IMG/VR virus record: IMGVR_UViG_3300028909_000041
Span: 1-40,443 of that record
DNA length: 40,443 nt
Origin: a virus
Strand: one strand, 5' to 3'
Numbering within the stretch: position 1 is the stretch's first letter; the number at the start of each line of letters is the position of its first letter. The notes beneath the pieces were generated by a model. That model did no database searches. It had not been told where the DNA came from and was given only the letters and a program-made list of their open reading frames with translations. Both the position numbers and the translations under genes were made by a program. Below are positions 1 through 40,443 of this stretch, piece after piece.

Positions 1-2085
1 CCTCCAGCAGCAGGCGGTACGGGCGGAGATGGCACAGGCTACGCCTACGGCAACGGGACTTCGCCCTTCAGCTACTCGACCACGATCCCGGTTGCCTCGG
101 TAACGGGTGCTATATCGTCTGTCACGGGCACAGCCCCGGTGAATTGCACGACGAGCGGATCGAGCGTGAATTGTGGGCTGAACGGGATTACTCAGTCAGG
201 TAGCGGAGCATCGCAGGTGGATACGTTCGCTGGCAGCGTCGTGGCGGGCACGTCGGTATCTGCGCCCAGCTTGCCGATTCCGGTCACCGCCTACGCTTTG
301 TGTAATGGAATTGCCGATGATCGCCTTGGAATAATTGCGGCCTTTGCGGCTGCTGGAACACAATCGGCAAGCACTGGACAGGCAACAATTAGTTTCCCTT
401 ATGGGAGAACCTGCCTTGTTAATAGCAATCCAAACGCAGCGGTAGCGAATAATGCCATCTTCACTGTTCCTCCCGGCGTTGGCATAGACGGATTTGGGAC
501 GATCAAGATTGGAAATGGGATCAATTTTGCGCAGCTCTTCAGTTGGGGATCGAGTGCAGTAATCATCCCTGCGACCTTTGAAAATTTGACCATTGACTTC
601 AACGGTGCGAACAACCCCATGACTGCTACACCGGGAAATACAAACTATCGGCTGGCGTTCGGGAACAATCTCGGAGGCCCTAACGGAAGTGCTGGCCTAG
701 TCTTTCGGAACCTGACATTCAAAAACGGCAACGGCATGTGGACAATCAACACGAACAACACTGACAACGCAGTCGTGGACGGATGCCACTGGCTCAACTG
801 GGGGGTCAACAGCAGTATTCAATATGACTCATCGCTGATTTATACGAACGGCACGAACGGCGGGTCGTCGATCACGAACAACGATTTTACCGCATCAGGA
901 CCAGCAGTCAGAACGGCGATTGAAGTCCACAATAGCAACACAGTCGTAACAGGGAACAGAATCTACGGATTCGGCGTGGGGATCATTTACGACTCGAATC
1001 CGTACACCTTGGGTGCGACAACGTCGAATATAAACATCAGTAACAATGTGATATACGTCAATTCAAATGGTATTCAGTTCTGGACAGACAACGGCGCGAT
1101 TGACAATCTCATAGTTGCTAACAACAGCGTTTCTATGGACAGGCAGGGATTCAGCACAAATTGGGCGAGTGTAGGCTCAGAGTCGGGTATTGAGTGGTAC
1201 GGAAACGGCGGAGGCTATTCATTGAGCCACGCCAAGATCACAGGCAACGTAATCACATGGGCACCTGAAACTGCCACGTTTCCTTCCCCCTACAGTCTGG
1301 CGGGAATTGCAATTATCGATGTTACGGCAAGCACAGCAGTAGTTATAGACAGTGACGTGAGTAACAACATCGTATCCAACAGTCCCTATGCTTGCTATTG
1401 GTTTTCTGCTTCGGCAATCAAGGGGCTGCATATCCATAATAATATAGCAGCTAATTGCAATATGGAAAAATTGGCAGTCCCTCCTGGTCAGTATGGGTCT
1501 GGCTATACATTCGTTGTTCAATCGGGTGGCACGGTAGCGAATATGCTTGTAGACCACAATGTTGTCTATGACACCCAAACTACTCCGACGACGCAAACCG
1601 GAATAGTATGGTATGGTGCGGTCGGAGATGGCGCTCCAACTGGTGCGCAGATCGTCGATAACTCCATCACATTCTCATCAACCTTCCCAAATGCCTATGC
1701 TAATTTCTACTACAGTGGCCCTCTAATCCGAGTGACCGCACCGAACGCTTTTTTGTCCGGACGAGTGAACTTAATTGCTATGACAAGTGGAAACTACTCC
1801 CCAATCGGATCAACAATCACCGACTCGGTGACTGGCATTATTTACACCAATACAAATACGAACGGCCTTACATGGACTAGCACCTCTACATCCGTCACTA
1901 TCGAGCATGCCTTTACTGGGGCTGGAACGTTCAGCTACGCGCATAATCTGGGCACTTCTTATCCGCTGATGACTTGCTATGTGAATAGCGGATCGGTGGC
2001 GTATAGCGCAAGCAATCCAGATGTGAATGACATTGCAATCACCGTTCCGGCAGCCGCGGACATCACCTGCACCTTTGGAATCTGA
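1..2085 (+). CDS. Tailspike, pectate-lyase-type beta-helix (5' partial)
   Basis: The frame is open from base 1, so the N-terminus lies outside the window; 694 codons plus stop are present. After a Gly/Thr/Ser-rich stretch comes a segment around NGIADDRLGIIAAFAAAG, the usual entry of pectate-lyase-superfamily phage spikes (x-D-D-x-x-A/I-x-x-A). Many short turns follow, rich in Asn, Gly and Val (TNNDF, ISNNVIYVNSNG, VSNNIVSN), typical of a right-handed parallel beta-helix. A beta-rich C-terminal domain follows from about base 1780. By family, such proteins bind and often cleave surface polysaccharide at the tip of a short tail. The next gene starts 11 bases downstream. The internal GTG at 139 is an unlikely start, because coding-like sequence continues upstream of it. 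The substrate cannot be told. Confidence 0.8.
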   Translation, partial: PPAAGGTGGDGTGYAYGNGTSPFSYSTTIPVASVTGAISSVTGTAPVNCTTSGSSVNCGLNGITQSGSGASQVDTFAGSVVAGTSVSAPSLPIPVTAYALCNGIADDRLGIIAAFAAAGTQSASTGQATISFPYGRTCLVNSNPNAAVANNAIFTVPPGVGIDGFGTIKIGNGINFAQLFSWGSSAVIIPATFENLTIDFNGANNPMTATPGNTNYRLAFGNNLGGPNGSAGLVFRNLTFKNGNGMWTINTNNTDNAVVDGCHWLNWGVNSSIQYDSSLIYTNGTNGGSSITNNDFTASGPAVRTAIEVHNSNTVVTGNRIYGFGVGIIYDSNPYTLGATTSNINISNNVIYVNSNGIQFWTDNGAIDNLIVANNSVSMDRQGFSTNWASVGSESGIEWYGNGGGYSLSHAKITGNVITWAPETATFPSPYSLAGIAIIDVTASTAVVIDSDVSNNIVSNSPYACYWFSASAIKGLHIHNNIAANCNMEKLAVPPGQYGSGYTFVVQSGGTVANMLVDHNVVYDTQTTPTTQTGIVWYGAVGDGAPTGAQIVDNSITFSSTFPNAYANFYYSGPLIRVTAPNAFLSGRVNLIAMTSGNYSPIGSTITDSVTGIIYTNTNTNGLTWTSTSTSVTIEHAFTGAGTFSYAHNLGTSYPLMTCYVNSGSVAYSASNPDVNDIAITVPAAADITCTFGI

Positions 2086-2096
2086 GGAGAAACATC

Positions 2097-3113
2097 ATGT
2101 CGCAAATTTATTCGCCAAGTTCGACTCCGGTATACGAGACACGTCCGCTTAACGTTCAGGCACAGAAGGCAGTTCGAATATATCCCGGTGGCGTGGGTGG
2201 ACCACAGAGTGTAAATATCCTTACTGCAACCGGGCCGGGAAATGTTGCTCGCATTCAGATTGCAGCCGGATGGGGATACGTTACGCCCGTCGATGTAGCA
2301 CAGCGTTTGATTATAACCATCGTTGTCGATGGACAGACCTACACGGCTCCGTTGGGTATGTTCATGCTCTGGGATGGGTGGTCTACACTCGGGGGCGCAG
2401 TAGGTCCATCGACCGCAACTTCAAATCAAACAGCATCGTTCTTCAGCACCAAATATCTGGGAATTGCAGTAGCTGGGCAGACGCAGATGGGTGGTGATCG
2501 AAGAATCAATATTCCGTATCAATCAAGCATTTCTATCACCATCTCCAGTCCATCGGATAACGCGACCTCTGCCTTTGTTTATTCTCAGGTTGAATACTAT
2601 TCGGGAGCAGCTCCAGCGGGGCTGTATCCCGCAACACAGAATGTCTTTCACATGGTGACGAACGATTGGAGAACATCTTCCATTGTGCCGGATCAGGTTA
2701 CTACCTTTTTCCCGTCCACCACCGGTATAACCGGTGAATTGGAAAGCATTTACTTTGTCTCCTCAGCAGCGGGAGCTATTTATGGGGCTACCAACTGGCT
2801 TGAATTAGCTCCTGTAATTGCATTCGACGGGAATACCTTTACCTATCGTGGGTGTGAGGATTTCTTTGGCACTCAATTCTACGGGCAGAACGGACTAACG
2901 CGTGGCGATGAGTGTGGGCAGGCAATTGCTTTTCAGGGCCAGAATCTTGGCACATCCGACGCAGTAACTTATTGGACCGGGTACCGATATTTCAAGGAAG
3001 CACCACTGCGCTTCAATTCCAGCCTTTTGATTAACTGGCAGAATATTGACTCTGCCTACGGCAATCCGGCAACCAAGGTCGGTTCGTGTGTCGTGTACTA
3101 CACGGAGAGTTAG
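2097..3113 (+). CDS. GH172/DUF2961-like double jelly-roll protein, virion-associated
   Basis: 338 residues, ATG start preceded by GAGGAGAAACATC. The order of motifs follows DUF2961 (glycoside hydrolase family 172): GPGNVARIQI (46-55, cf. GPG-x-I-x-R-I-W-I), LIITIVVDGQ..PLGMF (71-89, cf. the DGE..PLGDFF strand), NIPYQSSISITI (138-149, cf. the PMPF-x-K-S segment), VFHMVTNDWR (183-192), a glycine-poor turn with NWLEL (233-237), GCEDFFG (252-258, cf. GTGTEDYF, which carries a conserved acid) and TGYRYFKEAPLRFNSSL (294-310, cf. YRWHxxDPIxF). Characterised GH172 enzymes act on fructose or arabinose sugars and have two jelly rolls. Placed directly after the tailspike, it could be a second depolymerase or a capsule-binding virion protein. 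The assignment is by motif recall, not a search; activity is inferred. Confidence 0.72.
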   Translation: MSQIYSPSSTPVYETRPLNVQAQKAVRIYPGGVGGPQSVNILTATGPGNVARIQIAAGWGYVTPVDVAQRLIITIVVDGQTYTAPLGMFMLWDGWSTLGGAVGPSTATSNQTASFFSTKYLGIAVAGQTQMGGDRRINIPYQSSISITISSPSDNATSAFVYSQVEYYSGAAPAGLYPATQNVFHMVTNDWRTSSIVPDQVTTFFPSTTGITGELESIYFVSSAAGAIYGATNWLELAPVIAFDGNTFTYRGCEDFFGTQFYGQNGLTRGDECGQAIAFQGQNLGTSDAVTYWTGYRYFKEAPLRFNSSLLINWQNIDSAYGNPATKVGSCVVYYTES

Positions 3114-3270
3114 TTATTGAAAGTGTTGAGCAGTGTGGAGATGTAATGAAAGGTTGTAAAGCGTCAGCAACTACTTCAACATATAGGGCACGATTACATC
3201 AGGCACCGGCACACTATGGGGCTGCATGACAGCGCGTAGGGTTTACTAAGAGAAAATATAAAACAAATAA

Positions 3271-3306
3271 AACCCCACCCTATTAATCTAGGGTGGGGTT
3301 ATTTTT
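3271..3306. terminator. Bidirectional intrinsic terminator between convergent arms
   Basis: A perfect 11-bp stem (3271-3281 with 3290-3300, AACCCCACCCT / AGGGTGGGGTT) has an 8-nt loop. It is followed by ATTTTT on the + strand and flanked by an A-rich run on the other side, which is a U-tract for the - strand. It lies between the + tail genes and the end of the - early operon. The rest of 3114-3327 shows no gene. Confidence 0.9.
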
Positions 3307-3327
3307 GCACTATATCTTCAGTCTTAA

Positions 3328-3897
3328 TTATCTATTAAGTGTTTCAATCGAATCCTCAATTTGCATGAAATCTCCTAGCATTTGGGTCGCGTCGAGGGAG
3401 TGGATTTTGCAAAGCGGCTCGTCTTCGCGCATACAGCGGATTTTTGCATTTCCCTTGAAGGGGAGAAAATATCCGGTGTGCGCGCCGAACAACACGCGCT
3501 CAGCGATTTTTCTAGTTTTGCATCTTGGGCCAGCGCTGACGATAACTCCACTAGTAGGGATAGCCTTGGCGTTGTCAGGCATGATTATTGTCTGGCCAGT
3601 TCCTTTACAAGATGGGCACGTTGTTCCCCGCCGGGATTCGTAATTTCCGTTACAAATTCTGCATTCTCTGTCTATATTGCCATTGATATACCTCCCTGGT
3701 GTTCCACGACGTTCACATTCGCAACTGATATAAATTCCAGTTTCATTACAATCCTTGCATTCGTAGCCGGATTTGAACTTATCAATAAGAATAAGAATCT
3801 TATCCTCAATTGCCTCAAGCCCAAGCTTTCCAGCTACGACAAAAATAGTATTATCAAGGCTGGATGTTTCCAACTCCGGCTCCCGCCGCCCCAACAT
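3328..3897 (-). CDS. GroES-like co-chaperonin with a DnaJ-type zinc domain in its mobile loop
   Basis: 189 residues from the ATG at 3897, chosen because AAGGGAG lies 6 nt upstream; an ATG at 3924 has no such signal. A GroES fold can be followed: an N-terminal strand DKILILIDK (32-40), then IIMPDNAK (104-111, matching the GroES G-I-V/I-L-P-D-x-A-K segment), GVIVSAGP (117-124), ERVLFGAHTG (133-142) and KIRCMREDEPL (152-162), the usual V-L-F-G-x-Y-x-G and I-M-R-E-D-D-I-L signatures. Between strand and IIM, in the mobile loop, sit eight cysteines in four pairs (47/50, 59/61, 79/82, 94/97) with CKDCNETG and CPSCKGTG, like the DnaJ Cys-rich domain. The IIM tripeptide matches the GroEL-contacting IVL. 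It overlaps the preceding gene by 44 nt. Presumed partner: host GroEL. Confidence 0.82.
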   Translation of the reverse strand: MLGRREPELETSSLDNTIFVVAGKLGLEAIEDKILILIDKFKSGYECKDCNETGIYISCECERRGTPGRYINGNIDRECRICNGNYESRRGTTCPSCKGTGQTIIMPDNAKAIPTSGVIVSAGPRCKTRKIAERVLFGAHTGYFLPFKGNAKIRCMREDEPLCKIHSLDATQMLGDFMQIEDSIETLNR

Positions 3898-5107
3898 TTC
3901 CTGCTCCCTTGCTATTGTATTCATAGAATTGACGCCCTCCCTGGCTGAATGGTTTTACTATACCGATGGTATGTAGTGTTAGAATGATTCTATCTAAATC
4001 TTCCATCGTTGCGTGACGGGACATATCTCGTACAAGCTCCGCACGAGTAGCAATCCCTTTGCGCTCTAGATATGTTTGAACTTTTGCGGTCGCTTCTGAT
4101 AGTGTGCTTTCGCCGACGCCACGGAATGTAATATCGAGTGTGTCAAGCACACCCTGTACTAGAGCAATTGCTGTGAATAAACACCACCGATCTATTACAA
4201 GTTTATCGTTAGTCGCAGCCGCGAGGCACATTGCGACTTTGAATACGTGAACATCTTGGCGACTTTTGAAATGCCGTACTACATCTGAGTCTGTGTCAAT
4301 AGCCCCGAGCTTTGCATACCATTGATTAAATGTATCAATAGCATCCTGTGTGAATGTAAATTCTCCCGTAAGTTGCGATATTTCTTCAAGATCACCTCTC
4401 AAACTCTTAATAATCTCCGGCCCACCCTTCATATCCTCTAATCGAATAGGCCAAGGGAGCTTTTTGGATTTTTCATTCGCGAATACGAATACAGTACGAG
4501 CCGTGAAACCGCTATTAACAGCTTCTGCGGAATTAGTCTTGCCATTAATCTTCCGTATAAAATCCGGAACACAAGCGCCAATGAGAGAAACACACATGTC
4601 CTTGATAGCATAGCTACCTTTGTTTTTAGTCCCGTATTCAAATTTACTCCGATCCCAAGTATCGCAGAGAAAGGAGGTCATCCAATCACTGCTGCCGAGG
4701 AAGGTTGAAAGTTCTGTTGCCATTATGCAGGCGGTTGACTCTGTACTTGTAACGACATGACCGTTAACAATGGACTGAGTTTGAAATCCTGCTGCGAGTC
4801 TACTGATGATTTCTGGTGCTGTGATTCTATCTGACAAATAGTTTGAGAGTTCTGGTTTGTATTCTTTAATATAAGCATGGGCTGGATGCATGGCTGTTCC
4901 TTTTCCAACACCGGGTGGCCCAACCAATATAATATATTGATTTGGATAGACTTTGAATGTTCCACGTTGTACCCATACTTTCTTCTTAAGAACTGCACTG
5001 ACTACTGATATAGCTGACCAATAAACATAAGCATCAGGTGCTTCAGTAATCGGAGTAATCGCATTAACGTAAGACGAGATCCAATTCTGAATTAGCTTTC
5101 TGGCCAT
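3854..5107 (-). CDS. DUF3987-like replicative helicase/ATPase
   Basis: 417 residues, ATG start with AAAGGAAG upstream. Walker A GPPGVGKGT is at 63-71, preceded by the strand NQYIILV. An acidic strand ACIMATELSTFL (about 126-137) fits Walker B. A helical C-terminal region and a winged-helix-like stretch (ERKGIATRAELVRDMSRHA) follow. This matches the DUF3987/YfjI-type helicase-primase-associated ATPases often found next to phage DNA polymerases. The tail after about residue 395 (GAGNVGAAGAGVG) is low complexity and is read in another frame by the following co-chaperonin gene. It overlaps the polymerase gene upstream by 44 nt. No separate primase domain is recognised here. Confidence 0.72.
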   Translation of the reverse strand: MARKLIQNWISSYVNAITPITEAPDAYVYWSAISVVSAVLKKKVWVQRGTFKVYPNQYIILVGPPGVGKGTAMHPAHAYIKEYKPELSNYLSDRITAPEIISRLAAGFQTQSIVNGHVVTSTESTACIMATELSTFLGSSDWMTSFLCDTWDRSKFEYGTKNKGSYAIKDMCVSLIGACVPDFIRKINGKTNSAEAVNSGFTARTVFVFANEKSKKLPWPIRLEDMKGGPEIIKSLRGDLEEISQLTGEFTFTQDAIDTFNQWYAKLGAIDTDSDVVRHFKSRQDVHVFKVAMCLAAATNDKLVIDRWCLFTAIALVQGVLDTLDITFRGVGESTLSEATAKVQTYLERKGIATRAELVRDMSRHATMEDLDRIILTLHTIGIVKPFSQGGRQFYEYNSKGAGNVGAAGAGVGNIQP

Positions 5108-6605
5108 CTGATACTTCCTTTTGTTTTAGCTCTTGCAGTCTATAGAAAGCTGCTTGAACATCTCCGTAACTAATGTCATCTAGCTTCTTGGTTCCGGTAC
5201 TGCCGGACTTTAAACTAACGGATGATGCGAAATCATACCCTATCTCTCCTTCGATTGGGATGTTAATTTCAATTCCGTTGTGGAAACGAATTGTTCTATT
5301 AAATGCTTTCTTAGCTTTTTGGATATGATCCCAGACAGTGTCCACAGAGTCGTCAATCTCCTGCATAATCGAATCGTGGCATTCTTGTATAATATGACCT
5401 CTGGTTTTGTCATCTCCGGTTTCAAGTTCATAGACTGCAAATCCTGTATTATCGCCGACAACAGACTGTGGTATATAGCTAAAGGCTTCGTTGAAAATCT
5501 TATTATTACTTCCTGCTTCTCCTGCGCGGAGTCCGAAGAAGATTCGTTCGCGGAAGAAGGGAGTTCGAAGAGTTCGGTTTGCATAGAGACAGTCCTTTAT
5601 GTACTTGTGGAATACGTGCTCGACGGATGGATCGTGTTTGTTTACTTTTTCAAGAATAGCTTTGCACTGATCGGGAGTTACAGAATGCCCTTCTTTAGCA
5701 AGAGAATCAGACATAGTATTAGCACGCATACCATAGTTATTCGCGTGCCGAGTTTTCTTACCAAGGTATCGCTCGATTGAATCTTTCCATTGTTCGTCGG
5801 TATAATAATCCCACGGAAGATCAAAAATGAGACAGCCCAGTTTCCTATGACGATCCACATTATTACGTAAATCATCCAAAGCCTCCGTGTTATTCGCTAG
5901 TGCTGAAGTTGGCCAGTCCTCGGCCTGCATTTGATCTATGTTAAGGAGGATTTTTCCTGGCCTTGCAACGAGGCACCGTCTGTAAACTTTAGCAAGCTCT
6001 CCGTGTTTCGGGAAATTTTGTGCATTTCCCCCAAACCCGAACGTATGCTTTCGAGAGCCTCTACGACCTGTGACTGTTCCAGCAATGTTGTAATTTGTAA
6101 GAAAGAGGCTTTCTCCGTTCCGCACATAGAGATTTGCGTTGATATACCGCGCGCGGAGAGTTCCCAGTTCGCGTATTCGCAGAAGTGCGCGTAATGCTGG
6201 ATCGCCTCCGGGGGTTGCAAATTGATTGGTAGCGTATATCTTTTGCAAGACAAGCTCATTTAATGACTCCTTCGCTATGTAATTTCCATTTTCATCCCTC
6301 GCTGAAACTTTTGGAATTTTATACCCCATTCGTTTTAGTTGCCCAAGTGGGGTATTATTACCAGAAGAGGAGTTAAGATTAATGCTATTCCCCAGACTAA
6401 TTTCAGGTTTGTTTCCGGCACCGATGTAACAAGGTAAAGACCACACAGAACTGACAATAGCGCACTGCTTGGTAATATCAGTGTTAATATAGTCTGATGC
6501 ATCTTTAAGTCGCTCCTTGGAGACTAGAATTCCACGGCTGTCTATGCGATGATAGACACTCTGCAAAGCATGTAAATACTCACTGGTGATTTTATTTGGC
6601 TGCAA
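5064..6605 (-). CDS. Family A DNA polymerase, polymerase domain only
   Basis: 513 residues, TTG start with AAAGGA about 9 nt upstream. It covers thumb, palm and fingers of PolA and lacks the exonuclease domain, which is a separate gene at 7825-8961. Seen: T-G-R with QNFPKHGEL (180-204); motif A IDQMQAED (223-230) with metal-binding D224 and steric-gate E229; motif B/O-helix R279, K283, H287, Y291, G292; motif C HDS (410-412) with catalytic D411. The position equal to Taq F667 is His287 and the usual HDE is HDS. The thumb starts right at the N-terminus, so the split is at the exo/pol domain junction. It should synthesise phage DNA with the exonuclease as partner subunit. Confidence 0.9.
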   Translation of the reverse strand: MQPNKITSEYLHALQSVYHRIDSRGILVSKERLKDASDYINTDITKQCAIVSSVWSLPCYIGAGNKPEISLGNSINLNSSSGNNTPLGQLKRMGYKIPKVSARDENGNYIAKESLNELVLQKIYATNQFATPGGDPALRALLRIRELGTLRARYINANLYVRNGESLFLTNYNIAGTVTGRRGSRKHTFGFGGNAQNFPKHGELAKVYRRCLVARPGKILLNIDQMQAEDWPTSALANNTEALDDLRNNVDRHRKLGCLIFDLPWDYYTDEQWKDSIERYLGKKTRHANNYGMRANTMSDSLAKEGHSVTPDQCKAILEKVNKHDPSVEHVFHKYIKDCLYANRTLRTPFFRERIFFGLRAGEAGSNNKIFNEAFSYIPQSVVGDNTGFAVYELETGDDKTRGHIIQECHDSIMQEIDDSVDTVWDHIQKAKKAFNRTIRFHNGIEINIPIEGEIGYDFASSVSLKSGSTGTKKLDDISYGDVQAAFYRLQELKQKEVSDGQKANSELDLVLR

Positions 6606-6810
6606 GTTCTTGTTCCTTTACAGTATCCGTAAATACTTCGCCCGAAAAACTTTTGCAGGCATTATCATGAAAAGCATAAAGACTACACCACTCAACAGCA
6701 TAATTAATCTTTCTTTTACCACAACACTGCATTTTTGTTTTATAACAAAACCACTTAAGAAAGCGTCTTATGCGCCAGTAAATTACACTATAATACATTC
6801 GAGATAGCAT
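6592..6810 (-). CDS. Small basic Cys/aromatic-rich protein, unknown
   Basis: 72 residues. AAGGAGG lies 4-5 nt before the ATG at 6810, a strong ribosome site, and the stop overlaps the polymerase start by 14 nt, suggesting translational coupling. The N-terminal half is basic and aromatic (YYSVIYWRIRRFLKWFCYK), with Cys22, CC around 29-30 and further cysteines at about 42 and 52. The C-terminus is acidic. No family is recognised. A 10-bp RNA hairpin sits immediately before its ribosome site. Confidence 0.6.
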   Translation of the reverse strand: MLSRMYYSVIYWRIRRFLKWFCYKTKMQCCGKRKINYAVEWCSLYAFHDNACKSFSGEVFTDTVKEQELAAK

Positions 6811-6820
6811 TAAACCTCCT

Positions 6821-6844
6821 TAGAGGGGCAGAAATGCCCCTCTA
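6821..6844 (-). terminator. Perfect hairpin abutting a ribosome binding site
   Basis: TAGAGGGGCA and TGCCCCTCTA form a 10-bp stem with a 4-nt loop. On the - strand it is followed at once by AGGAGGTTTA-ATG and has no U-tract. It may be a weak terminator after the 6858-7415 gene, a processing site or a translational control element. Confidence 0.6.
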
Positions 6845-6857
6845 GTTTGATTTACTA

Positions 6858-7415
6858 TTAAGCAGCCGGGCCGGGTACGTTAGCAGCATTCGACGCGATT
6901 GGCGCTCCTAGCGTCGGAGCGAACATCGCAGTTACGGATGCGATGAAATTTGGAGTTAGTTGTGATTGTGGAATTCCGGTTTGCGCTTGCTGTAATGGGG
7001 CTGCTGGGGCGGCGTCAAAGAAACGTAGGAAATATGCGCCGTCATACGCAAAATCTACCTGATTCCCGGCAGCAGTGGCTGCGAGTGTTACTGCAGTACC
7101 TGCTACGGAAGTTGTAGTAGCCAAAGAAAGCACAGCAGTTGTGGATGTAAAGGATACGATTGTAGTTCCAGCTTGAACGCCAGAACCCGTTATACCCATA
7201 CCCACATACCAACCGGCAGTGCTGGCGATTGCTGTGAGGGCTGTGCTAGTGTTTGTGGTAGCTGTGGTTGTAAACGTCCCAGTTATTGCGATACCTGAAA
7301 ACTTAATAGGTGCTTGAATAGCTGCCCACCCAAATGCTGGGAATGTGGTAGACATTGCAGTGTTAAACTGTGCTGGCGTACAGTTGAAGATTATATTGTA
7401 AGTCTGGGCTGCCAT
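6858..7415 (-). CDS. Thr/Ala-rich beta-repeat protein, virion-like, in the replication cluster
   Basis: 185 residues, AGGAGG 7 nt before ATG. Residues about 43-115 read as a surface-type beta module (GTFTTTATTNTSTALTAIAS, then GWYVGMGITGSGVQAGTTIVSFTS, then AGTAVTLAAT), resembling the G-x-x-V-G-x-x-V-x-G-x-G-I-x-A-G-T-T-I repeats of phage structural and bacterial adhesin proteins. The C-terminus is Ala/Pro-rich. It lies between the two halves of the split DNA polymerase, an odd place for such a protein. It starts 1 nt after the upstream stop. The composition differs from its neighbours. The role is unknown: it may be a structural protein or a moron-like insertion. Confidence 0.7.
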   Translation of the reverse strand: MAAQTYNIIFNCTPAQFNTAMSTTFPAFGWAAIQAPIKFSGIAITGTFTTTATTNTSTALTAIASTAGWYVGMGITGSGVQAGTTIVSFTSTTAVLSLATTTSVAGTAVTLAATAAGNQVDFAYDGAYFLRFFDAAPAAPLQQAQTGIPQSQLTPNFIASVTAMFAPTLGAPIASNAANVPGPAA

Positions 7416-7619
7416 CTAGTATCCTCCTATGGATACGTTCTGTTTTGTGTGCTGGGTTAGTATTCTGGCGTGCTCGCAGTATTCTACGAACTTGCCATTC
7501 AATGCGTATGCGAGCTTATATGCCTCGTGATGTTCGAGGAGAAGCTCGGCGAGATTTTTAAACTGGGAGTTTATTTCCTCCGCGAGTTTTTCTTGTGTAA
7601 ATGCACTGATTTCAGCCAT
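7416..7619 (-). CDS. Small helical protein, unknown
   Basis: 67 residues from the ATG at 7619 (GAGG 6 nt upstream); an in-frame TTG four codons earlier is less likely. It is predicted helical and acidic (SAFTQEKLAEEINSQFKNLA), with His pairs near residue 30. Stop and next start are adjacent. No family recognised. Confidence 0.6.
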   Translation of the reverse strand: MAEISAFTQEKLAEEINSQFKNLAELLLEHHEAYKLAYALNGKFVEYCEHARILTQHTKQNVSIGGY

Positions 7620-7627
7620 TGTTTTCC

Positions 7628-7828
7628 TCAATATTTGTTGTTAATATCACGGAGCCAGAAGAGTTGTTTGACTGTTACATTTTCTTGGTATTCCATACCA
7701 AATATGAATTTACGCTCACTATCTGTAAATTCAATATCCATATCAAGTAATCTTGATAGTATTCTATTCTTCTCTTCTACACGCTCGTCATTTGTAAGCG
7801 TGCATTCACTAAGATCATGATAACTCAT
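7628..7828 (-). CDS. Small acidic protein ending in a WLRDI motif, unknown
   Basis: 66 residues from the ATG at 7828, which overlaps the exonuclease stop as ATGA and has AAGGGGG 6 nt upstream. It is charged and helical. The end (FTDSERKFIFGMEYQENV, then KQLFWLRDINNKY) resembles small phage proteins in which an E/D-rich helix is followed by T/K-x-K-Q-x-x-W-L-R-x-I. Function unknown. Confidence 0.65.
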   Translation of the reverse strand: MSYHDLSECTLTNDERVEEKNRILSRLLDMDIEFTDSERKFIFGMEYQENVTVKQLFWLRDINNKY

Positions 7829-8961
7829 TCCAACCCCCTTTCTTTCATTTCCTCTAGTTGTGCATAGTATATCTCTAGAGTACACATAACGTCCTTGCAA
7901 TTATATATCTTCATAGCATCCATGTTCTTAATACTCCATCCCGCGCCCTCGTCTTTCCAGTATACCTCGCGGGTATATTGTCGGGCTAGAAATTGTAACT
8001 TGTGTGGAAGCTCTGGCCATAGTTGCTGATGCTGGATCATTGTATCGCGGCATTTCTCTAGCGGGAGCCTAAATCCCAGCATCTCATAGAAATTCGCATC
8101 GAAGTTGAAAAAATTCTGGCCGAGCGATGGAACTTCCCAAAGGAGCTTGGCAAGTTTTTTCCATAGCTCGCGGGTCTCTACCGTAGACTCACGAAAGAAA
8201 TCAAAACTAATACCAAAGTCAGTCCGAGGAGCTAGACCAATTGTAATTGGATACCCTGGGAGAATTTTATAGAACTGAGATGGCTGCGTCTTTGTCGGCG
8301 CGCGTGGATAGATTGTCTCAATGTCGTTTGAGATAATCGGGTAGTTGAAAAAAGTATCCAGAATAGCAAGCAATTCGTCAAAGCATTCGAAGTGAATTTT
8401 TGGCTCGCGTTTAGGCAATGGCTGCATTGTCTTTGCGTGTGTTTTCCAATACTCCAGCTCACTGGCCGCTTTCGCGAGATCGCAGCTTATGACCACATCG
8501 CGAAGTTTCCATTGCTTTACAATATCAATCGGCTCGAATGTTGGAACTACATAATGCTCCCAATCATTCGGCCCGCTCACATTTGTTTGTTTTAATTTAA
8601 GTAACGATCCACAATACTTGGATATTTCAGAATCTCGCTCGGGGTTATATTTAGGGCCACGATACTTTGGTTCTAGTTCATGGCATACACCAGATCCTGC
8701 GACGCCCAGTGGGATTATTATAGCGGGTTTATGATGCTTCAGATAACAATGCCAATCGCCGCCTGTGGATTTTCCTACGATTGGTAGGTAACAAGTTACA
8801 TAATAGTCAGGCAGCCCGGCTTCTCGCATCATCTTATCAAAAACATACCCCATAGGGGCGCTGAATAAATAGCCTTTGTCCTCGTCTCCGGGAAGTGGCC
8901 TATTAAGCAGCACCCATACAGGGCTGTCAGGGTTTCCGTTATTTGCTATAAATTTATCCAA
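7825..8961 (-). CDS. DNA polymerase 3'-5' exonuclease subunit with UDG-like N-terminal domain
   Basis: 378 residues, TTG start with AGAGG 7 nt upstream. The N-terminal ~150 residues resemble the family 4/5 uracil-DNA glycosylase fold: PVWVLLNRPLPGDEDKGYLF, then GYVFDKMMREAGLPDYYVT (cf. G-E-A-P-G-x-x-E then G-x-x-L-x-x-x-L-x-x-A-G-L). The C-terminal part is a DEDDy exonuclease: ExoI DIE (213-215), ExoII GQNFFNFD (281-288, D288) and ExoIII YNCKD (353-357). It ends where a polymerase thumb would begin. In many phages these domains are fused as UDG-exo-pol; here the polymerase is a separate gene at 5064-6605. Glycosylase activity is doubtful; the domain may be structural. Confidence 0.85.
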   Translation of the reverse strand: MDKFIANNGNPDSPVWVLLNRPLPGDEDKGYLFSAPMGYVFDKMMREAGLPDYYVTCYLPIVGKSTGGDWHCYLKHHKPAIIIPLGVAGSGVCHELEPKYRGPKYNPERDSEISKYCGSLLKLKQTNVSGPNDWEHYVVPTFEPIDIVKQWKLRDVVISCDLAKAASELEYWKTHAKTMQPLPKREPKIHFECFDELLAILDTFFNYPIISNDIETIYPRAPTKTQPSQFYKILPGYPITIGLAPRTDFGISFDFFRESTVETRELWKKLAKLLWEVPSLGQNFFNFDANFYEMLGFRLPLEKCRDTMIQHQQLWPELPHKLQFLARQYTREVYWKDEGAGWSIKNMDAMKIYNCKDVMCTLEIYYAQLEEMKERGLE

Positions 8962-8973
8962 GATAAAGCCTCT

Positions 8974-9147
8974 TTACTTGTATGTTATGTCAAGTGCATA
9001 TGTAGCAAGGATTCGTGCTTGCGCGTGTGACGCTTCGCCAGATTCGATTATTAGTTCGAGTTGATATTTTGAGGGGAGTGGCAGTTCTCGTACTTTAGTT
9101 TTCCATTGTTGGAGTTTATCAGGCTTCCTCGACATCGGTAATTTCAT
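8974..9147 (-). CDS. Small basic protein, unknown
   Basis: 57 residues; ATG at 9147 with GGAGG 6 nt upstream. The N-terminus is basic (MSRKPDKLQQWKTKVRELPL) and is followed by a helical segment. It overlaps the upstream mini-gene by 29 nt. No family recognised. Confidence 0.55.
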   Translation of the reverse strand: MKLPMSRKPDKLQQWKTKVRELPLPSKYQLELIIESGEASHAQARILATYALDITYK

Positions 9148-9262
9148 CGTCGTCCTCCGCCTCATCTTTGTCCGAAAAATAATTTAAACAATCTTCACAG
9201 TTTTGCTCATCCGCTGCTTCTGCTTCAAACACCTCACCACACTCTTCACACTCTTTTATCAT
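9119..9262 (-). CDS. 47-residue acidic zinc-knuckle protein
   Basis: The ATG at 9262 is preceded by AAAAAGGAGAGAGT. The product starts MIKECEECGEVFEA and has a second pair CEDC at 22-25, so C5-x2-C8 and C22-x2-C25 form a likely four-cysteine zinc ribbon. The tail from residue 31 is almost wholly Asp/Glu. The strong ribosome site, and its place between a terminator and the next gene, support it. Function unknown. Confidence 0.65.
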   Translation of the reverse strand: MIKECEECGEVFEAEAADEQNCEDCLNYFSDKDEAEDDDEITDVEEA

Positions 9263-9280
9263 ACTCTCTCCTTTTTAATT

Positions 9281-9312
9281 GAAAAAGCTGGGCGGCTGTG
9301 GAAGCCCGCCCA
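9281..9312 (-). terminator. Intrinsic terminator
   Basis: On the - strand, GGGCGG (9311-9306) pairs with CCGCCC (9295-9290) across a 10-nt loop, extended by one A-T pair, and is followed by AGCTTTTTC. It lies just after the stop of the 9318-9488 gene. Confidence 0.7.
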
Positions 9313-9317
9313 CATAC

Positions 9318-9488
9318 TTAGTTCGACAAATACGGTTCGATTTCAGGATATTTTGTAAGTGCAGCGAGTAGTGTTTTTTGTCTTGCTATTTGTCTTTCCA
9401 GCTCTTTGATACTCACACGAAGTCTAGCAGCTTTTACTGTATCAAACTGTTCAACTTTATCTTCAATATTCAAATTCTTGCTTCCCAT
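9318..9488 (-). CDS. Small coiled-coil protein, unknown
   Basis: 56 residues; AAAGGAGATAAC precedes the ATG at 9488. Residues 17-45 form a heptad-like amphipathic helix (VKAARLRVSIKELERQIARQ). It follows the ssDNA-binding protein by 10 nt and is closed by a terminator, so it is the last gene of that transcript segment. No family recognised. Confidence 0.65.
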   Translation of the reverse strand: MGSKNLNIEDKVEQFDTVKAARLRVSIKELERQIARQKTLLAALTKYPEIEPYLSN

Positions 9489-9498
9489 GTTATCTCCT

Positions 9499-10002
9499 TT
9501 ACTTCCGCTTCAGCAAATCCGCGATATGTCGAATCTTCGGGAACTTGCTTGCACAATCGGGTACAGCACAAATATACCGCTCAACTTTATTCGAGTCCTT
9601 ACCGTTGTAATTATCCACAGCGATATTAACCTTACCCGAACGCCCAAGCAGCGGGCCAGCATACTTCCATGTATTAGGATCATCGGCCTTATACTTAGCC
9701 TTATCTCCATCCCATGAACCCGGAATCCAACTCTCCTTACCGTCCGTCTCCATCGGCAAGCCAAAGCAGTGCACAAAATCAGGCCATGTCCAAGCTCCGC
9801 CGGAGTTCAAAGTATCAAATACCTTGCGCCCGGCAAACTCAGGATGCCCAACAATCTCCATGCACGGATTCAGATTGAATGAATCTCCCTTTTTTGATAC
9901 CTTGACATTGAATCCAACTAGCTTAATATCATACGGGCCGGGGGGAACTACATCCAAACCTTCGAGCTTGTCGTTGCTAACTTTCATTGAAAATCCACTC
10001 AT
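9499..10002 (-). CDS. DUF669-like single-stranded DNA-binding protein
   Basis: 167 residues, GAGGG before ATG. The N-terminal half PPGPYDIKLVGFNVKVSKKGDS with NLNPCMEIVGHPEFAGRKVFDTL matches the DUF669/phage SSB-like pattern (P-G-x-Y-x-x-x-I/V with S-K-K-G, then G-R-K-V-F). A central loop is Trp/Gly/Asp-rich, and a beta segment GRSGKVNIAVDNYNGKD follows. It is encoded next to a Sak4-like recombinase and a RecB-type nuclease, the usual setting for a phage ssDNA-binding protein. It likely coats single strands during replication and recombination. Confidence 0.7.
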   Translation of the reverse strand: MSGFSMKVSNDKLEGLDVVPPGPYDIKLVGFNVKVSKKGDSFNLNPCMEIVGHPEFAGRKVFDTLNSGGAWTWPDFVHCFGLPMETDGKESWIPGSWDGDKAKYKADDPNTWKYAGPLLGRSGKVNIAVDNYNGKDSNKVERYICAVPDCASKFPKIRHIADLLKRK

Positions 10003-10075
10003 TTTTGTACCCTCGTTTTGTTTTATTTTAATTGTTTGTTCGTTTGGTAACTAGCACGGTGGTATGTGCTAAACT

Positions 10076-10152
10076 TGGTGCGCCTGCTCGGACTCGAACC
10101 GAGAGCCGACAAATTATGAGTTTGTTGCTCTTACTAATTGAGCTACAGGCGC
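10076..10152 (-). tRNA. tRNA with anticodon CAT (Met, elongator-like)
   Basis: A complete cloverleaf: acceptor GCGCCTG/CAGGCGC, T8-A9, D stem GCTC/GAGC, anticodon stem ACAAA/TTTGT with loop CTCATAA, T stem CTCGG/CCGAG with loop TTCGAGT, discriminator A and an encoded CCA. The first pair is G-C, so it is not of initiator type. An Ile tRNA with modified CAT cannot be excluded. It is the only tRNA seen and lies between the recombinase and ssDNA-binding genes. Confidence 0.95.
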
Positions 10153-10187
10153 AATAAATGGTTAAACTCGTTTTGCTACTTCTCGCG

Positions 10188-10970
10188 TCATAGGAGTGCT
10201 TTCTTATGCTTTGTGAGCATATCTGCGAGATTCGCGGGTTCCGTAGCGTCTAATCTCATTGATGTAGAAGCCATAAAATCACCACTGGGCTGCACAGTAA
10301 CAATTCGATTACCAGAATAATCAATAGTGATTCTAAAAACATCGTTAAAAAGACTAAGAAGCGAACTAAGGTACTGAGGTTGTACTGTTTTACGTCCTGT
10401 ATAAGCCTTCTGCTCTTTTGTAGAAGATTGGGCATCTTTTTCATCCATTTCGTGAAATATTGCTATTACGTTTCCAAGCTCGGATAGTCGTCCAATCAAG
10501 TATTCCATATACGCGCGATTGCCGTTTATAATATCATAGTGCGATGGGATTTTAACTATCGTCGTTCCCATCTTAACCGTGCGACTCATACTCGGATGTT
10601 GCTTTATAAGCTCATGCTCACATGCAACACGCAAGTATGTCATAGAATCCAGAATAAACCATTCTGGTATCGGCTTTCCCTGCTGCTTCAGATATTCAAA
10701 CATACTAATATCAGTTTCAAAATCACTAATAGCGTGCGGTTGCGCAGGATTCAACTCCTTGTATGTTTTAGCATCTATATCTGTACGTTTGGTTTTTGAT
10801 ATAAAAGATCGTATACTCTCCGAACGATCATCGAAATCTGCCTCGAAGATTGTTCCCGGCGCGGTCATAGCGAACCAACTTTTACCTGCTTTTGGCTCGC
10901 CTACAACAGCGATCTTAAACTTAGGCTCCGACTCCAAATCGACAAGCCCTTGGATATTTTCGTATGGCAT
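10188..10970 (-). CDS. Sak4-like RecA-fold ATPase (single-strand annealing recombinase)
   Basis: 260 residues, GAGGG before ATG. Walker A GEPKAGKS is at 24-31 and Walker B FILD at 105-108, with GNVIAIFHEMDEK downstream as the sensor-like strand. The size, single RecA-like core and the neighbours (DUF669 SSB, PD-(D/E)XK nuclease) fit the Sak4/AAA_24 group of phage recombinases. It is expected to anneal or pair DNA strands with the SSB as partner. The tRNA follows on the same strand. A general AAA ATPase role is the alternative. Confidence 0.75.
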   Translation of the reverse strand: MPYENIQGLVDLESEPKFKIAVVGEPKAGKSWFAMTAPGTIFEADFDDRSESIRSFISKTKRTDIDAKTYKELNPAQPHAISDFETDISMFEYLKQQGKPIPEWFILDSMTYLRVACEHELIKQHPSMSRTVKMGTTIVKIPSHYDIINGNRAYMEYLIGRLSELGNVIAIFHEMDEKDAQSSTKEQKAYTGRKTVQPQYLSSLLSLFNDVFRITIDYSGNRIVTVQPSGDFMASTSMRLDATEPANLADMLTKHKKALL

Positions 10971-10981
10971 TTATTTCCCTC

Positions 10982-11152
10982 TTATTTAATTGTCCATGTT
11001 ATCCGTATACCAGCATAGCCGCCAGATTTATTTACACGGTATAGAGTCGTATGCAGCCAGTACTTTTTAAACTCTAACTCACCTGGCGCGGCCTCTATTG
11101 CCGCCATTATATGCTTACACGATATTTTCGTTGGTTTGGGCAGTTTCGGCAT
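10982..11152 (-). CDS. Small basic protein, unknown
   Basis: 56 residues from the ATG at 11152 (GGAG 7 nt upstream); a TTG seven codons earlier is less likely. It is Lys/Pro-rich at the N-terminus, then helix and beta strands (KYWLHTTLYRVNKSGGYAGI), and could be a small DNA-binding protein. It overlaps the upstream gene by 38 nt and ends 11 nt before the recombinase start. Confidence 0.55.
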   Translation of the reverse strand: MPKLPKPTKISCKHIMAAIEAAPGELEFKKYWLHTTLYRVNKSGGYAGIRITWTIK

Positions 11153-11312
11153 CTTGCTTCTCCATGTTTTCAATCTTCTCTTGTTCTACTGCAATAGCTT
11201 GCTCTGTTTCAAATTCCTTATGCAGCAAGCACATATCAGAATCCGCGGTAGCAGTATTCGGACACTGACAATGGTTTTCAAGCATGAAATTACATCTTGG
11301 GCCAAGGTTCAT
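11115..11312 (-). CDS. Small zinc-binding protein with acidic helical tail
   Basis: 65 residues from the ATG at 11312 (GGAGG 6 nt upstream; the site overlaps the nuclease stop). Cysteines arranged as C-x6/7-C-x-C then C-x2-H (CNFMLENHCQC and MCLLHKEFE) suggest a zinc site. The second half is a Glu/Gln-rich helix (TEQAIAVEQEKIENMEKQ). No family recognised. Confidence 0.6.
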   Translation of the reverse strand: MNLGPRCNFMLENHCQCPNTATADSDMCLLHKEFETEQAIAVEQEKIENMEKQDAETAQTNENIV

Positions 11313-11313
11313 A

Positions 11314-12348
11314 TCAATCCTCCACATTTTCTGGGTCCCATGCGGGAGCTATTTTGAAATCACTCTTGAGTACCTGAATCATTGCATCGTTTGTATTCTG
11401 GCGATGCAAATTACGATACTGACATTCGTTATGGAACATGTTATTGCAGACGGAAGTATTCCAATCTGCGCGCTCGCCAAGGATTAGCATATCATAAATC
11501 TTATGAAATGTACGAAGCTGACGAAGACGATATTGTTCTAGCTGCCAATCTGTTTTGAATACTGGCACCCGCTTGAATCGCTGCAATGGGTCAGAGCACG
11601 GTGATATTTGCGCAAAGTTCATCCAAATACGATCAACCTTACGTTGGCCGAGTAGTTCAGGAAAGCTCTTCTTCATTATATTCTGTACCGCGAATATATA
11701 CCCAGTCATTCCTTCTTGAGGGTCGTAGGAATTTGCTGGGTTTCCTTTGAAGAATGCGGTTGTTTTGTGATCGAGCGGGCCGATAGCATTACCGGAGTCC
11801 ATTAGGAAGTCAATACGGCCTGTGAGGTAGCAGCGTACTATTGTCTTCGAGCCTAAAGTAAATTGGGGCTCAGGATTGATAAGATCAAAAGCGCCAAGCG
11901 GAACCTCCCGCTTTTTCCCAAACGAAATCTCAACTCCAATAACTCTCAGCCTATCAACTTCCGCAGCGAAATGATCCGCATACTGCGCAAGCATATTAAT
12001 AAATCCATACACGCCCCCAAGCATTTTATACATCTTATGCTCTGAGAACTGTTCGTGCATGTTGTATTCTTGCCATAGTCCGACCGCGAGCTGTAGCCAC
12101 GATGCGATCTCGAATTTATCGTCGCGTTTGGCGATGTAGAATTCTTCGATCATCTTGTGAAATAAAATCCCAAACTCAAGATTCCAACTCTTATGCAATG
12201 GCCTGATATTCGCCATCATTGAAAGTTCAAAAGATGCTTCGCAACTGCGAAAGGTTGCAAGTGCATGGTGGTCGAGGAACATCTCAATTACACCATCTTC
12301 TCCACGCTTGAACCAATGATACTTTGATACTGCTTCGCCGATATTCAT
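11314..12348 (-). CDS. PD-(D/E)XK exonuclease, RecB/Cas4-like
   Basis: 344 residues, AAGGGAAAATAAT before ATG. Nuclease motifs: H64 in GILFHKMIEEF, E140, D180 in LTGRIDF, D193-x-K195 in GPLDHKTT, and Q211 to Y217 in QEGMTGY. A lone N-terminal Cys36 in FRSCEASFEL and a C-terminal CNNMFHNECQYRNLH (C301, C309, H315) resemble the iron-sulphur staple of Cas4/AddB nucleases, with His where a Cys is usual and one ligand unclear. It is likely a 5'-3' or end-resecting exonuclease working with the Sak4-like protein and the SSB. It ends next to a small zinc protein and begins 1 nt after the DUF3310 gene. Confidence 0.78.
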   Translation of the reverse strand: MNIGEAVSKYHWFKRGEDGVIEMFLDHHALATFRSCEASFELSMMANIRPLHKSWNLEFGILFHKMIEEFYIAKRDDKFEIASWLQLAVGLWQEYNMHEQFSEHKMYKMLGGVYGFINMLAQYADHFAAEVDRLRVIGVEISFGKKREVPLGAFDLINPEPQFTLGSKTIVRCYLTGRIDFLMDSGNAIGPLDHKTTAFFKGNPANSYDPQEGMTGYIFAVQNIMKKSFPELLGQRKVDRIWMNFAQISPCSDPLQRFKRVPVFKTDWQLEQYRLRQLRTFHKIYDMLILGERADWNTSVCNNMFHNECQYRNLHRQNTNDAMIQVLKSDFKIAPAWDPENVED

Positions 12349-12349
12349 A

Positions 12350-12751
12350 TTATTTTCCCTTTAGGGTGCTTAGCTCACGATTTAAATACCAGATTGCTTT
12401 TTCAATATCAATTATCGCCGTTTCTGTTAGAACATCTTGTCCGTTATTTTGCACTTTCTTCCCTGCTCTGCTGATATACTTCACAGCATTCCCGAGATTA
12501 TAATTCAATTTCTTAGCTTCGATGAAATCAATCGTTTCAATTCCACCATCGGTATAGTGGGAGGGATAGTTTATTAAGTCCCTAATCGGAGACCAAGCTT
12601 GCACATTCTGCGCATTTTTCATAGCCTCTCTAAGGGCTGGTATGCGAGATACACATACTGGACAGTCTTTAGCTTCTTGTTTACTGGACGTACAATAATA
12701 CGGATCTTCAAAAGTACCAATCCCGCTTATGCTATGATATGTAACTCTCAT
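12350..12751 (-). CDS. DUF3310 family protein
   Basis: 133 residues from the ATG at 12751 (AGGAGG 5 nt upstream); an in-frame ATG at 12802 would add a Glu-rich leader encoded by that ribosome site. The C-terminal half has the DUF3310 signature: PSHYTDGGIETIDFIEA, then GNAVKYISRAGKK, then DIEKAIWYLNREL. In the N-terminal half, Cys pairs (CPVCVSR) suggest a metal site. DUF3310 proteins are common in phages and are often labelled nucleotide-kinase-like, without a settled function. Confidence 0.8.
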   Translation of the reverse strand: MRVTYHSISGIGTFEDPYYCTSSKQEAKDCPVCVSRIPALREAMKNAQNVQAWSPIRDLINYPSHYTDGGIETIDFIEAKKLNYNLGNAVKYISRAGKKVQNNGQDVLTETAIIDIEKAIWYLNRELSTLKGK

Positions 12752-12803
12752 TTTCTCCTCCTCTTCTTTATAAATATTACCCGGGCAACCAGTATAGGCC
12801 ATT

Positions 12804-13415
12804 TTATTTTCTTTTCCCCAGCATATTCAAAATCGCTTCCTGACTCAGTCCCATCTTCGCCAGCTTAGTGATCATCGCCACAGCATCATCCGCGCTCGGA
12901 GTTTTATCCTTGACCTTAACACGAGTCTTGCGCTCTGCTGCTCTCGCTTCCTTCTCCTCGCGCTTCTCTCGATCTTCCTGCGATTCATGCTTGATATTAA
13001 CAATCTTCACGCCCGCGAGCTTATGATACCGCTCTAGCTTCCGCGATTCCCTCTCCATAAGCATCAGCGAAACATTCGCCTTATGATACTCAATAGTCGC
13101 TTCAATCTCAGCATCATTCATCTCTGAGATTAGCGTAGATGCGAACAACCAATCATTCCCCATAAGATGTAGACACCTCGCTTGGTACTTTCTTGAGAAT
13201 GTAACCGAGCCATCCGGTCGGATATGCTCAACCTGCTTCTCGACTATTGTTTCTTTCAGTCTGAAATCAGATATGCAATTAGCGCAGAATCGATTATCAG
13301 TAACGGACGCGTAGTGTGCACAATACACAATTTTGCATTTTAAACAAACCTTAGTCTCATCCTTTGCGTCACACTTAACGCATATTGGGATAGTATCAAC
13401 ATCGAACCTCGCCAT
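12804..13415 (-). CDS. B-box-like zinc finger plus coiled-coil protein, unknown
   Basis: 203 residues, AAAAGGAG before ATG. The N-terminal 50 residues hold CVKC (12-15), CLKC (24-27), YCAH (31-34) and FCANC, a two-zinc pattern similar to B-box or FYVE-type knuckles. The middle is helical. The segment at 143-172 is a long charged coiled coil (ESQEDREKREEKEARAAERK), and the end (ADDAVAMITKLAKMGLSQEAIL) resembles a small helical binding motif. Function unknown; possibly a nucleic-acid or protein adaptor. Confidence 0.7.
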   Translation of the reverse strand: MARFDVDTIPICVKCDAKDETKVCLKCKIVYCAHYASVTDNRFCANCISDFRLKETIVEKQVEHIRPDGSVTFSRKYQARCLHLMGNDWLFASTLISEMNDAEIEATIEYHKANVSLMLMERESRKLERYHKLAGVKIVNIKHESQEDREKREEKEARAAERKTRVKVKDKTPSADDAVAMITKLAKMGLSQEAILNMLGKRK

Positions 13416-13426
13416 ACTTACTCCTT

Positions 13427-13774
13427 TTATCTTTCTGGATGTAAAATTTGATGTGCTCTTTGCGCTGATACGCCAATCTCAGCGGCAGTCTCACTCGGAG
13501 TGTTATTTGTTGTCGCATAATTATCTATAATCGCAGCCGCCAATGGTATATGCGTTTTCTTCGTAATCTGTTCAAATTCCGCTTCAACACTCGGTAACTT
13601 ACCGCTGAGAAACTGCTCCAATAAAATCCTGGTCAATACCGATCTGTTGCCAGTATAACGGAGACTCAACTCCGCGTTCTGGTCTTTGAAAATCCGAAAT
13701 GACGCCAGTTCTGTTTTTCGCCCGGTATTTTTGTGGTATCCATCAAATGCTCGGACTGTTTGTGTTGTTTTCAT
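13427..13774 (-). CDS. Probable DNA-binding protein with C-terminal helix-turn-helix
   Basis: 115 residues. The end TPSETAAEIGVSAQRAHQIL fits a helix-turn-helix (A-A-x-x-x-G-V-S-x-x-x-x). The middle ELSLRYTGNRSVLTRILLEQF has the look of a ribbon-helix-helix strand and helix. It is the first gene after a strong sigma70-type promoter (13837-13866), with about 55 nt of leader. The ribosome site is weak. It is a candidate regulator of the early arm, but this is inferred. Confidence 0.6.
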   Translation of the reverse strand: MKTTQTVRAFDGYHKNTGRKTELASFRIFKDQNAELSLRYTGNRSVLTRILLEQFLSGKLPSVEAEFEQITKKTHIPLAAAIIDNYATTNNTPSETAAEIGVSAQRAHQILHPER

Positions 13775-13836
13775 AGTTTGTGGGGATTCCTTTTATGCGG
13801 GTGGCGAGGTAGTGTATTACCCTAGCGACTATAGTC

Positions 13837-13866
13837 AGTATAGCTCTACCGGACGGTCAGTGTCAA
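13837..13866 (-). promoter_or_regulatory. Sigma70-type promoter
   Basis: On the - strand, TTGACA (13866-13861), an 18-nt spacer and TATACT (13842-13837). It drives the 13427-13774 gene and the replication genes downstream. The nearby 13867-13962 stretch has no gene. Confidence 0.75.
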
Positions 13867-13962
13867 GGTCGATATGGCCCTGATAGATGGCGTATGACGC
13901 CCCTAAATCGCCTCATATCAGCGACATACGCCCAGCCGACCCAAACCCCCGCCCCCCGCCCG

Positions 13963-14193
13963 TCACCCGGCATCGAAGGGCGCATCAAGCCCGGCACGCT
14001 CGCCCGGTTCGTAATCGGTAATAGAAAAATCACAAATAGTACAAAGTCTATACGCAGTAAATTCTGGGTTCGCTGCTACATAATCTCTAGCATCGGAGGA
14101 GCTACGAAAAATATACAACTGCTTATCGGCGCCTGAAAATCGAATTTTAATTGAATCAAAATCTGGTTCGCATAAGGCAAACATTTTAGACAT
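13963..14193 (-). CDS. Small protein with a Cys pair, unknown
   Basis: 76 residues from the ATG at 14193 (AGGAGG 7 nt upstream). It has alternating beta and helix (FALCEPDFDSIKIRFSGADK, then a CTIC pair near residue 51). It overlaps the FtsK-type gene's stop by 8 nt. No family recognised. Confidence 0.6.
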   Translation of the reverse strand: MSKMFALCEPDFDSIKIRFSGADKQLYIFRSSSDARDYVAANPEFTAYRLCTICDFSITDYEPGERAGLDAPFDAG

Positions 14194-15307
14194 TTGGCGC
14201 CCTCCTATATGAATCTCGAATCGAGTCACAATTTATCAGCACATTAGCAATATGATCCATGCTTACAAACGGCCCATGAAATCTCGTTATCTGATCGAAG
14301 CACGGGCTTTCGACGAGCATATCTCCCTTTCCGAGCAACGACTCCGCTCCATACTCGTTAAGTATCGTGCGAGAATCTGCGCCAGTTGGTAGGCGTAGTG
14401 CGATTCTAGTTGTGAAATTTGCTTTAATGTCACCAGTGATGATCTTAACACTCGGTCTTTGCGTAGCACATATAACGTGGACTCCAACTGCTCGGCATAT
14501 TTGAGTGAGCGCCTGTAGTCTGCGGGCGATTCTTTCATAGCCAGCAACTGGTTCCAAGCCAGATTTTGCGAGGCTGTTATCTTCGCCAATAACGTCGGCG
14601 AGCTCGTCGATAATAACGACGTAATACGGGAGCGACGTTGGAGAGATTGCATTGTATTCATGAAGGTTTCGTGCTACCCCTTTCATTTTCTCTGTACGCT
14701 GACGAACGATTGCCATTAAGCGCGTGAATAATGCGTGCACTTTCTCCACATTATCCGCGACCTCCACGACATGTGGGAGGTCTGCGAATAATGTGAGGTC
14801 GAGCTGCTTGGTATCGACGAGCATTAGTTTGAGTTCGTGCTTACTGCGGCTTGCAGCCAGAGCACTAATGATGGCGGAAAGTAATACCGATTTACCTGCT
14901 CCAGTGCTGCCCGCGATAAGAATGTGGGGTGACTCGGTAAGGTCGATATGTGCTGCATTACCTTTTGTGTCAACGCCAAGCATAATCGGCAACTTACAAA
15001 TAGTATCTTGCATAAGAGTATGCAAGCAAACATCATAAGAAACGACATCTCTGCGCGTATTCGGTATCGCAATCGCAATTGAAGCCCCCTTTCGTGTTAT
15101 TAGTACGCTCGGTGCTCCGACGGCGAGTGCGAGATCTTCTTCGGCACGCATAATCTTAGCAATCGGAACAGCAGCACCGAGACGCATGTAATATGTGGTG
15201 ACTATTGGCCCCGCCTCAGCGCTCTCGAACGATGCGTTAATACGCAGCGCAGAGAGCTTGAGTGCGAGTTGTGAGAATACAGTTGCTTGTTCTTGAGTTA
15301 GTGGCAC
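14186..15307 (-). CDS. FtsK/SpoIIIE-type DNA translocase, soluble
   Basis: 373 residues, GTG start with AGGAG 5 nt upstream. The N-terminal ~110 residues match the FtsK alpha domain (GPIVTTYYMRL, ALAVGAPSVLI, IAIAIPNTRRDVV). The motor has Walker A AGSTGAGKSV (132-141), Walker B YVVIIDEL (229-236), the ATQRPS motif (281-286) and LLGKGDML (324-331). Membrane segments and the C-terminal DNA-reading winged helix of chromosomal FtsK are absent. The family pumps double-stranded DNA. In a phage already encoding a terminase motor, its job is unclear: DNA segregation, concatemer handling, or a role linked to the adjacent VWA and J-domain proteins. Confidence 0.9.
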   Translation of the reverse strand: MPLTQEQATVFSQLALKLSALRINASFESAEAGPIVTTYYMRLGAAVPIAKIMRAEEDLALAVGAPSVLITRKGASIAIAIPNTRRDVVSYDVCLHTLMQDTICKLPIMLGVDTKGNAAHIDLTESPHILIAGSTGAGKSVLLSAIISALAASRSKHELKLMLVDTKQLDLTLFADLPHVVEVADNVEKVHALFTRLMAIVRQRTEKMKGVARNLHEYNAISPTSLPYYVVIIDELADVIGEDNSLAKSGLEPVAGYERIARRLQALTQICRAVGVHVICATQRPSVKIITGDIKANFTTRIALRLPTGADSRTILNEYGAESLLGKGDMLVESPCFDQITRFHGPFVSMDHIANVLINCDSIRDSYRRAPNV

Positions 15308-15315
15308 GCTATCTC

Positions 15316-15519
15316 CTAGTGCAAATCAGGATGTATATCCCGCATTTTTGATTCTAGTACTCGAACACGAGCGTCTAGTTCTTTAACTCGTTTATATCGC
15401 GCAACAGCATTTTGACAAAGAAGAAATAAAACACTTAGTACAAAACGATGCTGTTTTGATATTTTAGAATCTCTTTGCCTTGCTGTTATTTCGCTAAGTG
15501 CTTCTGTTGGAGTAACCAT
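15316..15519 (-). CDS. Small helical/coiled-coil protein, unknown
   Basis: 67 residues from the ATG at 15519 (GGAGG 4 nt upstream, overlapping the VWA gene's end). A hydrophobic stretch FVLSVLFLLCQNAVA (27-41) could be a short membrane or buried helix. A heptad-like helix RYKRVKELDARVRVLESKM (41-59) follows. It lies between the VWA and FtsK-type genes. Function unknown. Confidence 0.6.
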   Translation of the reverse strand: MVTPTEALSEITARQRDSKISKQHRFVLSVLFLLCQNAVARYKRVKELDARVRVLESKMRDIHPDLH

Positions 15520-15520
15520 A

Positions 15521-16201
15521 TTACCTCCCCTGTAGCTTATCTGCGAAACTCTTGTCCGCAAGCATATATCGAAGCCCCGGGCTAAGATATTTAAACGCTG
15601 TACGAAAATTAGACTTCCCGCGCTCAAAACACAGATATATTCCACCTGTGTCGCGAGCGAGTTTTTCCATAAATTCAGCGGCGCGTTCTTGTTTATATCC
15701 GTCACTGATATATACAGTATCAACTGGAATCTTTTTGCTTTTAATTGAGTCATATTCCAGTTCGCTATAGCTCTGCGGACAACCATCGCTGAATACGATT
15801 GCTCGCGTTAAGCTATTTTTCTTCAGCATCTCTCCGAGCTTCTGCACAAGCGGCGTACCGCCGGTTGCACAAATACTCTTAACCATAATCGCCAAGGCGG
15901 GGAGATTGGTGCAAAGCAGCATCGGAGCAGCATTCATCGGATATATAGCTACAGCGGTTTTATTCTGCTCGCAGGAGCGAAGAAATTCCTCGCAGCCCTC
16001 GTGTGCGTCCTCGCTCTGTGCGCGTCCCATAGAACCAGAATCATCGAATACTATCCCGATTCTATGCTCCATCTGCGCGGGCTTTAGTTCCTCTCGGATT
16101 CCTAGTTCTACTGCAAGCTGTGCTTTTCGTGCGGCCAGCCCAGTTAGAATCCGCCCTTGGCTATTGACTATAGGCTTCTGCCTTACTGCAAGGTCTGACA
16201 T
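15521..16201 (-). CDS. Von Willebrand factor A domain protein
   Basis: 226 residues, GGAGG 7 nt before ATG. A complete metal-ion-dependent adhesion site is visible: D-x-S-x-S at 53-57 (IGIVFDDSGSM), threonine in ATGGTP (T116) and D139 in IVFSDG. The length is a bare VWA domain with a short N-terminal lead. In bacteria, VWA proteins often pair with AAA ATPases as metal-dependent binding subunits; here the neighbour is an FtsK-type motor, with one small gene between. Binding partner unknown. Confidence 0.85.
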   Translation of the reverse strand: MSDLAVRQKPIVNSQGRILTGLAARKAQLAVELGIREELKPAQMEHRIGIVFDDSGSMGRAQSEDAHEGCEEFLRSCEQNKTAVAIYPMNAAPMLLCTNLPALAIMVKSICATGGTPLVQKLGEMLKKNSLTRAIVFSDGCPQSYSELEYDSIKSKKIPVDTVYISDGYKQERAAEFMEKLARDTGGIYLCFERGKSNFRTAFKYLSPGLRYMLADKSFADKLQGR

Positions 16202-16476
16202 TTAACGTCCTCCATGTTCGTAGCTTCGATTGCGTATTCAATACCAAGACAAATACCAAAAGCTAAGATTGCAGATTTCGCATCTTTCTTTTGTAGTGAC
16301 GCAAAAAGTGCGAGCTTGCTTGTAAAGCTAGTCGTTCTGGCTATCGCGGACATATCCTCTAGCTTCATGCTAACATTCGCAAGCCACTCATCGTCCATAT
16401 TCTGAGTTAGAGAAAGCTCAAATTGTTTATTAAGCCACGCATCTACCTGCTCCGCTGTTATATCTTCGAGTTTCAT
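16183..16476 (-). CDS. Small helical protein, unknown
   Basis: 97 residues from the ATG at 16476 (AAGGAG upstream). It starts MKLEDITAEQVDAWLNKQFE, helical throughout, with a hydrophobic Ala/Gly-rich helix near the end (KSAILAFGICLGIEYAIEA). It overlaps the VWA start by 19 nt, so the two are probably translationally coupled. No family recognised. Confidence 0.65.
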   Translation of the reverse strand: MKLEDITAEQVDAWLNKQFELSLTQNMDDEWLANVSMKLEDMSAIARTTSFTSKLALFASLQKKDAKSAILAFGICLGIEYAIEATNMEDVKCQTLQ

Positions 16477-16506
16477 ATATTCTCCTTCGATGTATAAGTA
16501 CACCAT

Positions 16507-16530
16507 AAAGCACGCCTCGGAGCGTGCTTT
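16507..16530 (-). terminator. Perfect 9-bp hairpin
   Basis: AAAGCACGC and GCGTGCTTT pair around a 6-nt loop, just before the 16476 gene and 20 nt after the 16551 gene's stop. There is no U-tract beyond the stem's own TTT. It is either an attenuator or an RNA-processing hairpin. Confidence 0.55.
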
Positions 16531-16550
16531 GAGCTGCACTTATTCAAACA

Positions 16551-16841
16551 TTACCACTCCCTTTCTTGTCGTTCATGAATTCCCTTAACGTAGCCATATT
16601 GTGCTTTGGTTATTCCACGACATTTATTCTTGCAGAGCTTGTTATATAAATCAAGCTCCTCGGTATTCAGTAGATTCACAGACAGCGTCCCGAGCATCGC
16701 ATACGCGGATTGCTCTTTATAATACCGCTTCCATTGCTTTAGTGCGAATTCCGTCGCGCCCTCGTGCTGCTCGAATAGCGTGCGAGTGCCACGGAATTCT
16801 ACAGCCCAGTATTTTTGGATTTTATGTAGTTTTAGTTTCAA
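16551..16841 (-). CDS. Small charged protein, unknown
   Basis: 96 residues, TTG start inside TTGA overlapping the J-domain gene's stop, with GGAGG 6 nt upstream. The second half SVNLLNTEELDLYNKLC then TKAQYGYVKGIHERQ has the pattern of small phage proteins ending in T-x-x-Q-x-x-x-V/L-K-x-I-x-x-R. Function unknown. Confidence 0.65.
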   Translation of the reverse strand: MKLKLHKIQKYWAVEFRGTRTLFEQHEGATEFALKQWKRYYKEQSAYAMLGTLSVNLLNTEELDLYNKLCKNKCRGITKAQYGYVKGIHERQEREW

Positions 16842-17686
16842 TTCGACCCTCCTGAATTATAAATTGTCCACACACGATTGAGCTCGGACATTTTCGCGCT
16901 ATCGCCACCAAAATCTGGGTGATATTTCCGCGCTGCTTCTCGATATTTCTTCTTCAGTGCTACAAGCTCCATGCTTGCTATGTCTTCGTGGATTCCGAGC
17001 AGAGCCGCAAGCTGGGTTAGAATTGATTCCTTAGTCTCCGCCTTCGGTGCTACGGGCTTGTGATAGAAGTTCTCCGCATAATCCTTTGGTACGTTTACGC
17101 CTTGCGCTCCTGCGGACGGCTGCATTACTTTAATATCGAACTGTGAGACTTCGAGAATCTGCTTCAGTGCGGGCCAGTATTCGATGGCGATCTGCCATTT
17201 GAATGTCGATGGATCATATTCTCGCGCGGTTGCTGGGATTGCACTTTTGAGAATATCAATCATCGGTTGGATATTATCCTTGAACCATCCGCGCTGTGGG
17301 CACGTTATGAAATGCAGCTCTACGATGGTATCGTTGTATAAATATGTTATTCGGACTCGTTTGGGCATAGTTGGTCTCGTTGTACCGGATGGATTATATA
17401 CTTGTTGAACTTGTTGTGGCCAAGATTTTCCAGTTCGTCTTGGGGCACTAACTATAAATTTAGTTGCGCCTAGCGGCACTCGTGACGCACAGTATGCTTG
17501 GGCTTGTGCTGGAGTTATAACAGGCAATAAAAATAATTGTCTTTCTGTGTACTTTTTACCCATATCCTCGCAAAAGTTCCAATTACATTGGTAATGCCAA
17601 CTTATCTCACCAAGTGCGAGAAACGCGCTCATATTCATACCACATCGCGGGCATTTTGCGGGCATTCCATTACTCAGATACGCCAT
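16838..17686 (-). CDS. J-domain protein with N-terminal zinc ribbon
   Basis: 282 residues, TGGAGG 9 nt before ATG. Zinc-ribbon cysteines 12, 15, 34 and 39 (CPRCG and CNWNFC) open the protein. A middle region (about 108-185: VRITYLYNDTIVEL, then REYDPSTFKWQIAIEYWPAL) resembles the D-P-x-T-x-x-W segments seen in HARP-like and helicase-accessory domains. The C-terminal 226-277 is a J-domain with the HPD motif at 256-258 in ARKYHPDFGGD. J-domains stimulate Hsp70 (DnaK) ATPase. The protein lacks the DnaJ Cys-rich and substrate domains, whose zinc module appears instead in the phage's co-chaperonin. It likely recruits host DnaK to a phage complex. Confidence 0.82.
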   Translation of the reverse strand: MAYLSNGMPAKCPRCGMNMSAFLALGEISWHYQCNWNFCEDMGKKYTERQLFLLPVITPAQAQAYCASRVPLGATKFIVSAPRRTGKSWPQQVQQVYNPSGTTRPTMPKRVRITYLYNDTIVELHFITCPQRGWFKDNIQPMIDILKSAIPATAREYDPSTFKWQIAIEYWPALKQILEVSQFDIKVMQPSAGAQGVNVPKDYAENFYHKPVAPKAETKESILTQLAALLGIHEDIASMELVALKKKYREAARKYHPDFGGDSAKMSELNRVWTIYNSGGSN

Positions 17687-17701
17687 CTAAATCAACCTCC
17701 A

Positions 17702-17845
17702 CTATTCCTCGACAATACGATATGTGGCCGCAGCGTTTCTCAGTGTAGAAGCAGCTTCGGCTGCTGTTTTAGTATTATAACGTCCTACTACTCTCACCCA
17801 ACGAAGTTCAGGACTCACCCATTCGATATAGAAATACTTTCGCAT
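17702..17845 (-). CDS. 47-residue basic protein, unknown
   Basis: The ATG at 17845 is preceded by GGAGGAGAATAT, a very strong ribosome site. The product begins MRKYFYIEWV and has one beta hairpin and one Ala-rich helix (TKTAAEAASTLRNAAATYRI). It resembles short phage proteins that combine two strands and a helix. It ends 15 nt before the J-domain gene. Confidence 0.65.
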   Translation of the reverse strand: MRKYFYIEWVSPELRWVRVVGRYNTKTAAEAASTLRNAAATYRIVEE

Positions 17846-17863
17846 ATATTCTCCTCCACCCTA

Positions 17864-17903
17864 AACTAAAAATGGCGCACGCCCATTTTACTGAACGTGC
17901 GCC
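17864..17903 (-). terminator. Intrinsic terminator
   Basis: On the - strand, GGCGCACG (17903-17896) pairs with CGTGCGCC (17881-17874), 8 bp with a 14-nt loop, followed by ATTTTTAGTTT. It closes the 17939-18469 gene. Confidence 0.8.
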
Positions 17904-17938
17904 TATGTTTACTGCCGTATTACAGATATTACAATCGC

Positions 17939-18469
17939 TTAGACAGGCTTTGCAGCGGCAAGCGACGCAAACACCTGCGCGATAAGATCGTCCGAAACGC
18001 CCATCTTGCGAAGGCCGGCGATCGTTGTTTCCTCTGCGGTGAGCTTGCGTGCCGGAGTCTCCTGCACATCAGTAGTCAGATCGTAAACGCCATTCGTACT
18101 CTGGAACGTAAGCTCCGTACCATCGTTATTCGTATCCAGAAGTACAGTACGTACCTTGGCGTCAGCATACGCACTGAGACCACGGTTGATAATGAAAAGT
18201 CGCGCGTCAGTATCAGGGTACAACTCTTCAAATCCTGCAAGCGTTCCAATCACAGGGCGCGAAACAGTTTGCTTGAATGCGATAACTTCCTTCCCTGCGT
18301 ATCCTGCGGCCTCAAGATTCTCAACACGCTTGGAGCTCGTAGTCAGCGCCTTCTTCTGAATTACACCCTTTTCGTCAAGTTCAACAATCGCGGTATAGTT
18401 CAGAATCTCGCTAGAGATGGGGAGGGTTGTGAGGGTATTAGGGTCAGTGATAACAGCGGTAGTTGACAT
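17939..18469 (-). CDS. Unknown protein, probably abundant and independently transcribed
   Basis: 176 residues, AGGAG 10 nt before ATG. The N-terminus is Thr/Val-rich (TTAVITDPNTLTTLPISSEI), then mixed beta (YTAIVELDEKGVIQKK, VRTVLLDTNNDGTELTF). The C-terminal helix KLTAEETTIAGLRKMGVSDDLIAQVF looks like a small protein-binding fold. It is flanked by a terminator after it and by 166 nt of non-coding DNA with an inverted repeat before it, so it may be a single-gene unit. No family recognised. Confidence 0.7.
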   Translation of the reverse strand: MSTTAVITDPNTLTTLPISSEILNYTAIVELDEKGVIQKKALTTSSKRVENLEAAGYAGKEVIAFKQTVSRPVIGTLAGFEELYPDTDARLFIINRGLSAYADAKVRTVLLDTNNDGTELTFQSTNGVYDLTTDVQETPARKLTAEETTIAGLRKMGVSDDLIAQVFASLAAAKPV

Positions 18470-18528
18470 TTGTATTATTCTCCTGCGGGATTGCCCGCGT
18501 TTCTATTTTGATGCTATTGCGTGCTGCA

Positions 18529-18553
18529 CAATGTATTTAGCTACTATACATTG
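18529..18553. promoter_or_regulatory. Operator-like inverted repeat
   Basis: CAATGTAT (18529-18536) and ATACATTG (18546-18553) are exact inverted arms around a 9-nt centre, 60 nt upstream of the 17939-18469 gene. The size and symmetry fit a dimeric repressor site. The 18470-18635 spacer otherwise has no gene. A TTGACT near 18609 lacks a well-spaced -10. Confidence 0.5.
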
Positions 18554-18635
18554 ACGACGGCGCGCGTATGCGATCTAGGTATATTGTTGCACATCACGCG
18601 CTGTAGTCAAGATATTTTTAGCGTCAGATTTAATT

Positions 18636-18950
18636 CTATGGAAAACTCGGATGTGCGATAATATGATGATTACCGCACATCCGAAAGACTGTGTCGAGGG
18701 GTAGGGTGAATTTATCCGTCTCCGTTCCCGTCTCCGTCTCCGTCTCCGTCTCCGTCTCCGTTTCCGTCTCCGTATCCGTCTCCGTATCCGTATCCGTATC
18801 CGTATCCGTTTCCGTATCCGTATCCGTATCCGTTTCCGTTTCCGTCTCCGTCTCCGTTTCCGTCTCCGTATCCGTCTCCGTATCCGTTTCCGTTTCCGTA
18901 TCCGTTTCCGTTTCCGTATCCTCTTCCGTATCCGTCTCCGTTTCCGCCAT
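18636..18950 (-). CDS. Thr-Glu/Thr-Asp dipeptide-repeat protein
   Basis: 104 residues. The ATG at 18950 follows the upstream stop by 3 nt and has GGAGAG about 10 nt upstream. After MAE, about 75 residues alternate Thr with Glu or Asp, encoded by a hexamer repeat ACGGAN. A non-repeat tail DKFTLPLDTVFRMCGNHHIIAHPSFP closes it. The product would be extremely acidic and extended. Two other frames across the repeat are also open, so the coding frame rests on the ribosome site, the operon position and the unique C-terminus. Function unknown. Confidence 0.5.
   Translation of the reverse strand: MAETETDTEEDTETETDTETETDTETDTETETETETETETDTDTDTETDTDTDTDTETDTETETETETETETETGTETDKFTLPLDTVFRMCGNHHIIAHPSFP
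18640..18684 (-). terminator. Hairpin terminator within the end of the repeat gene
   Basis: CGGATGTGCG and CGCACATCCG (18648-18657 with 18674-18683, plus one outer pair) form an 11-bp stem with a 16-nt loop. On the - strand TTTT follows the stem. It overlaps the last codons of the 18636-18950 gene. Confidence 0.65.
18715..18946. repeat. Hexanucleotide tandem repeat (TCCGTN), about 38 units
   Basis: About 228 bp of TCCGTC, TCCGTT and TCCGTA units in irregular order. Nearly all differences fall at the sixth base; one unit has CCCGTC and one has TCCTCT. Units are 6 bp, so unit gain or loss keeps the frame. Confidence 0.95.
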
Positions 18951-18953
18951 TAA

Positions 18954-19253
18954 TTAGGCTCTCCATATTGCCACACTCTTAATCGAAGCTTCAGCAATTG
19001 CTGATACATCAAGAATTTCAATAGCTTGTAGTAATAGTACAGAAGAAACTTCTTCGGGGAACTTGCAGTCTTTTGGTTTTGTCGTGCCAGATTGGGCTAG
19101 TTGCGACAGGGATGCTGCTCCAGACCAGCACCAAAGTCTGCGGGCATTTTTAAGTACCACTTCTTGTCCGTTTCTTGAGTGTAAATTTCCAGCGAATACT
19201 CCCGCTGTGCATGTACGAACAATTACATATTTTCCAGGTTTCTTAGCTGCCAT
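18954..19253 (-). CDS. DUF6948-like phage protein
   Basis: 99 residues, AGGAGAATAAC before ATG. The layout KYVIVRTCTAGVFAGNL, GQEVVLKNARRLWCWSGAASL and LLQAIEILDVS closely follows a small phage family (DUF6948 as recalled): a beta protein with the N-A-R-R-x-W-x-W motif. Function not known in the family. It is first in a string of small genes leading to the repeat protein. Confidence 0.65.
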   Translation of the reverse strand: MAAKKPGKYVIVRTCTAGVFAGNLHSRNGQEVVLKNARRLWCWSGAASLSQLAQSGTTKPKDCKFPEEVSSVLLLQAIEILDVSAIAEASIKSVAIWRA

Positions 19254-19262
19254 GTTATTCTC

Positions 19263-19436
19263 CTATTCTCTATATATATCTATTTGAAGTGTGTTTGGCT
19301 GGTTTGTATTTGATTGGATTATTGCGGTGTCTGTGACAGGCCCGCCGGATACTACGCGAGAGATTGTTTTTGTTATTTCATTACGTTGTTGGGGAAGAAT
19401 TGGGTTGGAGGTTTCGATTTTTATATAATGAACCAT
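19263..19436 (-). CDS. Small beta protein, unknown
   Basis: 57 residues from the ATG at 19436, which shares one base with the preceding stop (TAATG) and has GGAG 5 nt upstream. It begins MVHYIKIETSNPILPQ, polar and Thr/Ser-rich. No family recognised. Confidence 0.55.
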   Translation of the reverse strand: MVHYIKIETSNPILPQQRNEITKTISRVVSGGPVTDTAIIQSNTNQPNTLQIDIYRE

Positions 19437-19648
19437 TATAACTCCGATCTCCATACGGTTATTTGCTGCTCTAGAAGCTTCGTAGCACAGCCAGAGCCAC
19501 AGAGGTGCCCGTATTCTTGATAAGCCTTGGTCCAAATATGAAAAGATAATTTTCCGTTGGCTCTATCGTTATCGGATACGATCCAATGATTCGCTGGCCC
19601 ACGTTCAATCCCGCATACATCGCAGGTTATTTTCTCGGTGATAGCCAT
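19436..19648 (-). CDS. Small zinc-ribbon protein
   Basis: 70 residues, GGAGG before ATG. CDVCG (9-13) and CGSGC (50-54) form a C-x2-C / C-x3-C zinc site around a beta hairpin (HWIVSDNDRANGKLSFHIW). It resembles small phage or bacterial zinc-ribbon proteins. Function unknown. Confidence 0.65.
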   Translation of the reverse strand: MAITEKITCDVCGIERGPANHWIVSDNDRANGKLSFHIWTKAYQEYGHLCGSGCATKLLEQQITVWRSEL

Positions 19649-19649
19649 G

Positions 19650-20069
19650 CTATTCCTCCGATGATGCTAGAATAGATTCCGGGCATTCCCATTCGATATC
19701 GTCTTCCTCATGCTCTTCGATAACACGAGATGGAGTTCCTTGTACTATATATTCTGGTACGATTTTCTTCCCCCGCACAATCTTTTTGCATACATTTTCA
19801 CGACTGGTTATATATCTCAGTTCTAAATTATCCCATTTGCGGTCTGGGTAATCTGAGGGAAGTATCTCGACTCTGTATACAAAAGTATCATTATTATATT
19901 CTTTCTTGCCGGCGCCTATGGCTTTGTATTCTTCTGGGGCACCAACAATCCAGATGTATTGATTATTAAGTGCCGAAACCGGTGCAGTTGGGTGCTTCTC
20001 ATAATAATCTATGAGTGCTTTGTACTTGAGTATTTCTTTTTGCTGCGATGTTAGCAGAGTCTTTTCCAT
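19650..20069 (-). CDS. Unknown acidic-tailed protein
   Basis: 139 residues, GGAG before ATG, 25 nt downstream of a promoter. The N-terminus is helical (LTSQQKEILKYKALIDYYEK), followed by a beta core (QYIWIVGAPEEYKAIGAG) and a Glu-rich tail (VIEEHEEDDIEWECPESI). No family recognised. Confidence 0.65.
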   Translation of the reverse strand: MEKTLLTSQQKEILKYKALIDYYEKHPTAPVSALNNQYIWIVGAPEEYKAIGAGKKEYNNDTFVYRVEILPSDYPDRKWDNLELRYITSRENVCKKIVRGKKIVPEYIVQGTPSRVIEEHEEDDIEWECPESILASSEE

Positions 20070-20093
20070 ATCGCCATCTCCATTGCTTACGTT

Positions 20094-20124
20094 ATTATAC
20101 TCCAGTGCGCGCCCGATGTGTTAA
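20094..20124 (-). promoter_or_regulatory. Sigma70-type promoter
   Basis: On the - strand, TTAACA (20124-20119), a 19-nt spacer and a consensus TATAAT (20099-20094). It is placed 25 nt before the 19650-20069 gene. A further hairpin ACGGCG/CGCCGT (20171-20176 with 20184-20189) upstream ends the previous unit. Confidence 0.6.
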
Positions 20125-20200
20125 TTCGCATGTTACCTGAGATGTGGTAAGATATTATTCTGGGGCGCCCACGGCGGTATAATCGCCGTATATCTAGCTG

Positions 20201-20470
20201 CTAATCCTTCGTCAGCTTTAGATTATATTTCTGTGCTAGATTGAATACTGCGTCCTTAGCGTTGCCGCTTGCGGATTCTGGTTCATCAAGCTTCGCTGCT
20301 TTGGACTCCGCTGCTCCAGCTTCTAGCATCGCGGTAAATGAATCAAGGCAATCCTTAGTACAGTATTCTGCTGCGTAATCAAGCGGTACGCCATCAGCGA
20401 GCGCGGACGCACGCGTAAAATACCGCTCGCAGGAAAAGCATTCGTATTGCGGTTCGGATATATTAGGCAT
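20201..20470 (-). CDS. Small zinc-binding protein, unknown
   Basis: 89 residues from the ATG at 20470; the ribosome site is weak, so it may depend on coupling to the preceding gene. CFSC (11-14) and CTKDC (37-41) make a likely zinc ribbon (YECFSCERYFTRASAL). The tail is Ala/Glu-rich then helical. The N-terminal pattern resembles transcription-factor-type ribbons, but no family is certain. Confidence 0.6.
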   Translation of the reverse strand: MPNISEPQYECFSCERYFTRASALADGVPLDYAAEYCTKDCLDSFTAMLEAGAAESKAAKLDEPESASGNAKDAVFNLAQKYNLKLTKD

Positions 20471-20480
20471 TATATTATGC

Positions 20481-20705
20481 TTATTCGTTTCCCGGCCAAG
20501 GGCCGCTGTAGTGATGCGCACGATGTGGAGCACGGAATATATCATCAGAGGACGCAAGCACAGGATGAACTTTATCCTTCATTACCTCTATCCATGCTTG
20601 GGCATCGGTTATGGTATTAAATCCGCGATGGCTTGCAAACGCATTTAAGCAGGTTATGCTCGCTGCGTATTGATTATTAGGAAGCTTGGTTATGCTTGTG
20701 TGCAT
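20481..20705 (-). CDS. Small unknown protein
   Basis: 74 residues, AAGGAG before ATG. A small alpha/beta protein (MHTSITKLPNNQYAASITC, HRGFNTITDAQAWIEVMKDK) with a His-rich end (APHRAHHY). The pattern resembles short domains with three strands and a helix. Function unknown. Confidence 0.6.
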   Translation of the reverse strand: MHTSITKLPNNQYAASITCLNAFASHRGFNTITDAQAWIEVMKDKVHPVLASSDDIFRAPHRAHHYSGPWPGNE

Positions 20706-20716
20706 TATATGTCTCC

Positions 20717-20896
20717 TTAGTTTTTACTCTCATCCCCTTCGTCGTATGGTTGATAGTGATTTTCGCAGACGCTCTGCATGAACCAAGATATGATCTCCCA
20801 TCGGAAGGCAATAACTGCCCAGACAACGAAGATTGCTGCGGCTGCGTAAACCATGTGGTGCGCGGCGATTACGAGTTGTAGATGGTCGTCAGTCAT
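20717..20896 (-). CDS. 59-residue single-pass membrane protein
   Basis: The ATG at 20896 has AAAGGATC upstream and the stop lies 11 nt before the next start. Residues 15-39 (MVYAAAAIFVVWAVIAF then RWEIISWF) form a clear hydrophobic helix with a basic end, and the tail is acidic. It lies early in the early arm. It could be a membrane-acting host-takeover or holin-like peptide, but this is a guess from one helix. Confidence 0.65.
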   Translation of the reverse strand: MTDDHLQLVIAAHHMVYAAAAIFVVWAVIAFRWEIISWFMQSVCENHYQPYDEGDESKN

Positions 20897-20966
20897 TATG
20901 ATCCTTTATTCCCTCATGCTGTTATGCGGAGATGGCCCTGCACGTATGCGTGAATGCTGGAGATAA

Positions 20967-21704
20967 TCATTTGTTCGCCTCCTTATCCATCGGTTGCTGA
21001 TTCAATAAATCAAAACTCGCTTTATACGTATCAGCACGCGGCGCGGGCGCTGCACGCACACTTGCAACATGCCCCCGCGCTACTCGTGCTATAATCTCCT
21101 GGTCCGCGCTAAGCGCGGGCGCGGGCGCTAGCCGCAATGGCTGCGATTCCTGCTTCTCCGCGTGACCCCGCTCGTGCTCAGAATTCGTGCGTTCCATAAT
21201 TAGTTCAGCCTTCGGCATGTAATCAGGTGCGAATCTACGCACATTAGCACTCTCGCTATACGCTGCTTTATCCTGCCAATTATTCACAGCACGCTGCTTC
21301 GATGATACTAAACTCCTAGCGGCACCGATTTCTCTGCGCAATCCTTTTAGTTCAAGCTCTGAATCTATAGTCATTCCAACTACCGCGATATGCGCGAGTT
21401 TATTCTTGAACATCTGATTCGCGTAAGCTAGATTCATCTCAGCATTCTCTAACGCTGTTTCGCGCTTTGACATTTCATTTGCGAAATTCATAGCTTTCGT
21501 CGGGGCATTGCACATAGTGCTGCGTAGTGCAGCACGCTGCGAATATAGCTTATCAAGTCGGTATTTAAACCCACGACTAGCAAGCAATAATCTACGCTCC
21601 GGTTGTAACTCCGCTTCACGATCAAGCTCACGTTGATACAAATACTGAATATCAATAATCTGCTCGTCAATTCGAGCTAGTCGGGTTCTAGATGAGTCTG
21701 CCAT
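20967..21704 (-). CDS. Unknown coiled-coil protein, probably leaderless
   Basis: 245 residues from the ATG at 21704. A TTGACA/TATCAT promoter places the transcription start at about this ATG, so the message is likely leaderless; an in-frame ATG at 21758 would lie upstream of the promoter. The protein is Arg/Glu/Ala-rich and mostly helical with coiled-coil stretches (RIDEQIIDIQYLYQRELDRE, ELELKGLRREIGAARSLV). An Ala/Pro-rich linker (RLAPAPALSADQ) precedes the end. No enzymatic motif seen. Confidence 0.65.
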   Translation of the reverse strand: MADSSRTRLARIDEQIIDIQYLYQRELDREAELQPERRLLLASRGFKYRLDKLYSQRAALRSTMCNAPTKAMNFANEMSKRETALENAEMNLAYANQMFKNKLAHIAVVGMTIDSELELKGLRREIGAARSLVSSKQRAVNNWQDKAAYSESANVRRFAPDYMPKAELIMERTNSEHERGHAEKQESQPLRLAPAPALSADQEIIARVARGHVASVRAAPAPRADTYKASFDLLNQQPMDKEANK

Positions 21705-21710
21705 GTAGTT

Positions 21711-21739
21711 ATGATAGCGTGTTTTGCAAACCGTGTCAA
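21711..21739 (-). promoter_or_regulatory. Sigma70-type promoter for a leaderless gene
   Basis: On the - strand, TTGACA (21739-21734), a 17-nt spacer and TATCAT (21716-21711). The ATG at 21704 is 6 nt beyond the -10, at the expected transcription start. This is the likely main early promoter of the downstream operon. Confidence 0.8.
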
Positions 21740-21805
21740 GACCTGTCTTGTCTGCCATCGACCTTTGTTTTCATACACATAGCCGGATGCGCCTCTAGGT
21801 GGCGA

Positions 21806-22083
21806 CAGGGGGGGTGTGCCGTATGTGCTATGGCGCCGGGGTCAACCAATATTATAAATTCTCCGCTGCTATTCGATCGTCCTATAGTATTCGTTCGTTC
21901 CATAGTTATTATCGTTCCTGTGCTATTGCTTTCTATATATATTATAAAAATATTTTTTTTTAATAATACAAGAGCACTATTTAGCACAGAACTAGAAATA
22001 AGCACAGCGAACGAGAATAGCACGAGGAGAGAATCTTAATATAGCATCTCGTCACTCATGCTATCACCGTGCCACCCCCCCTG
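21806..22083. promoter_or_regulatory. AT-rich regulatory zone bounded by inverted 11-mers
   Basis: CAGGGGGGGTG (21806-21816) recurs inverted as CACCCCCCCTG (22073-22083). Between them lie a long AT tract (about 21928-21970) and several GTGCTAT or ATAGCAC words (21825, 21920, 22017). No convincing gene lies in 21740-22336. It could be a promoter/operator region or a replication or packaging site. Confidence 0.4.
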
Positions 22084-22100
22084 GTCATACCTAGGGGGGG
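22075..22100. repeat. Strong GC hairpin
   Basis: CCCCCCCT (22075-22082) pairs with AGGGGGGG (22093-22100) over a 10-nt loop that can add two more pairs. No U-tract on either strand. Confidence 0.7.
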
Positions 22101-22336
22101 AAGTCGGTATGTTGTTGATTTGGATAGGGGATATGATGCGAGGGCACCTGGATACTGGTTTGCAGAACTTCAATCACAAGCGCGAGCGGCGCGAGCACTG
22201 TACGATTCGAGTGCGTTACGCGCAAATACGCGTGCCGCGCCGATATTATGGCGTAAGCACGCGTACGGTTATTCGAGATTGTTTGCGGCTGCATAGAGCC
22301 AGATCAGCGCGAGCTGCGCGTGCAGCGCGCCGGTGC

Positions 22337-22495
22337 TCATATATCGCGAACGCTATTGCGCGCGTAACGCTCCGCGCTGCTAGTTAGATACCAGAGTACA
22401 GCGTAATGCGCGAACTGGCGCGGGTTCAAGTACAGTGCGACTCGTGCTTCATGCTGTAATCGTTCGGCGCTCATCCTTGGCTCAATTATGATCAT
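22337..22495 (-). CDS. 52-residue helical protein, unknown
   Basis: The ATG at 22495 follows the stop of the upstream gene, with GGAGG 9 nt before, the same spacing as that gene uses. The product contains MSAERLQHEARVALYL and QFAHYAVLWYL, an amphipathic, Ala/Tyr-rich helix pair. Its stop overlaps ATGA, starting a possible 23-residue ORF (22269-22340) that reads GALHAQLALIWLYAAANN. In the same frame beyond its TAA, coding-like sequence continues. Function unknown. Confidence 0.5.
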   Translation of the reverse strand: MIIIEPRMSAERLQHEARVALYLNPRQFAHYAVLWYLTSSAERYARNSVRDI

Positions 22496-22498
22496 AGT

Positions 22499-22741
22499 TT
22501 ACAGCCTCCCGTTATCTTGTGCGCGACGGAGCAGTACCGCGAGCATATCACCGCTCTTGAGTTGCGCCGCATCGTGCAGTGTAACAACCTTGCGAACGCT
22601 AGATTCACGCCGCACGCTAGGGACATACGCGAGCGAATCACAAGCGCGTACCCTACGTTTATTCTCCTCAATCCGCGCCCCCATCTCCGCAATACGGATA
22701 TACATCGCTTCTGGGTTGTATGGATATTTATTCTCGCTCAT
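22499..22741 (-). CDS. Small charged protein, unknown
   Basis: 80 residues, GGAGG 9 nt before ATG. It is helical with many Arg/Glu (AMYIRIAEMGARIEENKRRV), then an end (VVTLHDAAQLKSGDMLAVLL) resembling a small beta fold. No family recognised. It is flanked by a large imperfect hairpin upstream. Confidence 0.6.
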   Translation of the reverse strand: MSENKYPYNPEAMYIRIAEMGARIEENKRRVRACDSLAYVPSVRRESSVRKVVTLHDAAQLKSGDMLAVLLRRAQDNGRL

Positions 22742-22757
22742 AGTGTGTAACCTCCCG

Positions 22758-22799
22758 CCCGCGCATATCCATGACCTATCAGCATGGGCTGTGCGCGGG
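22758..22799 (-). terminator. Two-tier hairpin between early genes
   Basis: An outer 8-bp stem CCCGCGCA/TGCGCGGG (22758-22765 with 22792-22799) encloses an inner 5-bp stem CCATG/CATGG. It lies between the 22807 gene's stop and the 22741 start. It lacks a U-tract, so it may be an attenuator rather than a terminator. Confidence 0.5.
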
Positions 22800-22806
22800 A
22801 AGCAGG

Positions 22807-23079
22807 CTACAACCCTGCGAGTACGGCGAGTGATTCCCGCGCCGCTTGCTTGAGATACTCATCCTTACTAATATCCCACTTCGCGCCACGCCTGCTAGAG
22901 TTATCGTATATCTCTGCATTGACCTTGGATTCGGCTTCCCGGTACCTCTTAAAATCGCCCTTGATCCGAGCGTTGAACGTGCTCTGCGCAATTGCGCTCT
23001 GCGCATCATCATCTTTACCCATCATATACAGCGCAGACTCCTGCGCATCCGTTAGTGTTACTGTGAGTGTAATAGCCAT
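22807..23079 (-). CDS. Small early phage protein, unknown
   Basis: 90 residues from the ATG at 23079 (AGGAG 8 nt upstream). It starts MAITLTVTLTDAQESALYMM, a strand followed by a helix, a pattern common in short phage proteins, with a helical basic C-terminus. It is the first gene of the leftward arm, next to the control region, so it is probably expressed very early. Confidence 0.65.
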   Translation of the reverse strand: MAITLTVTLTDAQESALYMMGKDDDAQSAIAQSTFNARIKGDFKRYREAESKVNAEIYDNSSRRGAKWDISKDEYLKQAARESLAVLAGL

Positions 23080-23140
23080 GATATATACTCCTCGCCATAC
23101 GGCGCCAATCTCGGGCATCTCGTATCTCGCCCGTGTTTTA

Positions 23141-23159
23141 ATTATACTGCACGTGTCAA
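23141..23159 (-). promoter_or_regulatory. Leftward promoter region
   Basis: On the - strand a consensus TATAAT (23146-23141) is preceded 7 nt upstream by TTGACA (23159-23154), too close for a normal -35. A weak TTGTGC lies 19 nt upstream of the -10. ATAGCAC (23163-23169) abuts it. It is likely the start of leftward transcription, perhaps with an activator or repressor. Confidence 0.45.
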
Positions 23160-23195
23160 CTCATAGCACAATTATTTTCTACAACTAAAGTTGTA

Positions 23196-23226
23196 TTGAC
23201 AAGCACTCGCTCCTGTGCTATAGCAC
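23196..23226 (+). promoter_or_regulatory. Rightward promoter with palindromic operator over the -10
   Basis: TTGACA (23196-23201), a 17-nt spacer and TATAGC (23219-23224). The -10 lies inside the perfect 12-bp palindrome GTGCTATAGCAC (23215-23226). A protein bound there would block RNA polymerase. It would serve the late arm, which begins at 23513. Confidence 0.6.
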
Positions 23227-23512
23227 GCGCGCCGCTCTCAGTATATACTCTTCAGTATAGATTTAATAGTATAGACTCCCCCCACCCTAAAAAATCTGAA
23301 TTCGAATTCGCTGGCCGGGGACCACCAATATAAATTTTTAAAAAATTTGACTCTAGCACTATAGCACACGCAGCGCGAAGCGCGACGCAAGCGCGGGGCG
23401 GCGCAATGGGGTATTACGCGGTACGAATGGCTGTAATACTCTATTGATATTCTCCCCCTATCTATATATAGTAACCATAGTGCCTGACCTGCGTCGGAGA
23501 GGGGCGACAAGA
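23227..23512 (+). promoter_or_regulatory. Non-coding leader with palindromes and AT tracts
   Basis: There is no gene here. It contains the palindrome GAATTCGAATTC (23298-23309), the palindrome at 23332-23348 (AAATTTTT-A-AAAAATTT), a second operator-like GCACTATAGCAC (23356-23367) and a GC-rich GCGCGAAGCGCGACGC stretch (from about 23373). It may be a replication origin or late-gene control region. Confidence 0.4.
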
Positions 23513-23713
23513 ATGAGCGAGTCTAAAATACTACAGAGTCTTGAAGAATTTAAGAACAAGTATGCTTGGGATAAATCCCTACTGACTGGACATTTCGCGC
23601 CCTCCGCGCAGGTAGCACCGGAAGCGGATTCTAGTATCGAGGATTATTTACGGGAGGCGCAAGCGGCGCAGCAATCGGACGCGTGGGAGCTTGTGCCTCG
23701 GGAGGTGCTGTGA
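23513..23713 (+). CDS. Small protein preceding terminase, unknown
   Basis: 66 residues from the ATG at 23513 (GGGG 8 nt upstream). It is acidic and partly helical (MSESKILQSLEEFKNKY, EDYLREAQAAQQSDAW). The stop overlaps the next start (TGATG). It is first in the late operon, so it may assist packaging, but no family is recognised. Confidence 0.65.
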   Translation: MSESKILQSLEEFKNKYAWDKSLLTGHFAPSAQVAPEADSSIEDYLREAQAAQQSDAWELVPREVL

Positions 23714-24366
23714 TGGGTGTTCATACTCCTGGCCGGCCTTCCGCCCTAAATCCGCATTTGCAAATGACGTACAAGCGGATGATGAAGATCGAGCGGATTG
23801 CGAGACTGACACTCGACCCGAGCGGATTTAGCAACGAGCAGATCGCAAACATGCTCGGGTGCAATAAGCAGACGGTTGTGCTAGTGCGGCAGCTTCCAGC
23901 ATTCCATGCGAAGATCATGGAGATAAAGAGCGGTGTTATCTCTGGGTATGATGCCGCGCTACGCACGAATATAGATAACGCGAGGCAGGAACTTCGGGAT
24001 ATGGTTCCAGTGGCGCTGAATGTTATTAAGAATGCTGCGTTCGGAAAGCTTGGCTCGCAACTCCAGTACAAGGCCGCGCAAGACATACTAGACCGCGAAG
24101 GGAATCTAGCGAAGGTATCTAAAAGCAGTGTGAGTGTTGAAGTAGTTCCGAACATGCAGGTTGATCCACTTGTGGCATCAAATTTAATGTCTCTGCTGAG
24201 TAACGCGCCGCCGATTCAAGAAATTCCCTGCACAAGCACAGCGAACTCCTTTACTCAAAGCGCAGCCGCCGCTGAAATCAAGCAATACGAACTCGGCGAA
24301 ATGACGAACGCGGAAACTCTCGACATACTTCTAGACGGAATCGAGCCCGCCAAGCTCCCGAATTAG
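23713..24366 (+). CDS. terS: Terminase small subunit-like protein
   Basis: 217 residues from the ATG at 23713, GGGAGG 7 nt upstream. A helix-turn-helix lies near residues 38-58 (FSNEQIANMLGCNKQTVVLV). Long helices suited to oligomerisation follow (NIDNARQELRDMVPVALNVI, QYKAAQDILDREGNLAK), then a Ser/Ala-rich tail. This layout and the position just before the large terminase fit a small terminase that selects phage DNA for packaging. The assignment is by fold pattern and synteny. Confidence 0.75.
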   Translation: MGVHTPGRPSALNPHLQMTYKRMMKIERIARLTLDPSGFSNEQIANMLGCNKQTVVLVRQLPAFHAKIMEIKSGVISGYDAALRTNIDNARQELRDMVPVALNVIKNAAFGKLGSQLQYKAAQDILDREGNLAKVSKSSVSVEVVPNMQVDPLVASNLMSLLSNAPPIQEIPCTSTANSFTQSAAAAEIKQYELGEMTNAETLDILLDGIEPAKLPN

Positions 24367-24562
24367 TTAGCTCTGCGGTACACAGAATCTAAATCTTGCT
24401 GAGTGTTCTGGACCCTCACTTAGTAAGTCCCGATACCTGAAGCTGTGTACCGCATCTAACTATAAACTGAGTTTCAATATAAATCTCTTCAGGGTCGGGA
24501 GTGCTTCTCAAAGGGTCCCCAAGCGGAGGGACGAAGTCCCGACGCGCGGAGCAGGATCAATT
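24367..24562 (+). ncRNA. Structured spacer between terminase genes
   Basis: A 196-nt gene-free leader. GCGGTACACAG (24375-24385) pairs with CTGTGTACCGC (24443-24453), an 11-bp closing stem around CTGAGTG/CACTTAG. A second unit pairs GTCGGGA (24494-24500) with TCCCGAC (24537-24543), enclosing GTCCC/GGGAC (24515-24519, 24528-24532). The latter GGGAC can instead pair with GTCCC at 24536-24540 across GAA. TCCCGA also occurs at 24428, so GTCGGGA has two possible partners. A ribosome site AGGA follows 6 nt before the next ATG. It is a candidate cis-acting RNA or packaging element. Confidence 0.55.
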
Positions 24563-26404
24563 ATGAGCTATACCTCAAAAGATCTCCAAGATGTAGCAGC
24601 TCAAAATCTAGAATATGAATACAGCGAGACTGGCGGATTATATATACCGCGTGCTGTAACTTCTAGCTGGCGTGTGCTTCCGCCGGTGCATAATGACCCT
24701 ACGACGCTGCGAATGATTCACCGGCTTAATTCACAAGGCTCGCTATTCTATTTCGCAACACGTGTGCTCGGCAAAACAAGATTCCAGAAGAACCCGAATC
24801 CAGATCAGAACTTACACTTTCAAATGTGCAAGGTCGTAGAAAAAGATGGCCTCAAGGAAGTAATTGAAATTCCTCGCGGGCATTTTAAATCCACAGTGTT
24901 TACAGAATGCTATAGTATGTGGCGCGCGCTTCCTTTAACTTACGAGGATGAACTTTACATGCGTGCTCTTGGCTACGGCGACCGCTGGATAAAGTGGATG
25001 AAGTACGTGCATAATCAGGATATTCGTATCCTGCTTGTATCCGAAGTTATAACGAACGCGTCGAAACTGGGCGTTCGTTTGCAAGGGCATTATCAGAATA
25101 ATGATCTCTTTAAGTATATTTTCCCTGAGATTCTACCTGATGCAAGTTGCACACAGAATAAAGAATCATTCTGTCAGATGCGCTCGAAGGGTTCAAATGC
25201 ACAAGGCGAAGGTACTTTCGACTTCATCGGTGTTGGTGGCGCACTTCAATCTCGGCATTATGATATAGTAATCCAAGACGATTTAGTAGGACGCGAAGCA
25301 TACGAATCTGATGTTACAATGGCGAAAACTATTGAGTATCATAAATATCTAGTAGGCGCGTTCGATGCCGAACAAGACGATGGCGGAAGAGATAATGACG
25401 AACTCGTTGTAGGAAATCGCTGGAGTTATAAAGATCTGAATTCCTATTTGCGAAAAGAAGAAACCTATTTCAATTTCACGACCCATTCAGCCTTAGGCGG
25501 ATGCTGCAATCTACATCCATTCGGTACTCCTATTTTTCCTGAATCCTTTAACTTTGAAAAACTGGCAAGATATAGAAAAAGACTTGGCACGTACATCTTC
25601 TCTTGCCAATATCTTAATACTCCGATTAACCCCGCGGAAGTAAAGTTTAAACTCAAGAGTTTACGACGGTTTGAGTTTGTACGAGATAATTCTTTTACAT
25701 ATCAGGATGTAATTCCATTCGATACTAAGGGCCGCACACGTACACGAACGAAAATAAATATCCGGCATAAGGTATTAGACGGTGACGTAGAAGAAGACAT
25801 TAGCCCACGAAATCTAAAACGCTACATGATAGTTGATCCAAACCATTCAGGAAATGACGGACGGTGCAGACATGCTATCACAGTCACAGGAATCGCAGAA
25901 AATCCCAGACGCGTATATCTGCTTGATGTCTGGGCAAAAGCATGTGGAACTGATGAATTTATCGGAGTTATGCTCGATCTTGCCGTCAATGTTTGGAAAC
26001 TCGACTGTATTTATATGGAGACTATTGCCGCACAGAAGTATCTCAAGTACCACATGGATTACATAATCAAGGAAAAATCCTATAAAGATCCACGATATGC
26101 CGCACTTGAGATTAAGGAATTAAAAACTCCCAAGACCGCGAACGCTAAAAAAATGCGTATTGAGGGACTCGGGCCGATATTCAGCCGCGGAGAGTTCTGG
26201 ATCAACACTGTAGGAATGGAAGAGTTTATCGAGGAATTTGAAGCGTACCCCAGCGGTAAACTTATTGATGTGCTAGACACACTCGGCTACGGCCCACAAG
26301 TATGGGACTTCGATACAAACACAGACGAAGTTGAATTTGAGATTCTTCGCCGCAAGGAACAATACAAACGCACGATCCGAAATTCTTCAATGGGGTTTAA
26401 TTAA
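24563..26404 (+). CDS. terL: Terminase large subunit
   Basis: 613 residues, ATG with AGGA 6 nt upstream. The ATPase half has a Walker A variant IPRGHFKST (103-111) and Walker B DIVIQDD (234-240). The nuclease half starts with D425 in MIVDPNHSG and continues with further acids (about 470-560). An adjacent Arg/Lys-rich loop (GRTRTRTK, 390-397) is unusual. It is the DNA-packaging motor that cuts concatemers and fills the capsid through the portal. Full-length. Confidence 0.92.
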   Translation: MSYTSKDLQDVAAQNLEYEYSETGGLYIPRAVTSSWRVLPPVHNDPTTLRMIHRLNSQGSLFYFATRVLGKTRFQKNPNPDQNLHFQMCKVVEKDGLKEVIEIPRGHFKSTVFTECYSMWRALPLTYEDELYMRALGYGDRWIKWMKYVHNQDIRILLVSEVITNASKLGVRLQGHYQNNDLFKYIFPEILPDASCTQNKESFCQMRSKGSNAQGEGTFDFIGVGGALQSRHYDIVIQDDLVGREAYESDVTMAKTIEYHKYLVGAFDAEQDDGGRDNDELVVGNRWSYKDLNSYLRKEETYFNFTTHSALGGCCNLHPFGTPIFPESFNFEKLARYRKRLGTYIFSCQYLNTPINPAEVKFKLKSLRRFEFVRDNSFTYQDVIPFDTKGRTRTRTKINIRHKVLDGDVEEDISPRNLKRYMIVDPNHSGNDGRCRHAITVTGIAENPRRVYLLDVWAKACGTDEFIGVMLDLAVNVWKLDCIYMETIAAQKYLKYHMDYIIKEKSYKDPRYAALEIKELKTPKTANAKKMRIEGLGPIFSRGEFWINTVGMEEFIEEFEAYPSGKLIDVLDTLGYGPQVWDFDTNTDEVEFEILRRKEQYKRTIRNSSMGFN

Positions 26405-26405
26405 T

Positions 26406-26612
26406 ATGGCCGAAGATTATATCACTCGTTCCGAGGTGATTGTCTTGATTGATGAGCGCGGCGAGAAGCTATCAGATAAAGTCGATAGTATGCATACTGA
26501 TCTTACAAAACTCAGTGCTACTATTGGTGTCACGCTAAAGTATATTGCTGGTGGCGTTATGGTCTGGGCATTTAAACAAGTAATAGAATTAGTTCAAACA
26601 TTCCATCATTAG
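26406..26612 (+). CDS. Coiled-coil plus membrane-helix protein (haemolysin XhlA/spanin-like)
   Basis: 68 residues from the ATG at 26406, 1 nt after the terminase stop; the ribosome site is poor. A heptad-like helix (ERGEKLSDKVDSMHTDLTKL) is followed by a hydrophobic helix (IGVTLKYIAGGVMVWAFKQV), the layout of small XhlA-type lysis accessory proteins. Two more short genes lie before the portal. A role in lysis is inferred. Confidence 0.6.
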   Translation: MAEDYITRSEVIVLIDERGEKLSDKVDSMHTDLTKLSATIGVTLKYIAGGVMVWAFKQVIELVQTFHH

Positions 26613-26623
26613 GGAGAGCGATT

Positions 26624-27037
26624 ATGAGTATTACGAGTATTTTAAAGGATGTAGCGGAGAGTCCTGTGATTATTGCCAAAAAGATCGGCGAGGTATTTAC
26701 GATTATCGGCAAGGCTGATAAGGTGTTGAGTACCGTAATCACCGAGCAGCCTGAAATTAAGCTGGCGCTGCTCAGCACAGTAAACGGTGCGCTCGCTATT
26801 GGCGGTGATATATCAACAGCGATTGCAGCGAAGGGTTTGAATTGGACTGCAGATACTCAGGTTGTCGCTGATGTTGAAGCATATTTCAAGAATACAATCG
26901 AAGGGCAGCTTGTTCCGCTGATTGAGAAGTTGTATGCAGACATCGCAGTTGATATTAAAACACCCGTAGCATCAGTAGTGGCTCCTTCAGCCGCAGCAAT
27001 CGCAGCTGGTATGTCCCCTACGCAAGCAACAAGTTAG
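26624..27037 (+). CDS. Unknown protein in the terminase-portal interval
   Basis: 137 residues, GGGAGAG before ATG. Mostly helical and moderately hydrophobic (VIIAKKIGEVFTIIGKADKV, EIKLALLSTVNGALAIGG), with an Ala/Thr/Pro-rich tail. No clear membrane helix. It sits between two putative lysis-type genes and may be part of a holin system, but no family is recognised. Confidence 0.65.
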   Translation: MSITSILKDVAESPVIIAKKIGEVFTIIGKADKVLSTVITEQPEIKLALLSTVNGALAIGGDISTAIAAKGLNWTADTQVVADVEAYFKNTIEGQLVPLIEKLYADIAVDIKTPVASVVAPSAAAIAAGMSPTQATS

Positions 27038-27045
27038 GAGATTTT

Positions 27046-27243
27046 ATGGCTAAGTTTACTATATTTCTTACGGAAATTGGTAATTTACCTCACGCATTCT
27101 GGGGAGTGCTTATAACATTCTCCTCTATGTTTATCGCAGTACATTACAATATGGCTATCGGTTATTATTTTGCCGGAGTCGGTTCAACACTTCTGGGTAT
27201 AAAGGGTATTTCAAATGCCAGCAATTCAACCGATCAAAATTAA
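27046..27243 (+). CDS. Holin-like two-helix membrane protein
   Basis: 65 residues, TAGGAGATTTT before ATG. Two hydrophobic helices: FWGVLITFSSMFIAVHY (18-34) and MAIGYYFAGVGSTLLGIKG (36-54). A short polar tail ends in NSTDQN. The size and two spans fit a class II-like holin. It overlaps the portal start by 29 nt. The lysozyme-like gene is separate at 32545. Confidence 0.6.
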   Translation: MAKFTIFLTEIGNLPHAFWGVLITFSSMFIAVHYNMAIGYYFAGVGSTLLGIKGISNASNSTDQN

Positions 27244-29176
27244 TTTCGGTAAAGATGCCACAGAAGAGATGTGGAAGTGGGTGGAAGAGACAACCTCGTA
27301 TTGGTACGAGAGGACGAGGAATTTCCGTGAGGTCAAACTAAAGGAGTTCGCCCGTTTGTACAAGGGCACTCCTCTTACGGAGATTCGTGATACTCCTTGG
27401 CCCGGAGCTTCTAATATAGAGATTCAGGTTGTAGCAGCAAATTCTGATAATCTTCTATCTCGTGTTATGGCCATGTATATGACTGACCCACTTTGGACAG
27501 CTAAGATATACGGAGATATTGAATCCGGCAAGGGCGACGATCAACGCTCTGCCGTTGAAAAATTTCTTGGGAATATGGCTCTTGATCCTGCGGAGCTTGA
27601 TTTCTACCGCGTTGAGGAAGCATGGTTCTCTTCTACCATTCGTAACGGCACTGGAATTATTAAATTCCCTTGGCTGTATCACGTCGAGACACAGTATGTT
27701 TCTACTGGAGATATAGCAGCAGAGGAATCTAAATATGAGATGCGGGATGTTATTCGATTTGATGGCCCTCGTCCTGAGAATGTGCCTCTGAATAAATTCC
27801 TCACTGATATTAGTTTTCAGAAACTAGAAGATTCTAAATTCAAATGTCATATTATGACATGCTCGCGTAAGACACTTGAGGATAAGAAAGCACTCAAGTT
27901 CTTTTCTGATGAAGATTTGGATAAAATTATCGCTCAGCCGGACCGCTCACAATCGGATGCCCTGCAAAATTATATCGAGCGCCAGCAAGGAATTCAAGAT
28001 ACGGGTTCTGGTTCTCTTGCTGATGAATACGATATTTATGAATGCTGGTATCGGTATCAGCACAACGGGCAGAATCTTAGATTAGTATGCTTGCACCACC
28101 CACAGAGTAAGACGCGACTTGCAGCATTTTACAATTACTATCCAGAGAATATGGATATATTTGAGGATGCAAAGTTAGCATACGATGATGACCAGTATTA
28201 TGGTTATGGTTTTGCTGAGATGTTGAAGTCTTATCAGGATGAAATTTCAGAACTTCATCGGCAGCGAATTAACGCTAAGACACTTAGTAATACGACAGCA
28301 TTCCGTGTAAATAAGAGTAGCAAGTTGCATTCAATCCTTCAGTTTTATCCTGGTGTTTTAGTACCCGCAGACGAGAAGGAGATTGAGCGGTTAGAAACTG
28401 GCAACATCCAAGCTGATAATCTTGATGGCGAGAATCTTTCACTAGCACTAGTCAAAGAGCGTACTGGTATCGATCCAGCAACAGGAGGTACAGGTGGCGG
28501 GATTGTCAATAGCAAAAGAGGAATATATAGTAGCCAAGGGACTTTCGCGGTCTTACAACAACAGAATTCTCGAACTGGATTGCGCATGTCCGATATGCGC
28601 AGTGCTCACAGCAGAGCCGGTTCAAAGTTTGCAAAGATGTACGCTAGCTTCGGACTTGGAAAAAAGCTCAGGCAATTTGGTGATAACGCAGATGCGCTAC
28701 GAGAGGCGTTTGAGAATATCAAAACTGGTAAACTTGGACTATCGGTTCGCGCGTCTACGGCATCGATGAATAAGGAATTGGAGAAGCAGAATGATATTAT
28801 GCTTTCTCAGACTCTTACTCAGTTGTACACACAGGATGCGCAGGTTATTCAAGCATTAGGAACCCCTGGAATTCCTCCAGATCTAGCCCAGTATTACACA
28901 GAAGTTCTTCGTGCTAAGCAATCGCTGTATAAAGAAATCGTACAGAATTTCGGCCACGATGATGCAGCAAGATTAATTCCAGTTCCAGCAATTATCAAGC
29001 AGGGGAGAAGTAATGAATCTAATGCACAGCAAGGCGCTGGTGGCCAATCCCAACGTTCGCAATCTTTCCCCGGAGGAAGCCCTCAAGCAGTTAATGGAGG
29101 CCAAGCCAGCAATCAAGGAGCTATTCCGTCTTCCAGCGGGACAGTTTCTGGTGGAGTACCTACTGGCACAAGCTGA
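27215..29176 (+). CDS. Portal protein
   Basis: 653 residues, AAAGGG 8 nt before ATG. The N-terminal pattern (MWKWVEETTSYWYERTRNFR, PWPGASNIEIQVVAANSDNL, VEKFLGNMALDP), a central wing and clip region, and DEISELHRQRINAKTLSNT fit podoviral portal proteins that attach DNA-handling and tail parts to one capsid vertex. The last ~54 residues (from about 600: SNESNAQQGAGGQ and so on) are disordered Gly/Ser/Gln. In that stretch another gene is read in a different frame. Position after the terminase supports the call. Confidence 0.85.
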   Translation: MPAIQPIKINFGKDATEEMWKWVEETTSYWYERTRNFREVKLKEFARLYKGTPLTEIRDTPWPGASNIEIQVVAANSDNLLSRVMAMYMTDPLWTAKIYGDIESGKGDDQRSAVEKFLGNMALDPAELDFYRVEEAWFSSTIRNGTGIIKFPWLYHVETQYVSTGDIAAEESKYEMRDVIRFDGPRPENVPLNKFLTDISFQKLEDSKFKCHIMTCSRKTLEDKKALKFFSDEDLDKIIAQPDRSQSDALQNYIERQQGIQDTGSGSLADEYDIYECWYRYQHNGQNLRLVCLHHPQSKTRLAAFYNYYPENMDIFEDAKLAYDDDQYYGYGFAEMLKSYQDEISELHRQRINAKTLSNTTAFRVNKSSKLHSILQFYPGVLVPADEKEIERLETGNIQADNLDGENLSLALVKERTGIDPATGGTGGGIVNSKRGIYSSQGTFAVLQQQNSRTGLRMSDMRSAHSRAGSKFAKMYASFGLGKKLRQFGDNADALREAFENIKTGKLGLSVRASTASMNKELEKQNDIMLSQTLTQLYTQDAQVIQALGTPGIPPDLAQYYTEVLRAKQSLYKEIVQNFGHDDAARLIPVPAIIKQGRSNESNAQQGAGGQSQRSQSFPGGSPQAVNGGQASNQGAIPSSSGTVSGGVPTGTS

Positions 29177-29321
29177 TTTGTACAAGGATGAATTTTTTGA
29201 TAAACAGGATGCTACTCCCGAAGATAAAGCATATCTTCGGGGGCAGCTTCAAGTCTTTGATGATATTATAGGGTTAGTTGCTTTTATGAATGCTTTTAAG
29301 GTTTTGCAGATTAATAAATAG
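29013..29321 (+). CDS. Helical protein overlapping the portal gene
   Basis: 102 residues. GGGGAGAAGTA precedes the ATG at 29013. It overlaps the portal's low-complexity tail by 164 nt in another frame. The sequence is well-formed and helical (LSPEEALKQLMEAKPAIKEL, YLLAQADLYKDEFF, FDDIIGLVAFMNAFKVL). It is plausibly a small capsid-assembly or portal-linked protein. Function unknown. Confidence 0.7.
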   Translation: MNLMHSKALVANPNVRNLSPEEALKQLMEAKPAIKELFRLPAGQFLVEYLLAQADLYKDEFFDKQDATPEDKAYLRGQLQVFDDIIGLVAFMNAFKVLQINK

Positions 29322-29331
29322 GGAGAGGATT

Positions 29332-30036
29332 ATGGGATGGTTTAGACAGAAGGACGGGTCGTTAGCACCCGGAGAAGATAGGGATGGGCTTGCTGATGTT
29401 GAATTCAAGCCTGAGAAGTTCAAGGAAGAACTAACTAATACGCTGACTGAAAAGTTTGCAGCCCAGGAAGCTAAGCAAGCTGAAGCAATGAAGCCAATGC
29501 AGGAAATGGCAGAGTTGATGAAAGCAGAACGTGCGGAGCGAGCGGCAGCGGAAGCCAGACGTGTTGCGGCGGCTAAGCAAGAAGAGCAGGGAGATTTTAG
29601 CGAACGCATGATGCTTGATCCTGAATCTGCGATTGAAGAGAAATTGCAGGGAACGAATAAGGCACTTATGCTTCTAGCTGCTCGTGAAGCGAGGCGTGAG
29701 ACTCTAGATTCTAAGGAGTATTATCATGGCGCTATTAAAGAGCGTGCTGATGCTTTGATTGAAACACTTCCGCTAGCGCAGCGTTCAAATGCTGGGTCGC
29801 TTGAGAATTGCTATAAGATCGCTTGCTTTGATAACCAGAAGGAAATTACCGAGGGCAAGATCAAAGCACGGAATACGAGCGGAATTTTCGAGGGCGGGTC
29901 TACAGGAGCACCGAGTGGTTCTGGGAGTGCAGAAGCTCACGATAATCTTAGCGTTGAAGAAAAGCAGATGGCTAAGAATTTCGGTATGAGTGAGAAGGAA
30001 TGGGGAGCACAAAAACGGGAGATGAGTTATGTCTAA
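29332..30036 (+). CDS. Scaffold-like protein
   Basis: 234 residues from the ATG at 29332 (GGGAGAGG upstream). It is Glu/Lys/Ala-rich and helical, with a coiled-coil middle (EAKQAEAMKPMQEMAELMKA then ERAERAAAEARRVAAAKQEE) and a Gly/Ser-rich linker (GSTGAPSGSGSAEA) before a compact C-terminal helix pair (EEKQMAKNFGMSEKEWGA). This composition, and the place between portal and capsid, fit a scaffolding protein that templates the procapsid. Overlaps the next gene by 8 nt. Confidence 0.75.
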   Translation: MGWFRQKDGSLAPGEDRDGLADVEFKPEKFKEELTNTLTEKFAAQEAKQAEAMKPMQEMAELMKAERAERAAAEARRVAAAKQEEQGDFSERMMLDPESAIEEKLQGTNKALMLLAAREARRETLDSKEYYHGAIKERADALIETLPLAQRSNAGSLENCYKIACFDNQKEITEGKIKARNTSGIFEGGSTGAPSGSGSAEAHDNLSVEEKQMAKNFGMSEKEWGAQKREMSYV

Positions 30037-30760
30037 TGAGAAGGAAGTTGAAGAGTTTACGGCTGATCTTCGTGCAGATGATTTGAAAGGTGCAGCCCCC
30101 GCCAAGCACACAATCGCTAAGCCGCCTCTTGATGTTGCAGATCCCTCCAAGCCACTTACAGCGGCGGATGTACTAAAGCTCTCGCAGCAAATTGAAGCGA
30201 ATGTGCGCAAGCAGATCGCGGAAGCTAAGTTTGATGCCGGAATGTCAGGACAGATTTTGCCAAAGCGTGTTACTCCGATTTCTGATTTCTCAAATGTAAC
30301 TCTAGACCAAGTATACGATATCGATTTTCCAATCGAAGCAAAGCCTTTTATGAGTGCCGATGGGCTTGTGGTAAAGCTCAAGGATACGAATTACGAGGCG
30401 CGCTGGGTTAATAAAAATCCTCAGCGTATCGGCGAGATGCTGGGAAAAGGCTTCACATATATTTGCCCCTCTGATTTGCATTCTGAAGGGAGTCAAAAAG
30501 CAATTGAGCCTTCTCTAGATGCAGAAGGTCATTATACAATCAATGATGTTGTAGCAATGAAGATTGATAAAGCAACATACTACAGAGCACTGCGTTTCGC
30601 CCATGAGCGGGCTGTGGGTACAACTAATAATGTAAAACTACACGAGCGCGCAGCAAAAGCAGCTAACACGTATATGCAGCATTCAGATGCTCGGAATGAT
30701 TTTCAATCAGCATCTAACGAGCGGAAGATGGCGTTTTATTCACCAGATGTAACAATTTAA
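30029..30760 (+). CDS. Unknown head-region protein
   Basis: 243 residues, GGGAGATGAGTT before ATG. An N-terminal polar, disordered lead (to about residue 70) precedes a globular part (YDIDFPIEAKPFMSADGLVV, EARWVNKNPQRIGEMLGKG, MKIDKATYYRALRFAHERAV). It could be a minor capsid or scaffold-accessory protein. No family recognised. Confidence 0.7.
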   Translation: MSNEKEVEEFTADLRADDLKGAAPAKHTIAKPPLDVADPSKPLTAADVLKLSQQIEANVRKQIAEAKFDAGMSGQILPKRVTPISDFSNVTLDQVYDIDFPIEAKPFMSADGLVVKLKDTNYEARWVNKNPQRIGEMLGKGFTYICPSDLHSEGSQKAIEPSLDAEGHYTINDVVAMKIDKATYYRALRFAHERAVGTTNNVKLHERAAKAANTYMQHSDARNDFQSASNERKMAFYSPDVTI

Positions 30761-30775
30761 TACTGAGGTTTAAAT

Positions 30776-31429
30776 ATGGCTGGACCAAATCTTACATATC
30801 ATCAGCCCATCTATACGGCGCAGACCACTACTGGTCTGACTCCGCTAACTGGGGCGAATTCTGAACAGTCTGGACAGACTTTTAAGCTCGGAACTCCTGT
30901 CCAGCAAAATGCTGGTTTTATTCGAGCGTGGGATGGTGCTACAGTAGCGGCTGCGATTGCTGGATTTAGTCTGACTAATGGATTGAACCTTGGTACAAGC
31001 GGTGCAGGCGCTCCGGGCGCTTTTGGGCAGATTGGACCTCCGGGAGCAATTCAGACTTATGGCAATGTTCCTAATCAGCCGGCGGCTTTTAATATTGCTG
31101 TAGGCACTCCTATTTCGGACGGTCGTACTCTGTTCGAGTCTGCCGTGGACGATAATATCTTCGAGGCTACTTTTGATAACTCGACTGGTACTGTAGCAGC
31201 CAATTATACTCCGACACAGGCAATGATTGGGACACAGTTTGGACTCACAATCGATGCTAGTGGTCAGTGGTATGTTGACGCTGCTAAGACAACTCCGGGT
31301 ACCAACACAGTAGTAACAATGGTTGGAATTAATCCAATCGACCTCACAGCAACTGGAACTACCTACATCGTAAATGCTCGTGTGCGCTTCCAGGTTCTCT
31401 CCTCGGCAGCTCAAATTATCATAGGTTAA
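30776..31429 (+). CDS. Capsid decoration-like protein
   Basis: 217 residues, GAGG before ATG. It is beta-rich and Gly/Ala/Thr-rich: GQTFKLGTPVQQNAGFIRAW, then ANYTPTQAMIGTQFGLTIDA, then TVVTMVGINPIDLTATGTT. The segment order (gauged by a DNA-position-independent beta pattern) resembles phage capsid decoration or stabilising proteins. It lies directly before the major capsid gene, 22 nt apart, which supports this role. Confidence 0.65.
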   Translation: MAGPNLTYHQPIYTAQTTTGLTPLTGANSEQSGQTFKLGTPVQQNAGFIRAWDGATVAAAIAGFSLTNGLNLGTSGAGAPGAFGQIGPPGAIQTYGNVPNQPAAFNIAVGTPISDGRTLFESAVDDNIFEATFDNSTGTVAANYTPTQAMIGTQFGLTIDASGQWYVDAAKTTPGTNTVVTMVGINPIDLTATGTTYIVNARVRFQVLSSAAQIIIG

Positions 31430-31451
31430 TAGTACAAAAAGGATATAAATT

Positions 31452-32411
31452 ATGGGAACACAAGTTCGTGGAGCATTTCCTAAACTTATGGCTCCGGGGC
31501 TGCATAAAATCTACGTTGATGCACTTGAGACAGAACAGCGCGCTGAAGAGTATCAGGCAGTTTTTAATGTAAAGACCTCGGAATCTGAGTACGAGCAGGA
31601 CTTGAAGATGGCCGGATTCGGCCCGCTTCAGGAAAAGCCGGAAAATACGCCCGTAGCGTATACACAGATGATTCAGGGTGGAGATAAGCGGTATATTCAT
31701 CTTACTTACGCGCTTGCTGTTCGTACCTCGAAAGAGCTATGGCAAGATGCTAAGTATGGTGTTATTAAGACCGCTCCTAAAGCTCTGGCTCGTTCGATTC
31801 GTTATACTAAGGAAATCGTAGCGTTCAATATCTTTAATCAGGGGTTCTCTAGTAATGTCACTACGACTGATGGAGTATCTCTTTTTAATAACGCTCATCC
31901 TCTCCTTGGTGGGCCTAGTGCTACTAGCACCTGGGCTAGTCTTCCAAATCTTATCAGCGCAGCCGGCACTTTCCCTAATCGTCCTGCTACTGATATTGAT
32001 CTGTCGTTTACTGGTGTGCAGTTGGGCACTACTCAGTTCGAGAGACTAGTAGATTCTCAGGGCTTGCCAATTAATCTGAAGCCGACTAAGGTTTTGATCG
32101 CGCCGGAGAATCGTTTCCTCGCGCGTGAGATTTTCGGTTCCAGTGGTAAGCCCGCAACTGATACGAATGACATCAACTCTTTGCTCGGTGAAGATTTGAG
32201 TTACATGGTATGCCACTACTTTACAAATGCTGGCCCGTGGTACATGACTGCGGATAAGAAAAATCACTCGCTTACTGTGTTCATGCGGCAGAATCCTGAA
32301 GATGAATTTGATGAGGATTTTGATACCGGAGCTATGAAACAGAAGACTACCATGCGTATGTCTGCGGGCGCTACAGATTGGCTCGGAACTTGGGGCAGCA
32401 ACGGAGCTTAA
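31452..32411 (+). CDS. Major capsid protein (HK97-like)
   Basis: 319 residues, AAAGGATATAAATT before ATG. It begins with a short arm and the segment LHKIYVDALETEQRAEEYQA. Then the E-loop and spine region (YIHLTYALAVRTSKELWQDA), then FNNAHPLLGG, the pattern of Mu-like/HK97-fold capsid proteins (A-H-P). The end is beta-rich (FMRQNPEDEFDEDFDTGAMK, then MRMSAGATDW). No protease or cleavage signal is recognised in the window. A strong terminator follows it, which suits a highly expressed capsid gene. Confidence 0.85.
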   Translation: MGTQVRGAFPKLMAPGLHKIYVDALETEQRAEEYQAVFNVKTSESEYEQDLKMAGFGPLQEKPENTPVAYTQMIQGGDKRYIHLTYALAVRTSKELWQDAKYGVIKTAPKALARSIRYTKEIVAFNIFNQGFSSNVTTTDGVSLFNNAHPLLGGPSATSTWASLPNLISAAGTFPNRPATDIDLSFTGVQLGTTQFERLVDSQGLPINLKPTKVLIAPENRFLAREIFGSSGKPATDTNDINSLLGEDLSYMVCHYFTNAGPWYMTADKKNHSLTVFMRQNPEDEFDEDFDTGAMKQKTTMRMSAGATDWLGTWGSNGA

Positions 32412-32419
32412 TGCTCGCG

Positions 32420-32488
32420 GTCTACTGAGCGGAGGTAGACGTGCTATGACCAACACTCTATACAGAGTTCCTTGATTCATAGCACGTC
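32420..32488 (+). repeat. Tandem hairpins after the capsid gene
   Basis: GTCTAC/GTAGAC (32420-32425 with 32435-32440) competes with GACGTGCTATGA/TCATAGCACGTC (32438-32449 with 32477-32488), which itself encloses ACTCT/AGAGT. The two stems share GAC. They may protect the capsid mRNA's end or act as a switch. Confidence 0.6.
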
Positions 32489-32490
32489 GG

Positions 32491-32532
32491 CCCCACTAGA
32501 TTTGGCCCTCTCCCCCGTCTAGTGGGGTTTTA
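32491..32532 (+). terminator. Intrinsic terminator after the capsid gene
   Basis: CCCCACTAGA (32491-32500) pairs with TCTAGTGGGG (32518-32527), 10 bp with a 17-nt loop, followed by TTTTAA. It separates head genes from the lysozyme-like gene. Confidence 0.85.
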
Positions 32533-32544
32533 ATAGGAGATATT

Positions 32545-32907
32545 ATGGCATTGACGATTTGTGAAGCGATTGCGAAGATGGAAGGGTTTGGGGTTGCGGG
32601 TGGGCGTGCGACACGGAATAATAATCCGGGGGATATTGAGTTTGGAGCGTTTGCGCATTCGTTTGGGGCGTTGAGGATTGAGACTATTCCGCCTCCACGG
32701 ACTCCGAGATTTGCGTATTTTCCAACTGTGGAAGCAGGATTCGCTGCGATGCGCGCGCTGCTGAAACAGCATTATGCTGGGCTTTCGATTGCGGATATGA
32801 TTTATAAGTATGCTCCTCCGGTGGAGAATAACACGGAAGAGTATATTAGGAATGTCTGTACATGGACAGGACTTACACGAAATATACTTATTGATAATTA
32901 TCTGTAG
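32545..32907 (+). CDS. Lysozyme/transglycosylase-like protein
   Basis: 120 residues, TAGGAGATATT before ATG. The pattern AIAKMEGFG, with Glu13 as a candidate acid, then RNNNPGDIEF, RFAYFPTVEAGFAAMRALL, YAGLSIADMIYKYAPPVENN and EEYIRNVCTWTGL matches small phage proteins of the lysozyme-like superfamily that cut peptidoglycan, some of them virion-associated. It is placed between head and tail genes. It may serve as the endolysin or as an entry enzyme. Confidence 0.7.
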   Translation: MALTICEAIAKMEGFGVAGGRATRNNNPGDIEFGAFAHSFGALRIETIPPPRTPRFAYFPTVEAGFAAMRALLKQHYAGLSIADMIYKYAPPVENNTEEYIRNVCTWTGLTRNILIDNYL

Positions 32908-32915
32908 GAGGATGT

Positions 32916-33188
32916 ATGAGCTACGGACTTCCTAATAAGCATACGTGGGGCGAGGGAGCATGGGCGTTTTGCTCCCGTTGCGGGGATCGAACTCCGATTA
33001 AAGATATGCAATGGCAGCGCGGTAAACTTCTCGATGCGAAATGCTTCGACGCATTCCCGCTACTCGGCCAGATCGACAAAGGTATCACAGACGCTCTCAG
33101 CATGATAATCCTCGAACCAGATTTACAGCCGGATCCAAAGTTAACAATGCCTACGCTTGATGGGCAGAATGATGATATATTCATTTAA
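32916..33188 (+). CDS. Small zinc-ribbon protein
   Basis: 90 residues, TAGGAGGATGT before ATG. CSRCG (19-23) and a later Cys near residue 43 (DAKCF) suggest a metal site. The segment WQRGKLLDAKCFD and the end LEPDLQPDPKLT resemble small phage proteins found in late operons. Function unknown. Confidence 0.65.
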   Translation: MSYGLPNKHTWGEGAWAFCSRCGDRTPIKDMQWQRGKLLDAKCFDAFPLLGQIDKGITDALSMIILEPDLQPDPKLTMPTLDGQNDDIFI

Positions 33189-33202
33189 AGGAGATTTTTG
33201 AT

Positions 33203-33532
33203 ATGAGTTGGCATGGGCATAGTGATGCTGAAATTATTCATACAAATAGAAAAGAACGTAAACAAGGATTTTATGACCACGGCACTAAAGCATATGATAA
33301 ACTAAGTGTTGCCGCCGATAATGATCCTAGACCTTTTAAATCAAATAGTCCTTCTATGCGACTAGATAGATTAAATGATAGGAAATTGGGTAATCACGAA
33401 GTTTCTGAATCGCAGCAAAAAGAATTTAATAATGAAAACCGTGCTGTTGCGCAAGCTAAGAGTGCTGCTGCATTAGGCCTTAAATATAAAAATACAAATA
33501 GGCGGGCACCAGAAGGTGGCCCGGCTAAATAG
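33203..33532 (+). CDS. Unknown basic, disordered-type protein
   Basis: 109 residues, AAAGGAG upstream. It is Asn/Lys/Arg/Ser-rich with few hydrophobics (GFYDHGTKAYDKLSVAADND, MRLDRLNDRKLGNHEVSESQ), so probably extended or virion-bound. It could be a minor head or tail protein. No family recognised. Confidence 0.65.
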   Translation: MSWHGHSDAEIIHTNRKERKQGFYDHGTKAYDKLSVAADNDPRPFKSNSPSMRLDRLNDRKLGNHEVSESQQKEFNNENRAVAQAKSAAALGLKYKNTNRRAPEGGPAK

Positions 33533-33544
33533 TCAGGAGCTACA

Positions 33545-33814
33545 ATGGCAAATAACATCAGTGCGAATCCTTGGTATTTGGATACTGCGAGTACGAATCT
33601 CGTATGGCCGGGGCGAATTTATATCAAGGATATGATCTGGAATGATCCTATAGCAGCGGCTACGCTTACTGTAAAAGATCAGAATGGGAATATTATTATT
33701 AATAAAGTAGCTGCTACAACTGATCCATTTCCTACTGGCACCCTTGGCTGGGTAAATGGTCTGGTAGTAACTGCTATGACCTCCGGCACTCTTTCCGTAT
33801 TTATCAATAAGTAA
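33545..33814 (+). CDS. Small beta-sandwich virion protein, unknown
   Basis: 89 residues, CAGGAG before ATG. Alternating strands (YIKDMIWNDPIAAATLTVKD, NIIINKVAATTDPFPTGTLG, TAMTSGTLSVFINK) suggest a small beta-sandwich such as a head or tail fibre-type domain. It lies just before the large tail protein. Confidence 0.65.
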   Translation: MANNISANPWYLDTASTNLVWPGRIYIKDMIWNDPIAAATLTVKDQNGNIIINKVAATTDPFPTGTLGWVNGLVVTAMTSGTLSVFINK

Positions 33815-33826
33815 TAGGATACTAAT

Positions 33827-36217
33827 ATGCCCAGCGGACTTCGTAAGACGACAGGAAATCATTTCGAGATCTATTACGAAGAGCCGTGGGGCGGAGTTGC
33901 GTCGGATAAGAGTTCGGTGGATATTGCTGAGAATCAGTGTGTTAAGATGGATGGAGTTACGATTAAGAACGGCTTGCTGTGCTACTCGAATATGGCGAGT
34001 CAGAATTCTGTCTGGGATTTGGAACTTATACCTCCTAAGGCAGTACCTGAGTATACGTTTATTGTATTACCATTTACGTATACTTTTGTTATCGATACTG
34101 CTATAACACTGAATTACGGGCTTTCTAGTATGTATGCCGGTGGAATTCTAACAATTCCAGACTCCTCGATATTCATAGTCGGGCAGATAATCCAACTCGC
34201 AGGTCTCGCTACTCCTTGCCCTAATCCCATCACTGATTGTATGCGCGTGACGGTTACTCAGATTATAAACTCAACGCAGGTGCGAGTGCTCAGTGTGCTC
34301 GCGACAACTTCAAACCAATTCTCGTGCGCTACGCCCCTTGGTGGTTATACTGGGGTGGAGTATTTTGGCTCTAATCTGTCCGCTCCGCAAACGCCGTATA
34401 ATGCGACCCTGCCTTTGCTCTCAGCTACTCCTACATTCCTGGACACAGATCCCAGTAGCCCTACTTATAATCAATACAGAGGACTGGAAGTGTTGTGGGA
34501 TTTTGACGCTGGCCCCGCTTATGTTATTGGCCAAGGAGTACAGTTTACAATCACAGGTTGCGATAATCCAGCATTAGATGGGCTGTATACTTATATTGGC
34601 GGTATTACTGTTGGGTATGTTACTGGCTCCGGCGGAGACGACCAACCAGTTCCCGCGCTGCTGCCAAACGGTACGGCAGCGGGGACTTCTGGGACTATTA
34701 ATTTTCTGAACGTAGATTTACCTATCCCCGCGACTCCGACTGATTATTATGCGGATGCTTACACATCGCTGATTTTTAATGCCTCTAATTTCTTATGTGC
34801 TGTAGATCAATATGGGCTTACTTATATCGCGACGCTGCAATCAGATGGTACGATTAAATTCCAATTCGACCAGTTCGCCTCTGGGGGGGCTAGTCTTATA
34901 TTTGGCGCTCCATCAGCAGTGAAAGTAGTGAATGGGATTGCGTACATTGCGTATTATACTCGAAGTGAGTTATACGCATATACACCGACAGTGTCTTATA
35001 CTCGCGTATCTACATACACAGCAGGGTTATTTATCGATATATTCGACGAGTATATGATCCAGCTTAATTGCAATTCCGCTGTGGATGGCGTACAGCAGAC
35101 ACTCGTGAGCTGGAGTTCCCCGGATGCGTTTGGTACCTGGGATCCTTCCGTGAATAGAACTGCGGGCTTTAATCTTCTAACCTCGGTCGAGGATTTTATT
35201 TCAGGGTTTGTTGCGGTTGATAACGTAGGGTATATATTCAAGCGTACTGGCGTTACTCAGATGACGGCGACAGGCGTAGCGATTGGCCCTTGGGCTTTTA
35301 CTACGTACTGGAACTCTACTATCGGGCAGGGGCTTGTATTTCCATACACTCTTAAACAGTTTGGGCGTTTTACATTCTTAGCTACGGATAGTGATATTTA
35401 TGCGTTTTATGGTGGTTCATTTACACCTATTGGATCGCCCGCGCGAACAGCGATCTATAGCAGTTTTAATGTAAACCCTCCACTAGGGGCTTTATCGAAT
35501 GATCTAGTTACTGGCGGGATTAATATGTACCCGTTTAATGATTTAGATCCGGGTACAGAATATGTATTTATTGCCGCTACAGCAAGCGTGGCTGGTAATG
35601 TGGTTTTCTGGTCTTACCAAGCGAACGAGAAGGTTTGGACTACTATCACTAAGTCTATATCTGAGCTACTGTCGGATTATGTCGCAGGGGCTAATTTTGT
35701 ACAGGTAAATTTCATCAAAACAGCAGCTGTGTATTTGAATCAGTCAAGTGGTGGCGCTGTAACAACGCTTTCGAATTTGCCGGTGATGCTTGTGTATATT
35801 AATTTCACGTACACAATACTTGAGATCTCGTATACCAAGACATTTATTTACTATAATCTAGTAAATACTCCTACCGCGGATGTAACTAGTATTACAATAC
35901 CTCCAGGGAATCTTAATCTGGTATTTCGTGCTGAGGAGATAAAGCTCGGATTTACACGTAAGTGTACGATTCGTAGAGCAGTAGTTAAGGCGTATGGAAC
36001 TGGTACTCTGGCAGTTAACATTACTGATATTGCCGGTGTAGTCACGTCGCTTGGAACTATTGTACTTGATGGGACTAATAACCAGCGAACATACTATACC
36101 CCATATGGAATGGCCACTGTAGAAGCGCCACAGCTTAGTATCACTTCTACGAATTTCAACGGGGCAATTGTTAAAGTAATGCTCGCTGGAACTTACGCAG
36201 ATGGGGATATAGACTAA
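33827..36217 (+). CDS. Large beta-rich tail protein (nozzle-like)
   Basis: 796 residues, 12 nt after the previous stop. It is beta-rich throughout with repeated blocks of aromatic/Gly turns (NGIAYIAYYTRSELYAYTPT, VDNVGYIFKRTGVTQMTATG, GRFTFLATDSDIYAFYGGSF), like the propeller and nozzle proteins of short-tailed phages (T7 gp12 type). It starts MPSGLRKTTGNHFEIYYEEP. By size, position near the possible adaptor and composition it is probably the tail nozzle. No firm family match. The stop overlaps the next start by one base (TAATG). Confidence 0.65.
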   Translation: MPSGLRKTTGNHFEIYYEEPWGGVASDKSSVDIAENQCVKMDGVTIKNGLLCYSNMASQNSVWDLELIPPKAVPEYTFIVLPFTYTFVIDTAITLNYGLSSMYAGGILTIPDSSIFIVGQIIQLAGLATPCPNPITDCMRVTVTQIINSTQVRVLSVLATTSNQFSCATPLGGYTGVEYFGSNLSAPQTPYNATLPLLSATPTFLDTDPSSPTYNQYRGLEVLWDFDAGPAYVIGQGVQFTITGCDNPALDGLYTYIGGITVGYVTGSGGDDQPVPALLPNGTAAGTSGTINFLNVDLPIPATPTDYYADAYTSLIFNASNFLCAVDQYGLTYIATLQSDGTIKFQFDQFASGGASLIFGAPSAVKVVNGIAYIAYYTRSELYAYTPTVSYTRVSTYTAGLFIDIFDEYMIQLNCNSAVDGVQQTLVSWSSPDAFGTWDPSVNRTAGFNLLTSVEDFISGFVAVDNVGYIFKRTGVTQMTATGVAIGPWAFTTYWNSTIGQGLVFPYTLKQFGRFTFLATDSDIYAFYGGSFTPIGSPARTAIYSSFNVNPPLGALSNDLVTGGINMYPFNDLDPGTEYVFIAATASVAGNVVFWSYQANEKVWTTITKSISELLSDYVAGANFVQVNFIKTAAVYLNQSSGGAVTTLSNLPVMLVYINFTYTILEISYTKTFIYYNLVNTPTADVTSITIPPGNLNLVFRAEEIKLGFTRKCTIRRAVVKAYGTGTLAVNITDIAGVVTSLGTIVLDGTNNQRTYYTPYGMATVEAPQLSITSTNFNGAIVKVMLAGTYADGDID

Positions 36218-36606
36218 TGAGAACACTAGTTCCTACTCCTACTATCGAGCAGCACACAGTTAATACGAACTTCGCACTCGTGCTAAATGGTAATGTAAGC
36301 CCTGGAAATGGGCTTACATTTGATTCTAATGGGCAACCATTAACGTACAGTACATCGAATCAAAGTGGGATATTGCTTAGGATTGGGGCTGCTGGGAATC
36401 CGCACGGCGCGCCTTTTGCCTGGGTCACCTCTAATGCAAATCTTACCGTGCAGCATAATTTGAATAAAGTACCATACGGATTCCATTTAGTATCAAAGAA
36501 CAAAGCGTGTGATGTGTTTCAAGGAACTATTCTGCCTACGGCAATGAACATAACACTACAATGCACAGACGCAACAGCGGATATTACAGTATTCGTTATG
36601 GTATAA
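36217..36606 (+). CDS. Small beta-rich tail-region protein
   Basis: 129 residues, coupled to the nozzle-like gene (TAATG). The end (NLTVQHNLNKVPYGFHLVSK, GTILPTAMNITLQCTDATAD) looks like a compact beta domain of the kind found near fibre attachment points. Function unknown. Confidence 0.65.
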   Translation: MRTLVPTPTIEQHTVNTNFALVLNGNVSPGNGLTFDSNGQPLTYSTSNQSGILLRIGAAGNPHGAPFAWVTSNANLTVQHNLNKVPYGFHLVSKNKACDVFQGTILPTAMNITLQCTDATADITVFVMV

Positions 36607-36617
36607 GAGGAGAGTAA

Positions 36618-37391
36618 ATGGCGTATCCATATACAATACAGGATTTGCTCTGCGGGATTGGCGCGAGTCCTAGTGCTCCGACTGGTGGCGTTTGGGCGAA
36701 GCTGTCACAGCGTGCGGATGTGTTTACGCTCGGAGTGCAGTGGGTTGCGGACGCGGTGCTTGAGTTGAGCCAGAATTATCCATTTCAGGGACTTCAACGT
36801 ACTACGGCAGCACCAGTGCAAATGACGACCGGAGTATACCAATATCCATTTAGTACATGGGTGAATGCTGGTGATATTCCAGCATTTGGTACCACGGCGA
36901 ATCCGAAGCTCATCCCAAGCTTTTTTATGTTTTATAACAATCCATTGAATACAACACAGGGATATAATCCTGGTATTGGATTGATGTATAAGACTATTGA
37001 TTCGCTTGAGCTTATGTTCAGCACTCCGGGTACGCCTGCATATTGGACGCGATTTAATAACCAAGTATTTATCGCACCACAACCCACTAATGCGTATTGG
37101 TCATATATGCGGTATCAGATACAGCATCCGTTCTCGAATCCTCCAGTGCTGGCAGATGAGATATTCTTAGATGATGACTGGCGGGAGATTATTGAATATG
37201 CAGCGGCATTACGAGGGGCGGGTGATCTGCGAATGTTGGACTATTCAACACAGTATCATAACATACTTTATGGCGACCCTAAAAAACCTGCGGATGTCGG
37301 TTTGCTCACTGCCCGTGCCTCGACTATGGAAAACGATATAGTATCAAATCAAGGAATGCGACAAATTCGGCCACTAATGAGGAGATGGTAA
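36618..37391 (+). CDS. Head-tail adaptor-like protein (tail tubular A type)
   Basis: 257 residues, AGGAGAGTAA before ATG. An N-terminal helix bundle (GVQWVADAVLELSQNYPFQG) precedes a beta insertion. Then a C-terminal helix pair (LADEIFLDDDWREIIEYAAA, then LRMLDYSTQYHNILYGDPKK) with D-D-W and Y-x-x-x-L-x-G-D-P. These match podoviral adaptors (T7 gp11 type) that join portal and nozzle. It lies just after the nozzle-like gene, an order often seen reversed in T7. Confidence 0.65.
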   Translation: MAYPYTIQDLLCGIGASPSAPTGGVWAKLSQRADVFTLGVQWVADAVLELSQNYPFQGLQRTTAAPVQMTTGVYQYPFSTWVNAGDIPAFGTTANPKLIPSFFMFYNNPLNTTQGYNPGIGLMYKTIDSLELMFSTPGTPAYWTRFNNQVFIAPQPTNAYWSYMRYQIQHPFSNPPVLADEIFLDDDWREIIEYAAALRGAGDLRMLDYSTQYHNILYGDPKKPADVGLLTARASTMENDIVSNQGMRQIRPLMRRW

Positions 37392-38099
37392 ATGGCTACA
37401 CAAGCGACTGTTCCTACAGCAACGGCAGCGTCCGCAACTCCTATTGCTGCTACTATTCCTACTGCGGCTATTCCAGGCACAGCGACCGCGAATGCTCAGA
37501 CTGCGGCTAATCCATTTGCTCCAGCGGCTGCGGCTGTTCCGACTGGCGCAGCTCCCACTACCGCCGGAGTCGTAGCGCCAAGTACCGCGCAGACTAATGG
37601 GATTAATTGGGCGGATGGCTCGAATACTGTGACCGGAGATTTTAAGGACACATACGGCTCAGGTACTGGAACGGCTATTACTAGTGTGCTTCAGAATCTT
37701 GGTACCGCGACCGATAGTGCGGTACAGGCTACGATTGCGAATACAAATCTGGAGGCCGGTGAGCAGGCTGCGAATATCACATCTGGAGAAGCGGCTAGTG
37801 GCGTGACTGCAAATTCTAGTACGGCAGCGCTGGCCCAAGGCGATTTCTATTCTGGTGTGAATAGCAATCTGCAATCTACAGTCGCGAATATGGAGTTGGG
37901 CGAGGAGAATACGCTGCTTGGCGCGCTGACGAATGAGGGTTCTGCGCATGGCTCGGATTCTAGTTTTCTTGGAACGCTCGGAGATGTGCTAGGCGGTGGT
38001 ATCGTTGGCGACGCTATTAGTTCTGGCGCTAATGCTATTAACAGCACAGGAGCTTCTGGAACCGGGACATTTAGTGAGATTTTGAGCGCGCTAGGATAG
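37392..38099 (+). CDS. Ala/Thr-rich ejection-type protein
   Basis: 235 residues, GAGG upstream; starts directly after the previous stop. Residues 1-75 are Ala/Thr/Pro low complexity. Then helices with repeated Ala/Ser/Asn (QATIANTNLEAGEQAANITS, ALAQGDFYSGVNSNLQSTVA), and a Gly-rich end with LGDVLGGGIVGDAISSGANA that could insert in membranes. It is probably one of the internal virion proteins released into the cell with the DNA. Inferred from composition and place. Confidence 0.65.
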   Translation: MATQATVPTATAASATPIAATIPTAAIPGTATANAQTAANPFAPAAAAVPTGAAPTTAGVVAPSTAQTNGINWADGSNTVTGDFKDTYGSGTGTAITSVLQNLGTATDSAVQATIANTNLEAGEQAANITSGEAASGVTANSSTAALAQGDFYSGVNSNLQSTVANMELGEENTLLGALTNEGSAHGSDSSFLGTLGDVLGGGIVGDAISSGANAINSTGASGTGTFSEILSALG

Positions 38100-38108
38100 G
38101 GGATAATA

Positions 38109-39671
38109 ATGGCAGATCAAGTAGCAGTACCAGCAACACCGCAGGTTGCGGATATTACAATACCTGCTGATGCACCTAAACCTGATATGGAGAATATCAG
38201 CCAGGCTATGGATTCTGTGGCGAAGCAGTTACAGGCTCCGTTGCCGTCTCCTTATACACAAGGTGCTATTCCGGCAGAGCCTAATATCAAGCCCGTGCGA
38301 GAAGCTCCGAATCCGCAGCAAGTACAGCCGATGAATAATACGGCTATGGCTCAGAAGAGTGCTCGAACCGCTAATGGGATTCGTGGGATTCTAGGACTTG
38401 TTTCTTCCACGAGTCAGAAGTTTGCACAGAATAAGCAGGACCAGCTCAAGACTAAGCTTGTTGATGTTATGCAGTCGAAACAGCAGATTGAGAATGCGAA
38501 GAAAGTGTTGGCTCAAGACCCTAATAATCAGATGGCTAAGGGTGTGCTAGAGGCTAATAGTAAGAAATTGGAGGCTATTCTCAGCGACCCTAAGAATGAG
38601 AAGCAGCTGAAGAAAGCACTTGATATTAGCTATGTTGATCCTGAGAAGAATAAAACTCCTGAAGTTAAGGCTGCTGTGGCAGCGGATAAGGAAGTTAAGG
38701 GTGCGGGAGCATTCAGTGCGGCGAATCCACAGGAAGCTCAAGTCGCGCAAATGGCACAAGCTCCGCCGAAGTTTGCAGCGCCAGCACAAGCTAATGTAAA
38801 ATCTACAACTGGAACTCCTGAGGTTATGCAAGCGAATCCCAGAGCAGCGGCGGCGCTGGCGAAAGATACTCCTACGCTTGAGACGAATCCGCAGTATGCG
38901 GTCAAGCTTCAGCAGAGGGAAACAGCGCAAAAGCAGATGATGACTCTAGCTCCGCATCTTATTGACGCTAAGGCTAAGGCTGAGTTAGCTGCATATAATG
39001 CTGGGAATCAGGCTACTAGATTGCAGTATAAAGCTACAGCTGATATGCAGCTGGCCGCATATAAGGCCACAGCGCAAGCGGATAGGCTTACGTCGAGCGA
39101 GAAGACTGCCGCCCAGTTGAAGTACCAAGAAGGAACTAATCAAGTCAGAGCTGTTATGGCCCGTGCTAGGGCGGCAATGGGAGTTACTAATGATCCTAGA
39201 TTAAATGCTGCCGTCAAGGAAAAAATCGGGCAGGCACAGATATCAACGCTAGCTGGCGAGCTGGATAAAGCTACGGCTGCGCGAGATAATCTAGAGCTAC
39301 AATATAACGCAACCACTGACGAGGGGCATAAACAACAGCTACAAACAGCTATTGATTTTACAAACTCTTCAATCAAGCAAATCGCAGCACTGAAAGAACA
39401 AACAGCGACTAGCTTCTTCCCGGATAGTGTTAAAAAACAGCAAGCAGCAACCCAAACAAATGCTCCGCAGCCTGAACAGCCCTCCGCGCTGAGTCGTTTT
39501 TGGAGCTACCTAACCGGCGGCGTAGAAGATGTTCCGACAGAAGGCGATAAGAGTACTCAGGGAGCGCAGAGTAATGGACAACAACCAGCAATCGAACCAG
39601 TCGGGAATACCACAGACCAGCCAAGTGAATCCGGCAAAGACGACGGTAGCGAAGACTCCGATCAGTATTGA
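38109..39671 (+). CDS. Gln/Ala-rich coiled-coil ejection-type protein
   Basis: 520 residues, GGGG before ATG. A Pro-rich lead is followed by long Gln/Ala/Lys helices (QKFAQNKQDQLKTKLVDVMQ, AKAKAELAAYNAGNQATRLQ, KQQLQTAIDFTNSSIKQIAA). The acidic tail (from about residue 465) is low complexity. The composition is typical of podoviral internal proteins that form the ejection conduit (T7 gp14/gp15 type). Its last 98 nt overlap the next gene in another frame. Confidence 0.7.
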   Translation: MADQVAVPATPQVADITIPADAPKPDMENISQAMDSVAKQLQAPLPSPYTQGAIPAEPNIKPVREAPNPQQVQPMNNTAMAQKSARTANGIRGILGLVSSTSQKFAQNKQDQLKTKLVDVMQSKQQIENAKKVLAQDPNNQMAKGVLEANSKKLEAILSDPKNEKQLKKALDISYVDPEKNKTPEVKAAVAADKEVKGAGAFSAANPQEAQVAQMAQAPPKFAAPAQANVKSTTGTPEVMQANPRAAAALAKDTPTLETNPQYAVKLQQRETAQKQMMTLAPHLIDAKAKAELAAYNAGNQATRLQYKATADMQLAAYKATAQADRLTSSEKTAAQLKYQEGTNQVRAVMARARAAMGVTNDPRLNAAVKEKIGQAQISTLAGELDKATAARDNLELQYNATTDEGHKQQLQTAIDFTNSSIKQIAALKEQTATSFFPDSVKKQQAATQTNAPQPEQPSALSRFWSYLTGGVEDVPTEGDKSTQGAQSNGQQPAIEPVGNTTDQPSESGKDDGSEDSDQY

Positions 39672-40443
39672 CCATAGTTATATTGCTAAGCTCCCTACGT
39701 TTGCGGAGCGTGGTTCTGCTATTGCGAAGCGATTGGAAGATATAAAGGCGAATCCTAAGTATCAGGCGTTGCCAGAAGATCGTAAAACTAAGGTACGAGC
39801 GGACTTGTACAATAAGCTCGTACCCGCGTCTTATGCAGGATTTAAGCTTCCAGTCCCGGATAAGGAAACTTGGGTCGCTGCTTCTGGCCGTGATGTTACT
39901 ATGAACGGTAAGCCGATATCTCAGACGTTTGAAAAAACTAAGGCCGAGGGGGGGCGATCTGATTATTGGCGGCGTAACACGGAAAGCTTTCAGGATATTG
40001 AAACAGGATTTAAATCGAGCGCGAATAGTATGTATATGTTCGGGCTAAAAGCTACAAATGCGATGGTTAATGATATATTTGGGCTGGCGGAACATTTTAC
40101 ACATACGCCACATGCTGAGATGCAAAAACTATATAACCAGTTTGATACTCCGAAAGTGCTTGCGACGCAGATTGCGGCGACCAAAGCACGGATGCAAAAT
40201 TATGATTATTGGTTGCAGACGCATCCGAGAGATACGGTTGTTGGGCGATTGGATAGTAAGCTAGGGGAGGCGTTAGCAACACTGCCGTTGTATGAAGCTA
40301 TAGATACTGGTATGCTAGCGAAAGCGGGGGTATCTAGGTTTGCCCCGAGTCTTACTACGAAGCTTGCTGCGAGCAAGACTGGTACGTTCGTCGCAAAACG
40401 TTTAATGAATGCTAGTGATGGATTTCTTACCAGTCTTGTTACG
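39574..40443 (+). CDS. Ejection-type internal virion protein (3' partial)
   Basis: 290 codons from the ATG at 39574, with GGGAG 9 nt upstream; open to the window's end. It begins MDNNQQSNQSGIPQTSQVNP, then globular: YIAKLPTFAERGSAIAKRLE, EDRKTKVRADLYNKLVPASY, then helices (MYMFGLKATNAMVNDIFGLA) and an Ala-rich hydrophobic end. It could be the start of a very large internal protein (T7 gp16 type) or a smaller core protein. Its sense strand and position suggest the tailspike at base 1 lies next in the genome. Confidence 0.75.
   Translation, partial: MDNNQQSNQSGIPQTSQVNPAKTTVAKTPISIDHSYIAKLPTFAERGSAIAKRLEDIKANPKYQALPEDRKTKVRADLYNKLVPASYAGFKLPVPDKETWVAASGRDVTMNGKPISQTFEKTKAEGGRSDYWRRNTESFQDIETGFKSSANSMYMFGLKATNAMVNDIFGLAEHFTHTPHAEMQKLYNQFDTPKVLATQIAATKARMQNYDYWLQTHPRDTVVGRLDSKLGEALATLPLYEAIDTGMLAKAGVSRFAPSLTTKLAASKTGTFVAKRLMNASDGFLTSLVT

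Follow-up and report, generated by a model that had tools for sequence, protein, structure and literature searches.

The bacteriophage RB43 encodes a functional phage J protein, Rki, and two small RB43 proteins carry the DnaJ zinc domain, for which concerted action on the DnaK machine was suggested (PMC3486835). In the RB43 record, Rki corresponds to ORF057w (37137-37850) and gene 31 is located at 49567-49911. The RB43 set is thus already a precedent for DnaJ modules residing on separate phage proteins together with a co-chaperonin. To our knowledge, Rki is the one well-studied case among phage J-domain proteins. DnaJ-type CxxCxGxG motifs are also present in the central domain of the DNA polymerase of HMO-2011-type phages (PMC9038755), and moraphages carry both DnaJ and DnaK (PMC12619734).

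We analysed a viral DNA of 40,443 nucleotides (hereafter, the window; IMG/VR record IMGVR_UViG_3300028909_000041), in which a J-domain protein and a GroES-like protein are encoded on the minus strand, as are all other features of the window given below. The original prediction regarded the pairing of these two genes as unusual, which was too strong, since Rki and gene 31 lie 12 kb apart in RB43. Like RB43, the phage of the window has a J protein in a genome that also carries a gp31-type co-chaperonin, and in both phages DnaJ-type cysteines occur on separate proteins. However, the zinc proteins of RB43 are small free ORFs, whereas in the clade of the window these cysteines form an insert within the co-chaperonin. 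In the HMO-2011-type polymerase, DnaJ-type motifs have likewise been transplanted onto another phage protein, but the carrier is not a co-chaperonin and no J-domain partner is described.

The J-domain protein (16838..17686, 282 aa, ATG start) consists of a variable N-terminal zinc ribbon, a HARP-like core, and a C-terminal J domain. The J domain (residues 218-278, 16853..17035) was recognized by Pfam, profile search, AlphaFold, and fold comparison. Its HPD motif (residues 256-258, 16913..16921) was unchanged in an alignment of 21 relatives with identity falling to about 24%. The single-sequence Pfam DnaJ match (residues 229-270, E 7.5e-5) reached 23.2 bits and was below the cut-off of 27.8 bits. 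The family profile, in turn, matched the solved J domains of Sis1 (E 2e-10), DnaJ, and SV40 large T (both 7e-7), and its matches to the Sis1, DnaJ, and polyomavirus T-antigen J domains ranged from E 2e-10 to 1e-6; Sis1 showed 39-42% identity over the aligned part. In the AlphaFold model, helices were formed by residues 219-230, 241-255, and 263-277, so that the domain has the helical fold and the HPD lies between helices II and III. The best PDB match of the model was the murine polyomavirus T-antigen J domain (Z 8.1, rmsd 2.5 over 65 residues). The protein terminates 24 residues past the HPD, where helix III ends; it contains no CxxCxG motif, and the class A DnaJ layout, in which a G/F region, four CxxCxGxG motifs, and C-terminal substrate domains follow the J domain, is absent from it. 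It is a phage J-domain protein of class C, and both earlier statements, namely that the protein has an HPD at residues 256-258 and that it lacks the DnaJ cysteine domain, held. When all frames were searched, a single J-like HPD was found in the whole window, and two CxxCxG motifs occurred in just one frame, that of the GroES-like gene. Since each is unique in the window, neither is a chance occurrence; chance was ruled out by this uniqueness together with the profile E-values.

The layout of this protein differs from those of the viral J proteins nearest to it. In Rki, the J domain is N-terminal and no HARP-like module is described, and RB43 is a T4-like phage outside the clade of the window; the C-terminal position of the J domain accordingly departs from the Rki family, which is marked by an N-terminal J domain and by toxicity that depends on DnaK. 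The polyomavirus large T antigen, which functions in viral DNA replication, has a viral J domain that is the closest fold match, whereas its J domain is N-terminal and its helicase and DNA-binding parts are unrelated.

Upstream of the J domain, residues 12-39 (17570..17653) form a putative zinc ribbon with the spacing C12-x2-C15-x18-C34-x4-C39. An N-terminal ribbon, as originally proposed, is plausible from this cysteine pattern, but the alignment showed that its cysteines are kept in close relatives only and are missing in several relatives. Two J proteins of other loci (L061, 336-1502; L062, 4140-5306) have a long N-terminal extension with several CxxC pairs, suggesting that zinc fingers were gained more than once.

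Apart from the J domain, the conserved portion of the protein is a core of residues ~108-190 that had been overlooked in the original prediction. A HARP-like domain was assigned to residues 108-190 (17117..17365) by Pfam, AlphaFold, and fold and profile comparison. Its predicted order is strand-strand-helix-strand-strand-helix-strand, and K147, P151, R155, P159, and W164 are invariant in the nearer relatives. Pfam HARP (PF07443) matched the core with an E-value of 9.5e-5 in the relative L057. A genome-level scan of 26 records gave matches at exactly this part of the J gene in six of them, one being the window, and no match in any record reached the cut-off of 25 bits. The core profile matched the SMARCAL1 HARP structure 4o66 with E 0.027. 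The archaeal XPB N-terminal domain was superimposed on the model with Z 5.7 and rmsd 2.1 over 52 residues, a similarity on a par with that of unrelated alpha/beta folds (Z 6-7). The structure 4o66 was not among the VIA-align fold matches listed, to which we attach no weight either way. Kelch-repeat matches of the core profile were discounted, as they stemmed from a recurring 11-residue motif. These lines are individually weak, but in combination they indicate that the core is probably, not certainly, a HARP-like module with the DNA-binding fold of the SMARCAL1/XPB type; the relationship to HARP is supported rather than proven. Weak but repeated resemblance to the SMARCAL1 HARP and XPB N-terminal domains was thus seen in both sequence and fold. 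In SMARCAL1 and XPB, the module is located on SNF2/XPB helicases, whereas here its partner is a J domain and a motor is lacking. HARP domains set the annealing activity of SMARCAL1, a fork-acting protein (reviewed in PMC3409536). No description of a HARP-like plus J architecture was found in the open-licence literature.

The GroES-like co-chaperonin (3328..3924, 198 aa) was identified by Pfam, profile, and fold comparison. Its start was moved from 3897, as first assigned, to 3924, because the relatives retain an MNT start. The profile matched solved Cpn10 chains (Cpn20, E 6e-12; GroES chains, 1e-6 to 4e-7), and the top fold matches of the model were T4 gp31, ranking first, and Cpn10. By Pfam Cpn10, the relatives were above the cut-off and the window copy alone was below it. 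The product is thus Cpn10 by both sequence and fold. Residues 56-110 (3595..3759) form a putative DnaJ-like zinc insert with 8 Cys, as suggested by Pfam, profile, and alignment. The Pfam DnaJ_CXXCXGXG match was below the cut-off in all sequences tested (best E 8e-6, in relatives), and the DnaJ zinc-domain structure 1exk matched the GroES-like profile with E 0.0015. The four-motif DnaJ cysteine domain initially described in this gene resembles the DnaJ zinc domain and has 8 Cys, but the window copy is degenerate, with three CxxC and one CxC; some relatives, L102 and L103 among them, have canonical repeats.

The profile alignment to solved Cpn10 chains placed the residues I-I-M-P (113-116, 3577..3588) at the start of the GroEL-contacting mobile-loop segment of Cpn10, '(I/L)(I/V)(I/L)P', and the hydrophobic-P at this position is kept in most relatives. 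The insert directly precedes this segment, which in the alignment corresponds to the stretch of the mobile loop that binds GroEL. Compared with T4 gp31 and GroES, the protein of this clade thus adds a zinc insert of 4 to 8 Cys just ahead of the GroEL-binding segment. Such a position makes the insert explicable without DnaK. In the open-licence phage literature, we found no co-chaperonin whose mobile loop is described as carrying a zinc insert.

Next, the distribution of the two genes was examined in relatives gathered from IMG/VR, of which 50 whole records were searched with the profiles of both families. Nineteen of the 50 carried both genes on the same strand with the J gene upstream, at a median distance of 13.2 kb (range 11.1-14.9 kb; in two records, the distance spans the record ends). 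One more pair, the twentieth, about 12.9 kb apart, was found on a contig assigned to a Sulfuriferula MAG; this assignment is the sole host clue, and for a phage contig, bin membership is only slight evidence of the host. Every contig covering both positions, 20 in all from IMG/VR or genomes, thus carries both genes, and random occurrence of one without the other was not seen within the clade. The single-gene records of the clade stop short of the expected place of the partner; the borderline cases end within the polymerase gene (G030 and G003) or within the VWA gene adjoining the J gene (G039), or begin within the FtsK-like gene (G033). However, a gene-by-record matrix indicated that the two are among about 25 clade-wide core genes, which also include those for the primase-helicase, both polymerase parts, Sak4-like protein, exonuclease, FtsK-like ATPase, VWA protein, terminase, portal, and capsid. 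Co-occurrence was therefore rejected as proof of a functional link, because about 25 genes are equally conserved; as neither gene stands out from the rest of the core set of this single clade, it is to be read as shared descent until shown otherwise. The clade is remote from cultured phages: no full-length tblastn match to either protein was obtained in 50,697 phage records, and the terminase is merely 21-28% identical to those of podophages of filamentous cyanobacteria and ANMV-1. A phage Hsp70 or Cpn60 was not encoded in any of 16 records searched, so that host DnaK and GroEL would be needed.

A sister lineage separates the two genes further. The terminase gene immediately follows the GroES-like gene at each of the 11 loci examined, and portal and capsid genes come next where the piece is long enough. 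Zinc-insert GroES-like genes of this lineage, immediately upstream of terminase and portal, occur at 802-1416 of locus L154 (record G046) and in L096, L100-L104, L107, L109, and L112-L114. G046 (49.3 kb) has relatives of the terminase (44%), portal (31%), and capsid (52%), while its replication block is largely unrelated. No J domain was found in G046 or in seven other sister-lineage records searched, a result that depends mainly on G046, which is possibly incomplete, since most of the other seven are short. Furthermore, the insert has 8 Cys in four CxxC pairs in the sister-lineage loci L096, L101, L102, L103, L112, and L113, and only 4 Cys (one zinc site) in the J-carrying records G018, G022, G031, G032, and G044. 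The cysteine insert and the J gene are thus decoupled. The association of the GroES-like gene with terminase, portal, and capsid genes in the sister lineage indicates that the co-chaperonin follows the virion module, as expected for a gp31-like capsid folding factor. The J protein, in turn, was seen with the replication module only.

These distributions bear on the proposal of a chain in which a phage client, delivered to DnaK by the J protein, is passed on to GroEL by the zinc-bearing co-chaperonin, so that the two jointly stand in for a split DnaJ. The invariant co-occurrence, the same-strand order in 20 records, the DnaJ-type cysteines of the co-chaperonin, and the comparable set in RB43, whose authors proposed concerted action, are in line with such a relay. 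We nevertheless consider it improbable: the sister lineage has the full cysteine insert with no J domain found, several J-carrying genomes retain just one zinc site of the insert, 11-15 kb of DNA separates the two genes, the insert is located in the GroEL-contact loop, and the J protein, with its HARP-like module, belongs to a replication operon. Core-gene descent points the same way, and the earlier idea of a substrate handed over from DnaK to GroEL is not supported. What stands of the two dedicated adaptors originally proposed is one probable partner for each protein, the lack of a phage Hsp70 or Cpn60, and the invariant co-occurrence, not a joint chain. Judged from sequence, the two proteins are probably adaptors for two host chaperones, and they look like separate tools in different gene blocks.

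The block between the two genes (3854..12348) is devoted to replication and encodes a primase-helicase (3854-5107), a family A polymerase in two genes (5064-6605 and 7825-8961), a Sak4-like protein (10188-10970), and an exonuclease (11314-12348). Profile matches and the gene-by-record matrix identified an FtsK/SpoIIIE-like ATPase (14186-15307) and a VWA-domain-like protein (15521-16201) as core genes in the neighbourhood of the J gene. Throughout the J-carrying records examined, the J gene is in a same-strand operon with the primase-helicase, polymerase, Sak4-like, exonuclease, and FtsK-like genes. A small gene (16551..16841), conserved in the five closest records only, overlaps the end of the J gene by 4 bases, which suggests probable translational coupling.

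Three other features of these regions were noted. The polymerase is split into an exonuclease part and a polymerase part with small genes between them, an arrangement kept throughout the clade; in HMO-2011-type phages, the DnaJ zinc domain lies at the boundary where this split occurs. One gene between the two parts (6858-7415) encodes a low-complexity, Ala/Thr-rich protein of 185 aa and is present in the four closest records only. A different, mobile-element J protein (L077, 6553-7029) combines an N-terminal J domain with a small C-terminal domain containing GYKWxxKKxxWYF, which matches phrog_15863 and phrog_13942; this is possibly an analogous design of a J domain plus a small domain.

Some viruses are assisted in their assembly by DnaK systems, and the FtsK-like ATPase next to the J gene is a motor-type protein. 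The J protein might accordingly be a DnaK adaptor specific to virion assembly or to the terminase, expressed early and acting late. This seems hardly probable, because the J gene does not track the capsid module: the sister lineage shares the terminase, portal, and capsid, with no J found.

The HARP-like module and the replication operon context instead make a tethered DnaK adaptor the best-supported mechanism. We tentatively favour a J adaptor that is tethered to DNA or the replisome and recruits host DnaK, separate from a GroES-like GroEL cap that likely folds the capsid. The HARP-like module, often aided by the N-terminal zinc ribbon, would tether the J protein to DNA or to the replication complex of the phage; the C-terminal J domain would bring in host DnaK there and trigger ATP hydrolysis, and DnaK may then remodel some protein of that complex. 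Comparable DnaK-driven remodelling is known from host DnaJ at the lambda origin and from the J domain in polyomavirus T antigen. The GroES-like protein would be a separate, gp31-like cap for host GroEL, with a zinc insert that may stiffen or retarget its mobile loop and with the major capsid protein as its most likely client. A more specific form, in which a HARP-type fork-DNA-binding module and the J domain bring host DnaK to phage forks while the zinc-looped co-chaperonin retunes GroEL for the capsid, is possible but doubtful.

The early-operon position of the J gene is no proof of a replication role, as in T4-type phages host-takeover genes are also scattered through early operons. As with Rki, the J domain might tie up or redirect host DnaK, with the HARP-like part serving only for localization or oligomerization; such an action would increase the amount of heat-shock proteins, shut off a DnaK activity that harms the phage, or let the phage escape a defence that senses it via DnaJ/DnaK. 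Indeed, deletion of Rki impairs the phage and is suppressed by loss of host dnaK (PMC3486835), and phage sensing by bNACHT25 requires host DnaJ (PMC12169576). Such a hijack or decoy is unlikely, although it deserves some weight: the J domain of Rki is N-terminal, whereas that of the window lies C-terminal, behind the HARP-like module, and core status with a gene order preserved across deeply diverged genomes is less often seen in accessory genes for takeover or anti-defence.

If the tethered adaptor and the separate GroEL cap are real, one small phage would commandeer both main chaperone systems of its host through these two proteins. A clade in which a core J gene with a HARP-like module is located near the replication genes offers a testable model for how DnaK can be aimed at a chosen place, and the DnaJ-type zinc insert at the GroES-GroEL contact would be a natural experiment on the mobile loop.

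Follow-up and report, generated by a model that had tools for sequence, protein, structure and literature searches.

A conserved pseudoknotted element in the TerS–TerL spacer of a viral clade, replaced by an HNH-like reading frame in some relatives

Phage RNAs can be tied to packaging by position, as is the phi29-type packaging RNA (pRNA), or placed ahead of a gene that they control. The leader pseudoknot of gene 32 in T4-type phages is described as a translational operator 67 nt upstream of its own gene (PMC3014915). Here we describe an element of about 155 nt (24364–24518) between the terminase small-subunit (TerS) and large-subunit (TerL) genes of a 40,443-base virus record, the whole of which was analysed and is called the window below. 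It represents a structured RNA class without an Rfam match, found in ten divergent alleles within an operon regarded as purely protein-coding, and its two interlocked pseudoknots form an uncommon fold.

The last base of TerS is 24366 and the first of TerL is 24563, which bears out the 196-nt spacer (24367–24562) that a sequence-only reading had picked out as a possible bistable RNA. The closing stem described there (24375–24385/24443–24453) is present and perfect, reaching 12 bp with the pair 24374/24454, and the nested second stem was located at 24395–24405/24417–24427. Also visible in the window sequence are the proposed alternative partners: GTCGGGA (24494–24500) with TCCCGA at both 24428 and 24537, and GGGAC at 24528 with two GTCCC partners. 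Three parts had been overlooked: a pairing of the nested-stem loop (helix c), a lower stem over the TerS stop codon (helix o), and helix d. The features are as follows.

23444..23474, + strand: candidate packaging-operon promoter, TTGATA-17-TATAGT within motif CCCCTATCTATATATAGTAA
23713..24366, + strand: terminase small subunit, TerS (PHROG 2538, E 2.5e-4; PHROG 7344, E 5.6e-4)
24364..24370, + strand: helix o, 5' strand TAGTTAG, including the TerS stop codon 24364–24366; partner 24456–24462; compensatory change in L008
24374..24385, + strand: helix a, 5' strand; partner 24443–24454; 3 compensatory changes relative to L008
24395..24405, + strand: helix b, 5' strand; partner 24417–24427; 2 compensatory changes relative to L008
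24410..24416, + strand: helix c, 5' strand, in the loop of b; partner 24512–24518; compensatory change relative to L008
24429..24442, + strand: helix d, 5' strand (d2 24429–24433, internal loop TA, d1 24436–24442); compensatory change relative to L008
24487..24499, + strand: helix d, 3' strand (24495–24499 pairs with d2, 24487–24493 with d1)
24500..24511, + strand: linker between d' and c', A-rich beside c' in ten alleles
24512..24518, + strand: helix c, 3' strand, and 3' end of the conserved element
24528..24540, + strand: GGGACGAAGTCCC hairpin behind the element, not conserved, the source of the "alternative partners"
24563..26404, + strand: terminase large subunit, TerL (PHROG 38, E 2.6e-53)

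The helices follow the order a-b-c-b'-d-a'-d'-c', which makes two H-type pseudoknots that interlock, one formed by a and d and the other by b and c; helix a crosses both d and c, and helix b crosses c. The base sets of these four helices are disjoint, so no two of them compete for the same nucleotides. In 6 of 8 alleles c and b' are directly adjacent (0 nt between them), the classic arrangement of an H-type pseudoknot, and the b–c pseudoknot with its abutting helices lies upstream of a start codon. An internal loop or bulge interrupts helix d in each of the seven alleles with both halves annotated, where d1 measures 6–9 bp (only one half was annotated in L121). Over the ten alleles, A occupies 36 of the 60 bases in the 6 nt before c' (background 0.30, P 1.6e-6), and A-richness is expected where a pseudoknot loop crosses a groove. 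Short hairpins, GC-rich and with loops of the CGAAG/CGGAG type, such as the one at window 24528–24540 and those at 300–420 and 1545–1620 of L007, are scattered in intergenic regions and lie behind the RNA in most alleles; they are possibly small mobile palindromes.

We retrieved TerL relatives from viral contigs and counted, within the clade, the records with TerL identity of 74% or more and the full TerS–TerL spacer. Twenty records were counted (the window, L001–L013, L015, L020, L118, L119, L121 and L122); records lacking the spacer (L014, L016–L019 and L147) were left out of the count, and in L123 only the end of an HNH-like ORF is visible. The element is present in 17 of the 20, and the remaining three (L004, L005, L006) carry an HNH-like ORF instead. 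These 17 carriers collapse to eight distinct sequences: the window allele (also L001, L002, L003 and L015), L007 (also L020), L008, L009, L010 (also L011–L013), L118, L119 and L121 (also L122). Two further alleles, L161 and L186, came from a scan of 15 distant loci (TerL 43–55% identical; 12 scanned together, plus L161, L186 and L190). The ten distinct sequences thus comprise the window, seven relatives (TerL 74–90% identical) and two distant phages (43–49%). On the TerL tree the RNA is spread across the clade and the HNH-only state falls in two places. No copy was found outside the TerS–TerL interval in the sequences scanned.

Position relative to the preceding gene is largely maintained. In eight of the ten alleles the base of the element lies on the preceding frame's stop codon or at most 12 nt from it, the exceptions being L161 (about 40 nt) and L186 (about 26 nt). 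In L009 an extra small ORF (1582–1780) separates TerS from the RNA, which starts about 12 nt or less from the stop codon of the ORF. The next gene is TerL or, in some relatives, an HNH or small ORF; L119 and L121 show the order RNA, HNH-like ORF, TerL. Between c' and the start codon that follows lie anywhere from 23 to 92 nt.

Poor stability relative to shuffled sequence, or a lack of covariation in homologous spacers, was to have counted against a structure, and neither was observed. Spacer folding gave z = −2.96, with 1 of 200 shuffles equal or better. Between the window and L008, 36 of 46 helix pairs are unchanged, 8 are changed compensatorily on both sides, 2 are changed on one side and 0 are broken (hypergeometric P 1.7e-7 for joint changes), and each of the helices o, a, b, c and d has at least one compensatory change. 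Each allele's top score for the ordered four-helix architecture was also set against 1000 shuffles of its own spacer that preserved dinucleotide composition (L009 was cut to the region around its element beforehand). None of the 1000 shuffles reached the observed score in any of the ten distinct sequences, with the narrowest margins in L119 (82.0 versus 80.5) and L009 (89.5 versus 86.0). The tests of the first eight alleles are post hoc, because these had been annotated by eye before scoring; L161 and L186, found by the scan, are the prospective tests, and L186 scored 103.5 there against a best of 75.0 in 40 shuffles.

Across 1009 sliding 200-nt stretches of the window, the element site has the top architecture score (91.0, next 85.0). 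The L121 element scores 77, below a value of 79.5 elsewhere in its own locus, and in L010 and L119 the program picked partners for c or d that differ from the hand annotation. The ordered four-helix score was used in place of a loose first scanner, which favoured GC-rich palindromic stretches (e.g., 22213–22448). Taken together, the existence of a structured, pseudoknotted fold, more elaborate than first described, is nearly certain. Several other features of the window were recorded: a GC-rich region with dense imperfect palindromes and high chance-helix scores between divergent gene blocks (22180–22470); an FtsK/SpoIIIE-family ATPase gene on the − strand (14186–15307; PF01580, E 6e-31), unusual for a phage of this size; a weak von Willebrand factor A match, also − strand, under the curated cut-off (15521–16201; PF13768, E 3.4e-5); and a simple hexamer-like repeat open in several frames (18636–18966; TETDTE/SVSVSV/GNGDGN).

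Searches for further copies returned known members. The AAATCTCTTC..TTCTCAAA pattern gave 86 stretches in viral contigs and no new member; among the 79 matches scored in L022–L100, only 3 already-known ones stood out. The TGTGC..CCCCACTCACAA pattern gave 7 stretches, 4 known and 3 new (L172, L174, L176), with no new member among them: L176, at 89.0, exceeded the highest of its 60 shuffles (82.5), but visual inspection showed simple GC-rich hairpins and it was rejected. The TAGTTAGG motif gave 7 stretches, of which 6 were known and L182 was rejected. L154, which did not come from this motif, exceeded its shuffles (75.5 versus 67.5) and was dropped as lying inside an ORF. No match was returned by blastn of the spacer against phages. 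A TerL search of GTDB genomes returned none with A1 and one with A8 (L190), in which the region upstream of TerL is coding and holds no element. Annotated phages with the most similar TerL (TR020, A-4L and MW202554; 21–28% identical) had no junction element beyond shuffle level; the annotation of MW202554.1 (L189:2411–4948) splits TerL into two parts separated by a small gene, which suggests an insertion within TerL. Against Rfam 15 (4227 families), window 24200–24700 had no match at E up to 5, the whole window matched only a tRNA, and seven relatives (L161 and L186 not among them) gave 4 sub-threshold matches, none at the element. No description of an RNA between terminase genes was found in the open-access papers searched.

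The spacer is probably part of a polycistronic packaging mRNA, since a promoter-like pair lies upstream and no terminator-like site was found in 23200–24700. The motif CCCCTATCTATATATAGTAA has one exact match in the window (0.01 expected), and the TTGATA-17-TATAGT pair within it matches 10 of 12 sigma-70 consensus bases, in a scan whose count was close to chance. This sole candidate of its kind lies ~910 nt upstream of the TerS stop codon. The 18-base core of the motif is exact in L004, L005, L007, L008 and L010, has a one-base variant in L119, and was not found in L009, L118, L121, L161 or L186. Transcription would start from the 23444 promoter, and the + strand would be the acting one. Strand support from G.T versus A.C mismatches (8:1 over the hand-drawn helices) was dropped as biased by helix scoring, a symmetric recount giving 11:11; with that count and a fold topology that is symmetric when the strand is reversed, sequence alone proves neither the acting strand nor RNA over single-stranded DNA. 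Stop-codon readthrough into a TerS–TerL fusion was also rejected: across the eight RNA alleles tested, extending the frame past the stop codon leads to another stop after 0 to 19 codons, and the register relative to TerL varies.

An unexpected finding is a replacement between nearly identical phages. L005 and L007 have identical TerL DNA (100%), TerS DNA 99.5% identical and identical TerS proteins, and their flanks agree at 99.66% over 1167 nt before the spacer and 99.9% over 7852 nt after it. At the same TerS–TerL junction, L005 carries an HNH-like ORF (1441–1867) and L007 the RNA (1361–1633). Each swap allele occurs in two records from different samples (L005/L006 for HNH, L007/L020 for RNA), and the window and L004 (TerL protein 98% identical) form a second RNA/HNH pair. 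The L004 and L005 ORFs match the HNH profile PF01844 above cut-off; those of L119 and L121 are HNH-like by similarity alone (34% to L004/L005, 51% to each other). Divergence of the alleles parallels that of their carriers: L004 and L005 share 81.8% identity in the HNH cassette (79.4% in TerL), and the window and L008 share 78.2% in the RNA (79.1% in TerL). Because these divergences are similar, both alleles appear to be as old as the lineages that carry them. RNA alleles are exchanged as well, since the L007 RNA is not alignable by blastn to that of L008 despite TerL DNA 88% identical. The L005/L007 pair is a natural experiment, under which a motor role is excluded or unlikely and expression control or selfish spread becomes testable.

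Several readings of the element can be weighed against these observations. The sequence-only reading proposed a switch between mutually exclusive folds, and the energies lend it something: in the window, {o,a,b} (−37.5 kcal/mol) and {c,d} (−28.0 kcal/mol) are each stable, and energy minimization selects c and d when the full 196 nt are folded but o, a and b when folding is confined to 24362–24520. Each set taken singly is favourable in all eight alleles, which is as compatible with joint formation as with alternation. What speaks against bistability is that the helices have no bases in common, that the geometry allowing pseudoknot helices to coexist is conserved, and that the alternative partners of d' are not. 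In the window d' can also pair with 24537–24542, within the unconserved hairpin; in the seven other alleles its best alternative partner in the 3' flank scores 0–18 in no common register, against 20–37 for d–d'. Two mutually exclusive conserved pairings were thus not found, the conserved pseudoknot geometry favours joint formation of the helices, and we consider a bistable switch highly improbable. Equally hard to credit is a DNA site, whether the pac/cos signal also suggested in the sequence-only reading or another terminase or replication recognition site. Its position at the terminase genes speaks for it, as do HNH proteins reported as parts of phage packaging machines (PMC5304195). A pac/cos site should be common to phages with the same terminase, and yet the identical terminase proteins of L005 and L007 come with unrelated spacers; pseudoknotted covariation is, moreover, difficult to explain with duplex DNA. 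Least probable of all is a packaging RNA that serves the motor in trans, in the manner of phi29 pRNA, despite a compact pseudoknotted fold encoded between motor genes: neither DNA search nor architecture scan found the element in the pieces searched of the L005 record (47,795 bases, possibly incomplete), which has the TerL and TerS proteins of L007, and the motor genes include one for TerS. Given its absence from phages whose terminase is unchanged, the element appears to be neither a packaging site nor an obligate packaging RNA.

The main rival is a mobile or selfish RNA with an intron-like life style at a recombination-prone site, spread by recombination in the flanking terminase genes and associated or competing with an HNH homing-type endonuclease. 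The presence/absence swap between near-identical phages, the HNH-like ORFs at the same junction (alone in L004–L006, behind the RNA in L119 and L121) and the exchange of RNA alleles all point this way. Against it, no empty site occurs among the 20 records with a complete spacer, no intron family matches at E up to 5, the element was found solely in the TerS–TerL interval in what was scanned, and RNA-only alleles are structurally perfect with no HNH neighbour. On balance we regard selfish spread as unlikely, if the most serious of the alternatives. A related and still less probable reading is that RNA and HNH cassette form a long-lived two-allele system held as a balanced polymorphism, in which the RNA would spread, compete or immunize against the homing nuclease, or cooperate with it where both occur.

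The reading we tentatively put first, at somewhat less than even confidence, is that of a novel mRNA element that acts in cis, from its place behind TerS, to tune the gene downstream, with control of large-subunit expression as the predicted leading case. Within the polycistronic packaging mRNA, the RNA of 24364–24518 would adopt the fold of two interlocked H-type pseudoknots. Because the base of the element is set on the TerS stop codon, a ribosome terminating TerS would have to open the lower helix, and the remaining fold would then stand between that ribosome and the next start codon, be it of TerL or of an HNH or small ORF. Acting in cis, it may limit or time read-on, re-initiation or mRNA decay in the stretch from TerS to the following gene, which could set the TerS:TerL ratio. 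A base at or within 12 nt of a stop codon in most alleles, with a start codon always downstream, suits an intercistronic control element touched by the terminating ribosome. The varying distance from c' to the start codon argues against simple covering of the ribosome-binding site, and the L005/L007 swap, in which the same terminase does without the element, indicates that any such control is not essential.

The element can be compared with several known systems. It shares with HDV-like and other self-cleaving ribozymes the nested double-pseudoknot style; its helix order differs, with no P3 between c and b', it has no Rfam match, and few unpaired bases are conserved. Group I introns with HNH endonucleases resemble it in pseudoknotted RNA, HNH neighbour and presence/absence in near-identical genomes, but the element matches no group I catalytic core at E up to 5, its topology lacks P8, and it lies between genes and interrupts none, with no empty site seen. 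Like phi29 pRNA, it is a phage RNA positionally linked to packaging; its motor, however, is of the TerS–TerL type, and a phage with identical TerL lacks it. The gene 32 pseudoknot is a single small one with an A+U-rich run over the ribosome-binding site (PMC3014915), whereas the element has two pseudoknots, interlocked and placed after a stop codon, and no comparable run was established for it. The gene 32 pseudoknot is the nearest described analogue: both are H-type pseudoknots in phage mRNA before a start codon, with coaxial helices and variation between relatives (PMC3014915).
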